Origin: an uncultured Alphaproteobacteria bacterium
GTDB lineage: Bacteria; Pseudomonadota; Alphaproteobacteria; HIMB59; GCA-002718135
Direction of reading: 5' to 3'
Length of the DNA stretch: 64,000 nucleotides
NCBI GenBank assembly: GCA_902584805.1
Contig: CACIBE010000003.1
Span: 62,001-126,000, forward strand
This document shows, piece after piece, positions 1-64,000 of this stretch. The notes beneath the pieces were generated by a model. That model was not told the DNA's origin. It did not search any database and saw only the letters and a program-made list of their open reading frames with translations. The position numbers and the translations under genes are program-made. Each line of letters begins with the position of its first letter. The first letter of the stretch is position 1.

Positions 1-1
1 T

Positions 2-421
<420 letters not shown>

Positions 422-422
422 T

Positions 423-965
423 ATGTCTGATTTTGAAACTAAAATGAGCTCTGCCGTAATACATTATGAAAAAGAACTTAACACTTTAAGAACTTCAAGA
501 GCAAATCCATCAATGCTTGATAGTATCTTTGTAGATGCTTACGGTGCTAAAACACCTTTAAATCAATTAGGGAATATTTCAATTCAAGATGCATCAACCA
601 TAAGTATTCAAATATGGGATGTTTCATTAATTAAATCAATTGAAAATGCTATTACTGAATCTAATCTTGGAATTAATCCCCAAGTTGATGGTCAAATAAT
701 TAGATTACCAATTCCAAAGCTTAGTGAAGAAAGAAGAAAAGAAATAATTAAAATTGCTTCTGAAATTGCAGAGAATTCAAGAATATCAATAAGAAATATA
801 AGACGAGATTTCATAGAAACTTCTAAAAATGAAAAAAAGAACTCAAACCTTTCTGAAGATGACTTAAAAAGAAAAATTAATGAAATACAAAAGATAACTG
901 ATAACAATATAGACAAAATTGACAAAATATTAGAAGCAAAAAAAATTGATATTTTGAAAGTATAA
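423..965 (+). CDS. frr: Ribosome recycling factor
   Basis: Ribosome recycling factor releases the post-termination ribosome from mRNA together with EF-G. The 180-aa product is close to the family's usual 185 aa. It carries the N-terminal LNTLRTSRANPSML region of the coiled-coil domain, the NQLGNISIQDASTISIQIWD segment of the small domain, and the conserved IRLPIPKLSEERRKEIIKIA helix. The ATG lies one base after the pyrH stop, and uppS begins 2 bases after the frr stop, so translation is probably coupled through this run. Nothing unusual is seen in the sequence. Confidence 0.97.
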   Translation: MSDFETKMSSAVIHYEKELNTLRTSRANPSMLDSIFVDAYGAKTPLNQLGNISIQDASTISIQIWDVSLIKSIENAITESNLGINPQVDGQIIRLPIPKLSEERRKEIIKIASEIAENSRISIRNIRRDFIETSKNEKKNSNLSEDDLKRKINEIQKITDNNIDKIDKILEAKKIDILKV

Positions 966-967
966 GT

Positions 968-1648
968 TTGAATAAATTAGAGCATATAGCATTTATACTT
1001 GATGGAAATAAAAGATGGGCCAAAAAAAATAATTTTTCAAATTTGATTGGCTATTCAAAAGGTTTTGAAAACATTAAAAACTTAGTAAATTTTTCATTAA
1101 ATATAAAACTAAAAAATCTTACACTTTATGCATTATCTTCAGAAAATTTTCATAGATCTTCATTAGATTTAATCTATGATATAATTTACAAAAATTTTTC
1201 TAAATATTTTGAAGATCTGGTTGTTGATAATGGTGTTAAAATAAAAATATTTGGTTCTAGAAAAAACTTACCAAACAAAATATTAGATATATTTGAAAAT
1301 ATAGAAAAATTATCTTTAAACAATAACACATTAAATTTGAACATAGCCTTTAATTATGGCTTCAAAGATGAAATTAAAAAAGTATTAAAAAAAGTTAAGG
1401 ATAATAGTTTAGAAATTGATTTAAATAATGAGCAAGAAATTGATAAATTATTCGATATTGGTAAATTTCCTGATCCAGATATTCTTATAAGAACAGGTGG
1501 ATATAAAAGATTAAGTAATTTTATTATGTATAATTTAACATATACTGAATTTTTCTTCACAGATACGTTGTGGCCTGATTTTTCTGAGGAAGAATTTAAT
1601 GGTATCATTAAAGAATATTCAAATATTAGAAGAAAATATGGTTTATAA
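968..1648 (+). CDS. uppS: Isoprenyl transferase (undecaprenyl diphosphate synthase)
   Basis: UppS elongates farnesyl diphosphate to undecaprenyl diphosphate, the lipid carrier for peptidoglycan and O-antigen. The start is TTG, placed so that the protein begins just before the HIAFILDGNKRWA catalytic motif, which contains the essential Asp. The C-terminal PDPDILIRTGGYKRLSNF motif and a tail with TDTLWPDF are also present. Length is 226 aa, slightly shorter than many homologues. The usual GHRxG segment reads GYSKG, so the common His is Tyr. The gene overlaps cdsA by 11 bases, continuing the pyrH-frr-uppS-cdsA operon. Confidence 0.95.
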   Translation: MNKLEHIAFILDGNKRWAKKNNFSNLIGYSKGFENIKNLVNFSLNIKLKNLTLYALSSENFHRSSLDLIYDIIYKNFSKYFEDLVVDNGVKIKIFGSRKNLPNKILDIFENIEKLSLNNNTLNLNIAFNYGFKDEIKKVLKKVKDNSLEIDLNNEQEIDKLFDIGKFPDPDILIRTGGYKRLSNFIMYNLTYTEFFFTDTLWPDFSEEEFNGIIKEYSNIRRKYGL

Positions 1649-2255
1649 AAATTTTTTATTAAGATTTTTATTTGCAGTAATTATTTTATCTATATATTTT
1701 ATTATTTCTTATATTGATTTTAATCTAGTATTTTATTTAATACTCTTAATATATTTTATTATTCTTTTAGAAATCATTATATATTTTAAAACATATAAAT
1801 TCATACCAATTATTTATATTGCTTTGTCCTTAATATGTTTTTTTAATATTGATTTTAAAGAATTAAAAATTTTAGATTTTAACCTTTTACTTATTATCAT
1901 AATTACTTTTGATATGTTCTCTTATTTTTTTGGGAAGGCTATAGGTAAAACTAAATTAATTAATATCAGTCCTAAAAAAACAATTGAAGGATTGGTTGGC
2001 GGCATTATTGTATCTATATTATTTGCAATTATATTTTCATACTATTTTGAGATATTAATTAATATACACTTATTCATTTATATTTTTTTAATTATATTTT
2101 CTTCACTATGTGGTGACTTAATTGAGTCGTATTTTAAAAGAAAAAATAATTTAAAAAATTCTAGTAATATAATCCCTGGCCATGGTGGTGTTTTTGATAG
2201 ATTTGATAGTTTTTTGTTTTCTATTATTGTTTATTCTATATTTATTAGTTTTTAA
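1638..2255 (+). CDS. cdsA: Phosphatidate cytidylyltransferase (CDP-diglyceride synthase)
   Basis: CdsA makes CDP-diacylglycerol from phosphatidate and CTP at the inner membrane, the precursor of all phospholipids. The sequence is highly hydrophobic with several membrane segments. SPKKTIEGLVGG and the C-terminal signature IIPGHGGVFDRFDS are clear. I start it at the ATG at 1638 (about 205 aa), overlapping uppS by 11 bases; an in-frame ATG at 1599 would only add residues buried in uppS. It is shorter than many CdsA proteins (about 270 aa). In the signature the usual Lys-Asp-Ser-Gly is Lys-Asn-Ser-Ser, an unusual loss of the Asp. Its position between uppS and dxr is classic. Confidence 0.88.
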   Translation: MVYKNFLLRFLFAVIILSIYFIISYIDFNLVFYLILLIYFIILLEIIIYFKTYKFIPIIYIALSLICFFNIDFKELKILDFNLLLIIIITFDMFSYFFGKAIGKTKLINISPKKTIEGLVGGIIVSILFAIIFSYYFEILINIHLFIYIFLIIFSSLCGDLIESYFKRKNNLKNSSNIIPGHGGVFDRFDSFLFSIIVYSIFISF

Positions 2256-2256
2256 A

Positions 2257-3411
2257 ATGAAAATAAATATATTTGGAAGTACAGGTGTTATTGGAAAAAA
2301 AACTTTAGAATTAATTGATAAGGATTTTACTAATATTAAAATTAATTTAATTTGTGCTAAATCAAATTACCAATTACTAAAAAAACAAATTTATAAATAT
2401 AATCCAAAGTATGCATTTCTTTATGATATGGATAAATTACCAAAAATTAATAACAAAATTAATAAAACGAAAATTTTAAATTTTAATGAATTAAAAAATT
2501 ATTTATTAGAGAGTAAGTCTAATTTAACTGTTTTAGCAATATCAGGATATAAATCATTGTATTATCTTGAAAGCATAATTCAAAATACTGATTATCTAGG
2601 ACTGGCAAATAAAGAATCTATTGTTTCTGCTGGCCATCTTTTTAAAAAGAAAAAATATCTTTCCAAAACAAATATATTTCCTTTGGATTCAGAGCATTTT
2701 TCTTTGTATGATTTTTTTAATAAAACAAACCAAAACAAAAATAACATAAATAAGATACTTCTTACTGCTTCAGGAGGGCCTTTTTATAAAAGAAAATTTA
2801 ATGATTTAAAAAATATTAAATTTTCACAAGCAATCAAACATCCAAAATGGAAAATGGGATACAAAAATAGTATTGATTCGGCTACACTAGTTAATAAATG
2901 TTTAGAGTTAATTGAAGCCCATTATTTATTTGATATTCCATTTAAAAAAATTGATATTCTTATTCATCCAGATGCTATTGTTCATTCTGCAATTGAGTAC
3001 AATAATTATATTACTCATTTTAATCTTTTTAAAAATGATATGAAAATTCCAATCCTAAATTTTTTGCTTATTTCGAAATATAAAAATGATTTGATTAAAA
3101 ATAAGCAATATACTCTAAACTATAATCATCTTAATTTTCATAAAGTAAAAAATGATACTTTTCCAATTTATAAATTTTTCAACAACATTGATAAAGAGAT
3201 TCCTCAAAATTTGATTAAGTTTAATGTTGGAAATGAATATGCAGTGAATTTATTTAAAAATAATAAAATTAATTACACAGATATTTACAAAATTATTAAA
3301 AAAGTTACTTCTTTAAATTTGTATTCTTCTGTAAACACGATTAATGATATTATTAATTATCATGAAGAAATTGAGCAAAATTTATCAAAATTTAAATTAT
3401 ATTCTAATTAG
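2257..3411 (+). CDS. dxr: 1-deoxy-D-xylulose 5-phosphate reductoisomerase
   Basis: Dxr converts DXP to 2-C-methyl-D-erythritol 4-phosphate with NADPH, the first committed step of the MEP isoprenoid pathway; IspD-IspF of the same pathway is encoded at 31-32 kb. The chosen ATG gives 384 aa and starts right before the Rossmann motif FGSTGVIGKKTLELI. Further family motifs are GLANKESIVSAG, PLDSEHFS, LTASGGPF and NSIDSATLVNKCLELIEAHY, followed by HPDAIVHSAIEY. A frame-compatible start at 2182 lies inside cdsA and adds a spurious hydrophobic stretch. The 3' end overlaps the bamA start by about 50 bases; the rseP gene often found between the two is missing. Confidence 0.95.
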   Translation: MKINIFGSTGVIGKKTLELIDKDFTNIKINLICAKSNYQLLKKQIYKYNPKYAFLYDMDKLPKINNKINKTKILNFNELKNYLLESKSNLTVLAISGYKSLYYLESIIQNTDYLGLANKESIVSAGHLFKKKKYLSKTNIFPLDSEHFSLYDFFNKTNQNKNNINKILLTASGGPFYKRKFNDLKNIKFSQAIKHPKWKMGYKNSIDSATLVNKCLELIEAHYLFDIPFKKIDILIHPDAIVHSAIEYNNYITHFNLFKNDMKIPILNFLLISKYKNDLIKNKQYTLNYNHLNFHKVKNDTFPIYKFFNNIDKEIPQNLIKFNVGNEYAVNLFKNNKINYTDIYKIIKKVTSLNLYSSVNTINDIINYHEEIEQNLSKFKLYSN

Positions 3412-5632
3412 TTTATTAATTATTTTTGCTATACCAAAGACTGTTTTTGCAAATGATAATTTATTTGTAATACAGGGAAACAACTTCACTGACTCGAACG
3501 TTATTATTTCATTATTAGAAAATATTCCTGAAAATTTAGATGAAGAATACAGTAACGAGATTATAAAAGTTTTAAATGAGTCAAACCTTTTTTCTGATGT
3601 AAGAGTAAATTTTATTGATAATAAATACAACATTATTGTTAATGAATATCCTAACATTAGAAAAATTTATTTTGAAAATAATGAAAGATTAGAAAATGAT
3701 GAATTACGTATTATTGCAAACGATCTAGGTTTAACAAACTTAAATAGTAAATCCTTAAACTTATTTATTAATGAAACAAAAAAAATTTATGAATCCTATG
3801 GATATAATAATATTGAAATAGAATATTATGAAAAATATTATGAAGATACAAATACTGCTGATTTATATTTTAATATAAATGAGGGCGAAATTACTAAAAT
3901 TAATAAAATTATTGTAAATGGTAATAATTCTATTTTAACAGATGATATAAAAGGAATAATTCAATCAAAAACAAAATCAATAGTTAATATTTTTGCTAAT
4001 AATAATTATAAACCAATTAATGTTGAAAGAGATAAATTTACAATTGTAAATTATTATAAAAATAATGGATTTCTTGATGTAAATGTTGAGACACAAATTG
4101 AATATTTAGAATCTAATAAAGTTAATATTTATTTTATTATTACAGAGGGTGAAATTTATTCACTATCATCTTTAAAATTAATCGATGAAAAAAATATATT
4201 AAAATCTAAAACTGTAGATGAAATAAATAAAGAAATAGATTTGTTTATATTAAATCAAACTTTTTTTTCTATTGATAAAATTGAAGAATTAAAAAAAGAA
4301 ATTTCATCAATAATAATAAATAGAGGTCTAGATTATTTTGAAATAAATTTATTTGAAAAAAAAGAAAATAAAACTGTAGATGTATTATTTCAAGTAAATT
4401 CAATCAAACCAAGATATACTAATCAAATCAATATTATTGGTAACTCAAGAACATTAGATTATGTAATTAGAAGAGAATTGGATATTATTGAAGGAGATCC
4501 AATTTTTAAGAATCAAATACCAAAAATAAGAGAAAAATTAACTTCTCTTAATTTATTTGAATCAGTTATAGTTAAAGAAGAAGTTTATGATGAAGATACA
4601 GTAGACTTAATAATAGAAGTTGAAGAAAAGCAAACTGGAACTTTTAATGCAGGAATTTCTTTAGGTACTTTAGATGGTTTTGCAATTGTATCTGGACTAA
4701 GAGAAAATAATTTCTATGGAACTGGTAGATCATTAGACTTTCTTGTTAATACTTCAGATGATAAAAATCAATTTAAGTTAGTAACTGCAGATAGATTATC
4801 TTATGAAAATGATGCCAACATCAGCTATAGCATAAATTACAAACAAGAGGATTTTTCAAAAGCAAGTTCATACAAATTAGATTCACTATCTTCTGGTGTT
4901 GGTATTAATTATCAATTAAATAATAATCTATATCATAACATAGAGTTAGAATATGTATTAAAAGATTATAGTATAACTAATTCTGCATCTGTATCTAATT
5001 CTATATTAAATTCATCTGGTGCAAATATGAGTTATCTTATTAAAAATAATTTTCGTTTCACAACACTTAATCGTGGATTTATTGCCAAAAAAGGGAATTT
5101 TTTAAATTTTAATAACACTATAGAAACTCCAACTAGCTCTAACAATGGCTTTGTTAGAAATATTCTAACTTTAAAAAAATATTACAATAGAAATAATTCT
5201 ATTTTTTCTATGCAAGCTAAATTTGGAAATATTATCTCGTTAAGTAACAATGATATTCTCACCGATGATAAATTTGCTCTCGGAGGTAGATGGTTAAGGG
5301 GGTTTGATAGTTACGGTGCTGGTCCTCGTAATTCTAGAACTTCTTATGTTGGTGGAAATAATTTAGCAGTAACAAAATTTGATTATTCATATGAATTAAC
5401 TAAAAATTCAAATTTTCCTATTTATATTAATTTTTTTAATGATTATGGATTATTGTGGGAAAATAAAACTACTCCAACAAATAGTGATAACAATTTAAGA
5501 TCATCTGCTGGATTTGGTTTTAAATATTACTCACCTGTTGGGCCAATTGGATTTACTTGGGGATTTCCTCTTATAAATGAAGAATATGATATTAAGAGAA
5601 TGTTCCTATTCTCTATAGGAAACATAGATTGA
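3362..5632 (+). CDS. bamA: Outer membrane protein assembly factor BamA
   Basis: BamA is the Omp85 barrel that inserts beta-barrel proteins into the outer membrane. The 756-aa product starts with a signal peptide (MKKLSKIYQ, a hydrophobic run, cleavage near VFA-ND). POTRA repeats follow over roughly residues 25-420 and then a C-terminal 16-strand barrel. The hallmark loop motif is present as GGRWLRGFDSYGAGPRN. The protein ends in FLFSIGNID rather than in an aromatic residue, so the usual terminal beta-signal residue is absent or shifted. I chose the ATG at 3362, overlapping dxr, because it begins the signal peptide. A skp-like chaperone gene follows with an overlapping TTGA junction. Confidence 0.95.
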   Translation: MKKLSKIYQNLNYILISLLIIFAIPKTVFANDNLFVIQGNNFTDSNVIISLLENIPENLDEEYSNEIIKVLNESNLFSDVRVNFIDNKYNIIVNEYPNIRKIYFENNERLENDELRIIANDLGLTNLNSKSLNLFINETKKIYESYGYNNIEIEYYEKYYEDTNTADLYFNINEGEITKINKIIVNGNNSILTDDIKGIIQSKTKSIVNIFANNNYKPINVERDKFTIVNYYKNNGFLDVNVETQIEYLESNKVNIYFIITEGEIYSLSSLKLIDEKNILKSKTVDEINKEIDLFILNQTFFSIDKIEELKKEISSIIINRGLDYFEINLFEKKENKTVDVLFQVNSIKPRYTNQINIIGNSRTLDYVIRRELDIIEGDPIFKNQIPKIREKLTSLNLFESVIVKEEVYDEDTVDLIIEVEEKQTGTFNAGISLGTLDGFAIVSGLRENNFYGTGRSLDFLVNTSDDKNQFKLVTADRLSYENDANISYSINYKQEDFSKASSYKLDSLSSGVGINYQLNNNLYHNIELEYVLKDYSITNSASVSNSILNSSGANMSYLIKNNFRFTTLNRGFIAKKGNFLNFNNTIETPTSSNNGFVRNILTLKKYYNRNNSIFSMQAKFGNIISLSNNDILTDDKFALGGRWLRGFDSYGAGPRNSRTSYVGGNNLAVTKFDYSYELTKNSNFPIYINFFNDYGLLWENKTTPTNSDNNLRSSAGFGFKYYSPVGPIGFTWGFPLINEEYDIKRMFLFSIGNID

Positions 5633-6162
5633 AGTTTTTGCATCTAATTATCTTTATTTGTATTATTTCTTCATCTAAAATTACTTTTGGCCAAATAATT
5701 GCAGTCGTTAACATTCAATCATTAATTGATAATAATAGTTATTATAAACAAATTATCAATGATATCGAAATAAATCAGAAACAATACCTAGAAAAATTTG
5801 AATTAAAAGAAAAAGCATTAGAAGAAAAATTAAAAGATTTAGAGCAATCAAAATTAATCTTGAATGAAATAGAAATAAATACTCAAATTGATAATTATAA
5901 CAAAGAATTAGCAGATTTTACTGCTACTGTTGAGGAGTTTAATCAACATTATCAAATTCAAATTATAAATATCAAAGAGATAATTTTAAAGGAAATATTT
6001 ATAATATTAGAAAAATATGCTATCGCAAATCAAGTTGATCTAATTTTAGATTCAGCAAGTTATTTAATAGCTTCTAATTCTATAGATATAACTGATAGTA
6101 TTAATGAAAAATTACAAAATATAAATTTAAAACTGGAATATACAAATTTTGAAAAAAATTAA
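5629..6162 (+). CDS. skp: OmpH/Skp-family periplasmic chaperone
   Basis: This is a 177-aa secreted protein with a signal peptide (MKFLHLIIFICIISSSKITFG) followed by IIAVVNIQSLIDNN. The latter matches the start of the mature OmpH/Skp fold, which usually reads as (I/V)AVVDxQ. A long charged coiled-coil region occupies roughly residues 45-125. Skp proteins trimerise and hold unfolded outer membrane proteins for delivery to BamA, which fits the adjacent bamA gene. The TTG start overlaps the bamA TGA stop (TTGA), and its own end overlaps lpxD. Sequence identity within this family is low, so assignment rests on architecture plus context. Confidence 0.85.
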   Translation: MKFLHLIIFICIISSSKITFGQIIAVVNIQSLIDNNSYYKQIINDIEINQKQYLEKFELKEKALEEKLKDLEQSKLILNEIEINTQIDNYNKELADFTATVEEFNQHYQIQIINIKEIILKEIFIILEKYAIANQVDLILDSASYLIASNSIDITDSINEKLQNINLKLEYTNFEKN

Positions 6163-7135
6163 ATATAAAGAAATTAAAGAACTATTAAATAAAAACTCCC
6201 TTGAGATACTTTCAAATATTTCAGATGATGAAATCTTTTCGAGTATTAAAACTATTTCAAATGCATCAGATAAAGATTTATCTTTTTTTTCAAATCATAG
6301 ATATTTAGACAATTTAAAGAATATAAAAGCAAAGGCATGTTTAATAGAGAATAAATATAAAGAACATCTGCCAAAAAATTGTGAGCCAATAATAGTAAAA
6401 GATCCTTATTTGGCTTTGGCTTTAATTAGTAATTTACAAAGTGAGGATACTTTTAAGTCAAATGGTATATTATCTAAAAATGCAATCATAAACTCACAAG
6501 GCAATCTGCATAAAAATGTGCAGATAAATCCTTTTTGTATGATCCACGAGGAAACTGAAATTTTTGAAAATGTATATATCGGCTCTAGCTCAAGTATTGG
6601 TCCAAATGTAATAATAAATAAGAATGTAGTAATTCATGATAATGTAACAATTTCAAATTCAATCATTATGGAAAATTGTGTAATTCAGTCAGGCGCAAGA
6701 ATTGGTGGAACTGGTTTTGGTTTTGAGATGAAAACTAAGCAAAAAATAAATCATTCTGGTAATGTAATTATAGGAAAAAATTCATCAATCGGCTCTAATA
6801 CAACAATAGATAGAGCTGTTTTTGATTCAACAATTATTGGAGATTTTTCAAATATTGATAATTTAGTCCAAATAGCACACAATGTTGTTATAGGAGATTT
6901 TGCTGTTATTGCCGCTCAAGTTGGTATTGCTGGAAGTACTCAAATAGGAAAAAATATTAAAATTGGTGGTCAAGCTGGTATAGCAGGTCATTTAGTCATT
7001 GGAGACAATGTTACAATAGCTGCAAAAAGTGGTGTTACTAAAAATATATCTGATAACAATGTTGTGGCCGGATTTCCTGCAAAAGATATAAATTTATGGA
7101 AAAAAGAAGTAATAAGAAATACTTTAAAAAAATGA
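6149..7135 (+). CDS. lpxD: UDP-3-O-(3-hydroxyacyl)glucosamine N-acyltransferase
   Basis: LpxD adds the N-linked hydroxyacyl chain in the third step of lipid A synthesis. The 328-aa product has the N-terminal uridine-binding domain (roughly residues 1-105). It is followed by a left-handed beta helix of hexapeptide repeats, including IDRAVFDSTIIGDFSNIDN and LVQIAHNVVIG with the catalytic His, and then GGQAGIAGHLVIGD. The TTG start lies within the end of the skp-like gene, giving a 14-base overlap. The stop overlaps the ATG of fabZ as ATGA. LpxC, which precedes LpxD in the pathway, is not in this window. Confidence 0.95.
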   Translation: MKKIKYKEIKELLNKNSLEILSNISDDEIFSSIKTISNASDKDLSFFSNHRYLDNLKNIKAKACLIENKYKEHLPKNCEPIIVKDPYLALALISNLQSEDTFKSNGILSKNAIINSQGNLHKNVQINPFCMIHEETEIFENVYIGSSSSIGPNVIINKNVVIHDNVTISNSIIMENCVIQSGARIGGTGFGFEMKTKQKINHSGNVIIGKNSSIGSNTTIDRAVFDSTIIGDFSNIDNLVQIAHNVVIGDFAVIAAQVGIAGSTQIGKNIKIGGQAGIAGHLVIGDNVTIAAKSGVTKNISDNNVVAGFPAKDINLWKKEVIRNTLKK

Positions 7136-7566
7136 AATTAGATATTGAAGAAATTAAAAAATTAATACCCCATAGAGATCCTTTTTTATTTGTGGATACA
7201 TGTGAAATAATAAAACCAGGTGAACATGGAAAGTCAGAAAAATTTTTTTCAAATGATGAGTATTTTTTTAAAGGACATTTCCCAAATAATCCAATAGTTC
7301 CTGGCGTAATAATTGTTGAAGCAATGGCACAAACAGCTGGTATTGTTGTATCTTATAAACTTAAAGATTATGATGAAAAATCAGTATTATTTATGAGTGT
7401 TAATAAAGCAAAATTTAGAAGACCAATTCTTCCAAATGAAAAAGTATCATTTGAAGTAAAGTTTCTTAATAGTGTAAGAGACGTATATAAATTTGAGGGC
7501 ACATGTTTTAAAGAAAATATTAAAGTAAGTGAGGCTGAGTTTTCTGCTATGATTACTTATAAGTAA
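7132..7566 (+). CDS. fabZ: 3-hydroxyacyl-[acyl-carrier-protein] dehydratase FabZ
   Basis: FabZ dehydrates beta-hydroxyacyl-ACP in fatty acid elongation and competes with LpxA/LpxD for hydroxyacyl-ACP, hence its usual place among lipid A genes. The 144-aa hot-dog-fold protein has the LIPHRDPFLFVD active-site His motif and FPNNPIVPGVIIVEAMAQTAG, containing the catalytic Glu. I start at the ATG at 7132, which overlaps the lpxD stop; an earlier in-frame ATG at 7096 would only read through lpxD sequence. A 60-base gap precedes lpxA. Length and motifs are normal. Confidence 0.95.
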   Translation: MKLDIEEIKKLIPHRDPFLFVDTCEIIKPGEHGKSEKFFSNDEYFFKGHFPNNPIVPGVIIVEAMAQTAGIVVSYKLKDYDEKSVLFMSVNKAKFRRPILPNEKVSFEVKFLNSVRDVYKFEGTCFKENIKVSEAEFSAMITYK

Positions 7567-7626
7567 TAATCAGTAATATATTATTTATTTTAAGTTACAT
7601 TTTCATAATTTAATAGAGTTATACAT

Positions 7627-8412
7627 ATGATTCATCCTTCAGCTGTTATTGCAAAAAATGCAGAAATTCATGAAACAACACACATTGGTCCTTTTTGTAT
7701 CATTGGGGATGGGGTTAAAATTGGAGAAAATAATAATTTAATCTCACATGTTTCTATCGTTGGAGACACAACTATAGAAAATAGTAATACTTTTTATCCA
7801 TTTTGTTCAATTGGTTCTGAACCTCAAGATTTAAAATATAATAAAGAAAAATCATATCTACAAATTGGCAGTAACAATAAATTTAGAGAAAATGTTACCG
7901 TAAATCCAGGAACATCTGGAGGGGGATTAAAAACAATAATATCTAATAATTGTTTATTTATGGTAGGTTCGCATGTAGCACATGATTGTATTATTAAATC
8001 AAATGTTATTTTAGCTAATAATGCCACTCTTGCAGGACATGTAGAAATTGATCATAATGCAATTTTAGGAGGTAATTCAGCAATTCATCAATTTGTTAGA
8101 ATAGGAAAATATGCAATGATTGGTGGTATGAGCGGTGTTGAAAAAGATATTATTCCATATGGTTTGTATACGGGAATAAGAGAAAATTTGAAAAGCTTAA
8201 ACCTCATTGGTTTAAAAAGAAAAGGCCTCACATCTAATGCAATCAATGAAATTAAAAATCTTATAAATATAATTTTTGATACAAATGATACAATTGAAAA
8301 TAATATTAAAAATAATTTTGTTGAAAGTTCTGAAATTTTAGAAATTAAAGAAGTAATTGAATTTCTGAACTCAAATTCAAAAAGAGGTATTACCACTTTT
8401 GAAAATGACTAA
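7627..8412 (+). CDS. lpxA: UDP-N-acetylglucosamine O-acyltransferase
   Basis: LpxA catalyses the first step of lipid A synthesis, transferring a 3-hydroxyacyl chain from ACP to UDP-GlcNAc. The 261-aa sequence is made of hexapeptide repeats forming a left-handed beta helix. It includes FRENVTVNPGTSGG, the MVGSHVAHDC stretch holding the catalytic His, and GGNSAIHQFVRIG, then a C-terminal helical domain. It starts with ATG after a 60-base spacer, which may hold a promoter although I see no convincing hexamer pair. Its end overlaps lpxI, completing the block lpxD-fabZ-lpxA-lpxI-lpxB. Confidence 0.96.
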   Translation: MIHPSAVIAKNAEIHETTHIGPFCIIGDGVKIGENNNLISHVSIVGDTTIENSNTFYPFCSIGSEPQDLKYNKEKSYLQIGSNNKFRENVTVNPGTSGGGLKTIISNNCLFMVGSHVAHDCIIKSNVILANNATLAGHVEIDHNAILGGNSAIHQFVRIGKYAMIGGMSGVEKDIIPYGLYTGIRENLKSLNLIGLKRKGLTSNAINEIKNLINIIFDTNDTIENNIKNNFVESSEILEIKEVIEFLNSNSKRGITTFEND

Positions 8413-9217
8413 AATAGGAATAATTGCTGGTGATGGTAATTTGCCTCTATATATTGGTAAATCACTATTAAGTAAAAATTACGATGTTACATTTTTATCT
8501 TTAAATAATAAAAATAATAAATTTTATAATAACCATCATGTTGTAGATTTAGATATCTTATCAGTAAAAAAAATCTTTAAAGTTTTAGATTCAAATAAAA
8601 TAAAACATATAATATTTGCAGGAAGTATAAAAAGACCTGGTATTAAAGATTTAGGTTTTGATTTGCCAACATTGTTACTTGCTAAAAGTCTTTTATTAGA
8701 AAAAAAAGGTGACAACAATCTTTTAATGAGCTTGAAAAAATACTTTGAAAATAAAGGATATATTTTTTTTAATTGGACTAAATATTGCAAGGAATTATTT
8801 TCAACTGAAATAAATTTAACAAAAATCAAGCCTTCTAAAAATGCAATTCTAAATTTAAAAAAAGCAGAATCAATATATCATATTTATAAGAAATTAGATG
8901 TTGGTCAGTCTATGATAATTCAAAATCAATTAGTTTTAGGATTAGAAGCTATAGAAGGTACAGATGAATTGTTAAAAAGGTGTAAAAAATATAAAAGAAA
9001 AGATGATAGTGGTGTACTGTTTAAATTTTCAAAACAAAACCAAAGTAATCTAATTGATATTCCTTTAATTGGTTTAGATACAATGAAAAATTTAAAAAAA
9101 TATAATTATGAAGGTGTATTTTTGCAAAAAAATAAGTGTTTAATTTTGGATAAGAAAAAAATTATTGATTATGCTAGTCAAAATAATTTATTTATCTCAT
9201 CAGTCGATCTAAATTGA
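8405..9217 (+). CDS. lpxI: UDP-2,3-diacylglucosamine diphosphatase LpxI
   Basis: LpxI (DUF1009) hydrolyses UDP-2,3-diacylglucosamine to lipid X and UMP, the step done by LpxH in gamma-proteobacteria. The N-terminus KIGIIAGDGNLPLYI is the family's glycine-rich opening. FAGSIKRPGIKDL follows, then the segment DVGQSMIIQNQLVLGLEAIEGTDELL, and IDIPLIGLDTMKNLK towards the end. I prefer the ATG at 8405, inside the lpxA end, over the TTG at 8399. The position between lpxA and lpxB is the standard alphaproteobacterial arrangement. The terminal part is somewhat divergent, with FLQKNKC where a Glu-Ala-Gly segment is common. Confidence 0.92.
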   Translation: MTKIGIIAGDGNLPLYIGKSLLSKNYDVTFLSLNNKNNKFYNNHHVVDLDILSVKKIFKVLDSNKIKHIIFAGSIKRPGIKDLGFDLPTLLLAKSLLLEKKGDNNLLMSLKKYFENKGYIFFNWTKYCKELFSTEINLTKIKPSKNAILNLKKAESIYHIYKKLDVGQSMIIQNQLVLGLEAIEGTDELLKRCKKYKRKDDSGVLFKFSKQNQSNLIDIPLIGLDTMKNLKKYNYEGVFLQKNKCLILDKKKIIDYASQNNLFISSVDLN

Positions 9218-10341
9218 AAAAAATAAAAATTTTTGTTTGTTGTACTGAACAATCTGGTGAAAATATTTGCTCAAATATTTTATCAAAAATGAATATTGAT
9301 AAATATCAATTTGATGGAGTTTGTGGCAAACAATCCGAAAAATATATTTCTAATAAAATTTATGATTTATCAGAATTTAAATCTATAGGGCTTTTTGAAA
9401 TAATACTTTCAATTTCAAAATATTTAAAAATGATAAGAAGATTAAAAAACTATATTATTAAAAATGATTATGATCTAATTTTAACTATAGACTCACCAGA
9501 TTTTAATTACAACCTTGTAAAGCAATTACGAAAATCAAATTATAAGAATAAAATAATACATGTAGTTGCACCAACTGTTTGGGCTTGGAGATCATATAGG
9601 GCAAGGAAATTTGCAAATATTTTTGATGAAATTTTTCTATTATTTAATTTTGAAAAAAAATATTTCAATTTTGATAATCTAAATAAAACTTTTATTGGGC
9701 ATCCAATTTTTCATATAAAAAAAAGAGGGAATAAAGGAAAATATAAGTACGTTTCTTTTTTACCAGGTAGTAGACAAAATGAAGTATTAAAACTTATGAA
9801 ATATTTCAGTTATATTGAAAAATATATATCTAAGAATAATCTAAATTATAAAATATTTATTCCAACGTTGCCTCATCTTGTCACTTTAATTAAAGAAAAT
9901 TCAAAGCAATGGAAAACTGAGACTATAATCTCAACTGATATGAGTAAATTTGATGAATATTATGAAGATGTTTACATAAGTATAACTTGCTCTGGCACTG
10001 CCTCTTTAGAAATTGCCAAAAGGAATATTCCTCAAATAGTAATCTATAAACTTAATTATTTCACAGAAATTTTAATCAAGCCTTTTGTAAGAGTGAAATA
10101 TGCAAATCTCATAAATATTATAAGTAACCAAATGATTATTCCTGAAGTTGTTAACTCAAATTTAAATGAAAAAAAGTTATTAAATATTTTTCTAAATTTA
10201 TTTAATGATAGAAAAAAACAAGAAACTCAAATTAACTCAATTAATATGTACCTTAAAGAAATAGTTAATGATTTTAGTCCTTATGATGTGAGTGTTAATC
10301 GTATAAATAAGTTACTTAATCCTTCTTCCAAAGCCAATTAA
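9214..10341 (+). CDS. lpxB: Lipid A disaccharide synthase
   Basis: LpxB condenses UDP-diacylglucosamine and lipid X into the lipid A disaccharide; it is a GT-B (GT19) glycosyltransferase at the inner membrane. The 375-aa product has the N-terminal [14 protein letters not shown] (family: xGExSGD), the strongly conserved [34 protein letters not shown] and [11 protein letters not shown]. The initial TTG overlaps the lpxI TGA as TTGA. The 3' end runs 26 bases into the convergent gltA gene, leaving no room for a separate terminator between them. Confidence 0.95.
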
Positions 10342-11674
10342 AAATTGATTTTTTTTCTCTAGAAGACTCAACTTGATATGGTCTAGCTTTATAACCAGTG
10401 TATAATTGACGAGGTCTGCCAATTTTATTAATAGGATCTTCTATCATTTCTTTCCATTGTGATATCCATCCTACAGTTCTACCTATTGCAAATAGCACAG
10501 TAAACATGCTTGTAGGGAAACCTAATGCTTTTAGAATTATACCTGAATAGAAATCTACATTTGGGAATAATTTTTTACTAATAAAGTATTCATCTTTCAG
10601 TGCTATTTTTTCTAATTCTATTGCAATTTTAAGCAATGGATCATCTTGCATATTTAACTCTTCTAAAACCTCATGCGCACTTTCTTTCATCACAGTGGCT
10701 CTTGGATCATAGTTTTTATAAACTCTATGTCCAAAACCCATTAATCTAAAAGAGTCATTTTTATCTTTAGCTTTATCAATAAATTTTTGTATATTCGATA
10801 CATCACCAATCTCTTCTAACATTTTAATTACTGCTTCATTTGCTCCACCATGAGCTGGTCCCCACAAAGATGCAATACCAGCAGCAATACAAGCAAAAGG
10901 ATTTGCACCAGAAGAACCTGCCAATCTTACTGTTGAAGTAGATGCATTTTGTTCATGATCAGCATGTAACGTAAAAAATCTATCCATTGCTCTTACAATT
11001 TTTGGACTCACCTTGTAATCTTCTGATGGCACAGAAAATGTCATGTATAAAAAATTTTCTGCATAAGAAAGATCATTTCTTGGATAAACAAATGGTTGAC
11101 CAATGGAATATTTATAAGCCATTGCACCTATTGTTGGAATTTTTGCTATTAATCTATGACAGGCAATCATTCTTTGATTAATGTCTGAAAAATCAGTACT
11201 GTCATGATAAAAGGCGGAAAGGGCGCCAACAACACCTACCATAATTGCCATAGGGTGCGCATCTCTACGAAAACCTCTGTATAAATTTACTAGTTGCTCA
11301 TGCAACATTGTATGATTGGTTATTACATCTTTAAATTTCTGCTTGTCTTCAGGAGACGGTAATTCACCGTGCAGTAAAAGATAACAAACTTCAAGAAATT
11401 CACTTTTAGATGCCAAATCGTGTATATCATAGCCTCTATGACGAAGAATTCCTTTTTCACCATCTATATATGTTATTCCAGATTCACATGATGCAGTTGA
11501 AGTAAAACCTGGATCAAAAGTAAATAAACCTGTTTCTTGATAAAGTTTACGAATATCCAAAACATTCGGACCATCTTTACTTTCAATAAGTGGAATTTGA
11601 TACGATTTACCACTCTCATTGTTGAATAGAGTAAACTGTTTATCGTTAACTTTTTTATCTTCGTAATCAGCCAT
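10316..11674 (-). CDS. gltA: Citrate synthase (type II, hexameric class)
   Basis: Citrate synthase condenses oxaloacetate and acetyl-CoA, the entry step of the TCA cycle. The 452-aa product has the N-terminal beta-rich region typical of Gram-negative type II enzymes. It also carries [36 protein letters not shown] with an active-site His, [13 protein letters not shown] with the second His, and VDFYSGI with the catalytic Asp. It lies 2 bases downstream of gltX, so both are likely expressed from upstream of gltX or lexA. Its 3' end overlaps the convergent lpxB. Confidence 0.97.
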
Positions 11675-11676
11675 AT

Positions 11677-13077
11677 TTAATTATCTCTATATTGATTTAA
11701 TCTATCAATAGTATCTTTTTTACCTAATATTACAAAAATATCAGAAATTGAAGGTCCTTGATAGGAATTTATTAGTAAAAATCTTATTGGTTTACCTAAA
11801 ACAGGGAATTTAATTTTATTATTTTTTAAAAAATCATTTATGACATTTTGAATATTATCCCTATTCCAATCATTTATTTCCCCAATTAAATTTAAAAATT
11901 CTTTAAAAATACTATCAAATTCTGAGGTCAGTTTTTCTGTCTTATTTATTTTATAATTTTCATCAAAATAAACTTTAATTGTATCATTCAAATCACTTAG
12001 TTTTTTAATATCTTTTTTATAAACATTAAAAATATTTTTCATTTTTGTCCCATCTTTTTGTAGATATTTATTTAATTCAATATCACTTTCACAAAAGTTT
12101 ATGAATTTTTCTATTCCGTTTTCTTTTCTTAAATAAAAATTATTAAAAAAATCTAATTTATCAAAACTAAATATACTAGATGATTTAGATAAATTTGATA
12201 TCTCAAAATTTTCAATTATTTCCTCTAATTCAATAGTTTCTGATTTCTCTTGGTTATTTGACCATCCTAAAAGTATAAGATTATTAATAATTGCTTCTTT
12301 TAAATAACCGTCTTTTTTTAAATCTAAAATATTTACTGCACCATGTCTTTTTGATAATTTTGTTCCATCTTCTCCGTGAATAAGAGGAATATGAGCATAT
12401 TGTGGTATATCCCAATTCATAAATTTATATATGTAGTATTGTCTAAAAGTATTAATAAAATGATCGTCACCTCTAATAATATAATTGACTCCTAAATCAT
12501 GATCATCCACTACTACAGATAACATATAAGTTGGTGATTGATCTTTTCTTAGTAAAATAAAATCATCTAACTCTAAATTTGCTACTGTAACGTCTCCTTG
12601 AATTGTATCGTTAATTTTTAAATTTCCTTCATCCGGTACATCTAATCTAACTACAAAACCTTTATCTCTACTTTGAATATCATTATCATTTTTACATTCA
12701 GTACATATTTTTTTAGAATAATTTTTATTTTCTTTAATTAACTTTCTTTGGTTAGCTATTTTTTGTTCAGAACATACGCATTTAAAAGCTTGTTTTTTTT
12801 GAAGTAATTCTCTGGCAATTTCTTGATGCCTTGATAATCTTTCAGATTGAACTTGAATTTCCTCATCCCAATTAAGCCCAAGCCATTTTAAAGAATTAGT
12901 TATGTTATCTGTGTATTCTTGTTTTGATCTTTCATGATCTGTATCTTCAATTCTTAAGTAAAATTTAGATGATGCTGATTTCTTACTTACAATATAATTA
13001 ATTAAAGCAGTTCTAGCACCTCCAAGATGTAGATTGCCAGTAGGAGAGGGTGCAAATCGTGTTTGTAACATAGTCAT
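11677..13077 (-). CDS. gltX: Glutamyl-tRNA synthetase
   Basis: This class I synthetase charges tRNA-Glu. The HIGH-type motif appears in [19 protein letters not shown], and the KMSKS-type motif as [13 protein letters not shown] cysteine-containing insertion (CVCSEQKI ... KKICTEC) resembles the zinc-binding site of some GluRS. Length is 466 aa, which is normal. GatCAB is encoded at 49.6-52.8 kb, so a non-discriminating GluRS in this organism could supply Glu-tRNA-Gln. Whether this copy or a second one plays that part cannot be seen here. It starts 20 bases downstream of lexA and runs into gltA. Confidence 0.96.
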
Positions 13078-13097
13078 CTTAATATTAAGATAAACTA

Positions 13098-13724
13098 TTA
13101 ATTATATTTTCTTATAATACCAGATAAAGTCCCTTGGACTTGGATTTCACCTGCTTCATATTCCTTTGTCTGAAAACTTTGATTAGCAGGAATTAACAAA
13201 ACCTTGTTTCGATCAAATTTAATAGTTTTTAGAGTAACCTCGTTATCTTGTGTAATAACAGCTGCAATTTTTCCATTTTCAACATTATTTGTCTTTTTTA
13301 TCACAGCAATATCACCGTCAAATATTCCTTTATCTATCATAGATAGACCTTTTACTTTTAATCCAAAATATTTAGCATTTGGTGATGTCATTGAGGAGGG
13401 CACTGAAACAAATTCATCAGCATTTTCAATAGCTTCTATTGCTTCACCTGCTGCTATTGCACCAATTAATGGGATATTAATGCTATTCGACAAAGAATTT
13501 TCATTATCAATATTATCTTTATTAACAATTTCCATTGCTCTTGCTTTGTGCTTTAATCTTTTAATAAAACCTCTTTCTTCTAGACTTGTTATTAATCTAT
13601 GAATACCTGACTTTGATTTCAGATTAACTGCACTTTTCATTTCCTCAAAAGAAGGGGAAATTTCATTACTTGAAATGTAATTTTTTAAATAATCGTATAG
13701 CTCTTTTTGTTTTTTAGTAAGCAT
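13098..13724 (-). CDS. lexA: LexA repressor (SOS regulator, S24 family)
   Basis: LexA represses SOS genes and inactivates itself by RecA-stimulated self-cleavage. The 208-aa protein has an N-terminal winged helix (LTKKQKELYDYLKNYI, then KSKSGIHRLITSLEERGFI). The Ala-Gly cleavage site is in IGAIAAGEAIE, and the catalytic Ser and Lys are in GLSMIDKGIFDGD and NGKIAAVI. I start at the ATG at 13724, which gives the canonical MLTKKQ opening; the alternative at 13754 would place the operator inside the coding region. A perfect alphaproteobacterial SOS box lies just 5 bases upstream of this ATG, indicating autoregulation. Confidence 0.95.
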   Translation of the reverse strand: MLTKKQKELYDYLKNYISSNEISPSFEEMKSAVNLKSKSGIHRLITSLEERGFIKRLKHKARAMEIVNKDNIDNENSLSNSINIPLIGAIAAGEAIEAIENADEFVSVPSSMTSPNAKYFGLKVKGLSMIDKGIFDGDIAVIKKTNNVENGKIAAVITQDNEVTLKTIKFDRNKVLLIPANQSFQTKEYEAGEIQVQGTLSGIIRKYN

Positions 13725-13728
13725 TATC

Positions 13729-13743
13729 GTTCTATATATGTTC
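13729..13743 (-). promoter_or_regulatory. LexA (SOS) operator upstream of lexA
   Basis: On the + strand the site reads GTTCTATATATGTTC, a perfect GTTC-N7-GTTC, the consensus LexA box of Alphaproteobacteria. It ends 5 bases before the lexA start codon. The central TATATA could double as a -10 element, with a TTGTTT about 15 bases further upstream as a weak -35. If so, transcription starts at or within a few bases of the ATG. Confidence 0.85.
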
Positions 13744-13792
13744 TTTAAGATCAAAACAAGAACAAATATAAAAATCTATATTTTTCAGTTAG

Positions 13793-14248
13793 TTAAATAT
13801 TAGATTTACCACCTGTTTTTGACAATAGATGTATATTTTGTATTTTAATTTTTTTATTTAAGTACTTACACATGTCATAAATTGTTAGACAGCTAATTGT
13901 AACGGCGGTTAATGCCTCCATTTCCACACCAGTATTTGCATTTGTTTTAACTGTACTTTCGACAATAAGACTAAATTTTTTGTCATTTTTTTTAACCTCA
14001 ATATTTATATGATTGATTGGAATATTATGACAAAGTGGTATCAATCTAGAAGTTTCTTTTGCTCCCATTATACCAGCAATGATAGCAGTTTTTTCAATGG
14101 ACCCTTTTTTTGTCTCAAATGATTTTATTTTTCTATATGTGTCTTTATCAAATTTAATTTCACCTGAAGCAACTGCTAATCTTTCTGTGACATCTTTATT
14201 TGATACGTCAATTATATAAGGATTTCCTTTTTTATTAATATGACTCAT
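13793..14248 (-). CDS. moaC: Cyclic pyranopterin monophosphate synthase
   Basis: MoaC acts with MoaA to turn GTP into cyclic pyranopterin monophosphate in molybdenum cofactor synthesis. The 151-aa product has the conserved IDVSNKDVTERLAVASGEI opening, IPLCHNIPINHI, and the GVEMEALTAVTISCLTIYDMCK motif with its catalytic Lys, then LLSKTGGKS. It overlaps trpC by 14 bases as the last gene of the ppiD-trpEGDC-moaC run; trpC-moaC adjacency is common in Alphaproteobacteria. No other moa genes lie in the window. Confidence 0.95.
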   Translation of the reverse strand: MSHINKKGNPYIIDVSNKDVTERLAVASGEIKFDKDTYRKIKSFETKKGSIEKTAIIAGIMGAKETSRLIPLCHNIPINHINIEVKKNDKKFSLIVESTVKTNANTGVEMEALTAVTISCLTIYDMCKYLNKKIKIQNIHLLSKTGGKSNI

Positions 14249-15035
14249 TTAAAAGTAATTCTCCAATTTTCTTTTCTTTGTCTTTAGATTTTAACAAACT
14301 TTCTCCAATTAAAAAATTATATATCCCTGTTGCATTAAATTTTTTTATATCATCAGAATTTTTAATTCCACTCTCTGCAATTAAAATATAATCATTTGTT
14401 AAATTTTTATTCAAATTTATTGAGTTATTTAAATTAATTTCAAGATTTTTAAGGTTTCTATTATTAATTCCAATAATAGGGTAGTCTAATTTGATTGCTC
14501 TTTTAAGTTCCTCTTCATCATGAACCTCTATAATACAATCTAATTTTAATTCATTTGCATAATTGATAAATTCTATTGCCTGATCATCTGATAATATTGA
14601 TAAAATTAATAATATGCAATCTGCTTGATAAATCTTACTTTCTAAAATTTGATATTTATCAATTATAAAATCTTTTCTTAAGATTGGTAAATTTGTTCTC
14701 TTTTTAACAAGAGATAAATGATCAATATTTCCTAAAAAATATTTACTTTCTGTTAAAATCGATAATGCTCTAACACCTGATCTTTCATATAAAATAGCAA
14801 TGTCTTCTGGTTTGTAATCTGAAATTATTTCACCTGCACTTGGACTTTGTTTTTTTACTTCACCAATTATAAAGTTTGTTTTATTTTTTTGAGCTGAAAT
14901 TAATTCATTTTTAAATTCACGTTTCTCTAATTTTGAGGAAATTAATTTTTCTAATGTTTTAAAAGAACATCTTTTTTTTGTTTCTTCTAATTCTTTAGAT
15001 TTATCTTCGCAAATTTTTTGAAGTATATTACTCAT
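14235..15035 (-). CDS. trpC: Indole-3-glycerol phosphate synthase
   Basis: TrpC closes the indole ring of CdRP in tryptophan synthesis. The 266-aa TIM-barrel protein contains the N-terminal segment ILQKICEDKSKELEETKK, the catalytic FIIGEVKKQSPSAGEI, ILTESKYFLGN, LPILRKDFIIDKYQI, IIGINNRNLKNLEI and LIAESGIKN. All expected catalytic Lys and Glu positions appear intact. It overlaps trpD by 8 bases and moaC by 14. It is a monofunctional form, with no TrpF domain attached. Confidence 0.96.
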   Translation of the reverse strand: MSNILQKICEDKSKELEETKKRCSFKTLEKLISSKLEKREFKNELISAQKNKTNFIIGEVKKQSPSAGEIISDYKPEDIAILYERSGVRALSILTESKYFLGNIDHLSLVKKRTNLPILRKDFIIDKYQILESKIYQADCILLILSILSDDQAIEFINYANELKLDCIIEVHDEEELKRAIKLDYPIIGINNRNLKNLEINLNNSINLNKNLTNDYILIAESGIKNSDDIKKFNATGIYNFLIGESLLKSKDKEKKIGELLLNESY

Positions 15036-16029
15036 TAATTAGTGATTTTACAAAATTTTTTGTAATTCCTTCCTCAATTGTTTTTTTTGCTAATTCAAAA
15101 CTATCTTTTAGATTATTTCTTAAATTAGATAAATATATTGCCGCTCCTGCATTTATTTCTACAATCATTTGAAATTCTCTGTAATCACCGTTAATCATTT
15201 TATTAAAGCAATTTGCATTATATTCTGGATCTCCACCTTTTATATCTTCTAATTTAATTAAATCATAACCATAGTCTCTAGGATCAAAACTATATTCCAG
15301 AACTTTATTATCTTTTAATTCATTTATTAGAGTATTATCGGATAAACTTATTTCATCTAAACCATCCAATCCGTGAACAACCATAGCTTTTTCAGAGCCT
15401 AGTTCTTTTAAGCAATTGCAATGCATAGAAACTAAATCTCTTGAATAGACACCTAGAAGCTGTTTACTTGCTTTAGCAGGATTTGTAAGAGGACCTAATA
15501 AGTTAAAAATTGTACGTGTAGCTAAGTTCTTACGAACGTTAATTACATTCTTCATGGCAGAATGATGATTTTGAGCAAATAAAAAGCAAAAATTTTTATT
15601 GGATAATGAGTTTTCTAAATCTTCTACATTATCTGTAATCTTATAACCTATTTTTTCTAGCATATCTGCAGAGCCTGATTTTGAACTAACCGAGCGATTG
15701 CCATGCTTTGCTATTGTAACACCAGCGCTTGCGGCAACTATGGCGGCACTTGTTGATATGTTTAATGTGTCTTGCATATCTCCACCGGTACCACAAGTAT
15801 CAATTGTATTTTGCGGAGAGTTTATTTTTAGAGATTTCTCTCTCATTACTTTAGCCGCACCTATAATTTCTTCTTTTGTTTCACCCTTTAGCTTTAAGCC
15901 AATTAGTATTGAGGTAATTTTAATATCATCTAATTCCCCACTCATAATTTTATTAAATATGTACATACTCTCTTGAATATTCAGACTTTGTTGCTCGAGA
16001 ATTTTATTTAATATTAAAGTTTGATCCAT
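15028..16029 (-). CDS. trpD: Anthranilate phosphoribosyltransferase
   Basis: TrpD transfers phosphoribose from PRPP to anthranilate. The 333-aa product has the glycine-rich DTCGTGGDMQDTLNISTSAA PRPP site, KHGNRSVSSKSGSADMLE, FLFAQNHHSAMKNV and RTIFNLLGPLTNPA, all diagnostic. It overlaps trpG by one base and trpC by 8. TrpD and TrpG are separate proteins here, not fused. Length is normal for the family. Confidence 0.97.
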   Translation of the reverse strand: MDQTLILNKILEQQSLNIQESMYIFNKIMSGELDDIKITSILIGLKLKGETKEEIIGAAKVMREKSLKINSPQNTIDTCGTGGDMQDTLNISTSAAIVAASAGVTIAKHGNRSVSSKSGSADMLEKIGYKITDNVEDLENSLSNKNFCFLFAQNHHSAMKNVINVRKNLATRTIFNLLGPLTNPAKASKQLLGVYSRDLVSMHCNCLKELGSEKAMVVHGLDGLDEISLSDNTLINELKDNKVLEYSFDPRDYGYDLIKLEDIKGGDPEYNANCFNKMINGDYREFQMIVEINAGAAIYLSNLRNNLKDSFELAKKTIEEGITKNFVKSLINE

Positions 16030-16598
16030 TATTTTGCTAAGTTTAAAAAGTTTTTTAAAATAATTTTACCCATATCAGTACCTATACTTTCTGGATGAAA
16101 TTGGAGACCAAATATTGGTAATTTTTTATGTGCAATACCCATTATAATCTTATTATTTGTTTCAGCAGTAATTAAAAAATCTTTTGGCATAGTTTTTTTA
16201 TCAATTATTAGAGAATGATATCTAGTAGCTTTAAATTTTCTTTCTACATTTTTAAATATAGAGTGGCCAAAGTGATTAATTGTATCAACTTTTCCATGCA
16301 TGATTTCTTTGCATTTAACAATTTTACCTCCGAACGCTTGACCAATAGTTTGATGCCCTAAACAAATCCCAAGTATAGGAAATTGTTTTGATAATTCTGA
16401 AACGATATTAAGACTTATTCCTGCTTCATTTGGTGTGCACGGACCTGGTGAAATAACTATTGATTTAGGTTTTAATTTTAGAATTTTATTTATAGAAATT
16501 TTGTCATTTCTAAAAACAACAACCTTTTGATTTAAATCTAGTAAGTAGTGTTTTACATTGTAAGTAAAACTATCATAATTATCTATTAATAATATCAT
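16029..16598 (-). CDS. trpG: Anthranilate synthase component II (glutamine amidotransferase)
   Basis: TrpG supplies ammonia from glutamine to TrpE. The 189-aa class I amidotransferase has LIDNYDSFTYN, VISPGPCTPNEAG, ILGICLGHQTIGQAFGG with the catalytic Cys, and GLQFHPESIGT with the His-Glu pair. In some bacteria this subunit also serves aminodeoxychorismate synthase, and that cannot be excluded here. Its position directly after trpE with a 4-base overlap favours the tryptophan role. Confidence 0.95.
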   Translation of the reverse strand: MILLIDNYDSFTYNVKHYLLDLNQKVVVFRNDKISINKILKLKPKSIVISPGPCTPNEAGISLNIVSELSKQFPILGICLGHQTIGQAFGGKIVKCKEIMHGKVDTINHFGHSIFKNVERKFKATRYHSLIIDKKTMPKDFLITAETNNKIIMGIAHKKLPIFGLQFHPESIGTDMGKIILKNFLNLAK

Positions 16599-18073
16599 AT
16601 ATCGAATTTGTATGAATCCTCAGCAGCTGCCATTAACGCACCTGCTTTATTCAAAATTTCTTGATGTTCATTTTTTGGGATCGAGTCATAAACTATTCCA
16701 GCACCAGCCTGAATGTATAATTTATTATCTTTTACAAGCCCAGTCCTTAAACTAATACATGTATCCATGTCTCCATTAGAATCAAAATAACCCATACAAC
16801 CAGCATAAAAACTTCTATTTAAATTTTCAAGTTCCTCTATGATTTCCATCGCTCTTATTTTTGGTGCACCAGAAACTGTACCTGCTGGAAATCCAGCCAT
16901 TAAAGCGTCTAGAGCATCTAAATTATTATCTATTTTTCCCTCAACGTTTGAGACAATATGCATTACATGAGAGTAGTATTCTATAATCATCTTTTCAGTA
17001 ACATTCACTGTTCCTTTTTTTACAACGCGACCAACATCGTTCCTTCCTAAATCTAAAAGCATTAAGTGTTCTGCGAGTTCTTTCTTATCATTCAGTAAGT
17101 CATTAGATAAATAAAGGTCTTCAGAGGCATTCTTTCCTCTTTTTCTTGTTCCAGCAATTGGCCTTATCGTAACTTTTTTGTTTCTTAATTGAACCATTAA
17201 TTCTGGACTAGATGCAACAAGGCCAATTTTATCGAAGTTAAGATTTACAAGATAAGGAGATGGATTTAGTCGTCTTAACGATCTATAAAGATTGACTGCC
17301 TTTAAATTATATTTTGTTTCAAATCTCTGTGAAGGCACAACTTGGAAGATATCTCCATTTTTTATATATTCTTTTGCTTTATTTACAATTTTATAAAATT
17401 GTTCTTTCTTGAAATTTGATTTAAATTTTAATTTAGATTTTTTATTTTTCTTTTGTGCAGGTTTTAAAATACTTTTTTCTAACTTTTTAATTGTTTTATC
17501 AATAAGTAATTTATTTTCTCTATAGGCTTTTTCTGCTGAGATTGTTTTACTTGGATACGTAACTGTCATAAGGGAAATAATATCTTTAATATTATCAAAA
17601 ACTGCGACAATTTTTGGTCTGATTAAAATTGCATCAGGTATTTTTATATTGTCCTTATTACTTAGTTTAATTTTTTCAATATATTGAATCATTGGATATC
17701 CTAGATATCCAACTAGTGTTGGGAAAGGAACGTCGATTTTATTATTTTTAAATTTTGAAATTTTTACAAGTTCTTTAAGACTATGAATTGGCTTTTGATC
17801 TAGTTTGTAATCAAAATTATGATCCAAATATTTAATTTTTGCCTTACCTTTTTCAACTGTCCAAATTAAATCTGGATCGCAACCCAGTAATGAATAACGT
17901 CCTTTTTTACTTCCACCTTCTACTGACTCTAAAAGAAAGGAATATTTTTCTGATTTACTAATTTTTAACAATGATGAAAACGGTGTTTCAATATCAGCAA
18001 TAAGATTTTTTTTTAATATCTGAGGTAAGCCTTTGTTATATTGGCTTATAAAATTTTTTTTTTCTACACTCAT
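16595..18073 (-). CDS. trpE: Anthranilate synthase component I
   Basis: TrpE converts chorismate to anthranilate, the committed step to tryptophan. The 492-aa product contains the N-terminal feedback-site region FLLESVEGGSKKGRYSLLG, the chorismate-binding RPIAGTRKRGK, HLMLLDLGRNDVGRV, FPAGTVSGAPKIRAMEII and the C-terminal LYIQAGAGIVYDSIP. The Leu-Glu-Ser tryptophan-binding element suggests feedback inhibition is retained. It overlaps the ppiD-like gene and trpG by 4 bases each. I see no leader peptide or attenuator between ppiD and trpE. Confidence 0.96.
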   Translation of the reverse strand: MSVEKKNFISQYNKGLPQILKKNLIADIETPFSSLLKISKSEKYSFLLESVEGGSKKGRYSLLGCDPDLIWTVEKGKAKIKYLDHNFDYKLDQKPIHSLKELVKISKFKNNKIDVPFPTLVGYLGYPMIQYIEKIKLSNKDNIKIPDAILIRPKIVAVFDNIKDIISLMTVTYPSKTISAEKAYRENKLLIDKTIKKLEKSILKPAQKKNKKSKLKFKSNFKKEQFYKIVNKAKEYIKNGDIFQVVPSQRFETKYNLKAVNLYRSLRRLNPSPYLVNLNFDKIGLVASSPELMVQLRNKKVTIRPIAGTRKRGKNASEDLYLSNDLLNDKKELAEHLMLLDLGRNDVGRVVKKGTVNVTEKMIIEYYSHVMHIVSNVEGKIDNNLDALDALMAGFPAGTVSGAPKIRAMEIIEELENLNRSFYAGCMGYFDSNGDMDTCISLRTGLVKDNKLYIQAGAGIVYDSIPKNEHQEILNKAGALMAAAEDSYKFDI

Positions 18074-19890
18074 TTATATTGAGATAAAAGACCATTTATA
18101 AGTTCATCATTAAATGATATTTCTTTTGTCTTAATAATCTCACTACCAAATGCTGTTTTTAAATCGCTTATTAAATTAAGGTTTGAAGTATTTTCACCTT
18201 CTTCAGACATTTTGATAATTTTAATATTGGCAAAATAAATAGCATTTTCATCAGATCCAAAAGCTACTTTATCAACATCAGATTCAAAAATCTTTTGTTT
18301 AAAAGATATTGGCAATTCTTCATTATCACTTAAAGATAAAGTTAGATACTCTGGATTAGTTGCATAAAATTTACTTATATTTGTGAAAATCTCTTTATTT
18401 TTATTAAAAATATTTTCTGCCTGTTCAGTTTTTTTTGTAAATATAAAATCATTTAAAACACTGTCATAAATATTATCAATGCTCTCTATCTTTGAGGGAT
18501 ATATGTTATCGATATTTACAATAAAAGAAGTATCATTACCAACGTCTACTAAATCACTAACAAAATCTTTATTTTGAGTAAAAGAAAATGAAATTATATT
18601 ACTTAAAGTAGGATCATCTTGATTATTATTGTTTATAATTTTTTTCTTATTAATTAATTTAAGATTATTTTGACCTGCTATTTCAGTAATTGAAAATCCA
18701 TCAAGTATTTGTTGGTCGAGACTTGATTTTAATTCATTGAAGTAATTATCTAATTCAAAATTGGTTAACGTATTATTTATTTCATCCTTAACTTCATCAA
18801 ATTTTAATTCTTTTTCTGGAAAAATTTCATCCAAAATAATTATATGGAATGCCAAGGTGGTTTGGACTACGTTTGATATACTTCCTTTGGATAATTCAAA
18901 TATAACGTTTGCAAGTTGTTCTAAAACTCTATTTCTGTTGACATTTTTAAATTCATTAAAAATTATATTATTTTCTTCTGCATATTTAATAATTTCTTCA
19001 TTAGTTTTTCCAGAGACACTTAATTTAAACTCATCTGCTTCTTCTTTTGATTTAAAATTAAATTGTTTAAAACTTCTCTCTTCTGGATTTATAAATAAGT
19101 TTTTATTGTTATTATAATACTCATTAAGACTGTTTTCTGAAGGTGAAAAATTTTCTCTAAAATCACTTTTATTTATTAATATATATGAAATATCTCTTTC
19201 TTCATTCGTCATATATGAAGCAGAGTTATTATTAAAATAATCTAACAATTCTTCATTATCTTTTGTAATTTGATCTTTATTGTAGTCTTCTAGTTTAATT
19301 TCGTTGTAAGGTATTTTAAGTAATTCAATTTCTCTTATCTGATTATCATGCTTATTAAAGTTTATTTGTAATTGTAATGGATAATTTTTTTGAAAGAAAA
19401 GGTTATCAAATACATTAGCTCTAGTTTCATAATTTATTAAATTCACAAGGTCTTCAATTTTTAAACCCTGTCTTCTTAAAAAAGTATTCAACATTTCATC
19501 ATCTAATTTATTGTTTATATATAGATCTGGAAAATTTCTTTTTGTTTCTTTTGCAATTGTAGTGTCATCTAAAATAAAATTTATTTTATCGAACTCATTT
19601 TCAAAAATTGCATTGTTCACTAAATTTTGAAGAGCAATTTGATGTACTTGGAAACTTCTTATTTGATCACCAGTTAATTTACTTCCAATCATTTGAGAAA
19701 ATTGATTAATATTCAAATCCATTGACCGCATAAATTTTGTAGTTGAAATAGGCGTACCAGAAATATTAGCGACAAAATTATCAGAATTAAATAAATTGGA
19801 ATATCTTGCTTGTCCTCTAAAGAAAAACAAGCTAACTCCAAAAAGAATAGCTAAACCAATTCCAATCCAAGAATTTCTAAAAAATCTCAT
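18070..19890 (-). CDS. ppiD: PpiD-like periplasmic folding factor with SurA-type domain
   Basis: The 606-aa protein has one N-terminal membrane anchor (FFRNSWIGIGLAILFGVSLFFF) and a large periplasmic part. The beginning, ANISGTPISTTKFMRSMDLNINQFSQ and then a QLVNNAIFENE-like segment, matches the SurA N-terminal chaperone domain of PpiD. A central region (around residues 235-375) with ERDISYILINKSDF ... FHIIILDEIFPEKEL resembles a parvulin domain but is divergent, so isomerase activity is uncertain. PpiD works near the Sec translocon on newly secreted proteins. In this lineage type it heads the trp run, and its 4-base overlap with trpE suggests co-transcription. Confidence 0.85.
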   Translation of the reverse strand: MRFFRNSWIGIGLAILFGVSLFFFRGQARYSNLFNSDNFVANISGTPISTTKFMRSMDLNINQFSQMIGSKLTGDQIRSFQVHQIALQNLVNNAIFENEFDKINFILDDTTIAKETKRNFPDLYINNKLDDEMLNTFLRRQGLKIEDLVNLINYETRANVFDNLFFQKNYPLQLQINFNKHDNQIREIELLKIPYNEIKLEDYNKDQITKDNEELLDYFNNNSASYMTNEERDISYILINKSDFRENFSPSENSLNEYYNNNKNLFINPEERSFKQFNFKSKEEADEFKLSVSGKTNEEIIKYAEENNIIFNEFKNVNRNRVLEQLANVIFELSKGSISNVVQTTLAFHIIILDEIFPEKELKFDEVKDEINNTLTNFELDNYFNELKSSLDQQILDGFSITEIAGQNNLKLINKKKIINNNNQDDPTLSNIISFSFTQNKDFVSDLVDVGNDTSFIVNIDNIYPSKIESIDNIYDSVLNDFIFTKKTEQAENIFNKNKEIFTNISKFYATNPEYLTLSLSDNEELPISFKQKIFESDVDKVAFGSDENAIYFANIKIIKMSEEGENTSNLNLISDLKTAFGSEIIKTKEISFNDELINGLLSQYK

Positions 19891-19900
19891 AAAATTTCTA

Positions 19901-19928
19901 TTGCTTCTATAATATTAGTTTCTATAAA
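19901..19928 (+). promoter_or_regulatory. Possible tpiA promoter
   Basis: In the 49-base spacer between the divergent ppiD-like gene and tpiA there is a TTGCTT (19901-19906) and a TATAAA (19923-19928) separated by 16 bases, ending 11 bases before the tpiA ATG. In such AT-rich DNA chance matches are frequent, so this is only a candidate. Confidence 0.35.
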
Positions 19929-19939
19929 TAAAAGTAATT

Positions 19940-20659
19940 ATGGTAAATCTTGATAAATATACCTCAATTTTCATAGCAAATTGGAAATTAAATGGAAATT
20001 CCTCATTTTTAAAAGATTATTATGAAAAATTAAAAGTTAATTCTAAAAATTGTACAATTATCTGCTCACCTTCAATTTACTTAAAATCACTAAAAGGAAA
20101 TAATGAAAACTTGTTTTGTGGGGCACAAGATGTTTCCTCTTATAAAGAGGGTGCATACACCGGAGAATTATCTGCCTCAATGCTAAAAGATAATAATATA
20201 AATTTTTGTTTGGTTGGGCATTCTGAGCGAAGACAATACTTTGCTGAAACGAATGATAATGTAAGCATTAAAAGCTTAAACCTTATTGAGGAAAATATTA
20301 TACCAGTGGTTTGTATAGGTGAAACCTTAGAGCAAAAAGAAAAAAACTTAACGGAAGAAATCTTATCGACACAAATTAAGGATAGTATTCCCAAATCAGC
20401 AAATCATCAAAATGCATTAATTGCTTATGAACCAGTTTGGGCAATAGGAACAGGATTAACTCCGACCTTAGATGAAATAAATCAGGTACACGAATTAATC
20501 AAAAATTTTGATACTAAATTTACAAATTTTAAGGTTCTTTATGGAGGTTCTGTTAAGTCTTCAAATTCAAAAGAAATTACTGGATTAAGTCATGTAGATG
20601 GCTGCTTAATTGGTGGCGCATCATTAAAAGTTGATGAATTCAATACAATTATTTCTTGA
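19940..20659 (+). CDS. tpiA: Triosephosphate isomerase
   Basis: TpiA interconverts dihydroxyacetone phosphate and glyceraldehyde 3-phosphate. The 239-aa TIM-barrel protein has the active-site IANWKLNGN Lys, LVGHSERRQYFAET with the catalytic His, and AYEPVWAIGTG with the catalytic Glu, followed by LYGGSVKSSN. It is a little shorter than the typical 250 aa but all catalytic residues are present. It opens a + strand run (secG, pyrG, kdsA, eno) that contains two more glycolysis-linked genes. Confidence 0.97.
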   Translation: MVNLDKYTSIFIANWKLNGNSSFLKDYYEKLKVNSKNCTIICSPSIYLKSLKGNNENLFCGAQDVSSYKEGAYTGELSASMLKDNNINFCLVGHSERRQYFAETNDNVSIKSLNLIEENIIPVVCIGETLEQKEKNLTEEILSTQIKDSIPKSANHQNALIAYEPVWAIGTGLTPTLDEINQVHELIKNFDTKFTNFKVLYGGSVKSSNSKEITGLSHVDGCLIGGASLKVDEFNTIIS

Positions 20660-20691
20660 TAAATAAAATCAATTTAATATAAAGCGCAGAT

Positions 20692-20997
20692 ATGACAACT
20701 CTAGTAATAATTCAGCTGATACTTGCAATTGCTTTAGTTATATTAGTTTTGTTACAAGGTTCCGATAACGACAGCTTGGGCCTTGGTGGTGGAACCTCAA
20801 CTGGATTAATGTCAGCTCGAGGTACAGCAAACCTACTTTCTAGGCTAACCGCAATAACTGCTGGTTTGTTCATGATAATGAGTATTGTTCTCACAATTAC
20901 TGCATCTATTGGTTCAGACCGTAATGTTTTAGAGTCACTTCCTTCAATCAATACTGAAGAAACTTCTGAAGAACCATCTATACCAGAAAATAATTAA
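20692..20997 (+). CDS. secG: Preprotein translocase subunit SecG
   Basis: SecG is a small accessory subunit of the SecYEG channel. The 101-aa product has two membrane segments (about residues 2-20 and 51-73). They are separated by the conserved loop LLQGSDNDSLGLGGG ... MSARGTANLLSRLTAI. It ends in an acidic, Ser/Glu-rich cytoplasm-like tail. The tpiA-secG-pyrG order is standard for Alphaproteobacteria and supports the call. Confidence 0.93.
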   Translation: MTTLVIIQLILAIALVILVLLQGSDNDSLGLGGGTSTGLMSARGTANLLSRLTAITAGLFMIMSIVLTITASIGSDRNVLESLPSINTEETSEEPSIPENN

Positions 20998-21032
20998 TTA
21001 TATCTTGCTATAAATAGATCTATTATGTATCA

Positions 21033-21044
21033 CGGTATTCCGTA
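21033..21044. repeat. Small palindrome immediately before pyrG
   Basis: The sequence ACGGTATTCCGT lies directly before the pyrG ATG and forms a perfect 4-bp inverted repeat (ACGG/CCGT) around 4 bases. It is more GC-rich than its surroundings. It could be a tiny hairpin at the translation start or a half-site pair for a regulator. The stem is too short to call a terminator. Confidence 0.35.
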
Positions 21045-22658
21045 ATGCATTTTGTTTTTATTACGGGTGGTGTAGCGTCATCTCTTGGAAAAGGTATAGC
21101 CTCAGCCTCATTAGCAACTCTTCTAAAAAGTAGAAAATTTAAAGTAAGGATAAGAAAGTTAGATCCTTATCTAAATGTGGATCCAGGAACAATGAGTCCA
21201 TATCAACATGGAGAAGTTTACGTTACTGATGATGGTGCAGAAACAGATTTAGACCTTGGACATTACGAAAGATTTACAAATCAATCAGCTAAGCAATCAG
21301 ATAGTGTTTCATCGGGTAAAATCTATTCAAATGTCCTTATGAAGGAAAGAAAAGGTGATTATCTAGGCTCAACTATTCAGGTTATTCCACATGTTACCAA
21401 TGAAATAAAATCATTTATTAATAGTGATTTAAAAAATGAAGATATTGCAATTTATGAAATAGGAGGAACAGTTGGAGATATTGAATCTTTACCTTTCTTA
21501 GAAGCAATTCGACAAATTAGAAATGATAAAAATATTTCATCAGCATTAATTCATATGACTTATATTCCCTATTTAAGTTCTGCTGGTGAATTAAAAACAA
21601 AACCTACTCAACATTCAGTTAAAGAACTTCTCAATGCTGGTATTCAACCAGATATTATTATGTGTAGATCTGAACAACCAATAGACAAGGACTCAATTTC
21701 TAAAATATCTTTATTTTGTAATGTAAAAAAAGAGTCCGTAATTCCTGCATTAAATGCTAAATCAATTTATGAAGTTCCTTCACTATATTCCAAATATGGT
21801 TTGGATGAAGCTCTTCTAAAACAATTAGGTTATAAACCAAAAAATCATAAATTAAATTTAAAGCCTTGGATTGATCTTCAAAAAAAAATTAAAAAAAGAA
21901 AACATAAAGTTAAAATTGCAGTAGTAGGAAAATATACAAATCTTAAAGATAGTTATAAATCACTAAATGAAGCATTGGTTCATGGAGGTATAGAAAATTC
22001 TGCTGATGTAAATATTCAATGGATTAATTCTGAAAAAGAAAAGAACATTAGTTTAATGAAAAAATTAAAAGATTGTGATGGAATTCTAATTCCAGGTGGT
22101 TTTGGTATTCGCGGTATTAATGGAAAAATTAATGCCATTAAATATGCGAGAGAAAACAATATTCCTTTTTTTGGAATATGTCTTGGAATGCAGTTAGCTG
22201 TTATTGAAATAGCACAAAATGTACTAAAAATTAAAAATGCTCATTCTTCAGAATTTAAGAAAACTACTAAATCAGTAGTTGGATTAATGACAGAATGGGT
22301 AAATAAAAATAAGATCGAAAAAAGAGATAAAAATAGTGAAAAAGGTGGAACAATGCGTCTTGGGGCATACAAAGCTGTTTTGAAAAAAAATTCAAAAATC
22401 TTTTCGATATATAAAAATAAAGTAATTAGTGAGAGACATAGACATAGATACGAAGTAAACCAGAAATTTCTATCAAAATTTGAAAACAAAGGTTATTATT
22501 TCAGCGGTATGTCACCTGATGGATTATTACCTGAAGTGCTTGAGAGTAAAAAACATAAATGGTTTATAGGAGTTCAATTTCATCCGGAGTTAAAATCAAG
22601 ACCATTAGATCCCCATCCTCTTTTCGTATCATTTATAAAGGCTGCAATTAATGATTAA
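21045..22658 (+). CDS. pyrG: CTP synthase
   Basis: PyrG aminates UTP to CTP using glutamine. The 537-aa product has the N-terminal synthetase domain with ITGGVASSLGKGIASASLAT and VDPGTMSPYQHGEVYVTDDG. The C-terminal class I amidotransferase domain (from about residue 290) carries PFFGICLGMQLAVIE with the catalytic Cys and VQFHPELKSRP with His and Glu. Length is normal. It overlaps kdsA by 8 bases. Confidence 0.98.
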   Translation: MHFVFITGGVASSLGKGIASASLATLLKSRKFKVRIRKLDPYLNVDPGTMSPYQHGEVYVTDDGAETDLDLGHYERFTNQSAKQSDSVSSGKIYSNVLMKERKGDYLGSTIQVIPHVTNEIKSFINSDLKNEDIAIYEIGGTVGDIESLPFLEAIRQIRNDKNISSALIHMTYIPYLSSAGELKTKPTQHSVKELLNAGIQPDIIMCRSEQPIDKDSISKISLFCNVKKESVIPALNAKSIYEVPSLYSKYGLDEALLKQLGYKPKNHKLNLKPWIDLQKKIKKRKHKVKIAVVGKYTNLKDSYKSLNEALVHGGIENSADVNIQWINSEKEKNISLMKKLKDCDGILIPGGFGIRGINGKINAIKYARENNIPFFGICLGMQLAVIEIAQNVLKIKNAHSSEFKKTTKSVVGLMTEWVNKNKIEKRDKNSEKGGTMRLGAYKAVLKKNSKIFSIYKNKVISERHRHRYEVNQKFLSKFENKGYYFSGMSPDGLLPEVLESKKHKWFIGVQFHPELKSRPLDPHPLFVSFIKAAIND

Positions 22659-23481
22659 TATCAATCTAAAAAATTTTTCAATCTCAAATAATTCTCCATT
22701 TATTTTAATTGCAGGTCCATGCGTAATAGAAAATGAAAGTCACTCATTGATGATTGCTGAAGAGCTACATAAAATATGTGATAATGTTGGTATTAATTTA
22801 ATTTTTAAATCTAGTTTTGATAAGGCAAATAGATCAAGTATTAATAGTGATAGGGGTATTAAGCTTAATGAAGCATTAAAAATCTTTGAAAAAATTAAAA
22901 CTAATTTTAATTTACCAATACTAACCGATGTCCATAATGAAGATCAATGTAATCAATTAAAACAAGATAGTATCATCGATATTATCCAAATTCCTGCTTT
23001 TCTATGCCGTCAAACAGATTTATTACTAGCAGCAGGTAGTACAAATAAAATTATTAATGTTAAAAAAGGTCAATTTTTATCACCAACTGACGTTAAAAAT
23101 ATTTTCACAAAGATAGAAACTACAGATAATAAAAAGATTATGATAACTGAAAGAGGAACTACTTTTGGTTACAACACCCTAGTAAATGATTTTAAAGGTA
23201 TAGATATTATGAAAAAATATGAGTATCCTGTAATTTTTGATGCAACTCATTCTGTTCAACAACCAGGAGGAATGGGCGATAAAAGTGGCGGTCAAAGAGA
23301 ACATATTCCTTCTTTATGTAAAGCTGCTATTTCTATTGGTGTAGCTGGTTTATTTTTAGAAACACATAATGATCCAGATAATGCCCCGAGTGATGGACCA
23401 AATATGATTAATATTAAAGAGTTAAAAAATTTATTAATTCAACTTAAACAATTTGATGATATAGCGAAAAACCATGCCTAA
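22651..23481 (+). CDS. kdsA: 3-deoxy-8-phosphooctulonate (Kdo-8-P) synthase
   Basis: KdsA condenses PEP and arabinose 5-phosphate to Kdo-8-phosphate for the LPS inner core, so this organism makes Kdo-type LPS as well as lipid A. The 276-aa product has [78 protein letters not shown] and [16 protein letters not shown]. It overlaps pyrG by 8 bases and eno by 8 bases; the pyrG-kdsA-eno order is common in Proteobacteria. Confidence 0.97.
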
Positions 23482-24754
23482 AATAACAAATATAAAAGCA
23501 AGACAAATAATAGATAGTAGAGGAAATCCAACTGTTGAATGCGATATAGAGTTTGAAAATTCTATCTTTGGAAGAGCTGCGGTTCCAAGTGGAGCATCTA
23601 CTGGAGTGCATGAGGCTCTAGAATTGCGAGATAATGATAAATCCAAATACAAAGGTAAAGGAGTTTTGAAAGCAGTAGGAAATATCAATGATACAATTTC
23701 TAATGAACTAGTTGGAAAATCATTTGAAGATATTTCTTCTTTTGATGATTTTTTATTAGAACTTGATGGTACGGAAAATAAATCTAACTTAGGCGCTAAT
23801 GCAACACTTGCTGCAAGCTTAGCTTTTGCAAAATGTTTAGCTTCTTCTGAAGGTCATGAATTGTACTCTTTTCTTGGTAAAGACAATACAATGAGTCTTC
23901 CAGTTCCAATGATGAACATCATTAATGGAGGATCACATGCAGATAATGATGTTGATATTCAAGAATTTATGGTTGCTCCTATAGGTGCAAATAATTTTTC
24001 AGAAGCTCTTCAACATGGCTGTGAAATATTTCATTCATTAAAGTCACTTTTAAAATCAAAAGGCTTAAACACAAATGTTGGTGATGAAGGTGGATTTGCC
24101 CCTAATATAAATAGTTCTAGTGAAGTCATAGAAACGGTTTTGAAATCAGTGGAGGATGCAGGTTTTAAACCTGGAAAAGATATTTATCTTTCACTTGATG
24201 TTGCATCAACTGAATTTTACAAAAATAATAAATATGATTTACAGGGAGAAAAAATTGTTTTGTCTTCTGATGAGATGATAAAATATTTAGAGAAATTGGT
24301 AAATGCTTATCCAATTTATTCTATTGAAGATGGAATGTCAGAGGATGATTGGGATGGTTGGTCTAATTTAACATCAACTATAGGGCAAAAAGTTCAGTTA
24401 GTTGGTGATGATTTATTTGTTACAAATAAAAAAAGATTACAAAAAGGTATTGCAGAGGGTGCGGGGAATTCTATTTTAGTTAAAGTAAATCAAATAGGGA
24501 CTCTAAAAGAAACTTTGGAGTCGATTAAATTAGCAAAAGAAAATAATTTCTCTACTATTATTTCACATCGTTCTGGTGAAACCGAAGATACAACGATTGC
24601 TGATTTATCAGTAGGTGTTTCTGCAGGTCAAATTAAAACAGGATCATTATCTAGAACAGATAGAACAGCAAAATATAATCAACTGTTAAGAATTGAAGAA
24701 GCATTACAGAGTAAAGCAAATTACGCTGGATCATCTATCTTAAATAATAAATAA
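23474..24754 (+). CDS. eno: Enolase
   Basis: Enolase interconverts 2-phosphoglycerate and PEP. The 426-aa product contains [49 protein letters not shown]-like [39 protein letters not shown], the active-site Lys in [12 protein letters not shown] and [15 protein letters not shown]. All metal-binding and catalytic positions look intact. It follows kdsA with an 8-base overlap and is followed by an FtsB-like gene, as in many Proteobacteria. Confidence 0.98.
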
Positions 24755-24793
24755 TTGACAGTTTCGATCTTAAATATGCTATTTGTATAATAA

Positions 24794-25105
24794 ATGAATA
24801 AATCTTTAGTCTTAAAAAATAAATTTTATTTCTATTTATCCTTTTTGTTTACTTTTTTTCTATTTGTTTATCTTCTGTATTTTCTTGTAAATGGCGATAG
24901 GGGATTGCTGAAATATTTCAGTCTTAAAAATCTTAATGCTCAATACAATGAACAATATATGTCTTTAAAAAAGGAAAATGAATTTTACCTAGATAGAATT
25001 AAAAGATTACAACCAAATACTATAGATTTGGACTATTTAGATGAGACATTTAGGAAAGTTACAGGATTTACTTCAGAAAACGAAACAGTTATAATTACAG
25101 AATAG
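24794..25105 (+). CDS. ftsB: FtsB/DivIC-family septum formation initiator
   Basis: The 103-aa protein has an N-terminal membrane segment (about residues 12-34), then NGDRGLLKYFSLKNLNAQYNEQ and a short coiled coil. It ends in DLDYLDETFRKVTGFTSENETVII, matching the FtsB pattern of one TM, a Gly-x-x-Gly-Leu element, a leucine-rich coil and a tail ending in a Asp/Glu-xVI motif. FtsB works with FtsL and FtsQ at the division site. The eno-ftsB-pdhA order is typical of Alphaproteobacteria. Sequence similarity in this family is low, so the call leans on context. Confidence 0.85.
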   Translation: MNKSLVLKNKFYFYLSFLFTFFLFVYLLYFLVNGDRGLLKYFSLKNLNAQYNEQYMSLKKENEFYLDRIKRLQPNTIDLDYLDETFRKVTGFTSENETVIITE

Positions 25106-25115
25106 ATTGATTTAT

Positions 25116-25142
25116 TTGACAAAAAATCACCCTAATTATAAT
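25116..25142 (+). promoter_or_regulatory. Likely promoter of the pdhABC-lipA operon
   Basis: A perfect TTGACA (25116-25121) and a perfect TATAAT (25137-25142) lie in the 49-base spacer between ftsB and pdhA, with a 15-base spacer, shorter than the usual 16-18. The -10 ends 12 bases before the pdhA ATG, so the transcript leader would be only about five bases, and no Shine-Dalgarno sequence is visible. Confidence 0.6.
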
Positions 25143-25154
25143 TAAAGATTATCT

Positions 25155-26117
25155 ATGAAGAAACTTCAAAAAGCAGATTATATCAAAATGTACTCTTTTA
25201 TGCTCAAGATTAGAAGATTTGAGGAAAGAGCAGCTCAACTGTACGGAATGGGTAAAATAGGTGGTTTTTGTCATTTGTATATTGGCCAAGAAGCTGTTGT
25301 TGTTGGTATATTAATGACAATTGATAAGAATGACTCAGTTGTAACAACTTACAGAGATCATGGTCATATGATTGCTAGGGGATTAGATCCAAAACGTATT
25401 ATGGCAGAGTTGACTGGTAGAGAAGATGGTTATTCTGCTGGTAAGGGTGGTTCAATGCATATGTTTTCAAAGGAAAATAATTTTTATGGTGGTCATGGTA
25501 TTGTAGGGGCTCAAGTACCAATTGGAACCGGTATAGCATTCACGCATAAATATAATGGAGAAAAAAATATATGCAGAACATATATTGGTGATGGAGCTAT
25601 GAACAATGGTCAAGTTTTTGAAGCTTTTAATCTAGCTGCTTTATGGAAGCTTCCTGTTTTATACATTATTGAAAATAATAAATATGGAATGGGCACATCT
25701 GTAGATAGAGCGGCAGCGGGATTAGACTTATATAAAAGAGGGGAGGCATTTGGTATTCCTGGTGAGAAGGTAGATGGGATGAATGTGTTCTCTGTTATAG
25801 AAGCAGCAGATAAAGCAGGTAAGTATGTTAGAGAAGGGAATGGGCCTTATATTATTGAAGTACAAACATATCGATATAGAGGACATTCAATGTCAGATCC
25901 TGCAAAATATAGAACGAAAGAAGAATTAGATAATTATAAGCAAACCGATCCTATTGAAATAGTCAAAGCTGAAATTTTAAAGAAAAAAATTGCAACTAAT
26001 GATGAAATTGAAAAAATTAATAAAGATACTTTAGAAGAAATTAAAAATGCAGCTGAATTTGCAACCAATAGTCCTTTTCCAAAGGACAGTGAACTTTATA
26101 CGGATGTTTATTTATAA
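25155..26117 (+). CDS. pdhA: Pyruvate dehydrogenase E1 component, alpha subunit
   Basis: E1 alpha binds thiamine diphosphate and, with E1 beta, decarboxylates pyruvate. The 320-aa product has KIGGFCHLYIGQEAVVVG, TTYRDHGHMIARG, GGSMHMFSKENNFYGGHGIVG, the ThDP motif GDGAMNNGQVFEAFNLA ... ENN and the phosphorylation-loop-like YRYRGHSMSDPAKYR. Length is as expected for bacterial heterotetrameric E1. It opens the pdhA-pdhB-pdhC-lipA operon behind a strong promoter candidate. Confidence 0.97.
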   Translation: MKKLQKADYIKMYSFMLKIRRFEERAAQLYGMGKIGGFCHLYIGQEAVVVGILMTIDKNDSVVTTYRDHGHMIARGLDPKRIMAELTGREDGYSAGKGGSMHMFSKENNFYGGHGIVGAQVPIGTGIAFTHKYNGEKNICRTYIGDGAMNNGQVFEAFNLAALWKLPVLYIIENNKYGMGTSVDRAAAGLDLYKRGEAFGIPGEKVDGMNVFSVIEAADKAGKYVREGNGPYIIEVQTYRYRGHSMSDPAKYRTKEELDNYKQTDPIEIVKAEILKKKIATNDEIEKINKDTLEEIKNAAEFATNSPFPKDSELYTDVYL

Positions 26118-26120
26118 ATT

Positions 26121-27500
26121 ATGAGCACAGAAATTTTAATGCCCGCATTATCTCCAACAATGACAGAAGGGAATCTTTCTAAGTGGTTAATTAAAAAAGG
26201 AGATACTGTTAAAGCGGGTGATTTGATTGCTGAAATTGAAACTGACAAAGCAACAATGGAAGTAGAAGCAGTAGATGAAGGTGTTGTTCTTGATCTTTTA
26301 TTTAAAGAAGGAGAAGCCAATATTCCAGTAAATAAAGCTATAGCGATTATTGGCGATCCAAATGAAAAAGTTGAAGTAAAAAAAGAAGCTCCCGTAGAAA
26401 AAGTGATTGAAGAAAAGAAAATTGAAAAAAATATTGAGACAAAAATTGATAATAATAATGCTGATATAATCGATACACCATCACCTAAAATAGAAGAAGA
26501 TAGGAATTTAAGTTCAGAAGAAATTACTATGCGCCAAGCACTAAGAGACACAATGGCTGAAGAAATGAGAAAAGATAATAAAGTTTTCATACTTGGAGAG
26601 GAAGTTGCCGAGTATCAAGGTGCATATAAAGTAACGCAAGGTCTTCTTCAGGAATTTGGCAAAGAAAGAGTATTAGATACTCCTATTTCCGAACATGGAT
26701 TTACTGGATTAGCAGTTGGCGCAGCGTTTAAGGGATTGAGGCCAATCTTAGAATTCATGACTTTTAATTTTTCTATGCAAGCAATTGATCAAATTATAAA
26801 TTCAGCTGCAAAAACACTTTACATGTCAGGAGGGCAAATTAATTGTCCTATTGTTTTTAGAGGACCAAATGGTGCTGCCGCACAAGTTGCTGCACAACAT
26901 AGTCAGGATTTTTCTTCCTGGTATTCTCAAGTTCCAGGTTTAAAAGTTATTGCTCCATCTACTCCTTATAACGCAAAAGGTTTGTTGCGTTCAGCAATTT
27001 CAGATCCAAATCCCGTAATTTTTCTAGAAAATGAAATTCTTTATGGATTAAAAGGCCCAGTTAATAATGATGTTAACTTTTCAATACCAATTGGAAAAGC
27101 AAATATTGAAAAAGAAGGAAAAGATTTAACAATTGTAACGTATTCTATCATGTTGCAGAAATCGAAAGAAGCAGCATTAAGACTAAAAGAGGAATATAAT
27201 TTAGATGCAGAAATTATTGATCTACAAACTTTACGACCTTTAGATACGGAAACAATTTTAAATTCAGTTAAAAAAACTAATAGACTAATCACTGTCGAAG
27301 AATCATGGCCATTTGGTAGTGTTGGTTCTGAAATTGCAAATATTGTTCAAAGGGATGCATTTGATTATTTAGACTCACCAGTGATAAAAGTTAATAGCGC
27401 TGATGTTCCAATGCCATATGCATTAAGCTTAGAAAAATTATATCTTCCTCAAGTTGATGATATTATAAATGCTGCAAAAAAAGTAAGTTATATAAAATAA
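26121..27500 (+). CDS. pdhB: Pyruvate dehydrogenase E1 beta subunit with N-terminal lipoyl domain
   Basis: E1 beta completes the E1 active site. The 459-aa protein carries an N-terminal lipoyl domain (residues 1-80) with the lipoylation Lys in [16 protein letters not shown], a charged linker (about 90-130), and the transketolase-type E1 beta domain. The latter has [53 protein letters not shown] and [17 protein letters not shown] lipoyl domain on E1 beta is a known alphaproteobacterial trait. It follows pdhA after 3 bases and abuts pdhC. Confidence 0.97.
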
Positions 27501-28730
27501 ATGGCAATTAAAGTTTTAATGCCTGCATTATCACCTACAATGTCAGAGGGTGTAATTAATAAGTGGTTAGTTAATATTGGCGATACTGTTTCAGCTGGAG
27601 ATATTTTAGCTGAAATTGAAACAGATAAAGCAACAATGGAAGTTGAGGCAGTTGATGAGGGAGAAATTACACATTTAATTGATACAACACCAGATAAACA
27701 AATTGCTGTTAATTCTGTCATTGCTTTAATCAATGGTAGCAAAGATGAAAAATTAGAAGATTATAATGATAAAGATCAAACTGTAAGCAGTGAAGAAAAA
27801 AATGAAGTTTCAGAAGCACCTAAAGTAAATACAGAAGTAGATAAAAGTCAAATAATAGAAAGAAGTAAAGATTCAACCACTAATCAAAATGCTAATTTTG
27901 CTTCACCGTTTGTTAAAAAATTTTCTAAAGATAAAAATATTGATTTAACTCTTATTAAAGGTTCCGGCCCTGAAGGCAGGATAATAAAAAAAGATATACA
28001 AAATTTTGATCTACAAATTAATGATGAAAATATTTCTGTAATTGAGCCCTCTAGTATTAGAAAAATAATTGCTGAAAGAACAGCACAAACAAAAAATGAG
28101 GTTCCACATTTTTATCTTACAATTGAAACAAGAATGGACAAGCTTATAAATTTAAGAAAAAAAATTAATTTAAATAGTGATATCAAAATCTCTTTTAATG
28201 ATCTTATTGTTAAAGCATGCGCAATGGCAATAGACAAAAATCCAGAAACAAATATTTCTTGGGTGAATGGTAAAATCCACCAATATAAAAATATCGATAT
28301 TGCTATTGCGGTAGCTTTAAAAGAAGGATTGATTACCCCAATTGTCAAAGAAGCTGATACAAAAGGATTAGCTGAAATTTCAACAGAAATTAAATCACTA
28401 GTAAAAAAAGCAAATCAAAATAAATTATTACCAGAAGAGTATAGCGGAGGATCTATAACTATCTCTAATTTAGGCATGTATGGAATCACAGAATTTCAAG
28501 CAATTATTAATCCACCACAATCAAGTATTATTGCAATTGGATCAATAATTGAAAAACCCGTTGTTAACGGTAGCAATATTGAAATAGGGCATACAATGAA
28601 ATCCACGATTTCAGCTGATCACAGATCATTAGATGGTGCTGTTGCGGCAAAATTACTCAAAGATTTTAGCGATATTTTAGAGGATCCTTTTCAAATATGG
28701 TTGAATAGCTTGGATATGGAAGTTATTTAA
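27501..28730 (+). CDS. pdhC: Dihydrolipoamide acetyltransferase (PDH E2)
   Basis: E2 forms the core of the complex and transfers the acetyl group to CoA. The 409-aa product has one lipoyl domain (residues 1-78, [15 protein letters not shown]), a linker, a peripheral subunit-binding domain (about 135-170: [29 protein letters not shown]) and the catalytic domain. The latter ends in [16 protein letters not shown], which carries the active-site His and Asp. The lipoyl domain is closely similar to that of PdhB, so the two probably share ancestry. The binding domain implies an E3 partner, but no lpd gene follows. Confidence 0.97.
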
Positions 28731-28735
28731 CTCAT

Positions 28736-29671
28736 ATGACTGGACCACGACATCCTGAAAAAGTAAAAAACAAATCAAATCCAATCCCAAAAAAACCGAG
28801 TTGGATTAGAGTAAAGGCACCAACTTCAAAATTTTTCAAAGAAACAAATAAACTCTTAAAAGATAAAAAAATTGTAACTGTGTGCGAAGAAGCTGCATGT
28901 CCAAATATAGCTGAGTGTTGGCAAAAAAAACATGCAACATTTATGATACTCGGAGATATTTGTACTAGAGCTTGTGCATTTTGTAATATTAAAACTGGTA
29001 AACCTCATTTTATTGATCACGGTGAAGCTATAAGAATTGCTGAGTCAGTTCAGCAACTGAATTTAGAACACGTGGTTATAACTAGTGTTGACAGAGATGA
29101 TCTAATAGATGGAGGAGCATTACACTTCATAAATGTCATAGATTCAATTAAATCTTTAAATCCAAATTGCACAATTGAAATTCTAACGCCTGATTTTAAA
29201 AATAAACCTGAAGCAATAGATATTTTATCAAAAAATTTACCTGATGTTTTTAATCACAACTTAGAAACAGTGCCAAGATTATATCCTTCAATTCGACCGG
29301 GCTCACGGTACTTTGTAAGTTTAAATTTACTCAGTCAAATTAAAGAAAAAAATCCAAGTATATTTACAAAATCAGGTCTGATGGTTGGTTTAGGTGAAAC
29401 TAAAGAAGAAGTTTATCAAGTAATGGATGATTTAAGAGCAGCTAATGTTGATTTTATTACTATAGGACAATACTTACCACCAACACCAAAACACGCTAAG
29501 CTAGAAAATTTTATTACTCCTCAAGAATTTGATGAATACAAAAAAATGGCATACGCAAAAGGATTTTTAATGGTAGCATCTTCACCACTTACTCGCTCAA
29601 GTTATCATGCTTCTGATGATTTTAAAATCATGCAAGAAAATAGGAAAAATAAACTTTATTCAATTCAATGA
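28736..29671 (+). CDS. lipA: Lipoyl synthase
   Basis: LipA is a radical SAM enzyme that inserts sulfurs into protein-bound octanoyl groups, here probably those of PdhB and PdhC. The 311-aa product has the auxiliary cluster cysteines in [12 protein letters not shown], the radical SAM motif CTRACAFC, the ITSVDRDDL segment, [16 protein letters not shown] and the C-terminal [11 protein letters not shown]. It follows pdhC after 5 bases, directly coupling E2 and its cofactor enzyme in one operon; the E3 gene usually between them is missing. Confidence 0.97.
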
Positions 29672-30105
29672 AATCTTCAAATAGGGAGGAAATAGTCGAT
29701 CACGACGCAAAAGGTCTATTTAATATAGTATTAGACATAGAGAGCTATCCTTATTTTATTCCTTGGTGTTCAGCAATGAGAATACATTCAAAAAATAAAA
29801 ATGAAATATATGCTGATATGGTCGTATGGTATAAATATTTTATGCCTCAAACTTTTGGCTCCCATGTAACTTTTGATAAAAAAAAACTCTCAATTAGTAC
29901 AACTTATATTGAAGGACCTCTAAAAGATTTAAAAACGAGTTGGATTTTTGAATCATTAAAAAAAAATCAAACACGAATTCATTTTAATGTTGAATTTGAA
30001 TTTAAACGATTTTTTCATCAGAAAATTGCTGAAGCTTTTTTTCCATTAATTGAAAATAAAATGATTGAATCATTTAAAATCCGTGCTGATGAAATATTAG
30101 ATTAA
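29668..30105 (+). CDS. Coq10/RatA-family START-domain protein
   Basis: The 145-aa protein matches the polyketide cyclase/START family seen in ubiquinone-binding Coq10 and the E. coli RatA protein. Features are [22 protein letters not shown] near the N-terminus, a middle beta-rich region, and a C-terminal helix ([20 protein letters not shown]). In Alphaproteobacteria it commonly follows lipA. The role is thought to be binding or trafficking of ubiquinone, and a toxin role as claimed for RatA is not indicated here. It overlaps lipA by 4 bases and the convergent pncC by 9. Confidence 0.88.
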
Positions 30106-30561
30106 TTCATTAATTTTTTTAAATATAAAATCTCTAGTTTTTCTTTGTATGTCCAATCTTTTTCCTTTGTATATTTTTTTGAAAATATAATTATTCTTAT
30201 TAACTTTAATTCCGATATATACTAACCCTACTGGCTTTAACTTTGTCCCACCATTAGGACCTGCTATGCCAGTTGTTGAAATGCAGATTTGTGTTTTTTC
30301 ATTTTTATACAAACCATTTATCATGTCCTCAGCTACTTCTTTACTTACAGCTCCAAATTTAGAGAGGTTAGTTTTTGAAACAGACAAATATCTGGATTTA
30401 GCTTTATTAGAATAACTAATAATTCCATAAGAGAAAATTTTTGAAACTCCACTATATTTGGTAATAGTATTTGCTATTAGTCCACCTGTGCATGACTCAG
30501 CAACAGAAATTGAGATATTTTTTTTTATTAATTTATTTATAACTTTTTTAATAATAGCCAT
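30097..30561 (-). CDS. pncC: CinA C-terminal domain protein (nicotinamide-nucleotide amidase)
   Basis: The 154-aa protein is the stand-alone CinA C-terminal domain, which deamidates nicotinamide mononucleotide in pyridine nucleotide salvage. Diagnostic stretches are SVAESCTGGLIANTITKYSG with the catalytic Ser, FSYGIISYSNKAKSRYL, and ICISTTGIAGPNGGTKLKPV. The N-terminal MoaB-like domain of full CinA is absent, as is common. It is last in the ispDF-pgpA-pncC run, overlapping pgpA by 14 bases. Confidence 0.92.
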   Translation of the reverse strand: MAIIKKVINKLIKKNISISVAESCTGGLIANTITKYSGVSKIFSYGIISYSNKAKSRYLSVSKTNLSKFGAVSKEVAEDMINGLYKNEKTQICISTTGIAGPNGGTKLKPVGLVYIGIKVNKNNYIFKKIYKGKRLDIQRKTRDFIFKKINELI

Positions 30562-31024
30562 TTACAATATAAAGAATTATTATTGTATATATTCCTGCTA
30601 TTAAATCATCAAGAATTACACCAAAAGCTGATTTAAGTCTCCTGTCTACTATGTTGGCTGGAAAAATTTTCAATATATCAAAAAAACGAAATAAAATAAA
30701 AATTAACATTATTGTGACATAAGGATTTATTATTTTAATTTGATCATAAAATATTAAAATTAAGTATACTCCTAAGAATTCATCAATAACTATTATTTTT
30801 GAGTCATGTGATTGTGTGTGTGCAGAGAATTTATTTATAAAAAATAAAGATAGTAAAAAGATTACAAAAAAAATAACTACAAATATTTCTAAAGAAATAA
30901 TTTTGTATTCAACAATAGGAAATAAAATAACTATTGATAAAAAAGATGCGAAGGTTCCTGATGGTATTAATTTAATATATCCAGCAAAAGATAACGATAC
31001 AAAAAAATTAGCTAACTTTATCAT
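30548..31024 (-). CDS. pgpA: Phosphatidylglycerophosphatase A
   Basis: PgpA dephosphorylates phosphatidylglycerophosphate to phosphatidylglycerol in the inner membrane. The 158-aa product has several membrane segments and the family motifs: AGYIKLIPSGTFASFLS near the N-terminus, VIDEFLGVYLI, and the C-terminal FRFFDILKIFPANIVDRRLK with FGVILDDLIAGIY. It overlaps both ispDF (17 bases) and pncC (14 bases). CdsA at the start of the window acts upstream in the same lipid pathway. Confidence 0.92.
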   Translation of the reverse strand: MIKLANFFVSLSFAGYIKLIPSGTFASFLSIVILFPIVEYKIISLEIFVVIFFVIFLLSLFFINKFSAHTQSHDSKIIVIDEFLGVYLILIFYDQIKIINPYVTIMLIFILFRFFDILKIFPANIVDRRLKSAFGVILDDLIAGIYTIIILYIVNGYY

Positions 31025-32147
31025 CTGTTATATGAACTATTGACTCGGCTGCAATTCCTTCACCATTACCAATAAAACCAATTTTTTCATTTGTAGTTGC
31101 TTTAATGGATACAGAGTTATTTTTAATTTGAAGTAATGTTGAAATATTTTTAATCATTTTTGAAACATATTTATTAATTTTAGGTTTTTCAGCTATTATA
31201 TTTATATCTAGATTGATTACAGAATAACCTTTTTCTTTAAGTTTATTTCTGCAATAAATAATGAACTTAGATGAATCTGCATTTTTCCATTTTTTATCTG
31301 TGTTGGGAAAGTGATAACCTATATCTCTCATAGAAAGTGCTCCAAAAATACTATCACAAATTGCATGCAGTACAACGTCTGCATCAGAATGACCAATCAA
31401 TTTAGAGAAAGGAATTTTAATGCCTCCTAATTTTAATCCATTTTTGGTATTTTTATCAACTTGATGAATATCGTAGCCAATACCGTATTTTGTTATCGGT
31501 TTTTTGTATAAATTAAATAATTGAATATCTTCTGGGTAAGTAATTTTAATATTATTTTTCTCACCTTTGATCAAATTAATTTTAATTTTTGATTTTTGTA
31601 ATAATCCTGCATCATCATTAAATGCAAAATTTTTATATTTGATATGTTCTTTTAATATTAAATTATAATTAAAACCTTGAGGTGTTTGCACGTTAATTGC
31701 TTTTGTTTCCAATTTAGTTTTCTTTATTAATTGTCTGTCATTATATTCAACATATGGAATAGCATTAGTATTTTTGCCTAATTTGGATATAATTTTTTTA
31801 ATTAATTTATTACTACATAAAGGACGTGCAGCATCATGTATTAATACATTTTTAATTTTAAATTTTTTTAAATTTTTTAAAGCATTAAAAGATGAAATTT
31901 GTCTTGTAAGCCCAGGTTTTGAATAGGTAATTTTTATTTTCTCGGAAACAGCCTTATGATTAAAGTAAGTCTTTTGATATTTTTTATCTATTGAAATATT
32001 AATAATATCGAAGTTTGATAAATCTAAATTTGAAATAAAATAATTTAAAAAATTTGTATTCCCAATTTTTAAGAATTGTTTTGGAATTTTTTGACCAAAT
32101 CTCTTTCCTTTTCCACCGGCTAGAATTACAAGTGCATTTTTCATCAT
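31008..32147 (-). CDS. ispDF: Bifunctional IspD/IspF enzyme of the MEP pathway
   Basis: This 379-aa fusion carries two MEP-pathway activities. The N-terminal MEP cytidylyltransferase (residues 1-220) has LAGGKGKRFGQKIPKQF, VLIHDAARPL and NVQTPQGF. The C-terminal MECDP synthase (from about 225) has YGIGYDIHQV, LIGHSDADVVLHAICDSIFGAL, RDIGYHFPNTD, and KATTNEKIGFIGNGEGIA. IspDF fusions are well known in Alphaproteobacteria. The two domains act at the second and fourth steps after Dxr, whose gene is at 2.2 kb. It starts 59 bases from the divergent ntrY. Confidence 0.97.
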   Translation of the reverse strand: MMKNALVILAGGKGKRFGQKIPKQFLKIGNTNFLNYFISNLDLSNFDIINISIDKKYQKTYFNHKAVSEKIKITYSKPGLTRQISSFNALKNLKKFKIKNVLIHDAARPLCSNKLIKKIISKLGKNTNAIPYVEYNDRQLIKKTKLETKAINVQTPQGFNYNLILKEHIKYKNFAFNDDAGLLQKSKIKINLIKGEKNNIKITYPEDIQLFNLYKKPITKYGIGYDIHQVDKNTKNGLKLGGIKIPFSKLIGHSDADVVLHAICDSIFGALSMRDIGYHFPNTDKKWKNADSSKFIIYCRNKLKEKGYSVINLDINIIAEKPKINKYVSKMIKNISTLLQIKNNSVSIKATTNEKIGFIGNGEGIAAESIVHITDDKVS

Positions 32148-32206
32148 TTTAATTTATATACTATATTGTTTTACTATCATTATTTAAAAACTAACTAAAG
32201 TATACA

Positions 32207-34351
32207 GTGTTTAACCTATCAAAATTACTTAAATCTATTCATCTTTCAAGATTATCTTTTTATTTTTTAATCTTTTTAATCATATTGAGTTTTTCGATTA
32301 CATTCTACTTAATGCTTCCAAATAACGATCTAGTAAAAGATCCAAGAAGACTACAATTTTTTTTATTGGCGGATGTAATTTTTGTTATTTTATTGATATC
32401 CATAATTATTAGACAAATTGTACTGATTTTAGTGAGAAGAAGAAAAAGTTATGATGAATCTCGATTATATATAAAATTTGTAAATTTATTTGCTGCAATG
32501 GCTTTAGGACCAGCCATTGGTTTAGTTATTATAACTTCATTATTCTTTAATTTAGAATTAAGAACTTGGTATGGTGATGCTGTAAGGGATGCGGTTGTAA
32601 ATTCTAATATCGTAGCAAGAAATTATGAAAATGAAATACAGGCAGAAATTGTGTCTGATACTCAGTTAATAATGAGAGAGATATTAAAAGTTTCTCAAAA
32701 TAATGAGGTTAATATTCAATCAATTAGAACAGCTTTAAGTGAATTTATTAACTTAAGAACAATTTCAAGTATTTATATTTTTAATACGGAAGGCAATATT
32801 TATTTAAGTTTAAAAGATCCTGATAATAAAAATTTTTCTGTTCCATCAAATGAAATATTTAAGATTGTTAATCAAAATCGTGTTTATATTTTTCAATTAA
32901 ATAAAAATTCTATCACAGCTTATAAAAAAATAAATTTTTTAAATGATGTTTACATGCAGGTTAATAGAAATCTAAACACTAATATCTGGGATCATATTAG
33001 TGCTACAAAAGAGGCATTTGATATTTATACTATGAAAGAAGAGGAAAGTTCAGGAATTCAAATAACTTATTCGATGATATTTGTTCTTTTTTCCATTTGT
33101 TTTATATTAGTGGCTATTTTGATAGGATTTAATCTAGCTAGCAATCTTAGTAAACCAATTACAAACTTAATCAAATCAGCGAATAAAATATCAGAAGGGA
33201 ATTTTGATGCTAAAGTTAGTGAAACAGATCAATTTCAAGAGATAAAAGTATTACTATCGTCTTATAATAAAATGATTTCAGAAATTGAGAATAAACAAAA
33301 TGAATTAATATCAAAAAGTCAAGAAGATGAAGAAAAAAGAATTTTTATAGAGGCAATCTTAAGTCTTTTAACAATAGGTGTAATTTCTTTAGATAAAAAT
33401 TTTAATATTTTGTTATACAATAAAACTTTAACTAAACTATTTAGAAGCACTAAAACTTTTAAAATAAATGAAAATTTTCTATCCTATTTCCCTGAATGGA
33501 AAAAAATATTTGAGAATTTTGAAACCTCAAATAAAGTATTATTAAATTTTCAATACGATTTTACATTATATGATGATCAGAGGAATTTTAATATTAGAGT
33601 CATTAAAGAGATTAATGATAATAAAATTGAGGGATATGTTGTTGCTCTAGATGATGCTACATCTTTAATTTTAGCAGAAAAACATGCTGCTTGGTCTGAT
33701 ATAGCAAGAAAGATAGCACATGAAGTTAAAAATCCTCTCACCCCTATTAAACTTTCTGCTGAAAGAATAGAAAAGAAATTTTTAGATGCAAAAACAGATA
33801 AGGAAGATATTTCACTTTTAACTAAAACAATATCAAGACAAGTAGACGATATTGGAAAGTTAGTTGACGAATTTTCATCTTTTGCGAGAATGCCTGAAGC
33901 AGAAATTAAGCTTGATAACTTATCAAAATGTTTAGAAGAAGCATACCTTTTATATTTCAATACAAGGAAGGATATAAAGCTTAATTTAATTAAACCTGAA
34001 AATGATATTTATTTTCACTTTGACACCCTTCAAATTTCAAGATGTTTTAATAACTTAATTAAAAATGCCATTGAGGCTGTGGAAAAAATACCTAACCCTG
34101 CAGTTGAAGTATTAATGACCACTGATGCCAAAAATATAAAAATTGAAATAAAGGATAACGGTGTGGGAATTGATGAAAAAATGTTGAGTAAAATATTTGA
34201 GCCTTATTTTACAACTAAAACTAAAGGAACCGGTCTTGGACTTTCTATAGTAAAAAGAATCATTGAAGATCATGGTGGTAAAATAAAAATTGAGAAAAAT
34301 AAAAATATGGCAGGCACAACATCACTTATTAATTTTGAATACAATGCATAA
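32207..34351 (+). CDS. ntrY: NtrY-type sensor histidine kinase
   Basis: The 714-aa kinase has two N-terminal membrane segments plus a third near residues 60-110, and a periplasmic sensor region (about 115-285). After another TM come a HAMP domain (around 310-365, SKPITNLIKSANKISEGNF), a PAS-like region, HisKA with IAHEVKNPLTPIKLSAERI and HATPase_c with DNGVGIDEKMLSKIFEPYF and GTGLGLSIVKRII. It starts at GTG. NtrYX controls nitrogen or redox/envelope responses in Alphaproteobacteria. Neither ntrB nor ntrC is adjacent, so NtrYX stands alone here. Its end overlaps the ntrX start by 8 bases. Confidence 0.95.
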   Translation: MFNLSKLLKSIHLSRLSFYFLIFLIILSFSITFYLMLPNNDLVKDPRRLQFFLLADVIFVILLISIIIRQIVLILVRRRKSYDESRLYIKFVNLFAAMALGPAIGLVIITSLFFNLELRTWYGDAVRDAVVNSNIVARNYENEIQAEIVSDTQLIMREILKVSQNNEVNIQSIRTALSEFINLRTISSIYIFNTEGNIYLSLKDPDNKNFSVPSNEIFKIVNQNRVYIFQLNKNSITAYKKINFLNDVYMQVNRNLNTNIWDHISATKEAFDIYTMKEEESSGIQITYSMIFVLFSICFILVAILIGFNLASNLSKPITNLIKSANKISEGNFDAKVSETDQFQEIKVLLSSYNKMISEIENKQNELISKSQEDEEKRIFIEAILSLLTIGVISLDKNFNILLYNKTLTKLFRSTKTFKINENFLSYFPEWKKIFENFETSNKVLLNFQYDFTLYDDQRNFNIRVIKEINDNKIEGYVVALDDATSLILAEKHAAWSDIARKIAHEVKNPLTPIKLSAERIEKKFLDAKTDKEDISLLTKTISRQVDDIGKLVDEFSSFARMPEAEIKLDNLSKCLEEAYLLYFNTRKDIKLNLIKPENDIYFHFDTLQISRCFNNLIKNAIEAVEKIPNPAVEVLMTTDAKNIKIEIKDNGVGIDEKMLSKIFEPYFTTKTKGTGLGLSIVKRIIEDHGGKIKIEKNKNMAGTTSLINFEYNA

Positions 34352-35675
34352 AGTTTTAATTATAGATGATGAAAGGGATATTTGTTTTCTTATTTCAGAA
34401 ATTTTAAAAGATGAAAATTATAATACATCTATTGCGCTCAATTCAGATGAAGCAATTAGTAAATTTAATGAAATTAAACCTGATTTAGTTATATTGGATG
34501 TATGGTTATCTAAAAGTAAACTAGACGGGATTGAGATTTTAAAAGAATTTAAATCGATTGATAGTAATATTCCAATTATAATTATAAGTGGTCATGGAAC
34601 TGTTGATCTTGCAGTGAAATCTATAAAAAATGGAGCATACGACTTTTTAGAAAAGCCATTCAACAGTGATAAATTAATTATTCTTACTAAGAGAGCGATA
34701 GAAAGTTCATCATTGTTGAGTGAAAATAAAAATTTAAAAGATACTTTAATCAAAACTTTACCACTAATAGGTAATTCAGAATTCATAAAAAAAATTAACA
34801 AACATTTAAATGAGCAGAGTTCAAGTAACTCAAGATTATTAATTGAAGGGCCATTTGGAACAGGAAAAAAACATTTTACAAATTTAATACATCAAAATTC
34901 ACCATATAAAGATAAGCTTCCTATATCAATTGATCTTAAAAAACTTACAAATGAAGCATTGGATAATATGTTTGCGGAAAATAAAAACACAATTAATGAA
35001 AATATTTTTTATCGATCAAATAATAATACATTAATATTGCTTAATATTGAAACACTACCAAATATTTATCAGAAAAAACTTTTAAATTTTCTAGAAAACA
35101 AAAAATTTTTTGAAGATCTTGATATTAAATTAAATCATAAAATTATTACAATTACTGAGAAAAATTTAGAAATAGAAATTGAAAAAGGTAATTTTATTAA
35201 AAGACTATATGATAGAATTTCAACAGACTTTATAAAATTTAAATCTCTCTCTGATAGGAGAGATGACGTTCTTCCTATTCTTGATTATTATTTAAATGAA
35301 AAAAGTGGAGGAAATTTAAATTTTAAATTTTCTTCTAAAGCCTTAACTAAGTTACAAATGTATGATTGGCCTGGAAATATATCTCAATTAATTAACTATG
35401 TTGAGAAAAGTCTGATACTTAACCAAGATCAAAATATAAAAGAGTTAGAGGTTGATGATTTAGCTTTACAAATGGGAGATGAAACTGCGTCAAATTCTTC
35501 CAATAATTCACTGGATTTGTCATTAAAAGAAGCAAGATCAGAGTTTGAAAAAAATTATTTAATATCGCAAATTAAGAGATTTAATGGTAATATAACGAAA
35601 GTTTCTGAGTTTACAGGAATGGAAAGAACTGCTCTTTATAGAAAATTTAAATCACTAGATATAAAAGTAGAATAA
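34344..35675 (+). CDS. ntrX: NtrX-like response regulator with degenerate AAA+ domain
   Basis: The 443-aa regulator has a receiver domain (residues 1-120, phospho-acceptor Asp at about 52 in VILDVWLS, and Lys in FLEKPF). A sigma54-type AAA+ region (about 140-375) and a C-terminal Fis-type helix-turn-helix (IKRFNGNITKVSEFTGMERT) follow. Walker A is retained (GPFGTGKK), but the Walker B position reads TLILLNIETLP instead of TLFLDEIxxLP, losing both acidic residues. The GAFTGA loop expected before it is absent. ATP hydrolysis and sigma54 contact therefore look lost. I chose the ATG at 34344, which gives the canonical receiver start. Confidence 0.93.
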   Translation: MHKVLIIDDERDICFLISEILKDENYNTSIALNSDEAISKFNEIKPDLVILDVWLSKSKLDGIEILKEFKSIDSNIPIIIISGHGTVDLAVKSIKNGAYDFLEKPFNSDKLIILTKRAIESSSLLSENKNLKDTLIKTLPLIGNSEFIKKINKHLNEQSSSNSRLLIEGPFGTGKKHFTNLIHQNSPYKDKLPISIDLKKLTNEALDNMFAENKNTINENIFYRSNNNTLILLNIETLPNIYQKKLLNFLENKKFFEDLDIKLNHKIITITEKNLEIEIEKGNFIKRLYDRISTDFIKFKSLSDRRDDVLPILDYYLNEKSGGNLNFKFSSKALTKLQMYDWPGNISQLINYVEKSLILNQDQNIKELEVDDLALQMGDETASNSSNNSLDLSLKEARSEFEKNYLISQIKRFNGNITKVSEFTGMERTALYRKFKSLDIKVE

Positions 35676-35681
35676 CTATCA

Positions 35682-37046
35682 ATGAAAACAATTATTTGTG
35701 GTGCTGGAGATGTTGGATATAGCATAGCTGATAAACTATCACGCGAAAACTTTGAAGTTACAGTTATTGATGAAGATGAAAATAGATTAAATAAGGTATC
35801 TGAAAATTTGGATGTCAAAACAATAAATGGCATTCCTAGTATGCCATCAGTTTTAGAGAGTGCTGGTGCAAATGACTGTGAAATACTAATTGCAGTTACT
35901 AAGAGTGATGAAACTAATATGGTTACTTGCCAAATTGGCTACTCTTTATTTAAAATAAAAAAGAAAATTGCAAGAATAAGACAACAAGATTATTTAAAAA
36001 ATGATTGGAAAAATTTATATAATGATGAAAATTTCCCAATAGATGCAATTATTTCTCCAGAACAAGAAGTTGCTAAAGGTATATTTAGAAGATTAATTTC
36101 TCCTGGCACAATAGATATGGTTGAATTATCAGATAAAAAATTAAAATTAATTGGTCTAAAATGTGAAGATAATTTTTTACATTCAGGTCTTTCTGTAAGA
36201 CAATTATCAGAAAAATTTCCTGACTATTTAGCTAACATTATGTTTATATTTAGAGGTGATCAAAAATTTACCGTAAATTCTTCAACTAAAATTGAAAAAA
36301 AAGATACCATCTTTCTAGTTGTGGAAACTGATAATTTGACAGACGTGTTATCTGAATTTGGCCATCAAGAATTGCAGGCAAAAAAAGCTGTGATTATAGG
36401 TGGTGGAAATATAGGATTTTCACTTGCTCAATTAATTGAGAATTCTGAAACATATATAAAAACTGAACTTATTGAAGCTAATAAAGAACGAGCAGAATTT
36501 CTTGCATCAAATTTAGAAAATATCACAGTGACATGTGGAGATGGTTTGGACAATCAGATACTTGAAGAGGTAAACATATCAGATTCAGGATACTGTATAT
36601 CAATTACAGAAGACGATGAAGTTAATATACTTGCATCTTTGTTGGCTAAAAGAGCAGGCTCCAACACATCAATAACTTTGATTAATAATAGTAATTATTC
36701 ATCTTTGTTGTCTAATATTGGTGTTGATATGACCATAGACCCAAAAATAATAACAATTTCTAAAATTTTAGAAAAGGTTAGAGGCGTAAAAATAAGAAAC
36801 GATTATTCTATAGGCGAAGGTTTTGGAGAAGTAATTGAGGCAGATATTCAATCAGAGTCATTTCTTTGTAATAAAAATCTTAAAGAATTAGAATTACCAA
36901 AAGGTATACGTATTGGCTCTATTGTAAGGGATAAAAAAATTATAATCCCTAATAGCCAAACTGTTTTTAAAGAAAATGATGATGTTGTTTTTTTTGCTGA
37001 AACAAACTGCATAAAAAAACTAGAAAAACTTTTATCAAAAGTTTAG
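35682..37046 (+). CDS. trkA: Trk potassium transport regulatory subunit TrkA
   Basis: TrkA is the cytoplasmic NAD(H)-binding gating protein of the TrkH potassium channel. The 454-aa product shows two RCK modules: IICGAGDVGYSIADKLS ... VIDEDENRL at the N-terminus and VIIGGGNIGFSLAQLIE around residue 235, each followed by a TrkA-C domain. No trkH is in the window, so the membrane partner lies elsewhere. The ntrYX-trkA order is common in Alphaproteobacteria. It starts 6 bases after ntrX. Confidence 0.95.
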   Translation: MKTIICGAGDVGYSIADKLSRENFEVTVIDEDENRLNKVSENLDVKTINGIPSMPSVLESAGANDCEILIAVTKSDETNMVTCQIGYSLFKIKKKIARIRQQDYLKNDWKNLYNDENFPIDAIISPEQEVAKGIFRRLISPGTIDMVELSDKKLKLIGLKCEDNFLHSGLSVRQLSEKFPDYLANIMFIFRGDQKFTVNSSTKIEKKDTIFLVVETDNLTDVLSEFGHQELQAKKAVIIGGGNIGFSLAQLIENSETYIKTELIEANKERAEFLASNLENITVTCGDGLDNQILEEVNISDSGYCISITEDDEVNILASLLAKRAGSNTSITLINNSNYSSLLSNIGVDMTIDPKIITISKILEKVRGVKIRNDYSIGEGFGEVIEADIQSESFLCNKNLKELELPKGIRIGSIVRDKKIIIPNSQTVFKENDDVVFFAETNCIKKLEKLLSKV

Positions 37047-37050
37047 TTTA

Positions 37051-37896
37051 ATGCCAAATTTTGCTTATATAAATAACAAATTTGTAAATTTTAAATCAGC
37101 AAAAATTCATATTGAGGATAGAGGATTACAATTTGCAGATAGTGTATATGAAGTTATCGCTGTTTTGGATAATAATTTAATTGATTTAGATTTTCATCTT
37201 AAGAGATTAAAATATTCTCTTCGTGAATTAGAAATCAAATTTATAATTAATAAAAAAAACTTAACTAATATTTTTCTTAATCTAATAAAGAAAAATAAAA
37301 CAAGAAATGGTATTATATATTTACAAATTACAAGAGGTATTCAATTTAGAGAACACAAATATCAAAAAAATTTAATCCCAACTTTGATTGTATACACAAG
37401 AAATAAAAGTTTTAATTTACCTGGAAAAAAATTTGTAGGAGTAAAAACAATTACATACAAAGATCTTCGATGGAAAAGACGTGATATTAAAACAGTAAAT
37501 TTACTTCCAAATATTATAGCTGCAAATATGGCTAAAAAGAAAAACGCATATGAGGCAATTTTAATACAAAATGGAAAAGTAACTGAGGGCACATCTTCTA
37601 ATATTTGGATTATTAAAAAAAATAATTTAATGACTCACCCAGCTAATTCAGATATATTAAAAGGAGTAACTAGAACTTCTCTTTTAAAAATTATTAAAAA
37701 AACTAAACTTAAATTAGTAGAAAAACAATTTACCCATAAGCAATTAGTTAATGCAGATGAAGTATTTTTAACAAGCTCTGGAAGTTTTATTACTCCTATT
37801 TTAAAAATTGATAATAAAAAAATAAATAATGGTAAAATTGGTAACATAACATTGAAACTAGCTGAAATGTATACTGAAGCATGTATAAATGGATAA
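37051..37896 (+). CDS. dat: D-amino acid aminotransferase (class IV PLP enzyme)
   Basis: The 281-aa product matches class IV aminotransferases of the D-alanine transaminase type. YINNKFVNFKSAKIHIEDRGLQFADSVYEV opens the protein, the PLP Lys is in RRDIKTVNLLPNIIAANMAK, and EAILIQNGKVTEGTSSNIWII and VFLTSSGSFITPI follow. The N-terminal signature favours D-amino acid over branched-chain transaminase, but substrate range cannot be read from sequence alone. The gene lies between trkA and an IMPase-family gene, overlapping the latter by 8 bases. Confidence 0.85.
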   Translation: MPNFAYINNKFVNFKSAKIHIEDRGLQFADSVYEVIAVLDNNLIDLDFHLKRLKYSLRELEIKFIINKKNLTNIFLNLIKKNKTRNGIIYLQITRGIQFREHKYQKNLIPTLIVYTRNKSFNLPGKKFVGVKTITYKDLRWKRRDIKTVNLLPNIIAANMAKKKNAYEAILIQNGKVTEGTSSNIWIIKKNNLMTHPANSDILKGVTRTSLLKIIKKTKLKLVEKQFTHKQLVNADEVFLTSSGSFITPILKIDNKKINNGKIGNITLKLAEMYTEACING

Positions 37897-38692
37897 TATA
37901 AAGCAAGAAGACATAGAAGATATTTGTTTTAATGTAAGTAAAAATATTATTTTAACAAAATTTAAAAATTTATCAGATGATGATATTAATTATAAGAATG
38001 GATCTGATTTGGTAACAGTAGCAGATATAGAAGCTGAAAAAGAATTAAAAAAAAACTTATTAAAAATTATACCTTCTTCTAATTTTATTGGTGAAGAAGA
38101 ATATTCTAGAAATGAAAACATATTAAACTTCTATAATGAAGATACATATTGTTGGACTGTTGATCCAATAGATGGAACAACAAACTTTGCCAATGGTAGA
38201 GATAAATTTGCAATTATGATTGCTTTAACATTTAAAGAAAAGATTTTACGTTCTTGGATATATAAGCCTTTAGAAAAAATTATGTGTTCAGCTATTGTAA
38301 ATGAAGGCGCTTATATCAATAATAAAAAAATTATTACAAAAGGTGTAAATATTATTAACGAAAGTATAGGGTCTATAAGTACAAAGTATTGGGAGCCAGG
38401 ATTTAAAGAAAAGTTAAAAATTTTTAAAAACATATTTAAAGAAGTTAGCTCTTATAGATGCATTGGTTTTGAATATATAGATATAGGTATTGGGATTAGA
38501 AATTTTGCTATTTTATCAAAATTATCACCTTGGGATCATATTCCAGGTATTCTTTTTGTTAGAGAAGCAGGTGGCGATGACATAGATTTTGATAAAAATA
38601 AATATGACTTTACAAAAAAGAATAAGAATTTAATTGTTAGTAATTCAGAAGATTTGAATTTAAAAATTTTAGAAAAATTAGGAGAATATTAA
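37889..38692 (+). CDS. Inositol monophosphatase-family phosphatase
   Basis: The 267-aa protein has the IMPase metal-site motifs: GEEEYSRN, WTVDPIDGTTNFANG and the C-terminal SPWDHIPGILFVREAGG. The family includes inositol monophosphatase, histidinol-phosphatase (HisN type) and fructose-1,6-bisphosphatase-like enzymes. No his genes are nearby, so the substrate stays open. The motif TTNFANG is close to that of HisN-like and inositol enzymes alike. It overlaps the aminotransferase by 8 bases and the next dehydrogenase by one base. Confidence 0.88.
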   Translation: MDNIKQEDIEDICFNVSKNIILTKFKNLSDDDINYKNGSDLVTVADIEAEKELKKNLLKIIPSSNFIGEEEYSRNENILNFYNEDTYCWTVDPIDGTTNFANGRDKFAIMIALTFKEKILRSWIYKPLEKIMCSAIVNEGAYINNKKIITKGVNIINESIGSISTKYWEPGFKEKLKIFKNIFKEVSSYRCIGFEYIDIGIGIRNFAILSKLSPWDHIPGILFVREAGGDDIDFDKNKYDFTKKNKNLIVSNSEDLNLKILEKLGEY

Positions 38693-39564
38693 TGAGTATT
38701 AAAAATGTATCTTTTATTGGCTTAGGGGTAATGGGTTATCCAATGGCAGGCCATCTTCAAAATAATGGTTATAATGTAACTGTTTATAATAGAACAACTG
38801 CTAAGGCAGAAAAATGGGTAGAAGAATATAAAGGTAGCATGGCTAAAACTCCTGGTGAAGCTTCTCAAAATTCTGAAATTGTTTTTATGTGTGTTGGACG
38901 CGATGAAGATATTATTGAAGTAATGGAAAGTGAAAGCGGCATTCTTTCAAAAGTAACTGAAGGATCAATAATTGTTGATCACACTACGGCTTCCGCAGAG
39001 ATAGCAAGAAATTATTATCAAAAACTTAAAGATAAAAAATTAAGTTTTCTTGATGCTCCTGTTTCTGGTGGTCAAGCGGGTGCGGAAAATGGTGTTCTCT
39101 CAATTATGATAGGTGGTGATGAAAAAGATTATAATACCGTAAAACCAGTTCTCACATCTTATGGTAAAGCAGTTGAACTTATAGGTCCATCTGGATCTGG
39201 TCAAATAGCTAAGATGATAAATCAAATTTGTATTGCGGGATTAGTGCAAGGCTTATCTGAAGCAATGGCATTTGGAAAAAAATCGAATGTGGATATGGAA
39301 AAGGTTCTTAGCGTTATCTCAAAGGGTGCTGCTCAATCGTGGCAAATGGAAAATAGATATAGAACTATGCTTGATGGTAAATTTGATTATGGCTTCGCAG
39401 TTGATTGGATGCGTAAAGATTTATCAATTTGTTTTAATGAAGCAGACAAAAATGGTGCTATTCTTCCTGTTACAAAAATTGTTGATAAATATTATGAGGA
39501 AGTTCAAAAAAATGGTGGCAATAGGTTTGATACTTCATCCCTCATGACTCTTGTAGATAAATAA
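38692..39564 (+). CDS. 3-hydroxyisobutyrate dehydrogenase-family oxidoreductase
   Basis: The 290-aa beta-hydroxyacid dehydrogenase has a Rossmann start FIGLGVMGYPMAGHLQNNGY followed by VYNRTTAKAEKW. It also has the substrate-binding FLDAPVSGGQAGAENG and the catalytic Lys in SGQIAKMINQICIAG. Members reduce or oxidise 3-hydroxyisobutyrate, tartronate semialdehyde, glyoxylate/succinic semialdehyde and similar compounds. The Tyr-Asn-Arg-Thr after the second strand points to NADP preference. The exact substrate is not clear. It overlaps its upstream neighbour by one base. Confidence 0.88.
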   Translation: MSIKNVSFIGLGVMGYPMAGHLQNNGYNVTVYNRTTAKAEKWVEEYKGSMAKTPGEASQNSEIVFMCVGRDEDIIEVMESESGILSKVTEGSIIVDHTTASAEIARNYYQKLKDKKLSFLDAPVSGGQAGAENGVLSIMIGGDEKDYNTVKPVLTSYGKAVELIGPSGSGQIAKMINQICIAGLVQGLSEAMAFGKKSNVDMEKVLSVISKGAAQSWQMENRYRTMLDGKFDYGFAVDWMRKDLSICFNEADKNGAILPVTKIVDKYYEEVQKNGGNRFDTSSLMTLVDK

Positions 39565-40479
39565 ATGTCAAGAAACTTAATGTTAGCAATCATATTGTTA
39601 ACAGCATCTTCTTTATTTTGGTCAGGAAATTTTTTTTTTGGAAAAGTTGCCCACATAACTGATCTTTCACCATTTAAATTAAGTTTTTTTAGATGGTCTT
39701 TAGCTTTGCTTTTACTATTACCGTTAACTCTTAAAAGCATTTTGGAAAATTTAAATTATTACAAAGAAAACTTTTTACTGATGACTACATTAAGTATTTT
39801 AAGTGTTACAATATTTAACTCATTTACATATATTTCATTACAAACTACTTTAGTTTTAAATTCTACTATAATGGCATCTACTGCGCCAGTAATTATGATT
39901 GGTTTTTCTTGGCTAATGTTTCGAACTAAAATCTCAAAACTGCAATTAATTGGTATAATTTTATCTTTATTAGGTGCCTTAGCAATAATTTTAAAAGGAA
40001 ATTTAAATAATTTATATACCCTAAATTTTACTATTGGAGATATATGGATGTTTGCCGCTGTAATATCTTGGTGCTTATATTCCGTATTGTTAAAAAAAAT
40101 GGATACATCAATTCCACAATTAGCAAGCTTAGAAGTAATGATTATTATTGGCTTATTTTTTATTATTCCATTTTATCTTTTTGAATCTTTCAATGGTACC
40201 TTTTTACTTTCATCCACTTATGACTTTTTTATTATTATTTATGTTGCTATCTTTGCAAGTATCGCTGCTTATTTTGCTTGGAATAAAGGTGTATATTTGA
40301 TTGGACCAAATAGAGCTGGTTTATTTTTACACTTTATACCAGTCTTTGCTGCAATTTGGGCGATAACTTTTTTAAATGAGAGTTTTGCAATCTTTCATAT
40401 TGTAGGTGTTTTTTTTATAATTACAGGAATTATATTATCTAATATAAGATTTAAAAATGAACAAAATAGTCAAAACTGA
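39565..40479 (+). CDS. EamA-family (DMT superfamily) transporter
   Basis: The 304-aa protein has about ten membrane segments in two EamA repeats. The first contains SSLFWSGNFFFGKVA and the second a GDIWMFAAVISWCLYSVLLKK segment, followed by GPNRAGLFLHFIPVFAAIWAI and a short tail. This family exports or imports amino acids, nucleosides and other metabolites, and the substrate cannot be assigned. It abuts the dehydrogenase and overlaps msrB by 23 bases, so it is likely co-transcribed with both. Confidence 0.9.
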   Translation: MSRNLMLAIILLTASSLFWSGNFFFGKVAHITDLSPFKLSFFRWSLALLLLLPLTLKSILENLNYYKENFLLMTTLSILSVTIFNSFTYISLQTTLVLNSTIMASTAPVIMIGFSWLMFRTKISKLQLIGIILSLLGALAIILKGNLNNLYTLNFTIGDIWMFAAVISWCLYSVLLKKMDTSIPQLASLEVMIIIGLFFIIPFYLFESFNGTFLLSSTYDFFIIIYVAIFASIAAYFAWNKGVYLIGPNRAGLFLHFIPVFAAIWAITFLNESFAIFHIVGVFFIITGIILSNIRFKNEQNSQN

Positions 40480-40852
40480 TCAGGAATGGAAATCTCTTCT
40501 CACAGAAGATGAATATTATGTAACAAGACAAAAGGGAACAGAACCTCCTTTTTCTGGTAAAAATTTTGAAATTATTAATGGTGGTATTTTTAAATGTAAA
40601 TGTTGTGGTAATGAATTATTTAATAGTTCTACAAAATATGATTCTTATTGTGGGTGGCCAAGTTTTTTTGAACAAATATCACCTGAAGCAATTAAAACAG
40701 AGACTGATAGATCTCATGGAATGGTGCGTATTGAAATTATGTGTGCCAAATGTGATGCTCATTTAGGTCATGTCTTTGATGATGGCCCAGAACCTACTGG
40801 CAAAAGATATTGTGTGAATTCTCTTTCAATTAATTACGAAGAGTTTGAATAA
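40457..40852 (+). CDS. msrB: Peptide-methionine (R)-S-oxide reductase
   Basis: MsrB repairs methionine-R-sulfoxide in proteins. The 131-aa product has TRQKGTEPPFSGK, two CxxC zinc pairs (CKCCGN and CAKCDAH), YDSYCGWPSFFE, RSHGMVRIEI, HLGHVFDDGPEPTGKRYCVNS with the catalytic Cys. All expected residues are there. The start overlaps the upstream transporter, and the end overlaps the MFS gene by 8 bases. Confidence 0.95.
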   Translation: MNKIVKTDQEWKSLLTEDEYYVTRQKGTEPPFSGKNFEIINGGIFKCKCCGNELFNSSTKYDSYCGWPSFFEQISPEAIKTETDRSHGMVRIEIMCAKCDAHLGHVFDDGPEPTGKRYCVNSLSINYEEFE

Positions 40853-42020
40853 TACTTTTTATACACTCCTATTTTCTTCAATAGGTCATGCGCTCATGCA
40901 TATGTTTGCAGCATTTTATTTTGTAATTGTTCTGACTATAGAAAAAGAATGGAATATTTCTTATGATCAATTAATTAGATTATGGTCTCTTGGAGCTCTA
41001 CTAATTGGTTTAGGGGCTATTCCTTTTGGTTGGTTAAGTGATAAATGGTCCCGTTCAGGAACAATGACAATTATGTTTATTGGAATGGGATTAGCCTCCA
41101 TTTTATGTGGTTTAAGCACATCAGTTTCTTTTTTATTTTTTTCCTTATCACTTCTTGGACTTTTCTGTTCAATTTACCATCCTGTAGGCATTCCTTGGGT
41201 GATTCATGCAGCTAACAAACAGGGAAGAGCGCTTGGTGTAAATGGCATTTTTGGTGGAGTAGGGATAGGATCCGGAGCATTTGTAGCCGGTACTCTAACA
41301 GAATTACTAAATTGGCAGCTAGCTTTTATATTACCTGGTTTGATATCTATTATAATAGGATTTTATCTTATCTACTTAATCTTCATTGATAAAATATCTT
41401 ACAAAAATTATTTTATTAAAAATGATGATCAAGATCATTCTCGTAATGAGATGATTTTAATTGCATTAATAATGCTATTATCAATGTTTGCTCTTGGATT
41501 ATCTTTTCACAATACACAAACAGCCTTACCTAAAGTATTTGAAATACGAATTGGTAACACAAATTCAATTCAAATTGGATTTATGATAGCAATTATCTAT
41601 TTTATTTCTGGAGCTACAACATTTGTTGGAGGCCTACTTGCTGATCGATTTAATTTAAAAACTATTTACTTAATTGGTATATTTCTTCAGTTTCCTTGCT
41701 ACCTAGGAATAGCTTACATTTCTGGTTACTCTTTAGTAGTGTTATGTATTCTAGCAGCTGTATTTAATGCAAGTATTCTGCCTACAGAAAATCTCCTACT
41801 TGGTAAATTTACACCCCAAAAGTATCATGGTTTTGTATATGGAATTAAGTTTATTCTTGCATTTGGATCAGGACCAATTTCGGTATTCTTAATTTCAGAA
41901 ATATATTCCATAACTTTAGAGTTTACTTATTTGTTTTTAATTAATGCAATAATGATGGCTATAGTTTCAATCTTTATTATTTTCTTACCCATTCAAGGTA
42001 AACAAAGAACAGCTAATTAG
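40845..42020 (+). CDS. Major facilitator superfamily transporter
   Basis: The 391-aa protein has about 12 membrane segments and the MFS loop motif GWLSDKWSRSGTM between TM2 and TM3, with a second similar loop GGLLADRFNLKTIYL in the C-terminal half. Chain length fits the family. I use a TTG start inside msrB (GAATAATACT follows); an ATG further in would cut the first membrane segment. The substrate is not apparent. Its 3' end overlaps the convergent 75-aa gene by 8 bases. Confidence 0.85.
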   Translation: MNNTFYTLLFSSIGHALMHMFAAFYFVIVLTIEKEWNISYDQLIRLWSLGALLIGLGAIPFGWLSDKWSRSGTMTIMFIGMGLASILCGLSTSVSFLFFSLSLLGLFCSIYHPVGIPWVIHAANKQGRALGVNGIFGGVGIGSGAFVAGTLTELLNWQLAFILPGLISIIIGFYLIYLIFIDKISYKNYFIKNDDQDHSRNEMILIALIMLLSMFALGLSFHNTQTALPKVFEIRIGNTNSIQIGFMIAIIYFISGATTFVGGLLADRFNLKTIYLIGIFLQFPCYLGIAYISGYSLVVLCILAAVFNASILPTENLLLGKFTPQKYHGFVYGIKFILAFGSGPISVFLISEIYSITLEFTYLFLINAIMMAIVSIFIIFLPIQGKQRTAN

Positions 42021-42240
42021 GATTAGATTTTATTTCTTCAAGATAATTAATAACTTCATTAAATTTTTCATCAGGTATATCTTTATAGGTTATACCAAAA
42101 TGATTTTTTACCTCTAAAGCAACATGAGCATAAGGATTTCTGCCCTTAGGATGATTGGGGTGATCAGGTAATTTTCCTTTTAAAAAATCACCTGTTTCTT
42201 GAATTAGCTTCCAAATTTTAGATGCGTTTTCTTTATTCAA
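42013..42240 (-). CDS. Small protein of unknown function (75 aa)
   Basis: I do not recognise this protein with confidence. It is 75 aa, soluble, without a signal peptide, and lies 1 base downstream of the C1B peptidase gene, suggesting co-transcription. The segment NPYAHVALEVKNHFGITYKDIPDEKFNEVINYLEEI resembles the C-terminal helical module found in phage antirepressor/ORF6C-type proteins (a Phe-Gly ... Tyr-Lys-Asp-Ile-Pro ... Phe-Asn-Glu pattern). That is pattern memory, not a search result. The protein would be just that module with a short N-terminal extension. Confidence 0.7.
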   Translation of the reverse strand: MNKENASKIWKLIQETGDFLKGKLPDHPNHPKGRNPYAHVALEVKNHFGITYKDIPDEKFNEVINYLEEIKSNPN

Positions 42241-42241
42241 T

Positions 42242-43564
42242 TTATCTGGCTAAAGCACCCATTGGATCCCAAGGTGCTAGCGCTACTGGTTCCATATCTA
42301 AGTATTTTAAAAGTCTTTTGTTTAGATATTTTTTATCAATGACAACTTCATAGGTATATTCATCAAACCATTCATCGGTCATCATCATATAACCTTGATT
42401 GCCACTTTTTGTACCCCAGCTATTTTCAATTTTCCATTTAGTTGAATTTCTTTTTTTAATATCGACTCCCGTTAATAGCATGGCATGAGTCATTTCACTA
42501 TCACCATACTCTAAACGAGTTTGTTTATTCATCTTAAATGAAGTTTGGAAGACATTTTCATAGTCGTAAATACCCATATCAAGAACACCCATATCACGGC
42601 TAAAACGTTTCCCAACATCACAACCAAACCATACGGCTTCATTATTTTTTATTGAGTCCATCGCAGATTTTTTTAATTCTTTAATATCTACATTAAGATA
42701 TTTGATAATTTGTCCTTCAACAACATTACCTAGATATTCAACCGTGTACATTGTATTAAATTTTTTATTGCTCATTGGAGCATGAATTAAGCAAACTTTA
42801 TCTTTAATATTAATGTCAGCATATTTTTTGCAAAAATCAATTGGTGTCATATCTGAAATGACAATATGTCTATTATCTTTGTTTCTAGTAGACCAATTGA
42901 TAACATCTGGTGGTTGACCAAGAAACATTGCTAGTAAATTATAAATTGTTTCCATCATATCTTTTTTAAGTGCTGAAGAATTTTTTGCTGGTTTCTTTCT
43001 TAATATAGAAGCAAACTCTCTTAGTTTGTGAGTCAAAATATAATTCATGGCACCAGATTTACTGCTATGATTTGTTTCAGGCATTACGTCTTTAGGTACT
43101 GCACCATACTTATTAATTAAGTTTACAAACATATCCCACTGTCCGCCATCTTGCACAGGTGCTTTTAAAAGATGAGTAATTAATCTGCTCTCATATGTTT
43201 CATCTCTTGATTTGATAATATTCTCTAAAAAATAGTTTGCTTTCTCTAACTTATCCCAAAACATAAAATAATTTTGTGAAAACTCAAATGTATTTAGTTC
43301 AAGGCTATCAACAACTTGCAAACGCATAAGATTTAATCCTGCAAATCCCCAACATCTACCTGATGCCATTTGGTTTGTTGCAGGTAGTTCTTTTTTTATT
43401 AGATTAGAAAAATTATGATTGATTTGACTAAAGTTTTCCCAATTGAGTGCAACATTAGCTAAATCATTTTTGATTAATGCATTTCGTGAAGCTGTATTTT
43501 TATTGTTGCGAAGAAATTTATTTTTATAAGTTTTAATTGTCGATAGAGATATATTTTTTGCCAT
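42242..43564 (-). CDS. pepC: C1B cysteine aminopeptidase (bleomycin hydrolase family)
   Basis: The 440-aa protein is a papain-fold C1B peptidase of the bleomycin hydrolase/PepC type, a cytoplasmic hexameric aminopeptidase. The catalytic Cys is residue 71 in NQMASGRCWGFAGLN, the His about residue 360 in DSEMTHAMLLTG, and the Asn about 381 in KIENSWG. It also has the LINKYGAVPKDVMPET segment. No signal peptide is visible. The extreme C-terminus (ALAPWDPMGALAR) resembles the self-inserting tail of this family. It is patchily distributed in bacteria, so it may be an acquired gene between the MFS gene and the secreted lyase-like gene. Confidence 0.93.
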   Translation of the reverse strand: MAKNISLSTIKTYKNKFLRNNKNTASRNALIKNDLANVALNWENFSQINHNFSNLIKKELPATNQMASGRCWGFAGLNLMRLQVVDSLELNTFEFSQNYFMFWDKLEKANYFLENIIKSRDETYESRLITHLLKAPVQDGGQWDMFVNLINKYGAVPKDVMPETNHSSKSGAMNYILTHKLREFASILRKKPAKNSSALKKDMMETIYNLLAMFLGQPPDVINWSTRNKDNRHIVISDMTPIDFCKKYADINIKDKVCLIHAPMSNKKFNTMYTVEYLGNVVEGQIIKYLNVDIKELKKSAMDSIKNNEAVWFGCDVGKRFSRDMGVLDMGIYDYENVFQTSFKMNKQTRLEYGDSEMTHAMLLTGVDIKKRNSTKWKIENSWGTKSGNQGYMMMTDEWFDEYTYEVVIDKKYLNKRLLKYLDMEPVALAPWDPMGALAR

Positions 43565-43619
43565 TATTACTATTTAAAACTATTTAGTTTTATTTCAACT
43601 TAATATATTTACTAAATAA

Positions 43620-44819
43620 ATGAAAAAAATATCATTATTAACTATTATTTTAATTTTATTTGCTCTTTCCAATAATTCGATTGCTAAAAACCCCCCAAAA
43701 AAATTTCTCGATGAAAATTTTATATTTAAACCAGAACAAAATATAAAATACCCATATAAAACAGGTTTATGGGGGCAACTTGAAACACATAATCGAATTC
43801 ATCAAAACCCTTGGGCATTACGATATAGTAATGAAATAACTAATACGAATGAATACTCGTTGCGTTTTGAAAAACGTTTAGGTGATTGTGGATCAGATGA
43901 CTGTGATAGAAAAGAAAAAAAATTTATAGGTAGATCTGAGCTTATGTTTTTTAACCCAAGAGAAGATCAAAATATTAAAGGTCAATTAGGAGAATATTGG
44001 TATTCATGGTCTTTTTTTATTGACCCATCTTCTCAAATGCCATCAAAAAAAAGTTTTATACATATGGGTCAATTCAAAATGAGTCTAGAACATGAAAAAT
44101 TAACTAGAAATTTACTCACTTCAGAAAAGATTGACGAGTTCAATGTAATTTGTCCTGAAATGAATTTATATTTTAGTTTACGTGAAGATGGTATTTATGT
44201 TGAGAGATCTGGTGTATTAAAATGTGGTGGACATGATAATAAAATAATCATTAATAAAAAAGATGTTATCGGAAAATGGCATAACGTTTTATTAAATGTT
44301 AACTGGACTGATCAAGAAGATGGTAAAATTAAATTATGGTTAAATGAAAAGCTAATTTATCAAAAATTGGGTAAATCAATTTCAAAAATTGTAAGAAATA
44401 AAAAAAATAAAAAGATGGGACCTGAATTTAGATTTGGGATTTATAGCCAAGGAGAAAACGGCGATCAGGTTTTTTATTATGACAATATGAAGGCTTTTGG
44501 TAGTTGTGAAAGTTTTAAAACATTTGATTGTGATAATTTATTAAAACAAAAATTAATAAGTAATCATGATAATACACAAATTGTAGGGCAGTTTGAGAAT
44601 AATGATGATCCAGAAAAAAGAAAAAGAATTGTTAACACCCTTATAAAAAAAATTTCAAAAAAGATTATAACTAAAACTGATGCAAATTTATCAGATGTAT
44701 TTCAGTGGGTTGAAACAGAAGTAGAAAAATTAGACTGGGATACTCAACTCAATAAAGGGAGTGATAGAAATAAAATAAGAGATAAAATTATTAATAAAGG
44801 TATAAAAAAATTTAATTAA
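43620..44819 (+). CDS. Secreted heparin-lyase-I-like polysaccharide lyase fold protein
   Basis: The 399-aa protein begins with a signal peptide (MKKISLLTIILILFALSNNSIA). The mature part has SRSEL-like GRSELMFFNPRE, a GEYWYSWSFFIDPSSQMP segment, HMGQFKM and a GKWHNVLLNVNWTDQEDGKIKLWLNEK stretch. These resemble the concanavalin-like jelly-roll of the Polysacc_lyase (heparin lyase I type) family. Two Cys-containing elements (CGSDDCD and SCESFKTFDC) could form disulfides. The final 75 residues are a charged, helical addition. Substrate and activity are unproven. It is divergent from the C1B peptidase across a 55-base gap. Confidence 0.7.
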   Translation: MKKISLLTIILILFALSNNSIAKNPPKKFLDENFIFKPEQNIKYPYKTGLWGQLETHNRIHQNPWALRYSNEITNTNEYSLRFEKRLGDCGSDDCDRKEKKFIGRSELMFFNPREDQNIKGQLGEYWYSWSFFIDPSSQMPSKKSFIHMGQFKMSLEHEKLTRNLLTSEKIDEFNVICPEMNLYFSLREDGIYVERSGVLKCGGHDNKIIINKKDVIGKWHNVLLNVNWTDQEDGKIKLWLNEKLIYQKLGKSISKIVRNKKNKKMGPEFRFGIYSQGENGDQVFYYDNMKAFGSCESFKTFDCDNLLKQKLISNHDNTQIVGQFENNDDPEKRKRIVNTLIKKISKKIITKTDANLSDVFQWVETEVEKLDWDTQLNKGSDRNKIRDKIINKGIKKFN

Positions 44820-47333
44820 TTATTTTTTCTTTTTTTTAAGACCCATTTTAGCTTTTCTTTCATCAATTAACCTAATTGCATCTTCTAGTTTTAAGCTATC
44901 TATTGTTTGATCACCAAGAATTGATGCATTTATTTTTCCGCATTTTACATATGGTCCAAATTTTCCATCATGAGCGGTTATATTTTTCTTTTCTGTCGGA
45001 TGCTCTCCAAATGTTTTTAACGTCGCATTACCTCTCTGTGTAGGCTTAGCAATTAATTCAATGGCTCTTTCAAGTTCAATATCAAGAATATTATCTGTTT
45101 TTTCGAGAGCTTTATATTTTTTATCATGTAGAATATATGGTCCATACATTCCAATACCGGCACTAACGGTTTTATTTGTTTCAGGATGAAATCCTAATTT
45201 ACGTGGCAAACCAAGTAATTGAATAGCTGTGTTTAATCCTATTTCATCTGGCTCAAAATTCTTAGGAATAGAGACTCTTTTTGGTTTTTTTTCTTTTGTC
45301 CCTTCACCAACTTGCATATAAAATCCATAAGGACCTTTTCGAAGAGTAATCATTTCACCTGTTTCTGGATAAATACCAATTTCTTTTGGTCCGCTAAGAG
45401 CAGCCCCATCTTTATCGTTTAGTTGATTAAACTGAACTGTATATTTGCAATCAGGATAATTAGAGCAGCCAATAAATCCTCCAAACTTTCCGACTTTAAT
45501 TCCTAGTCTTCCATTATCACAGGTTGGACATTTTCTTTTTGCATCCGATCCATTTGGTGGAAAGAAATGTGGACCTAATGCTTCATCTAGAACATCAATG
45601 ACTTCTCTGTTTGATTTACCTACAGTTTCATCACAAAGTTGCTTAAACGTTTCCCAAAATTTTCTCAGAACTTCTTTCCAATCAAGCTTACCATCAGAAA
45701 TTTCATCAAGTTGATTTTCAAGATCAGCGGTAAAATCATATTCGACATATTGGTTGAAATATTTCTCTAAAAATATCGATACTATTCTTCCTCTATCATG
45801 AGGATTAAAACGTTTTTTATCTAAAATTACATAATCTCTATCTTGTAGAACTTTAATAATAGAAGCGTAAGTAGATGGTCTGCCAATACCAAGTTCTTCA
45901 AGTTTTTTAACTAAGCTTGCTTCGGTGTAACGAGGAGGAGGGGAGGTAAAATGTTGCGTCTTTTCAAGTTCTTTTAAATTTAAACTCTCTCCTTCACTCA
46001 TGGCAGGAAGAATTGTTTCTTTTTCTTCATCTTTATCATCATCTTTAGCCTCTTGATAAACTTTGTACATGCCAGGAAACTTAATTGTTGATCCATTTGC
46101 TCGTAAAACAATTTTTTTATCTTCGTTTGTAATATCAACAGCTACTTGATCTAATACAGCACTCGCCATTTGTGAACTTACCGCTCTTTGCCAAATAATT
46201 TCATATAGCTTGTATTCTTCTAAAGTAATGTATTGCTTAATATCTTTTGGTGTTAGGTAAATATTTGTTGGTCTAATACATTCATGTGCTTCTTGGGCAT
46301 TTTTAGCCTTCGATTTATAAACTCTTGGCGCTTCTGGTAAATAGTTTGCACCATAATTATCAGTAACAAAACCTCGAACTTGGTTAATAGCTTCTTTTGA
46401 CATGACGACACTGTCTGTTCGCATATAAGTTATTAAGCCAGTTGTTTCTCCTTTAATGTCTGTTCCTTCATAAAGACGTTGAGCTGTTCGCATTGTTTGA
46501 CTCGCACTAAGACCAAGTTTACGACTAGACTCAATTTGCATTGTAGATGTAGTAAAAGCAGGATAGGGATTTCTTCTAGCTTCTTTTTTCGTAATATTTC
46601 CAACAGTGAAAGTAGAATTTTTAATATAATTAAAAATTTTTGTCGCCTCACTCTCATTTTTAATATCAAGTTTATCTACTTTATTCCCATCATAAACTGT
46701 AAGTCTGGAATTAATAATTTTATCTTCTTTATTTCTAAACTCACCTTGTAAAGACCAATATTCCTGTGGAATAAATTTTTCTATTTCAAGTTCTCTCTCA
46801 CTAATTATTCTTAAGGCTACAGATTGAACTCTACCCGCTGATTTTGAACCTGGTAACTTTCTCCATAGCACTGGAGAAAGTGTAAAACCAACAAGAAAAT
46901 CTAACGCTCTTCTTGCAAGATAAGCATTTACTAAATTTTCATCTATTTCTCTTGGCTCTTTAAGACTATCAAGAACTGCATTTTTTGTAATTTCATTGAA
47001 TGTAACTCGGTGAATATTTAATTTTGAAAGTGATGAATTATCTCTAAGTAGTTTTTCTACATGCCAAGCTATGGCTTCACCTTCACGGTCGGGGTCAGTG
47101 GCTAGATATAAATTTTCAGATTTTTTTGCTGCATCTGTTATTTCTTTTATCACTTTTTTTCCACGATCACTGGTTTCCCATTTCATTTGGAAATCATTTT
47201 CAGTATCTATCGCATCATTTTTTGCTGATAAATCTCGGACATGCCCAACACTTGCGAGAACTTTGAAGTCAGAGCCTAAATATTTATTAATAGACTTTGC
47301 CTTTGATGGTGATTCAACAATTAGTACATTCAT
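44820..47333 (-). CDS. topA: DNA topoisomerase I
   Basis: TopA relaxes negative supercoils (type IA). The 837-aa product has the TOPRIM region LIVESPSKAKSINKYLG and LYLATDPDREGEAIAWHV, and FNEITKNAVLDSL. The active-site Tyr is in GLITYMRTDSV, and LEELGIGRPSTYASII follows. A four-cysteine zinc element (CPTCDNGRLGIKVGKFGGFI then CSNYPDC) and C-terminal repeats of the lysine-rich type (GPYILHDKKYKAL, GPYVKCGK) complete the protein. I start at the ATG at 47333, which gives MNVLIVESPSK. The alphaproteobacterial neighbour dprA is not between topA and plsY here. Confidence 0.97.
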   Translation of the reverse strand: MNVLIVESPSKAKSINKYLGSDFKVLASVGHVRDLSAKNDAIDTENDFQMKWETSDRGKKVIKEITDAAKKSENLYLATDPDREGEAIAWHVEKLLRDNSSLSKLNIHRVTFNEITKNAVLDSLKEPREIDENLVNAYLARRALDFLVGFTLSPVLWRKLPGSKSAGRVQSVALRIISERELEIEKFIPQEYWSLQGEFRNKEDKIINSRLTVYDGNKVDKLDIKNESEATKIFNYIKNSTFTVGNITKKEARRNPYPAFTTSTMQIESSRKLGLSASQTMRTAQRLYEGTDIKGETTGLITYMRTDSVVMSKEAINQVRGFVTDNYGANYLPEAPRVYKSKAKNAQEAHECIRPTNIYLTPKDIKQYITLEEYKLYEIIWQRAVSSQMASAVLDQVAVDITNEDKKIVLRANGSTIKFPGMYKVYQEAKDDDKDEEKETILPAMSEGESLNLKELEKTQHFTSPPPRYTEASLVKKLEELGIGRPSTYASIIKVLQDRDYVILDKKRFNPHDRGRIVSIFLEKYFNQYVEYDFTADLENQLDEISDGKLDWKEVLRKFWETFKQLCDETVGKSNREVIDVLDEALGPHFFPPNGSDAKRKCPTCDNGRLGIKVGKFGGFIGCSNYPDCKYTVQFNQLNDKDGAALSGPKEIGIYPETGEMITLRKGPYGFYMQVGEGTKEKKPKRVSIPKNFEPDEIGLNTAIQLLGLPRKLGFHPETNKTVSAGIGMYGPYILHDKKYKALEKTDNILDIELERAIELIAKPTQRGNATLKTFGEHPTEKKNITAHDGKFGPYVKCGKINASILGDQTIDSLKLEDAIRLIDERKAKMGLKKKKK

Positions 47334-47398
47334 AAATTTTGGCTCCAAATTTCAGTTTAAAGATAATTCGTCAAGAAATTTTAAAAAAAAGTATATTT

Positions 47399-48004
47399 TT
47401 ACTTGGATAATTTAATTTTACTTTCAGTTTTGTTTATGAGTCTTTTAATGTTTTCTGTATGTTTAAGATAAATAATTAAAGTTAAATAAATAAAGAAAAT
47501 TAGAATATAAAAATTAAAATTAATAAAAATATAATATGCTGGAGCTACTAAAATTCCAATTAAAGATCCAAGAGAAGAGTATTTACTTACAAAAGCAGTA
47601 ACAAGCCATACTAATAAAAATAAAATTGCAATGTAAGGATTAAAACCAAATAAAAAGCCAATATACGTTGCCACTCCTTTTCCACCTTTAAATTTTAACC
47701 AAACAGGATAGATATGACCTAATATGGCAAAGTGGCAGATAAGTATTTTATTAATTAAAGAAATATCTTGAAAATACATTTGTAAAATAAGGAATGGAAG
47801 AAAGCCTTTAAAAATATCAAAACAAAGAACAATGAATGCTACAAATTTATTTCCTGCTCTTAAAACATTTGTTGCACCCACATTCCCAGAACCAACCTTT
47901 CTAATATCTCCCAAGCCAAATAATTTTGTAAAAATCAATGCAAAGGGTAATGATCCTATTACATAAAACAATATGATTAATGATAAATTACTTACTAAAG
48001 TCAT
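47399..48004 (-). CDS. plsY: Glycerol-3-phosphate acyltransferase PlsY
   Basis: PlsY transfers an acyl group from acyl-phosphate to glycerol 3-phosphate, starting phospholipid synthesis at the inner membrane. The 201-aa protein has several membrane segments and the three conserved motifs: DIRKVGSGNVGATNVLRAG, GHIYPVWLKFKGGKGVATYIG and the later TENIKRLINKTESK tail. It overlaps the pyrB 3' end by 17 bases. PlsY normally partners PlsX, which is not in the window. Confidence 0.95.
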   Translation of the reverse strand: MTLVSNLSLIILFYVIGSLPFALIFTKLFGLGDIRKVGSGNVGATNVLRAGNKFVAFIVLCFDIFKGFLPFLILQMYFQDISLINKILICHFAILGHIYPVWLKFKGGKGVATYIGFLFGFNPYIAILFLLVWLVTAFVSKYSSLGSLIGILVAPAYYIFINFNFYILIFFIYLTLIIYLKHTENIKRLINKTESKIKLSK

Positions 48005-49133
48005 CTCTGTTTTTAATAATTAAGTCTAAGCATGCCATTCGTACTGCAACACCCATAGCGACCTGTTCTTGTATTAAGCTCCTCGTTACGTCATCTGCAA
48101 GTTTCGAGTCTATTTCTACACCACGGTTCATTGGACCAGGATGCATAACGAAAGCATTTTTTTTAGCATATTTAAGTTTATTGTAATCTAATCCGTACTT
48201 TTTAAAATAAGTCTTTTGATTAGGCATAATTTTTCCAACTATTCTTTCTTTTTGAATACGTAACATCATAACAATATCACAATTTTGTAATCCCTTTTTC
48301 ATTTCCGTATAAACATTCACAGGTAGTTTTTCTAAACTTTTTGGTAACCATTCCTTCGGACCAATAACATTAATTTTTGCACCTAGCTTTGAGAGTATTA
48401 TTATGTTTGATCGCGCAACACGACTATGCAAAATATCCCCACATATAGCAATTTTTAATTTTGAAAAATTTTCAAATTTATTTTTTATAGTAAGTGCATC
48501 TAATAATGCTTGTGTGGGGTGCTCATGACTTCCATCACCAGCATTGATTACAGACGCATCCACTGTTTCTGAAATTTTTTTACTAATTCCTTCCTCTGGA
48601 TGTCTAACAATTAAAACGTCAGGATTCATTGAATTAATAGTAGTCATAGTATCGAGTAAGGTCTCACCTTTGTTAATAGAACTATCTTTTACCACTACAT
48701 TAATGAGATCTGCTCCTAGCCTTTTAGCAGCAACTTCAAAACTTGTTCTTGTTCTTGTTGAATCTTCAAAAAAAAGATTAAATATTGTTCTTCCTTCTAA
48801 AACATTAATTTTTTTAATTTTCCTTTTATTAAAAGTTATATATTTTTTAGATTCATCTAAGATGTGCTCAATTTCTTTCTTGGTTAAATCAGCTGTTTCT
48901 ACTAAATGAATTTTTTTAAAAATATTTTTACTTCTTTTTAATTTGATATTTGTTTTTGAAGAAATTGATGAATAATATTTTAAAGCTATTTTTTCTGCAT
49001 CTTTAAGAATTTTTGAACCTGTAGATGATCTGATTGCTTTTAATTTTGGCATTTTCACTTTCATTTGCCAATATTTTGAATTTTCTCTTTTATATAATTT
49101 TATATGTCCTGATTTAAGTAGCTTTGAATTCAT
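47988..49133 (-). CDS. pyrB: Aspartate carbamoyltransferase with integrase-like N-terminal extension
   Basis: The core (from about residue 75) is a complete aspartate carbamoyltransferase, which makes carbamoyl aspartate in pyrimidine synthesis. It has FFEDSTRTRTSFEVAAKRLG (carbamoyl phosphate site), VKDSSINKGETLLDT, INAGDGSHEHPTQALLDA and FVMHPGPMNRGVEID. The protein is 381 aa against about 310 normally. The extra N-terminus (about residues 9-57) resembles the N-terminal DNA-binding region of tyrosine recombinases. From residue 28 to the STRTR motif there is no ATG, GTG or TTG codon, so at least part of it must be translated. I chose the ATG at 49133; a TTG at 49142 is possible. Confidence 0.93.
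   Translation of the reverse strand: MNSKLLKSGHIKLYKRENSKYWQMKVKMPKLKAIRSSTGSKILKDAEKIALKYYSSISSKTNIKLKRSKNIFKKIHLVETADLTKKEIEHILDESKKYITFNKRKIKKINVLEGRTIFNLFFEDSTRTRTSFEVAAKRLGADLINVVVKDSSINKGETLLDTMTTINSMNPDVLIVRHPEEGISKKISETVDASVINAGDGSHEHPTQALLDALTIKNKFENFSKLKIAICGDILHSRVARSNIIILSKLGAKINVIGPKEWLPKSLEKLPVNVYTEMKKGLQNCDIVMMLRIQKERIVGKIMPNQKTYFKKYGLDYNKLKYAKKNAFVMHPGPMNRGVEIDSKLADDVTRSLIQEQVAMGVAVRMACLDLIIKNRDDFSK
48963..49109 (-). other. Integrase N-terminal-like segment fused in frame to pyrB
   Basis: Residues 9-57 of the pyrB product read GHIKLYKRENSKYWQMKVKM followed by an Arg-Ser-Ser-Thr-Gly and a KDAEKIALKYY element. That is the layout of the small arm-type-binding N-terminal domain of phage-type tyrosine recombinases: Tyr-Lys-Arg, Trp, a basic strand, Arg-x-Ser-Thr-Gly, then Lys-x-Ala-Glu-x-x-Ala. 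No SAM-like or catalytic recombinase domain follows, so this is a fragment captured by, or fused to, pyrB. Basis is pattern recognition only. Confidence 0.65.
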
Positions 49134-49162
49134 ATGTGTCAATAATGTGTAAGTATGTGTAA
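49134..49162 (-). repeat. Three direct repeats upstream of pyrB
   Basis: On the minus strand, TTACACAT (49162-49155), TTACACAT (49152-49145) and TGACACAT (49141-49134) stand in a row with periods of 10 and 11 bases, ending right at the pyrB ATG. The phasing puts all copies on one face of the helix. They may bind a regulator, or be relics of recombinase arm-type sites, given the integrase-like N-terminus they precede. They also overlap any pyrB promoter. Confidence 0.6.
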
Positions 49163-49171
49163 ACTAATTTA

Positions 49172-49630
49172 TTAATTATTTCTATATCTATCTAAATATC
49201 CTTGTAAGATATAAGCAGCCGATTGTTGATCAAGTTTACTTTTTATCTTTGTTTTACTTAAATCAGCTTTTCTCATTTCTTTAAAGATTACATCTGATGA
49301 AAATCTTTCATCCCAAAGAGTCGTAGGTTTCTTAAAAAAGGTTTGAAGATTAATATTAAAATCTCTTACTAATTGGCTTTGTTTGTTTTCACTATTATCC
49401 AGGCTAATCGGCAGACCAAGAATAAATCCACCAATTTCATACTCTTTCAAAATATCTTTCATTATAATTAAATCTTTATTGGTTCCTTTTCTTTGGATAA
49501 TTGAAAGAGGTGTAGCAATTATTTTTGATCTATCGCTTACTGCAACACCAATCGTTTTGGTTCCTAGGTCTAGACCTACAAGTATTTGTGATGTATTAAG
49601 GCCATCGATTAAATTATTTTGATCATTCAT
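49172..49630 (-). CDS. ruvX: YqgF/RuvX-family Holliday junction resolvase-like nuclease
   Basis: The 152-aa product has the RNase H-like N-terminus ILVGLDLGTKTIGVAVSDRS. GFILGLPISLDNSENKQSQLVRDF, TTLWDERFSSDVIFKEMRK and the final DQQSAAYILQGYL follow, all family-defining. It is linked to 16S rRNA 5' end maturation and proposed as a Holliday junction resolvase. I start at the ATG at 49630; an earlier in-frame ATG at 49669 would overlap the divergent gatC. It lies 38 bases upstream of pyrB on the same strand. Confidence 0.92.
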   Translation of the reverse strand: MNDQNNLIDGLNTSQILVGLDLGTKTIGVAVSDRSKIIATPLSIIQRKGTNKDLIIMKDILKEYEIGGFILGLPISLDNSENKQSQLVRDFNINLQTFFKKPTTLWDERFSSDVIFKEMRKADLSKTKIKSKLDQQSAAYILQGYLDRYRNN

Positions 49631-49647
49631 ATAATGGAGCTCATAAA

Positions 49648-49935
49648 TTGAAGATTGATAAAAATACAATAAATAAAATTGCCCGTCTATCTAGAATAAA
49701 GTTAGATGATAAAGAATCTGAAGATTATATTAAGGATCTTAATTCCATTTTAGACTGGGTTGAGCAACTAAATGAAGTAAATACTGAAAATGTAGAACCA
49801 TTAAGCAACATATCATCATCAATTTTACCTAAAAGAGAAGACGTATCTAAAGATACTAATTCAAGTGAGGAAATTCTTGAAAATGCCCCTGATAAACTTG
49901 AAGGATTTTTTGCTGTACCAAAGGTGGTAGAATAA
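49648..49935 (+). CDS. gatC: Asp/Glu-tRNA amidotransferase subunit C
   Basis: GatC is the small subunit that helps assemble GatCAB, which amidates Glu-tRNA-Gln (and Asp-tRNA-Asn). The 95-aa protein has the family opening DKNTINKIARLSRIKLDDKE, a DLNSILDWVEQLNEVNTENVEPLSN stretch, and a C-terminal GFFAVPKVVE ending. It starts with TTG only 17 bases from the divergent ruvX start, so promoters for the two must overlap. Its stop shares a base with the gatA ATG. Confidence 0.95.
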   Translation: MKIDKNTINKIARLSRIKLDDKESEDYIKDLNSILDWVEQLNEVNTENVEPLSNISSSILPKREDVSKDTNSSEEILENAPDKLEGFFAVPKVVE

Positions 49936-51359
49936 TGTCTAAATCATCTTTGAAGCAAACGTTAAAAGATCTCGATACAAAAAAAATATCAATAAGAGAA
50001 TTAAATCAGGATTATTTAAAAAGAATTAAAGAAAATGAAAACTTAAATGTTTTTATTCATTTTAGTGAAGATAATGTTTTAAAGCAGATAGATAATTTAG
50101 AGAATGATAATTCAGCAAAAAAATTAAAAGGTATTCCAATTGCAATCAAGGATCTATTTTGTACTAAAAGTATGCCTACAACCGCAGCTTCAAAGATTTT
50201 AGAAAATTTTAATCCAACTTATGAATCATTTGTTACTCAAAAATTATTAGATGAAGGATCTATTTTTGTTGGTAAAACAAATTTAGATGAGTTTGCTATG
50301 GGCTCAGCTACTAATACAAGTTTTTTTGGAAATACAATTAATCCCCTATCAAAAGAGAATAAGCCTTTAGCTCCTGGCGGATCTTCTGGTGGTTCCGCAG
50401 CCGCAGTTGCTGCAGATTTATGTTTAGGTGCAACTGGAACAGATACAGGCGGATCAATAAGACAGCCAGCTAGTTTTTGTGGTGTTGTTGGTATCAAACC
50501 AACATATGGTTTATGTTCACGATGGGGTATAGCTGCATTTGCATCTAGTTTGGATCAAGCAGGAATTTTTTCTCATAATGTTGAAGATGCATCAATATTA
50601 TTACAATCAATAGTTGGGTTTGATCAAAGAGATAGTACAAGTGCTAAAGTAGATATTCCAAATTATTTTGAAAATTTAGATGATGATCTAAATGGGAAAA
50701 CTGTTGGTATACCAAAGGAGTATTCTATTGATGGTACACCAATGGAAATAAGTCAGATATGGGAAGATGCTATCAAGGTTTTAGAAAAAAAAGGTGTTAA
50801 AATTAAAAATATTTCACTTCCTCATACTAAATATGCACTTCCTACTTATTATATAATTGCTCCTGCTGAAGCTTCCTCAAATTTAGCTCGTTATGATGGA
50901 GTAAAATATGGTTTTAGATCGGAAGAAATTGATTCTCTTGATGAAATGTATGAAAATACAAGAGCTCAAGGTTTTGGAAGAGAAGTAAAAAGAAGAATTT
51001 TAATAGGAACATACGTATTATCTGCAGGCTATTATGATGCATATTATCTTAAGGCACAAAAAGTAAGAAAATTAATAGCCGATGATTTTAATAAAGCTTT
51101 TAAAGAGTGTGATTTTATAGTTACTCCTACTGCACCAAGTGCTGCATTTCCCTTAAATGAAAAACAAAATGATCCTATAAAAATGTATTTAAATGATGTG
51201 TTTACGGTTCCTGCTTCTTTAGCTGGCCTACCAGGTATTTCCATTCCTTTTGGGAAAGATAAAAATAATTTACCACTAGGTATTCAAATATTAGGAAAAC
51301 ACTTTGATGAACAACAAGTTTTTAATGCTGCTGTATCTCTAGAAAGATCATATGAATAA
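49935..51359 (+). CDS. gatA: Glutamyl-tRNA(Gln) amidotransferase subunit A
   Basis: GatA is the glutaminase subunit and an amidase-signature enzyme. The 474-aa product has the catalytic Lys in [13 protein letters not shown] and the Ser-cisSer pair in [20 protein letters not shown] followed by [33 protein letters not shown] comes next. It lies in a gatC-gatA-gatB operon with overlaps of 1 and 8 bases. The presence of GatCAB suggests this organism lacks a glutaminyl-tRNA synthetase, as most Alphaproteobacteria do. Confidence 0.97.
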
Positions 51360-52827
51360 TTTAATAAAAGGTGAAAAGCATGATTGGGAGATGGTAATTG
51401 GTCTTGAAATACATGCTCAAGTAAAATCAAATTCTAAATTATTTTCTTCATCATCAACAAAATTTGGCTCATCACCAAATAGTCAAGTATCTTTAGTCGA
51501 TGCTGCTATGCCAGGAATGTTGCCTGTTATTAATAAGTATTGCGTGGAGCAGGCAATAAAAACTGGAGTCGGTTTAAATGCTAAAATTAATAATTATTCT
51601 GTCTTTGATCGAAAAAATTACTTTTATGCTGATCTTCCACAAGGATATCAAATTAGTCAGTATAAATATCCAATCGTTGGAGAAGGAAAAGTTACAATTG
51701 ATTTTAAAGACGGAACATCAAAAGATATTAGAATTGTAAGATTACATTTAGAACAAGATGCTGGTAAAAGTTTACACGATCAAAATCCTTCAAAAACATA
51801 TGTAGATCTTAATAGATCTGGTGTTGCTTTAATGGAAATTGTTAGTGAGCCTGACATTAGAACGCCTGATGAAGCTGGAATGTATATATCCAAAATCAGA
51901 TCAATTTTAATGTATTTAGATACATGTGATGGAAATATGCAAGAGGGCTCTTTAAGAGCAGATGTAAATATTTCAGTAAGAAAACCTGGAGATGAATATG
52001 GAACTCGATGTGAAATTAAAAACTTAAACTCTATAAAGTTTATTAAGCAGGCTATTAATTATGAAGCAAAAAGACAAATAGAAATATTGGAGTCTGGTGG
52101 TACTATTGAGCAAAACACAATGCTCTTTAATACATCTACTGGCAAAACTAGACCCATGAGAAATAAAGAAGAAGCTCATGACTATAGATACTTTCCTGAT
52201 CCAGATTTATTACCACTAGAAATTTCTAAAGAAGAAATAGGAAAAATTAAATCATCAATACCAGAGCTTCCAGATGAGCTTAAGAATAAATTTATTGAGA
52301 CTTATGAATTGTCTAATTATGATGCCTCCGTATTAACTGCAGAGAAACAAACATCTGATTATTTTAATGAAACAATTAATTCAGATCCAGAATTAAAAAA
52401 TCATGCGAAAATAGTTGTAAATTGGATTACTTCTGAATTGTTCTCATTATTAAACAAAAATAATCAAGATTTAAATAACTCTCCAGTATCACCTGAAAAC
52501 TTAGGACAACTTATAAAGTTAATTTCTACAAATGAAATTTCTGGCAAAATTGCAAAAGATGTATTGGAAGATATGTTTTCTTCAGGAAAAACAGCTAGAC
52601 AAATTGTAGATGAAAAGGGTTTGCAACAAGTTACAGATCAAGGTGAAATAGCAAAAGTTATTGATGAGGTCATTGCAGAAAATACAAAAATGGTCGAACA
52701 GTATCTGGCTGGTAAAGATAAGCTATTAGGTTTCTTTGTTGGCCAAGCTATGAAATTAACTAAAGGAAAAGCTAATCCAAAAATGTTAAATGATATTTTA
52801 AAGCAAAAATTAAATAAAAAAAATTAA
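51352..52827 (+). CDS. gatB: Asp/Glu-tRNA(Asn/Gln) amidotransferase subunit B
   Basis: GatB activates the misacylated tRNA by ATP-dependent phosphorylation before amidation. The 491-aa product has [75 protein letters not shown], and a [11 protein letters not shown]-like segment [13 protein letters not shown]. The C-terminal YqeY-like tail domain ends in [20 protein letters not shown]. It overlaps gatA by 8 bases and the convergent small membrane gene by 18. Confidence 0.97.
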
Positions 52828-53154
52828 ACGTAAAGAATAGCATCTATAAGCAACAATTATAAATGTTAAAACTATCCAAATAATACTTCCTTTATAATTT
52901 TCTGCAGCTCTCCAAATTCCAATAGAAATAAATATTGTCCAAATAAAAATAAAAATTTTTGAGATTAAAGCAAGATTGGTAAAATCTAAAAATGGTATTT
53001 GGGAAACAGAGCTGTTTGTATTAAAAAAATAAATTTCAAGATTAAATATAATCAGCAAAACAATACCATTTAATAGTTCACCAACTAACCAATAGGATTT
53101 CCAGAGTTTTATTTTTCCTTCAAAAAAATCTTTCATTATATTTGTGTTAGTCAT
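52810..53154 (-). CDS. Small membrane protein of unknown function (114 aa)
   Basis: I do not recognise a family. The 114-aa protein has a charged N-terminus ([21 protein letters not shown]). About three membrane segments follow (around residues 23-42, 58-80 and 90-112), with [13 protein letters not shown] between the last two. The first ATG could instead be the Met at residue 7. It is convergent with gatB, overlapping it by 18 bases. It is separated from the DUF4198 gene by 62 bases on the same strand, so co-transcription with that gene is possible but not shown. Confidence 0.7.
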
Positions 53155-53216
53155 TTTTATTTATTTTAATATTATAATTGTTCATAAAATTTTAATAGTA
53201 ATTCAGCACACTTAAA

Positions 53217-54029
53217 TCATTTATTTGGAGTTTTTAATGTATAAGAAGTCCACAAAGAATGCCATTTAGCATAATTATCTTTTTTCTTATTACTTCCTTC
53301 AATTATAACAACACTTTCAATTAGATATTTTGTGTTTTCTTTAAATAAGTAATCAAAATGTCCAAACTCGTTTGTTCTAAGATATTCTTTTTTAAAATAA
53401 CCATTATATAGACTCATAATAGAAACCTTATGATTAGGCAGTATTTTATTTTTATATTCTAATTGAATTCTCTTACTTTCATTTAAATTTTTAATAGGAT
53501 TGTCTAAAAAAATTAATTCAAAGTCCATATTTGTGTCGATATCTTTACCATCAAAATTTTCCACACTAATTAATGACTTTGCATATCTTTTATAACTTTC
53601 AAAAAAATTTTCTGGATATTTATTTTCTTTATGTTTTTGCGCTAAATTTGGATATCCTTTCTCTCTTGTGAATATTTCAAATTTTACTAATTTTTCATAT
53701 TCAACATATTTAGTAACTGATTCAATTTGTATTACATTTAATCCTTTGAACGTTTTTTTAATATTAAGAGCTGGAATATCGCCTAATCTTCCTTTAATTT
53801 TTAATTTATTATCTTCAGCATGTAGGAATGCAATTTTAAAATATTCTTTTGTAAATGGTATTGGTGATCCTTCAAAATTTTCTCCAATAAATATATTCGC
53901 CACAGCTTTTTCATTATTTGATAAGTGATAATTTTTTGGATCAATCCAAAATTCATGACATAAAGAGATCTTTGTTATTGAAGTTAAGAAAATAATAAAT
54001 ATTAATCTTTTTAAAGTAAATTTCATCAT
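53217..54029 (-). CDS. Periplasmic DUF4198-type protein (candidate metal-uptake accessory)
   Basis: The 270-aa protein has a signal peptide (KFTLKRLIFIIFLTSITKISLC). The next residues HEFWIDPKNYHLSNNEKAVANIFIGENFEGSPIPF match the DUF4198 (NikM-like) opening, in which His-Glu-Phe-Trp sits at the mature N-terminus. The rest is beta-rich with a short Tyr-Glu-Ser region near the C-terminus. DUF4198 proteins often occur next to nickel/cobalt transport genes. Here the neighbour is a HupE/UreJ-type permease read divergently, with the start codons overlapping. A second Met three bases in (54026) is an equal start choice. Confidence 0.8.
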   Translation of the reverse strand: MMKFTLKRLIFIIFLTSITKISLCHEFWIDPKNYHLSNNEKAVANIFIGENFEGSPIPFTKEYFKIAFLHAEDNKLKIKGRLGDIPALNIKKTFKGLNVIQIESVTKYVEYEKLVKFEIFTREKGYPNLAQKHKENKYPENFFESYKRYAKSLISVENFDGKDIDTNMDFELIFLDNPIKNLNESKRIQLEYKNKILPNHKVSIMSLYNGYFKKEYLRTNEFGHFDYLFKENTKYLIESVVIIEGSNKKKDNYAKWHSLWTSYTLKTPNK

Positions 54030-55185
54030 GTTCTCTTATATAAAAATTATAAAGTTATATCTATTTTTAATTCTAGCATGTTTTTTAAATTTATTTTCAA
54101 CATCTTCTATTAGTCATGAAATAAAGCCATCTATTGCAGATTTTACGTATGATGAAAGTTATTTGAATTTCAAAATAAGATTAAACGCTGAATTGATATT
54201 ATCTAATATTGATGCATCTATTGTTTCTAATACCGACTCTTCATCACTAAGTGAAATTTATGATAAATTTAGAATTTTAAGCAAAAAAGACCTTGAGGAA
54301 ATGTTTCAAAATTCTTGGAGTGAAATAAGTTCTAATATTGATATTAAAATTAATAATGAAACAAAGAAAATAAATTTAATTAAAACTGAAGTTGAAGATA
54401 TAAATAATTTTGAAATAAGTAGAGATACGCATGTTTATTTTAGAGTTTTTTTGGATGAAAATTCTGAACAATTTACATTTAAATGGGTTAAAAATTACGG
54501 CCCAATTATTTTAAGAGAGAATAATAATAACAAATTAGAAGATGAATTAGTTACAGAATATTTGCAATCTGGAATTGAATCAAGTCAATTTTTATTTAAG
54601 GAAAATAATTTTAGTAAAACATTTAATAGCTTCGTAAAATTTTTTGTATTAGGAATTCAACATATAATTCCAAAAGGATTAGATCATATTTTATTCATAT
54701 TTGGACTTTTTTTATTTTCATCATCTTTAAAAAAATTAATTTCTCAAATAACTATCTTTACTATTGCTCATTCAATCACCCTTATATTTGTTTCTTTATC
54801 TTTAATGAGAATCAGTCCTCAAATTGTTGAACCTATCATCGCACTCTCCATAGTTTATATAGGATTAGAAAATATTTTTAAAAAATATATAAAAGAATAT
54901 TTAAGATATGTTGTAATTTTGTTTTTTGGATTACTTCATGGTTTAGGATTTGCATTAGTTTTGAGTGATATAGGTTATAGGAGTACGGACTTATTTATAA
55001 ATCTTGTATCTTTTAATATTGGTATTGAAGTAGCGCAAATATCTATAGTATTGGTTTTATATCTGTTGATTGCTTTAAATTTTGCAAAAAATAAAAATTA
55101 CAGAATCTTATTTCAAGTGCCATCATCATTATTAATATCTAGTGTTGGGTTGTATTGGTTTTTTGAAAGAATTAATTTTTTTTAA
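54028..55185 (+). CDS. HupE/UreJ-type membrane protein (candidate metal permease)
   Basis: The 385-aa protein has a signal peptide ending near residue 29, then a HEIKPSIADFTYDE periplasmic opening and about 170 soluble residues. A membrane region of roughly six segments (from about residue 200) follows. The membrane part has the HupE/UreJ_2 motifs: QHIIPKGLDHILFIFGLFLF, ITIFTIAHSITLIF, FGLLHGLGFAL and FNIGIEVAQIS. Family members are tied to nickel or cobalt uptake. No hydrogenase or urease genes are present in this window. The ATG overlaps the start codon of the divergent DUF4198 gene by two bases. Confidence 0.85.
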   Translation: MFSYIKIIKLYLFLILACFLNLFSTSSISHEIKPSIADFTYDESYLNFKIRLNAELILSNIDASIVSNTDSSSLSEIYDKFRILSKKDLEEMFQNSWSEISSNIDIKINNETKKINLIKTEVEDINNFEISRDTHVYFRVFLDENSEQFTFKWVKNYGPIILRENNNNKLEDELVTEYLQSGIESSQFLFKENNFSKTFNSFVKFFVLGIQHIIPKGLDHILFIFGLFLFSSSLKKLISQITIFTIAHSITLIFVSLSLMRISPQIVEPIIALSIVYIGLENIFKKYIKEYLRYVVILFFGLLHGLGFALVLSDIGYRSTDLFINLVSFNIGIEVAQISIVLVLYLLIALNFAKNKNYRILFQVPSSLLISSVGLYWFFERINFF

Positions 55186-55400
55186 TAATAATTGATCAAT
55201 CTAAATCAGCAAAATACCTTTAATCTAATAAATGACTTTGGAGCACAATTGGAGCAGTAAAAGTTTAATTTTATTATATTCTTCCCACTTTTCTCATGTT
55301 ATAAAACTTAATTAAATAGTGAAATTAAACTTAAGTTTTTCTTAGTATAGCTAGGTAAATGGATCTATAAGGAAAAATATTACAACATGAATAAAATAAA
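55186..55400. other. Longest gene-free spacer; phased and inverted repeats upstream of tRNA-Ser
   Basis: No coding region is seen here. It holds an 8-bp direct repeat TTGGAGCA at 55238-55245 and 55249-55256 (period 11). It also holds an 11-bp inverted repeat, AAGTTTAATTT (55261-55271) with AAATTAAACTT (55322-55332), around a 50-base loop. A promoter for the tRNA and dapA should lie here, but I find no consensus hexamer pair I would defend. Confidence 0.5.
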
Positions 55401-55492
55401 GGAGAGATGGGTGAGTGGCTTAAACCACAGGTTTGCTAAACCTGCGAAGGAAGTAATTCCTTCCGAGGGTTCGAATCCCTCTCTCTCCGCCA
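55401..55492 (+). tRNA. tRNA-Ser (anticodon GCT), CCA encoded
   Basis: The acceptor arm GGAGAGA pairs with TCTCTCC, followed by discriminator G and an encoded CCA (55490-55492). The anticodon arm CAGGTTTGCTAAACCTG gives a TTGCTAA loop with anticodon GCT, reading AGC/AGU serine codons. A long variable arm (GGAAGTAATTCCTTCC region) marks a class II tRNA, and the T arm is GAGGGTTCGAATCCCTC. dapA starts 6 bases after the CCA. Confidence 0.97.
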
Positions 55493-55498
55493 CATAAG

Positions 55499-56371
55499 AT
55501 GTTTAAAGGAAGTATACCGGCTGTTATTACACCATTTATTAAAGATAAAGTCGATTATGATTCATTGACTAAAGTTTTAACACATTTAATAGATAATGGA
55601 TCTCATGGACTTGTTCCATGTGGAACCACTGGTGAATCACCAACTTTATCACATGGTGAACATAAAAAAATAATTGAAGAAACAATAAGAATTGCAGACA
55701 AAAGAATTCCTGTTATTGCTGGTACTGGCTCAAATAACACTTTAGAGGCTTTAGAATTTACAGATCATGCTGAAAAATCAGGAGCAGATGCAGCACTTAT
55801 TGTAACTCCATATTATAATAAGCCAACCCAATCCGGATTATATGAACATTTTAAAAAAATTGCTGACAAAACAAATATTCCAATAATAATTTATAATATA
55901 CCTGGCAGATCAATTGTTGATATGTCTATTGAGACTATGATAGCGTTATCAAAAATTAAAAATATTATTGGAGTTAAAGATGCAACCAATGATCTTTTCA
56001 GACCATTACTTACAAGAAAAAGAATGGAAAATAATTTTTGTTATCTTTCTGGAGAAGATGGAACTGCTCTAGCATATTTAGCACAAGGTGGCCATGGCTG
56101 TATTTCAGTTACGGCTAATGTAGCTCCAAAGTTATGTTCAGAAATGCATTCTGCATGGCAAGAATCAAATATCTCTAAAGCTCAAGAAATTAATCTAAAA
56201 CTAGCATCTTTGCATAATGCTTTATTTATAGAATCTAGTCCTGGTCCTGTTAAGTACGCTTCATCATTATTGGGTTTATGTTATAAAGATACTAGATTAC
56301 CATTATCTGAAATTAAAGAGGATACAAAAAAACTAGTTAAAAATTGCCTACAAGAATTAGAACTTATGTAA
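55499..56371 (+). CDS. dapA: 4-hydroxy-tetrahydrodipicolinate synthase
   Basis: DapA condenses pyruvate and aspartate semialdehyde in lysine and diaminopimelate synthesis. The 290-aa TIM-barrel protein starts MFKGSIPAVITPF, the typical opening, so the ATG at 55499 is well constrained. Family motifs are PCGTTGESPTLSHGEH, YYNKPTQSGLYEHF, YNIPGRSIVDM and the Schiff-base Lys in IIGVKDATND. Only 6 bases separate it from the tRNA CCA end, with no Shine-Dalgarno sequence possible after tRNA processing. The stop is immediately followed by smpB. Confidence 0.97.
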   Translation: MFKGSIPAVITPFIKDKVDYDSLTKVLTHLIDNGSHGLVPCGTTGESPTLSHGEHKKIIEETIRIADKRIPVIAGTGSNNTLEALEFTDHAEKSGADAALIVTPYYNKPTQSGLYEHFKKIADKTNIPIIIYNIPGRSIVDMSIETMIALSKIKNIIGVKDATNDLFRPLLTRKRMENNFCYLSGEDGTALAYLAQGGHGCISVTANVAPKLCSEMHSAWQESNISKAQEINLKLASLHNALFIESSPGPVKYASSLLGLCYKDTRLPLSEIKEDTKKLVKNCLQELELM

Positions 56372-56818
56372 ATGAAAATTATTGCCACTAATAAAAGTGC
56401 TAATTATAATTTTACAATATCTAAAAAAATAGAAGCTGGTATTGTATTAACTGGATCTGAGGTCAAATCCTTACGATTAAATACAGGCTCTATTAGAGGC
56501 TCATATATTATAGAACAAAATGGAGAACTCTGGCTTTCTAATTCTTTTATAAAAAAATATCAAAACTCAAATGACAATAATTATGAACCAAGTAGAAACA
56601 GAAAATTATTAGTCACAAAGAAGGAATTAGATAAAATATCAGGATCAATTAAGCAAGGAGGATATACAATAATACCAATATCATTATACTTTTCGGATAA
56701 AGGGCTTGCGAAGTTATCTTGCGGAATTGCAAAAGGTAAGAAGAAAATAGACAAAAGAGAGTCAATAAAACAAAGAGATTGGAATATAAAAAAGCAAAGA
56801 CTACTTAAAAATAATTAA
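56372..56818 (+). CDS. smpB: SsrA-binding protein SmpB
   Basis: SmpB binds tmRNA and brings it to stalled ribosomes in trans-translation. The 148-aa product has [49 protein letters not shown], the [15 protein letters not shown] region and the basic tail [21 protein letters not shown]. It abuts dapA with no gap, the dapA-smpB arrangement common in Alphaproteobacteria. The ssrA gene itself is not seen in this window. Confidence 0.96.
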
Positions 56819-56855
56819 CTATTTACTTTTAAAAAATCATCACTATAAGCCGATT

Positions 56856-57281
56856 ATGGCAAGAATAACAGTTGAAGATTGTATTGATAAATTTCCAAGT
56901 AGATTTGAGTTAGTTTTAGTTGCCTCTAACAGAGCAAGAAAATTATATGCTGGAGAAAATCCAACAATAGAAAAAGATAATGATAAAAATACAGTAATTG
57001 CACTTAGAGAGATTGCAGATGAAACTCTTACCATAGAACAACTTAAAAATGATTTAATTGAAGAATATCAAACCAGTACTTTTAGTGAGGACGAAGATTT
57101 AAATGAAATAGAGGATAATAGTGATGAGACTCAATCTGAAACTAATGAATTACAAACTAGTAATCTAGAAACCATTGAAACAGATAAAAATGATGAAAAC
57201 GAAAATCAGCCTCTAGATGAAATATCTATTGAAACTTCACAAGATAATTTAGAAAATTCATCAGATGAAAATAAACTATAA
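56856..57281 (+). CDS. rpoZ: RNA polymerase omega subunit with long acidic tail
   Basis: RpoZ helps assemble RNA polymerase and is part of the ppGpp binding site in many bacteria. The N-terminal 70 residues are classical: [29 protein letters not shown], then [19 protein letters not shown]. The remaining 70 residues are a low-complexity, Glu/Asp/Asn/Ser-rich tail (141 aa in total). It lies 50 bases upstream of rel, the ppGpp synthetase/hydrolase gene, the usual rpoZ-rel order. Confidence 0.96.
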
Positions 57282-57331
57282 CGCATATATAGAATTAAAT
57301 TAAATTAAAATAAATAATTTAAATATTATTT

Positions 57332-59455
57332 ATGCCTAGAGAAATTCATAAAGAAATAGAATTAATCACTTCATACCTCACAAATGAAGAAAAAAATAAA
57401 GTAAGACATGCATTAAAATTAAGTGAAGAAGCCCATAGTAATCAGTTAAGAAAATCAGGGGATCCTTTTATAACTCACCCTTTGGAAGTTGCAAAAATTT
57501 TGACTTCAATAAAATTAGATGCTGACTCAATAGTTGCTGGGTTACTTCACGATACATTAGAAGATACAAATTTAAATATAGATCAAATTGATAAAAATTT
57601 TGGATATCAAATAGTTGAACTCGTTGATGGATTGACAAAAATAAATAAATATTCATTAAAGGTTAACAACCAGAAATTTGGAGAGAATTATAAAAAATTA
57701 ATTTTAGCAACAACTAAAGACTTAAGAGTAATTTTAGTAAAATTAGCTGATAGATTACATAACATGAGAACAATTCATTTTATCAAAGATGAAAATAAAA
57801 AAACTAGAATAGCTTTAGAAACTTTGGAAGTATTTGCTCCTTTAGCTCAACGATTAGGAATGAAAGAATGGCAAGATGAATTAGAGGATATTTCATTTGA
57901 AGTTATAAATCCTGATGCAAAAAAAACAATTATTGAAAGATTGGAATATTTAAAATCGAAGGATGATAATATAATTGATGAAATTAGGTATGAATTAAAA
58001 AATATTTTTTTTCAAGAGGATTTATTTTGTAAAGTAGAAGGAAGAATAAAGTCTCCATATTCAATATGGAATAAGATTAAAAATAAAAATATTTCTTTTG
58101 AACAACTTTCAGATATTATGGCCTTTAGAGTTATTACTAATTCAACAAGAGAATGTTATAGATGCTTAGGTATAATTCACAGACAGTACCCATATATCCA
58201 AGGAAGGTTCAAAGATTTTATTTCAGCCCCAAAATCAAATGGATACAGGGCTCTACATACATCGGTTATGGGGCCAAAAAATAAAAAAATTGAAATTCAA
58301 TTTCGTTCAAACATAATGGATCAAATTGCTGACTTTGGTGTAGCCTCACATTGGAAATATAAAGATCCAAAAAAAATAAAAGAGAAAGACGCAAGAGAAT
58401 ATAAGTGGGTATATGATTTAGTAGATTCAATGAATTCTTCAGTGACTCAAGATGAATTAATTCAAAACTCAAAATTAAAGGTTTTTCAGAATGATATTTT
58501 TGTATTTACTCCAAAAGGAGATCTTATAGAATTGCCTAAAAATGCTACTCCAGTTGACTTTGCTTATGCCATTCACAGTCAAATAGGAGATAAATGTGTA
58601 GCAGCTAAAATAAATGACAAGTTACAACCATTAAAAACAATTTTAAAAAATGGTGATCAAATAGAAATTATTACATCAGAAACTTCACAACCATCACCCT
58701 TATGGCAAAGATATGCAGTAACAACAAAAGTTAAATCTCAGTTAAGAAGATTTTTTAGATTTAAGAAAAAAGAAGAACATATAATTTTTGGAAGAGAAAT
58801 ATTAATAAATTATTTTCAAAAAGAAAATTATGAATTTAATAAAATTATAGAACAAAAAATACTTGATGATTTTAATTTTAAATCAATAAATGATGTATAC
58901 GCTTCTATAGGCTCAGGAGAAATTACAGCACTTTCTGTAATTAAAAAAATATATCCTGAGTATAACTATATTCCAGTTTCTCAATTTAATGAAAATACTC
59001 AATATCCTATAAAATTAAAAGGATTAACAGCTGGAATGTCTTATCATCTGGCTGGCTGTTGCTCCCCTTTAAAAGGAGATAGTATTGTTGGTATAGTAAC
59101 TGCTGGTATAGGTGTGGCTGTTCACACACTTGATTGTGATACTTTAACTTCATACCAAGATGCACCTGATAGATGGTTAAATTTATCATGGGATAATCAA
59201 AATAGTTTAGATACGGTATCAAATGCAAGAATTGTTGTTGTGATATTTAATAAACCTGGAAGTCTTGGAAAGGTTACAACAGTTATTGCAAAAAATAATG
59301 GTAATATATCAAATATTCTTTTTTCAGTAAGGAAGCCTGATTTTTTCGAGATTATAATAGATATTGAAGTTAGAGATGCTAATCATCTACAGAATATAAT
59401 TGCAGCGTTAAGAATGGAAAAAGAAGTATCTTCTTTAGAGAGATTAAAAGGTTAA
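57332..59455 (+). CDS. rel: Bifunctional (p)ppGpp synthetase/hydrolase Rel
   Basis: Rel makes and degrades (p)ppGpp in the stringent response. The 707-aa product has an HD hydrolase domain with the intact LLHDTLEDT, and a synthetase domain with GRFKDFISAPKSNGYRALHT and EIQFRSNIMDQIADFGVASHW. A TGS domain (DIFVFTPKGDLIELPKNATP) and a C-terminal ACT domain follow. Both catalytic centres look intact, so a bifunctional enzyme is expected; Alphaproteobacteria usually carry only this one. It follows rpoZ and is followed after 2 bases by acpS. Confidence 0.97.
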   Translation: MPREIHKEIELITSYLTNEEKNKVRHALKLSEEAHSNQLRKSGDPFITHPLEVAKILTSIKLDADSIVAGLLHDTLEDTNLNIDQIDKNFGYQIVELVDGLTKINKYSLKVNNQKFGENYKKLILATTKDLRVILVKLADRLHNMRTIHFIKDENKKTRIALETLEVFAPLAQRLGMKEWQDELEDISFEVINPDAKKTIIERLEYLKSKDDNIIDEIRYELKNIFFQEDLFCKVEGRIKSPYSIWNKIKNKNISFEQLSDIMAFRVITNSTRECYRCLGIIHRQYPYIQGRFKDFISAPKSNGYRALHTSVMGPKNKKIEIQFRSNIMDQIADFGVASHWKYKDPKKIKEKDAREYKWVYDLVDSMNSSVTQDELIQNSKLKVFQNDIFVFTPKGDLIELPKNATPVDFAYAIHSQIGDKCVAAKINDKLQPLKTILKNGDQIEIITSETSQPSPLWQRYAVTTKVKSQLRRFFRFKKKEEHIIFGREILINYFQKENYEFNKIIEQKILDDFNFKSINDVYASIGSGEITALSVIKKIYPEYNYIPVSQFNENTQYPIKLKGLTAGMSYHLAGCCSPLKGDSIVGIVTAGIGVAVHTLDCDTLTSYQDAPDRWLNLSWDNQNSLDTVSNARIVVVIFNKPGSLGKVTTVIAKNNGNISNILFSVRKPDFFEIIIDIEVRDANHLQNIIAALRMEKEVSSLERLKG

Positions 59456-59457
59456 AT

Positions 59458-59844
59458 ATGATTCTTGGTAATGGAATAGATATAATTGATATTAATAGAA
59501 TAAGAAGAGTAATAGATAAATATGGTAATAAATTTAAAAAAAGATGTTTTAGTATTTCTGAAATAGAAAGATCAGAAAAAAGATTAAATTCGGTAGAATC
59601 TTATGCAAAAAGATATGCTGCTAAAGAAGCTTGTGCTAAAGCTTTAGGCACAGGATTGGCTAGAGGTGTATTTTGGAAAGATATTGAAGTTGCAAATAAC
59701 CAATATGGTAAACCGTTTATAAAACTTCATGGTAAAGCACAGACAATTTTTAAAAATATGAATAAAAATTCTAATACACAAATTGAAGTATCACTCTCTG
59801 ATGAAAAAAAATACGCAATAGCAAATGTGACAATTTATGACTAA
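59458..59844 (+). CDS. acpS: Holo-[acyl-carrier-protein] synthase
   Basis: AcpS attaches phosphopantetheine to acyl carrier protein. The 128-aa product has the diagnostic ILGNGIDIIDINRIRRVIDKYG start and a RYAAKEACAKALGTG motif holding the Mg-binding Glu and catalytic Lys. The tail HIEVSLSDEKKYAIANV-like IEVSLSDEKKYAIANVTI completes it. It is in the usual acpS-lepB-rnc-era-recO order, overlapping lepB by 8 bases. Confidence 0.96.
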   Translation: MILGNGIDIIDINRIRRVIDKYGNKFKKRCFSISEIERSEKRLNSVESYAKRYAAKEACAKALGTGLARGVFWKDIEVANNQYGKPFIKLHGKAQTIFKNMNKNSNTQIEVSLSDEKKYAIANVTIYD

Positions 59845-60571
59845 ATCAAAAAAAAATAGTTTTTTTGGTAATTTGAAATCAATACTTATAGCAATCTTTA
59901 TAGCTTTACTAATTAGATCATTTATATTTGAACCATTTAATATACCTTCAGGATCAATGAAACCTAATCTCCTTGTTGGAGATTTTATTTTTGTTTCAAA
60001 ATATTCATATGGTTTTTCTAAACATTCTCTTCCTTTTTCAATACCTTTGATACCTGGAAAAATTTTTTCAAATATACCTGAAAGAGGTGATGTCGTGGTT
60101 TTTAAAACTCCTGAAAATAACAGAACTGATTATATTAAAAGAGTAATTGGTCTACCTGGTGATAAAATAGAAATTAAAAATGGTATTATTTTTATTAATG
60201 GATCAGAAATCTTAAGAAAAAAATTAAATGATTTTATAGATACTGATAACAAAACAATTAATAAAAGAGTTAGAATGTATAATGAATATTTTTTTAATAA
60301 AGAGATCAATATTCTTGATATAAATGACAATGGTATAGCAGATAATACTCAATTATTTAATGTACCAGAAAATCATTTTTTTGTAATGGGTGATAATAGA
60401 GATAATTCACAAGATAGTAGATTTATAAATACAGTTGGCTTCATTCCTTATGAAAATTTAGTTGGTAAAGCCCAGTTTATTTTCTTTTCTTTAGAAAATG
60501 CAAGATTTTTGCAGATATGGAAATGGCCAAACTCGATTAGATATGAAAGAATTTTTCAAAAAATTCAATGA
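59837..60571 (+). CDS. lepB: Signal peptidase I
   Basis: LepB cleaves signal peptides of Sec- and Tat-exported proteins at the inner membrane. The 244-aa product has one N-terminal membrane anchor (about residues 15-32, SILIAIFIALLIRSF). The catalytic Ser is in NIPSGSMKPNLLVGDF and the Lys in RTDYIKRVIGLPGD. FFVMGDNRDNSQDSR follows near the C-terminus. It overlaps acpS and rnc, so it is co-translated with them. The many signal-peptide proteins in this window would be substrates. Confidence 0.96.
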   Translation: MTKSKKNSFFGNLKSILIAIFIALLIRSFIFEPFNIPSGSMKPNLLVGDFIFVSKYSYGFSKHSLPFSIPLIPGKIFSNIPERGDVVVFKTPENNRTDYIKRVIGLPGDKIEIKNGIIFINGSEILRKKLNDFIDTDNKTINKRVRMYNEYFFNKEINILDINDNGIADNTQLFNVPENHFFVMGDNRDNSQDSRFINTVGFIPYENLVGKAQFIFFSLENARFLQIWKWPNSIRYERIFQKIQ

Positions 60572-61275
60572 TGGACAGTACAAAGCTCAAACTATTTGAA
60601 AAAAAAATAAATTATAAGTTTAAAAATAACAAATTGTTAATTCAATCTCTAACTCATCCAAGTTTTTATTTAGAAAATGAAAAAAAAATTAAAATCAATG
60701 AATTTGAAAGATTTGAATTTTTAGGTGATCGAGTACTGGGATTAATAATAGCAAATTTATTATTTTCAAAATATAAAAAATTTAATGAGGGTGATTTATC
60801 TAAAAAATATTCTTACTTAGTTCAAAAAAAATTTTTGTTTAAGATTTCACAAGAATTGAAAATAGAAGATGTGCTTCAATACAATTTTAAGAAAAAAAAT
60901 AATAAAATGTTAAACTCAATTTTTTCTGATTCTGTTGAATCATTAATTGGAGCAATATTTATAGATGGAGGATATAATCCTTCGTTTGCTTTTATAAATA
61001 AATTTTGGTCAAAATATCTAGATATTGAAGTTTCTAAAACCTTAGATCCAAAAACATTATTACAAGAAATATCACAACAACTTTATAAAAAACTTCCAGA
61101 ATATAAATTAATAAAAAAAGAAGGACCGCCTCATTCACCCACATTCACTGTTTCAGTTAAGGTGGTAAATTTAAATAAGATCAATTCAAAAGGTTCTTCA
61201 ATAAGGGAGGCAGAGAGAAATGCTGCAGAAATTGCATTAAAAAAAATTAATGAAAAGAAAAATATTAAAAATTAG
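60568..61275 (+). CDS. rnc: Ribonuclease III
   Basis: RNase III cuts double-stranded RNA, including pre-rRNA. The 235-aa product has the signature ERFEFLGDRVLGLIIA and a second acidic motif DSVESLIGAIFIDGG. A C-terminal dsRNA-binding domain (about 155-225) includes GPPHSPTFTVSVKV and a final AERNAAEIALKKI. Start is one of two adjacent ATGs (60568, 60571); the first overlaps the lepB stop. Its end overlaps era by 26 bases. Confidence 0.96.
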   Translation: MMDSTKLKLFEKKINYKFKNNKLLIQSLTHPSFYLENEKKIKINEFERFEFLGDRVLGLIIANLLFSKYKKFNEGDLSKKYSYLVQKKFLFKISQELKIEDVLQYNFKKKNNKMLNSIFSDSVESLIGAIFIDGGYNPSFAFINKFWSKYLDIEVSKTLDPKTLLQEISQQLYKKLPEYKLIKKEGPPHSPTFTVSVKVVNLNKINSKGSSIREAERNAAEIALKKINEKKNIKN

Positions 61276-62107
61276 TCTTGTTGGTAAGACGAATGCAGGT
61301 AAATCAACTCTTTTAAATAATCTTGTTGGAGAAAAAATTTCAATAACAAATAAAAAAATCAATACTACTGAAGATTTTGTAATTGGCATTATTAATATTA
61401 AAAATACTCAGCTTGTTCTATATGATACACCTGGTATTAGCTTTCTTAGAGATTATAAATCTCAAAAAACTAAATTGAAAAAAAATTTATGGGAAGGCTT
61501 AAATCAATCAGATATTATTTTGTATTTAATTGATTCAAAAAGGATAGAATTAAATGATTTAAAAAATGACTTTCCTAAACTTTATGAATTAAAAAAAAAT
61601 ATTTCAATTATTTTCAATAAAACCGATTTGATAAAAGTAGAAAATTTACTTAAGCATGTTAAATTCATTTCAGAAAAGTATAAAATTGAAAAATTTTTTA
61701 ATATATCAGCTAAAAAAAAGTTAGGTTTTGAAAATTTAATTGATTATCTTTTGCAAAAATCAAAACATGGAAAATGGCTATATATGGATGATGAAATCAC
61801 AGACAAAGATGATATTTTTATAACCAATGAATGCACAAGAAATGAGATATTATCATTAATTCATAAAGAAATTCCATACAATATAGAAGTAACTAATAAA
61901 ACTTTTAAATATTTGAAAAATGGACAGCTAAAAATAAAGCAAGATATTATTATTAATAATGACAGATATAAAAAAATATTATTGGGTAGAAAAGGATCTA
62001 AAATAAAAGATATCCGAATAAAAAGTCAAAAAGAAATTTCTAATATTTTAAATGTAAAAACTCATCTTTATATTAATATTATTTCATCAGATGCAAAAAA
62101 AATTTAA
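61250..62107 (+). CDS. era: GTPase Era
   Basis: Era is an essential GTPase needed for 30S subunit maturation. The 285-aa product has G1 GKTNAGKSTLLNNL, a G2 Thr region, G3 LYDTPGISF, G4 IIFNKTDLIKV and the C-terminal KH domain with KKILLGRKGSKIKDIRIKSQKEI. Note GKTNAGKST in place of the usual GRPNVGKST. It starts inside the rnc end (26-base overlap) and its end overlaps recO by 17 bases. Confidence 0.96.
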   Translation: MKRKILKISLVGKTNAGKSTLLNNLVGEKISITNKKINTTEDFVIGIINIKNTQLVLYDTPGISFLRDYKSQKTKLKKNLWEGLNQSDIILYLIDSKRIELNDLKNDFPKLYELKKNISIIFNKTDLIKVENLLKHVKFISEKYKIEKFFNISAKKKLGFENLIDYLLQKSKHGKWLYMDDEITDKDDIFITNECTRNEILSLIHKEIPYNIEVTNKTFKYLKNGQLKIKQDIIINNDRYKKILLGRKGSKIKDIRIKSQKEISNILNVKTHLYINIISSDAKKI

Positions 62108-62807
62108 CGGTATTCTAATACATTCAAAAGTTTTCAAAGATAATGATCTATTAATTAAATTTTTATCAGATACGGATGAGGTATTATCAGGAATTGTATA
62201 CGGAGGGCTTTCAAAGAGTAAAAAAAATATAATGCAACTTGGTTTTTTTTTAAATTTGGATGTAACATATATTGGTAGTCGACCTCCATCAATAAAAGCT
62301 GAATTATCAAAACCTTATTTATCAAGTGTTATTAATGATAAATATAAACTAAGTTGCCTACTTTCTGTCGTGTCTTTAATTAATGCCTCAGTAATTGAAG
62401 GACAGAAAATAAACCAAATATATAAAATTTCTAAAGATTTTTTAGAAATTATGATTAATAAAAAAAAATGGTTAAATTACTTTTGTATCTACTTATTTGA
62501 TTTACTTAAATATATTGGATACGAATTAGATTATGTTAACAATAATAGGTTCAAATACTTTGATACTGATACTTTAGAATTTAAAGAAAATTACTCAAAC
62601 TATACTATTGATTTTCCTCACCATCTTTTTGTAAATAATTCAAATGTTACATTTGATTACAATTCTTTGAATAATTTTTTCAATATTTTTGAAATTATTT
62701 TTATCAAAAATCATTTATCAAATTTAAATCATAAATTGCCAAATCAGTATATTTTATTTAAGAAAAATATAATCAGTTTTTTAGAAAAAAATGAACAAGA
62801 TAATTGA
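62091..62807 (+). CDS. recO: DNA repair protein RecO
   Basis: RecO helps load RecA in the RecFOR pathway. The 238-aa product has the N-terminal OB-fold start FNGILIHSKVFKDNDLLIKFL, IVYGGLSKSKKNIMQLG and a helical middle part. It is typical of divergent RecO proteins, and no clear zinc motif is present in the C-terminus. The era-recO-parC order supports the call strongly. It overlaps era and parC by 17 bases each. Confidence 0.9.
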   Translation: MQKKFNGILIHSKVFKDNDLLIKFLSDTDEVLSGIVYGGLSKSKKNIMQLGFFLNLDVTYIGSRPPSIKAELSKPYLSSVINDKYKLSCLLSVVSLINASVIEGQKINQIYKISKDFLEIMINKKKWLNYFCIYLFDLLKYIGYELDYVNNNRFKYFDTDTLEFKENYSNYTIDFPHHLFVNNSNVTFDYNSLNNFFNIFEIIFIKNHLSNLNHKLPNQYILFKKNIISFLEKNEQDN

Positions 62808-64000
62808 ATCCAATTTAGATACTATACTTAGCGAAAAATATCTTTCTTATGCAATATCAACTATTGTTTCAAGGTCATTACCTGATGTGAGGGATGGATT
62901 AAAACCTGTTCACCGCAGAATAATTTATTCAATGTACCAACTAAAACTTTTCAAAAGTTCAAGTTATAAAAAATGTGCTAGAATTGTTGGTGATGTAATG
63001 GGTAAATTTCATCCTCATGGAGATCAAGCTATTTATGATAGTTTGGTAAGGATGGCACAGGATTTTTCTACAAGAATTACATTAGTAGATGGTCAAGGTA
63101 ATTTTGGAAATATTGATGGTGATAATCCTGCAGCAATGCGATACACCGAGGCAAGATTACAAGATTATACAAATTATTTTTTTGATGGTATCGAAGAAAA
63201 CTCAGTTGATTTTAAAGATAATTATGATGGTCAAAATTTAGAACCAGTAGTTCTACCATCTCAACTTCCTAACATTTTAATTAATGGAGCAATGGGAATA
63301 GCTGTAGGCATGGCCACAAACATTCCTCCTCATAATATTGTTGAATTAATCGATGCATTAAAATTAATAATAAAAAAAGATAAAGCTTCACTAACAGAAA
63401 TTTTAAAAATTATTAACGGACCAGATCTTCCCACAGGTGGTGAAATAATTTTAGATAGTAATGAAAAAAAGCAAATTTATAAGAATGGCAAGGGCTCGTT
63501 CAATATTAATGCTAAATACCAAATAGAAGAATTAAAAAATGGTTTGTATCAAATCATTATTACTGAAATTCCATATCAAGTTAATAAAGTTAAGATAATC
63601 GAGCAACTTGCTAATAATATAAATAATAAAAAATTACCTCTTGATGATGTTGTTGATGAGTCAGATGAAAATATTAGAATAGTCTTAAAACCAAAGACCA
63701 GAAATATTGACGCAGAAAAATTAATAAGCTTATGTTTTAAATTAACTGACTTATCTATTAAGTACTCTTGTAATTTTAATGTATTAATTGATGGTATAGA
63801 ACCCAAACAAATTGGAATTATTGAAATACTTTCTAATTTTTTAGAACATCGAAAAATTACCATTAAAAGAAAATCCAAATTTAATATAGAAAAAATTAAA
63901 AAGAGACTAGAAATTCTTAAGGGGTATCAAATTGTCTTTAAAAATTTAAATTCTATAATAAAAATAATAAGAACTAAGGATAATCCTAAAAAAGAATTAA
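62791..64000 (+). CDS. parC: DNA topoisomerase IV subunit A, N-terminal part
   Basis: ParC is the DNA-breaking subunit of topoisomerase IV, which decatenates daughter chromosomes. About 403 residues are in the window and the frame stays open to the end. The opening is NLDTILSEKYLSYAISTIVSRSLPDVRDGLKPVHRR. GDVMGKFHPHGDQAIYDSLV and NPAAMRYTEARL with the catalytic Tyr follow. DGQGNFGNIDGD favours ParC over GyrA, and the position after recO agrees. The ATG lies inside recO (17-base overlap). Confidence 0.92.
   Translation, partial: MNKIIESNLDTILSEKYLSYAISTIVSRSLPDVRDGLKPVHRRIIYSMYQLKLFKSSSYKKCARIVGDVMGKFHPHGDQAIYDSLVRMAQDFSTRITLVDGQGNFGNIDGDNPAAMRYTEARLQDYTNYFFDGIEENSVDFKDNYDGQNLEPVVLPSQLPNILINGAMGIAVGMATNIPPHNIVELIDALKLIIKKDKASLTEILKIINGPDLPTGGEIILDSNEKKQIYKNGKGSFNINAKYQIEELKNGLYQIIITEIPYQVNKVKIIEQLANNINNKKLPLDDVVDESDENIRIVLKPKTRNIDAEKLISLCFKLTDLSIKYSCNFNVLIDGIEPKQIGIIEILSNFLEHRKITIKRKSKFNIEKIKKRLEILKGYQIVFKNLNSIIKIIRTKDNPKKEL

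Follow-up and report, generated by a model that had tools for sequence, protein, structure and literature searches.

A head-to-head DUF4198 and Ang-1-HupE/UreJ gene pair in marine Alphaproteobacteria and its possible role in nickel capture and import

The divergent gene pair at positions 53217 to 55185 of the window (the whole stretch of 64,000 nucleotides that was analysed) encodes a DUF4198 protein and an Ang-1-HupE/UreJ_2 permease. We give a barely better than even chance to the reading that the pair forms a two-gene periplasmic module for the capture and import of a transition metal, most likely nickel. This reading is based on the protein families, the His-Glu motifs at the expected mature starts, the sequence and fold matches, the head-to-head pairing, the joint presence and absence of the two genes, and a urease operon in the same genome. 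This kind of system, with its N-terminal-His metalloproteins and the anglerase, has already been published, and the pair is a further member. What the present analysis adds is the near-constant head-to-head pairing in the sampled Alphaproteobacteria, the joint gain and loss in a slot beside a tRNA gene, and a DUF4198 clade with a probably different metal site.

Gene products and their predicted metal-binding N termini

The features of the locus were as follows.

53217..54029, minus strand: DUF4198 gene, 270 aa (ORF list; PF10670); likely signal peptide at residues 1-24 and predicted mature start at His25-Glu26, with the cleavage point placed by eye and by the conserved HE motif
54024..54026, minus strand: second in-frame ATG of the DUF4198 gene, 1 nt from the HupE ATG
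54027..54030, both strands: overlapping ATG codons, 54029-54027 (minus) and 54028-54030 (plus)
54028..55185, plus strand: Ang-1-HupE/UreJ_2 gene, 385 aa (ORF list; PF13795)
54115..54522, plus strand: predicted Ang-1 metal-binding domain, residues 30-165, mature N terminus His30-Glu31 (9GCE sequence and fold match)
54640..55077, plus strand: HupE/UreJ_2 transmembrane permease domain, residues 205-350 (Pfam)
55401..55492, plus strand: tRNA-Ser(GCT), at the right edge of the variable slot in which the pair sits

The initial annotation had taken the two products for members of metal-uptake families that are exported or sit in the membrane. The Pfam profiles backed this description, with 59.3 bits for PF10670 (DUF4198; cut-off, 34) and 147.1 bits for PF13795 (HupE_UreJ_2; cut-off, 24.5). 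The window HupE protein was 90% identical to its homologue in record AG-337-I02. Its Ang-1 domain matched 9GCE both by sequence (phmmer E 1e-12), with His30 of the window protein aligned to His1 of 9GCE, and by fold (Foldseek E 2.2e-12; TM 0.88 by target length; model pLDDT 80.8). In the alignment of mature Ang-1-HupE proteins, His1 was invariant in 31 of 31 rows, and invariant His, Asp and Glu residues were present in the HupE/UreJ_2 permease of all 31 homologues; no HupE His motif was found in L153 and L165. His1 was likewise invariant in 36 of 36 mature DUF4198 proteins, an alignment from which the L169 protein was left out by choice. The rows of both alignments were picked with the help of the His motif and cut at it, so that the invariance of His1 means that the motif is in place and is not independent proof of cleavage.

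The model of the mature DUF4198 protein (pLDDT 93.7) showed Zcp as its closest fold (Z 22.4, rmsd 2.8, 214 aligned residues). The model also matched nickel-bound IsDUF4198 (9GCB; Z 19.7, rmsd 3.1, 202 aligned residues), with model residue 1 corresponding to chain residue 1. Sequence searches of the PDB with the DUF4198 proteins and profiles returned nothing significant, neither Zcp nor IsDUF4198. Besides His1, Glu120 and Glu147 were present in 36 of 36 homologues and His109 in 29 of 36, and no second His was invariant. Mature residue 18 is Ala in the window protein, and this column was occupied mainly by Ile, Leu, Ala and Val. Compared by residue number only, the His1/His18 nickel site of IsDUF4198 thus does not appear to be reproduced in these homologues. 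The metal site of the present DUF4198 clade probably differs from the solved nickel site.

In the proposed mechanism, the DUF4198 protein would be exported and, after the predicted cleavage, would bind metal with its free N-terminal His. The Ang-1 domain of the inner-membrane permease would catch metal with a free N-terminal His of its own and may then pass it to the HupE pore, while DUF4198 could serve as a soluble collector or relay for Ang-1-HupE. The two genes would be transcribed divergently, in the present lineage from putative promoters inside the signal-peptide-coding start of the partner, and the urease encoded elsewhere in the genome would be the most likely nickel client.

Conservation of the pair and its genomic slot

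A search for the pair in other marine genomes, proposed in the initial annotation, recovered it at same-genus and at distant loci. At the distant loci (36-46% identity), DUF4198 was located directly upstream on the opposite strand in 23 of 23 cases (L120-L143 without the fragment L125); 17 of these partners were present as ORFs and the other 6 were recovered by tblastn, with L121 cut by a contig end. A sample of 385 alphaproteobacterial genomes yielded matches to the DUF4198 profile in 28 and to the HupE profile in 102. The DUF4198 gene was head to head with an Ang-1-type gene in 27 of the 28 genomes having this DUF4198 type (25 oriented directly, G000 and G078 by coordinates), and the exception, G283, showed no such neighbour. 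An unbroken HupE match of almost full length was found in 26 genomes; 24 of them have this DUF4198, which is missing from G472 and G116. The HupE frame of G145 was partly masked. In abundant ocean bacteria, the pair links two recently described metalloprotein families in a divergent arrangement that is almost constant. According to the accessible part of PMC12537917, DUF4198 is one of the prevalent neighbours of Ang-1. We found no text in the literature on the head-to-head DUF4198/HupE arrangement itself, which may be shown in Fig. 4c of that paper.

In G226 (L163) and G330 (L164), an Ang-1 domain gene without a HupE permease was still head to head with DUF4198.

Within the family, 110 genomes, most of them incomplete, were divided into 57 with both genes, 3 with HupE only, 1 with DUF4198 only and 49 with neither, so that 57 of the 61 carrier genomes hold both genes. 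The three HupE-only cases (G005, G043 and G069) were fragments at contig ends. Apparent decay was observed at two loci: an additional, incomplete HupE copy interrupted by four in-frame stops (L062, G007:C7) and a DUF4198 gene matched as two pieces with stops (L031, G011:C3).

The genomic slot was compared by searching for dapA in 12 pair-less genomes and reading the 8 loci with an orthologue. The interval between orf114 and tRNA-Ser was empty in L199, L202 and L205 and was filled by another gene in L203; the left border of L200 and L201 was not within 1.5 kb, and L198 and L204 stopped at a contig edge. Because the slot is empty or differently filled in pair-less genomes and the two genes occur jointly, the pair looks to have been gained and lost as a unit. 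Such joint gain and loss at one slot allows sister genomes that have the pair to be compared with those that lack it, which would help in asking which trace metal shapes their niches.

Between the HupE stop and tRNA-Ser(GCT), at 55183-55400, the nucleotide identity to same-genus loci showed a sharp step. The median identities were 96.8 for gatA, 96.7 for gatB, 95.6 for orf114, 93.6 for DUF4198 and 93.9 for HupE on the left side and in the pair, and 83.8 for dapA, 83.4 for smpB and 87.9 for the relA-like gene on the right (38-54 of 54 loci per segment). The HupE-tRNA spacer aligned over most of its length in 2 of 54 same-genus loci. These values suggest a putative recombination boundary near tRNA-Ser.

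Start-codon spacing and regulation

The initial annotation had stated that the starts overlap and leave no intergenic space, and this was borne out, the two ATG codons having bases 54028-54029 in common. With no spacer, each promoter must sit within the coding region of the partner, unless one gene is transcribed from further away. We compared the starts at the 55 same-genus loci, that of the own genome among them, where both could be read; loci lacking one or both starts (L055, L056 and L059-L062) and duplicates (L001 and L063) were left out. In 52 of the 55 loci, the DUF4198 gene has a start at a distance of 1 nt from that of HupE, whereas the literal 2-nt overlap was possible in 38, in 37 through the first DUF4198 ATG and in 1 through an earlier HupE ATG; a 2-nt gap separated the starts in 2 loci. 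Because the second-start position recurs in 52 loci and the first ATG in 37, the conserved feature is the location of the starts within 2 nt of each other and not the common bases. The second DUF4198 ATG (54024-54026), as the more conserved start, is probably the one used.

The tightness of this spacing was set against a background of 464 kb of the own genome (the window and 20 stretches of 20 kb), in which divergent ORF pairs were called mechanically. Among 55 divergent ATG-ORF pairs, with a median spacer of 74 nt, 5 including the present pair had a spacer of 10 nt or less, which indicates that such close divergent starts are uncommon in the own genome, though not unique to this pair. When GTG and TTG starts were also allowed, 9 of 54 pairs were as tight. 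Two of the four other tight ATG pairs overlap by 30 and 52 nt and may be spurious calls. Two other divergent ORF pairs of the own genome have their ATG starts 0 nt (L188:10285/10286) and 1 nt (L187:10106/10108) apart.

For the 48 distant loci, start pairs were listed if they left a signal peptide of 15-40 residues; the starts in use are not known at these loci, and several choices were allowed per gene. L120, L121 and L144 showed no start in this range. In the 46 usable loci, the closest start pairs ranged from overlaps to 177 nt, and in several relatives the genes stay head to head with 50 to almost 200 nt separating them. The 2-nt ATG/ATG overlap of the window was possible, given these several starts per gene, in 6 of the 46 (L123, L131, L147, L149, L150 and L166), four of which (L147, L149, L150 and L166) belong to genomes of 3.3-4.6 Mb.

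The initial annotation had proposed that the geometry would couple the expression of the two genes. This may be so, but searches for regulatory signals gave little, and wide spacers occur in several relatives. The promoter scan of the pair returned 13 sigma-70-like sites against 21.2 expected by chance, none convincingly placed for either start; no terminators were found in the scan of the pair region, and no regulator site was identified for the pair. Variation at synonymous sites was low over codons 2-16 of DUF4198 (p=0.038) and codons 10-25 of HupE (p=0.020), and low values occurred in control genes as well, at codons 2-9 of dapA (p=0.019) and codons 10-25 of gatA (p=0.036), all with five windows per gene and uncorrected p values.

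We lean modestly towards the view that the start overlap has no regulatory meaning, and that a conserved divergent pair has a drifting spacer which is often squeezed to nothing, above all in streamlined genomes. The wide range of spacers seen for this pair, which reaches from overlaps to almost 200 nt, the four other divergent ATG pairs within 10 nt in the own genome, and a synonymous constraint at the 5' ends that is not stronger than in some control genes all support this view. However, the head-to-head order is retained in 27 of 28 genomes, and the close or overlapping starts are not confined to small genomes, although several starts per gene were allowed in that count. An improbable proposal is that the near-zero-spacer design is itself selected. 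The signal-peptide-coding start of each partner would then double as a promoter, one regulator at the common start would set the ratio of DUF4198 to Ang-1-HupE, and the DUF4198 clade may hold metal through His1 and acidic residues (mature Glu120 and Glu147) with no second His, as a different site in the same fold. This proposal is favoured by the readability of the same 2-nt ATG/ATG overlap in some relatives of 3-5 Mb, which streamlining alone would not explain.

Metal specificity and comparison with known systems

The initial annotation had reasoned that no urease is nearby and that the metal hence serves another enzyme. There is indeed none next door, but the second step was not supported, as a complete urease operon is present elsewhere in this genome, on contig C9 (L174:2862-7741), with its genes ureDABCEFG assigned by Pfam. 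No recognised nickel transporter was found among the urease operon genes in the 14 kb read; next to the operon lies an ABC system whose binding protein belongs to SBP_bac_1. With such an operon in the genome and no recognised transporter in it, the nickel proposal can be tested directly. Another nickel supplier for urease, of a family such as NikA, NiCoT or CbiM-like, may exist elsewhere in the genome. Across the 110 family genomes, 41 showed both pair and urease, 20 the pair only, 24 urease only and 25 neither (p=0.08). With the completeness figures at hand for 103 of the 110, the p value was 0.03 at a completeness of at least 70% (66 genomes), 0.50 at at least 80% (40 genomes) and 0.62 at at least 85% (23 genomes). 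The association between pair and urease is thus weak. A search for Ni-SOD matched 0 of 110 family genomes, and the control genomes were silent too. Against a nickel module stand this weak association, the copper preference of RbAng-1a, the closeness of the DUF4198 fold to Zcp (zinc, copper, cobalt), the lack of a second invariant His in DUF4198, and the two genomes with an Ang-1 domain but no permease.

HupE-type permeases and DUF4198-like components are linked to nickel and cobalt uptake. This general link favours cobalt import for B12, which the initial annotation had named as a possibility and which we now consider very improbable. In its favour, cobalt also stabilises IsDUF4198, according to the accessible text of PMC12537917. 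However, the check for B12 riboswitches near homologues, which the initial annotation had put forward, turned up no cobalamin riboswitch, either in the window or at any of 29 relative loci, and the own genome (85% complete) showed no match to Met_synt_B12 or to the B12-binding domain. That domain matched 14 of the 110 family genomes at E 0.001 and 9 of the 110 over the cut-off, the pair carriers G055 and G057 among them.

It is less far-fetched, though still unlikely, that the same module imports copper, e.g., for respiratory oxidases. In the available part of PMC12537917, RbAng-1a is reported to prefer copper in vitro (Kd of 73.6 nM for Cu and 220 nM for Ni); mature position 41, Asp in the window protein, is Asp or Asn in 28 of 31 homologues; and urease was not found in 20 of the 61 pair-carrying genomes, which are incomplete. 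In contrast, the same source describes IsDUF4198 as preferring nickel (Kd 18 nM), with no stabilisation by copper, and the permease domain is of the HupE/UreJ type, a family that the accessible parts of PMC12537917 and PMC4771312 present as nickel permeases. Import of zinc under zinc starvation appears slightly less likely again. It draws on Zcp as the best fold match of DUF4198 and on the fold matches of Ang-1 that come next after 9GCE, the zinc-related ZrgA and PA4063, at a weak E near 1e-3. In addition, zcp of N. gonorrhoeae was used as a zinc- and Zur-regulated control transcript in the portion of PMC13343924 at hand, its identity with the PDB Zcp being taken from the name. A scan of 23 junctions (L153 and L154 left out, as their mature starts were not both located) with a Zur-site matrix built from five Caulobacter sites in PMC4176598 found one partial Zur-like site in the L156 junction, which none of 117 control stretches equalled; no such site stood out in the other 22 junctions. 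Also against zinc, ZnuA occurs in the own genome and in 76 of the 110 family genomes, and it is not positively associated with the pair (40 of 61 genomes with the pair and 36 of 49 others), and zinc slightly destabilises RbAng-1a according to the accessible text of PMC12537917. In family genomes such as G067, G037 and G083, ZnuA relatives occur as open frames of about 490-530 aa whose matches are split in two, suggesting a long insert in the middle.

The preferred reading, a capture and import module most likely for nickel, can be compared with known systems. The HupE/UreJ nickel permeases of SAR11 and Roseobacter show a similarly patchy presence of HupE in marine alphaproteobacteria; the available text of PMC4771312 does not describe an Ang-1 domain or a DUF4198 partner. 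Zcp (PDB 9MHI-9MHN), which was solved with zinc, copper and cobalt, shares its fold with the DUF4198 protein at 16% identity, and the title of its entry lists H29, H31 and H142 as mutated residues, suggesting another site. IsDUF4198 (9GCB), as presented in the accessible part of PMC12537917, has the same beta-sandwich fold and an N-terminal His after a predicted signal peptide, whereas the window protein shows no significant sequence match to it and no His18 at the same number. The RbAng-1a-HupE/UreJ-2 anglerase (9GCE), described in the same available text, shares with the window protein the order of signal peptide, N-terminal-His beta-sandwich and HupE/UreJ_2 permease. In contrast to the anglerase, the window protein has Asp at position 41, where RbAng-1a has the ligand Asn41, and the start of its gene lies no more than 2 nt from that of a divergent DUF4198 gene.
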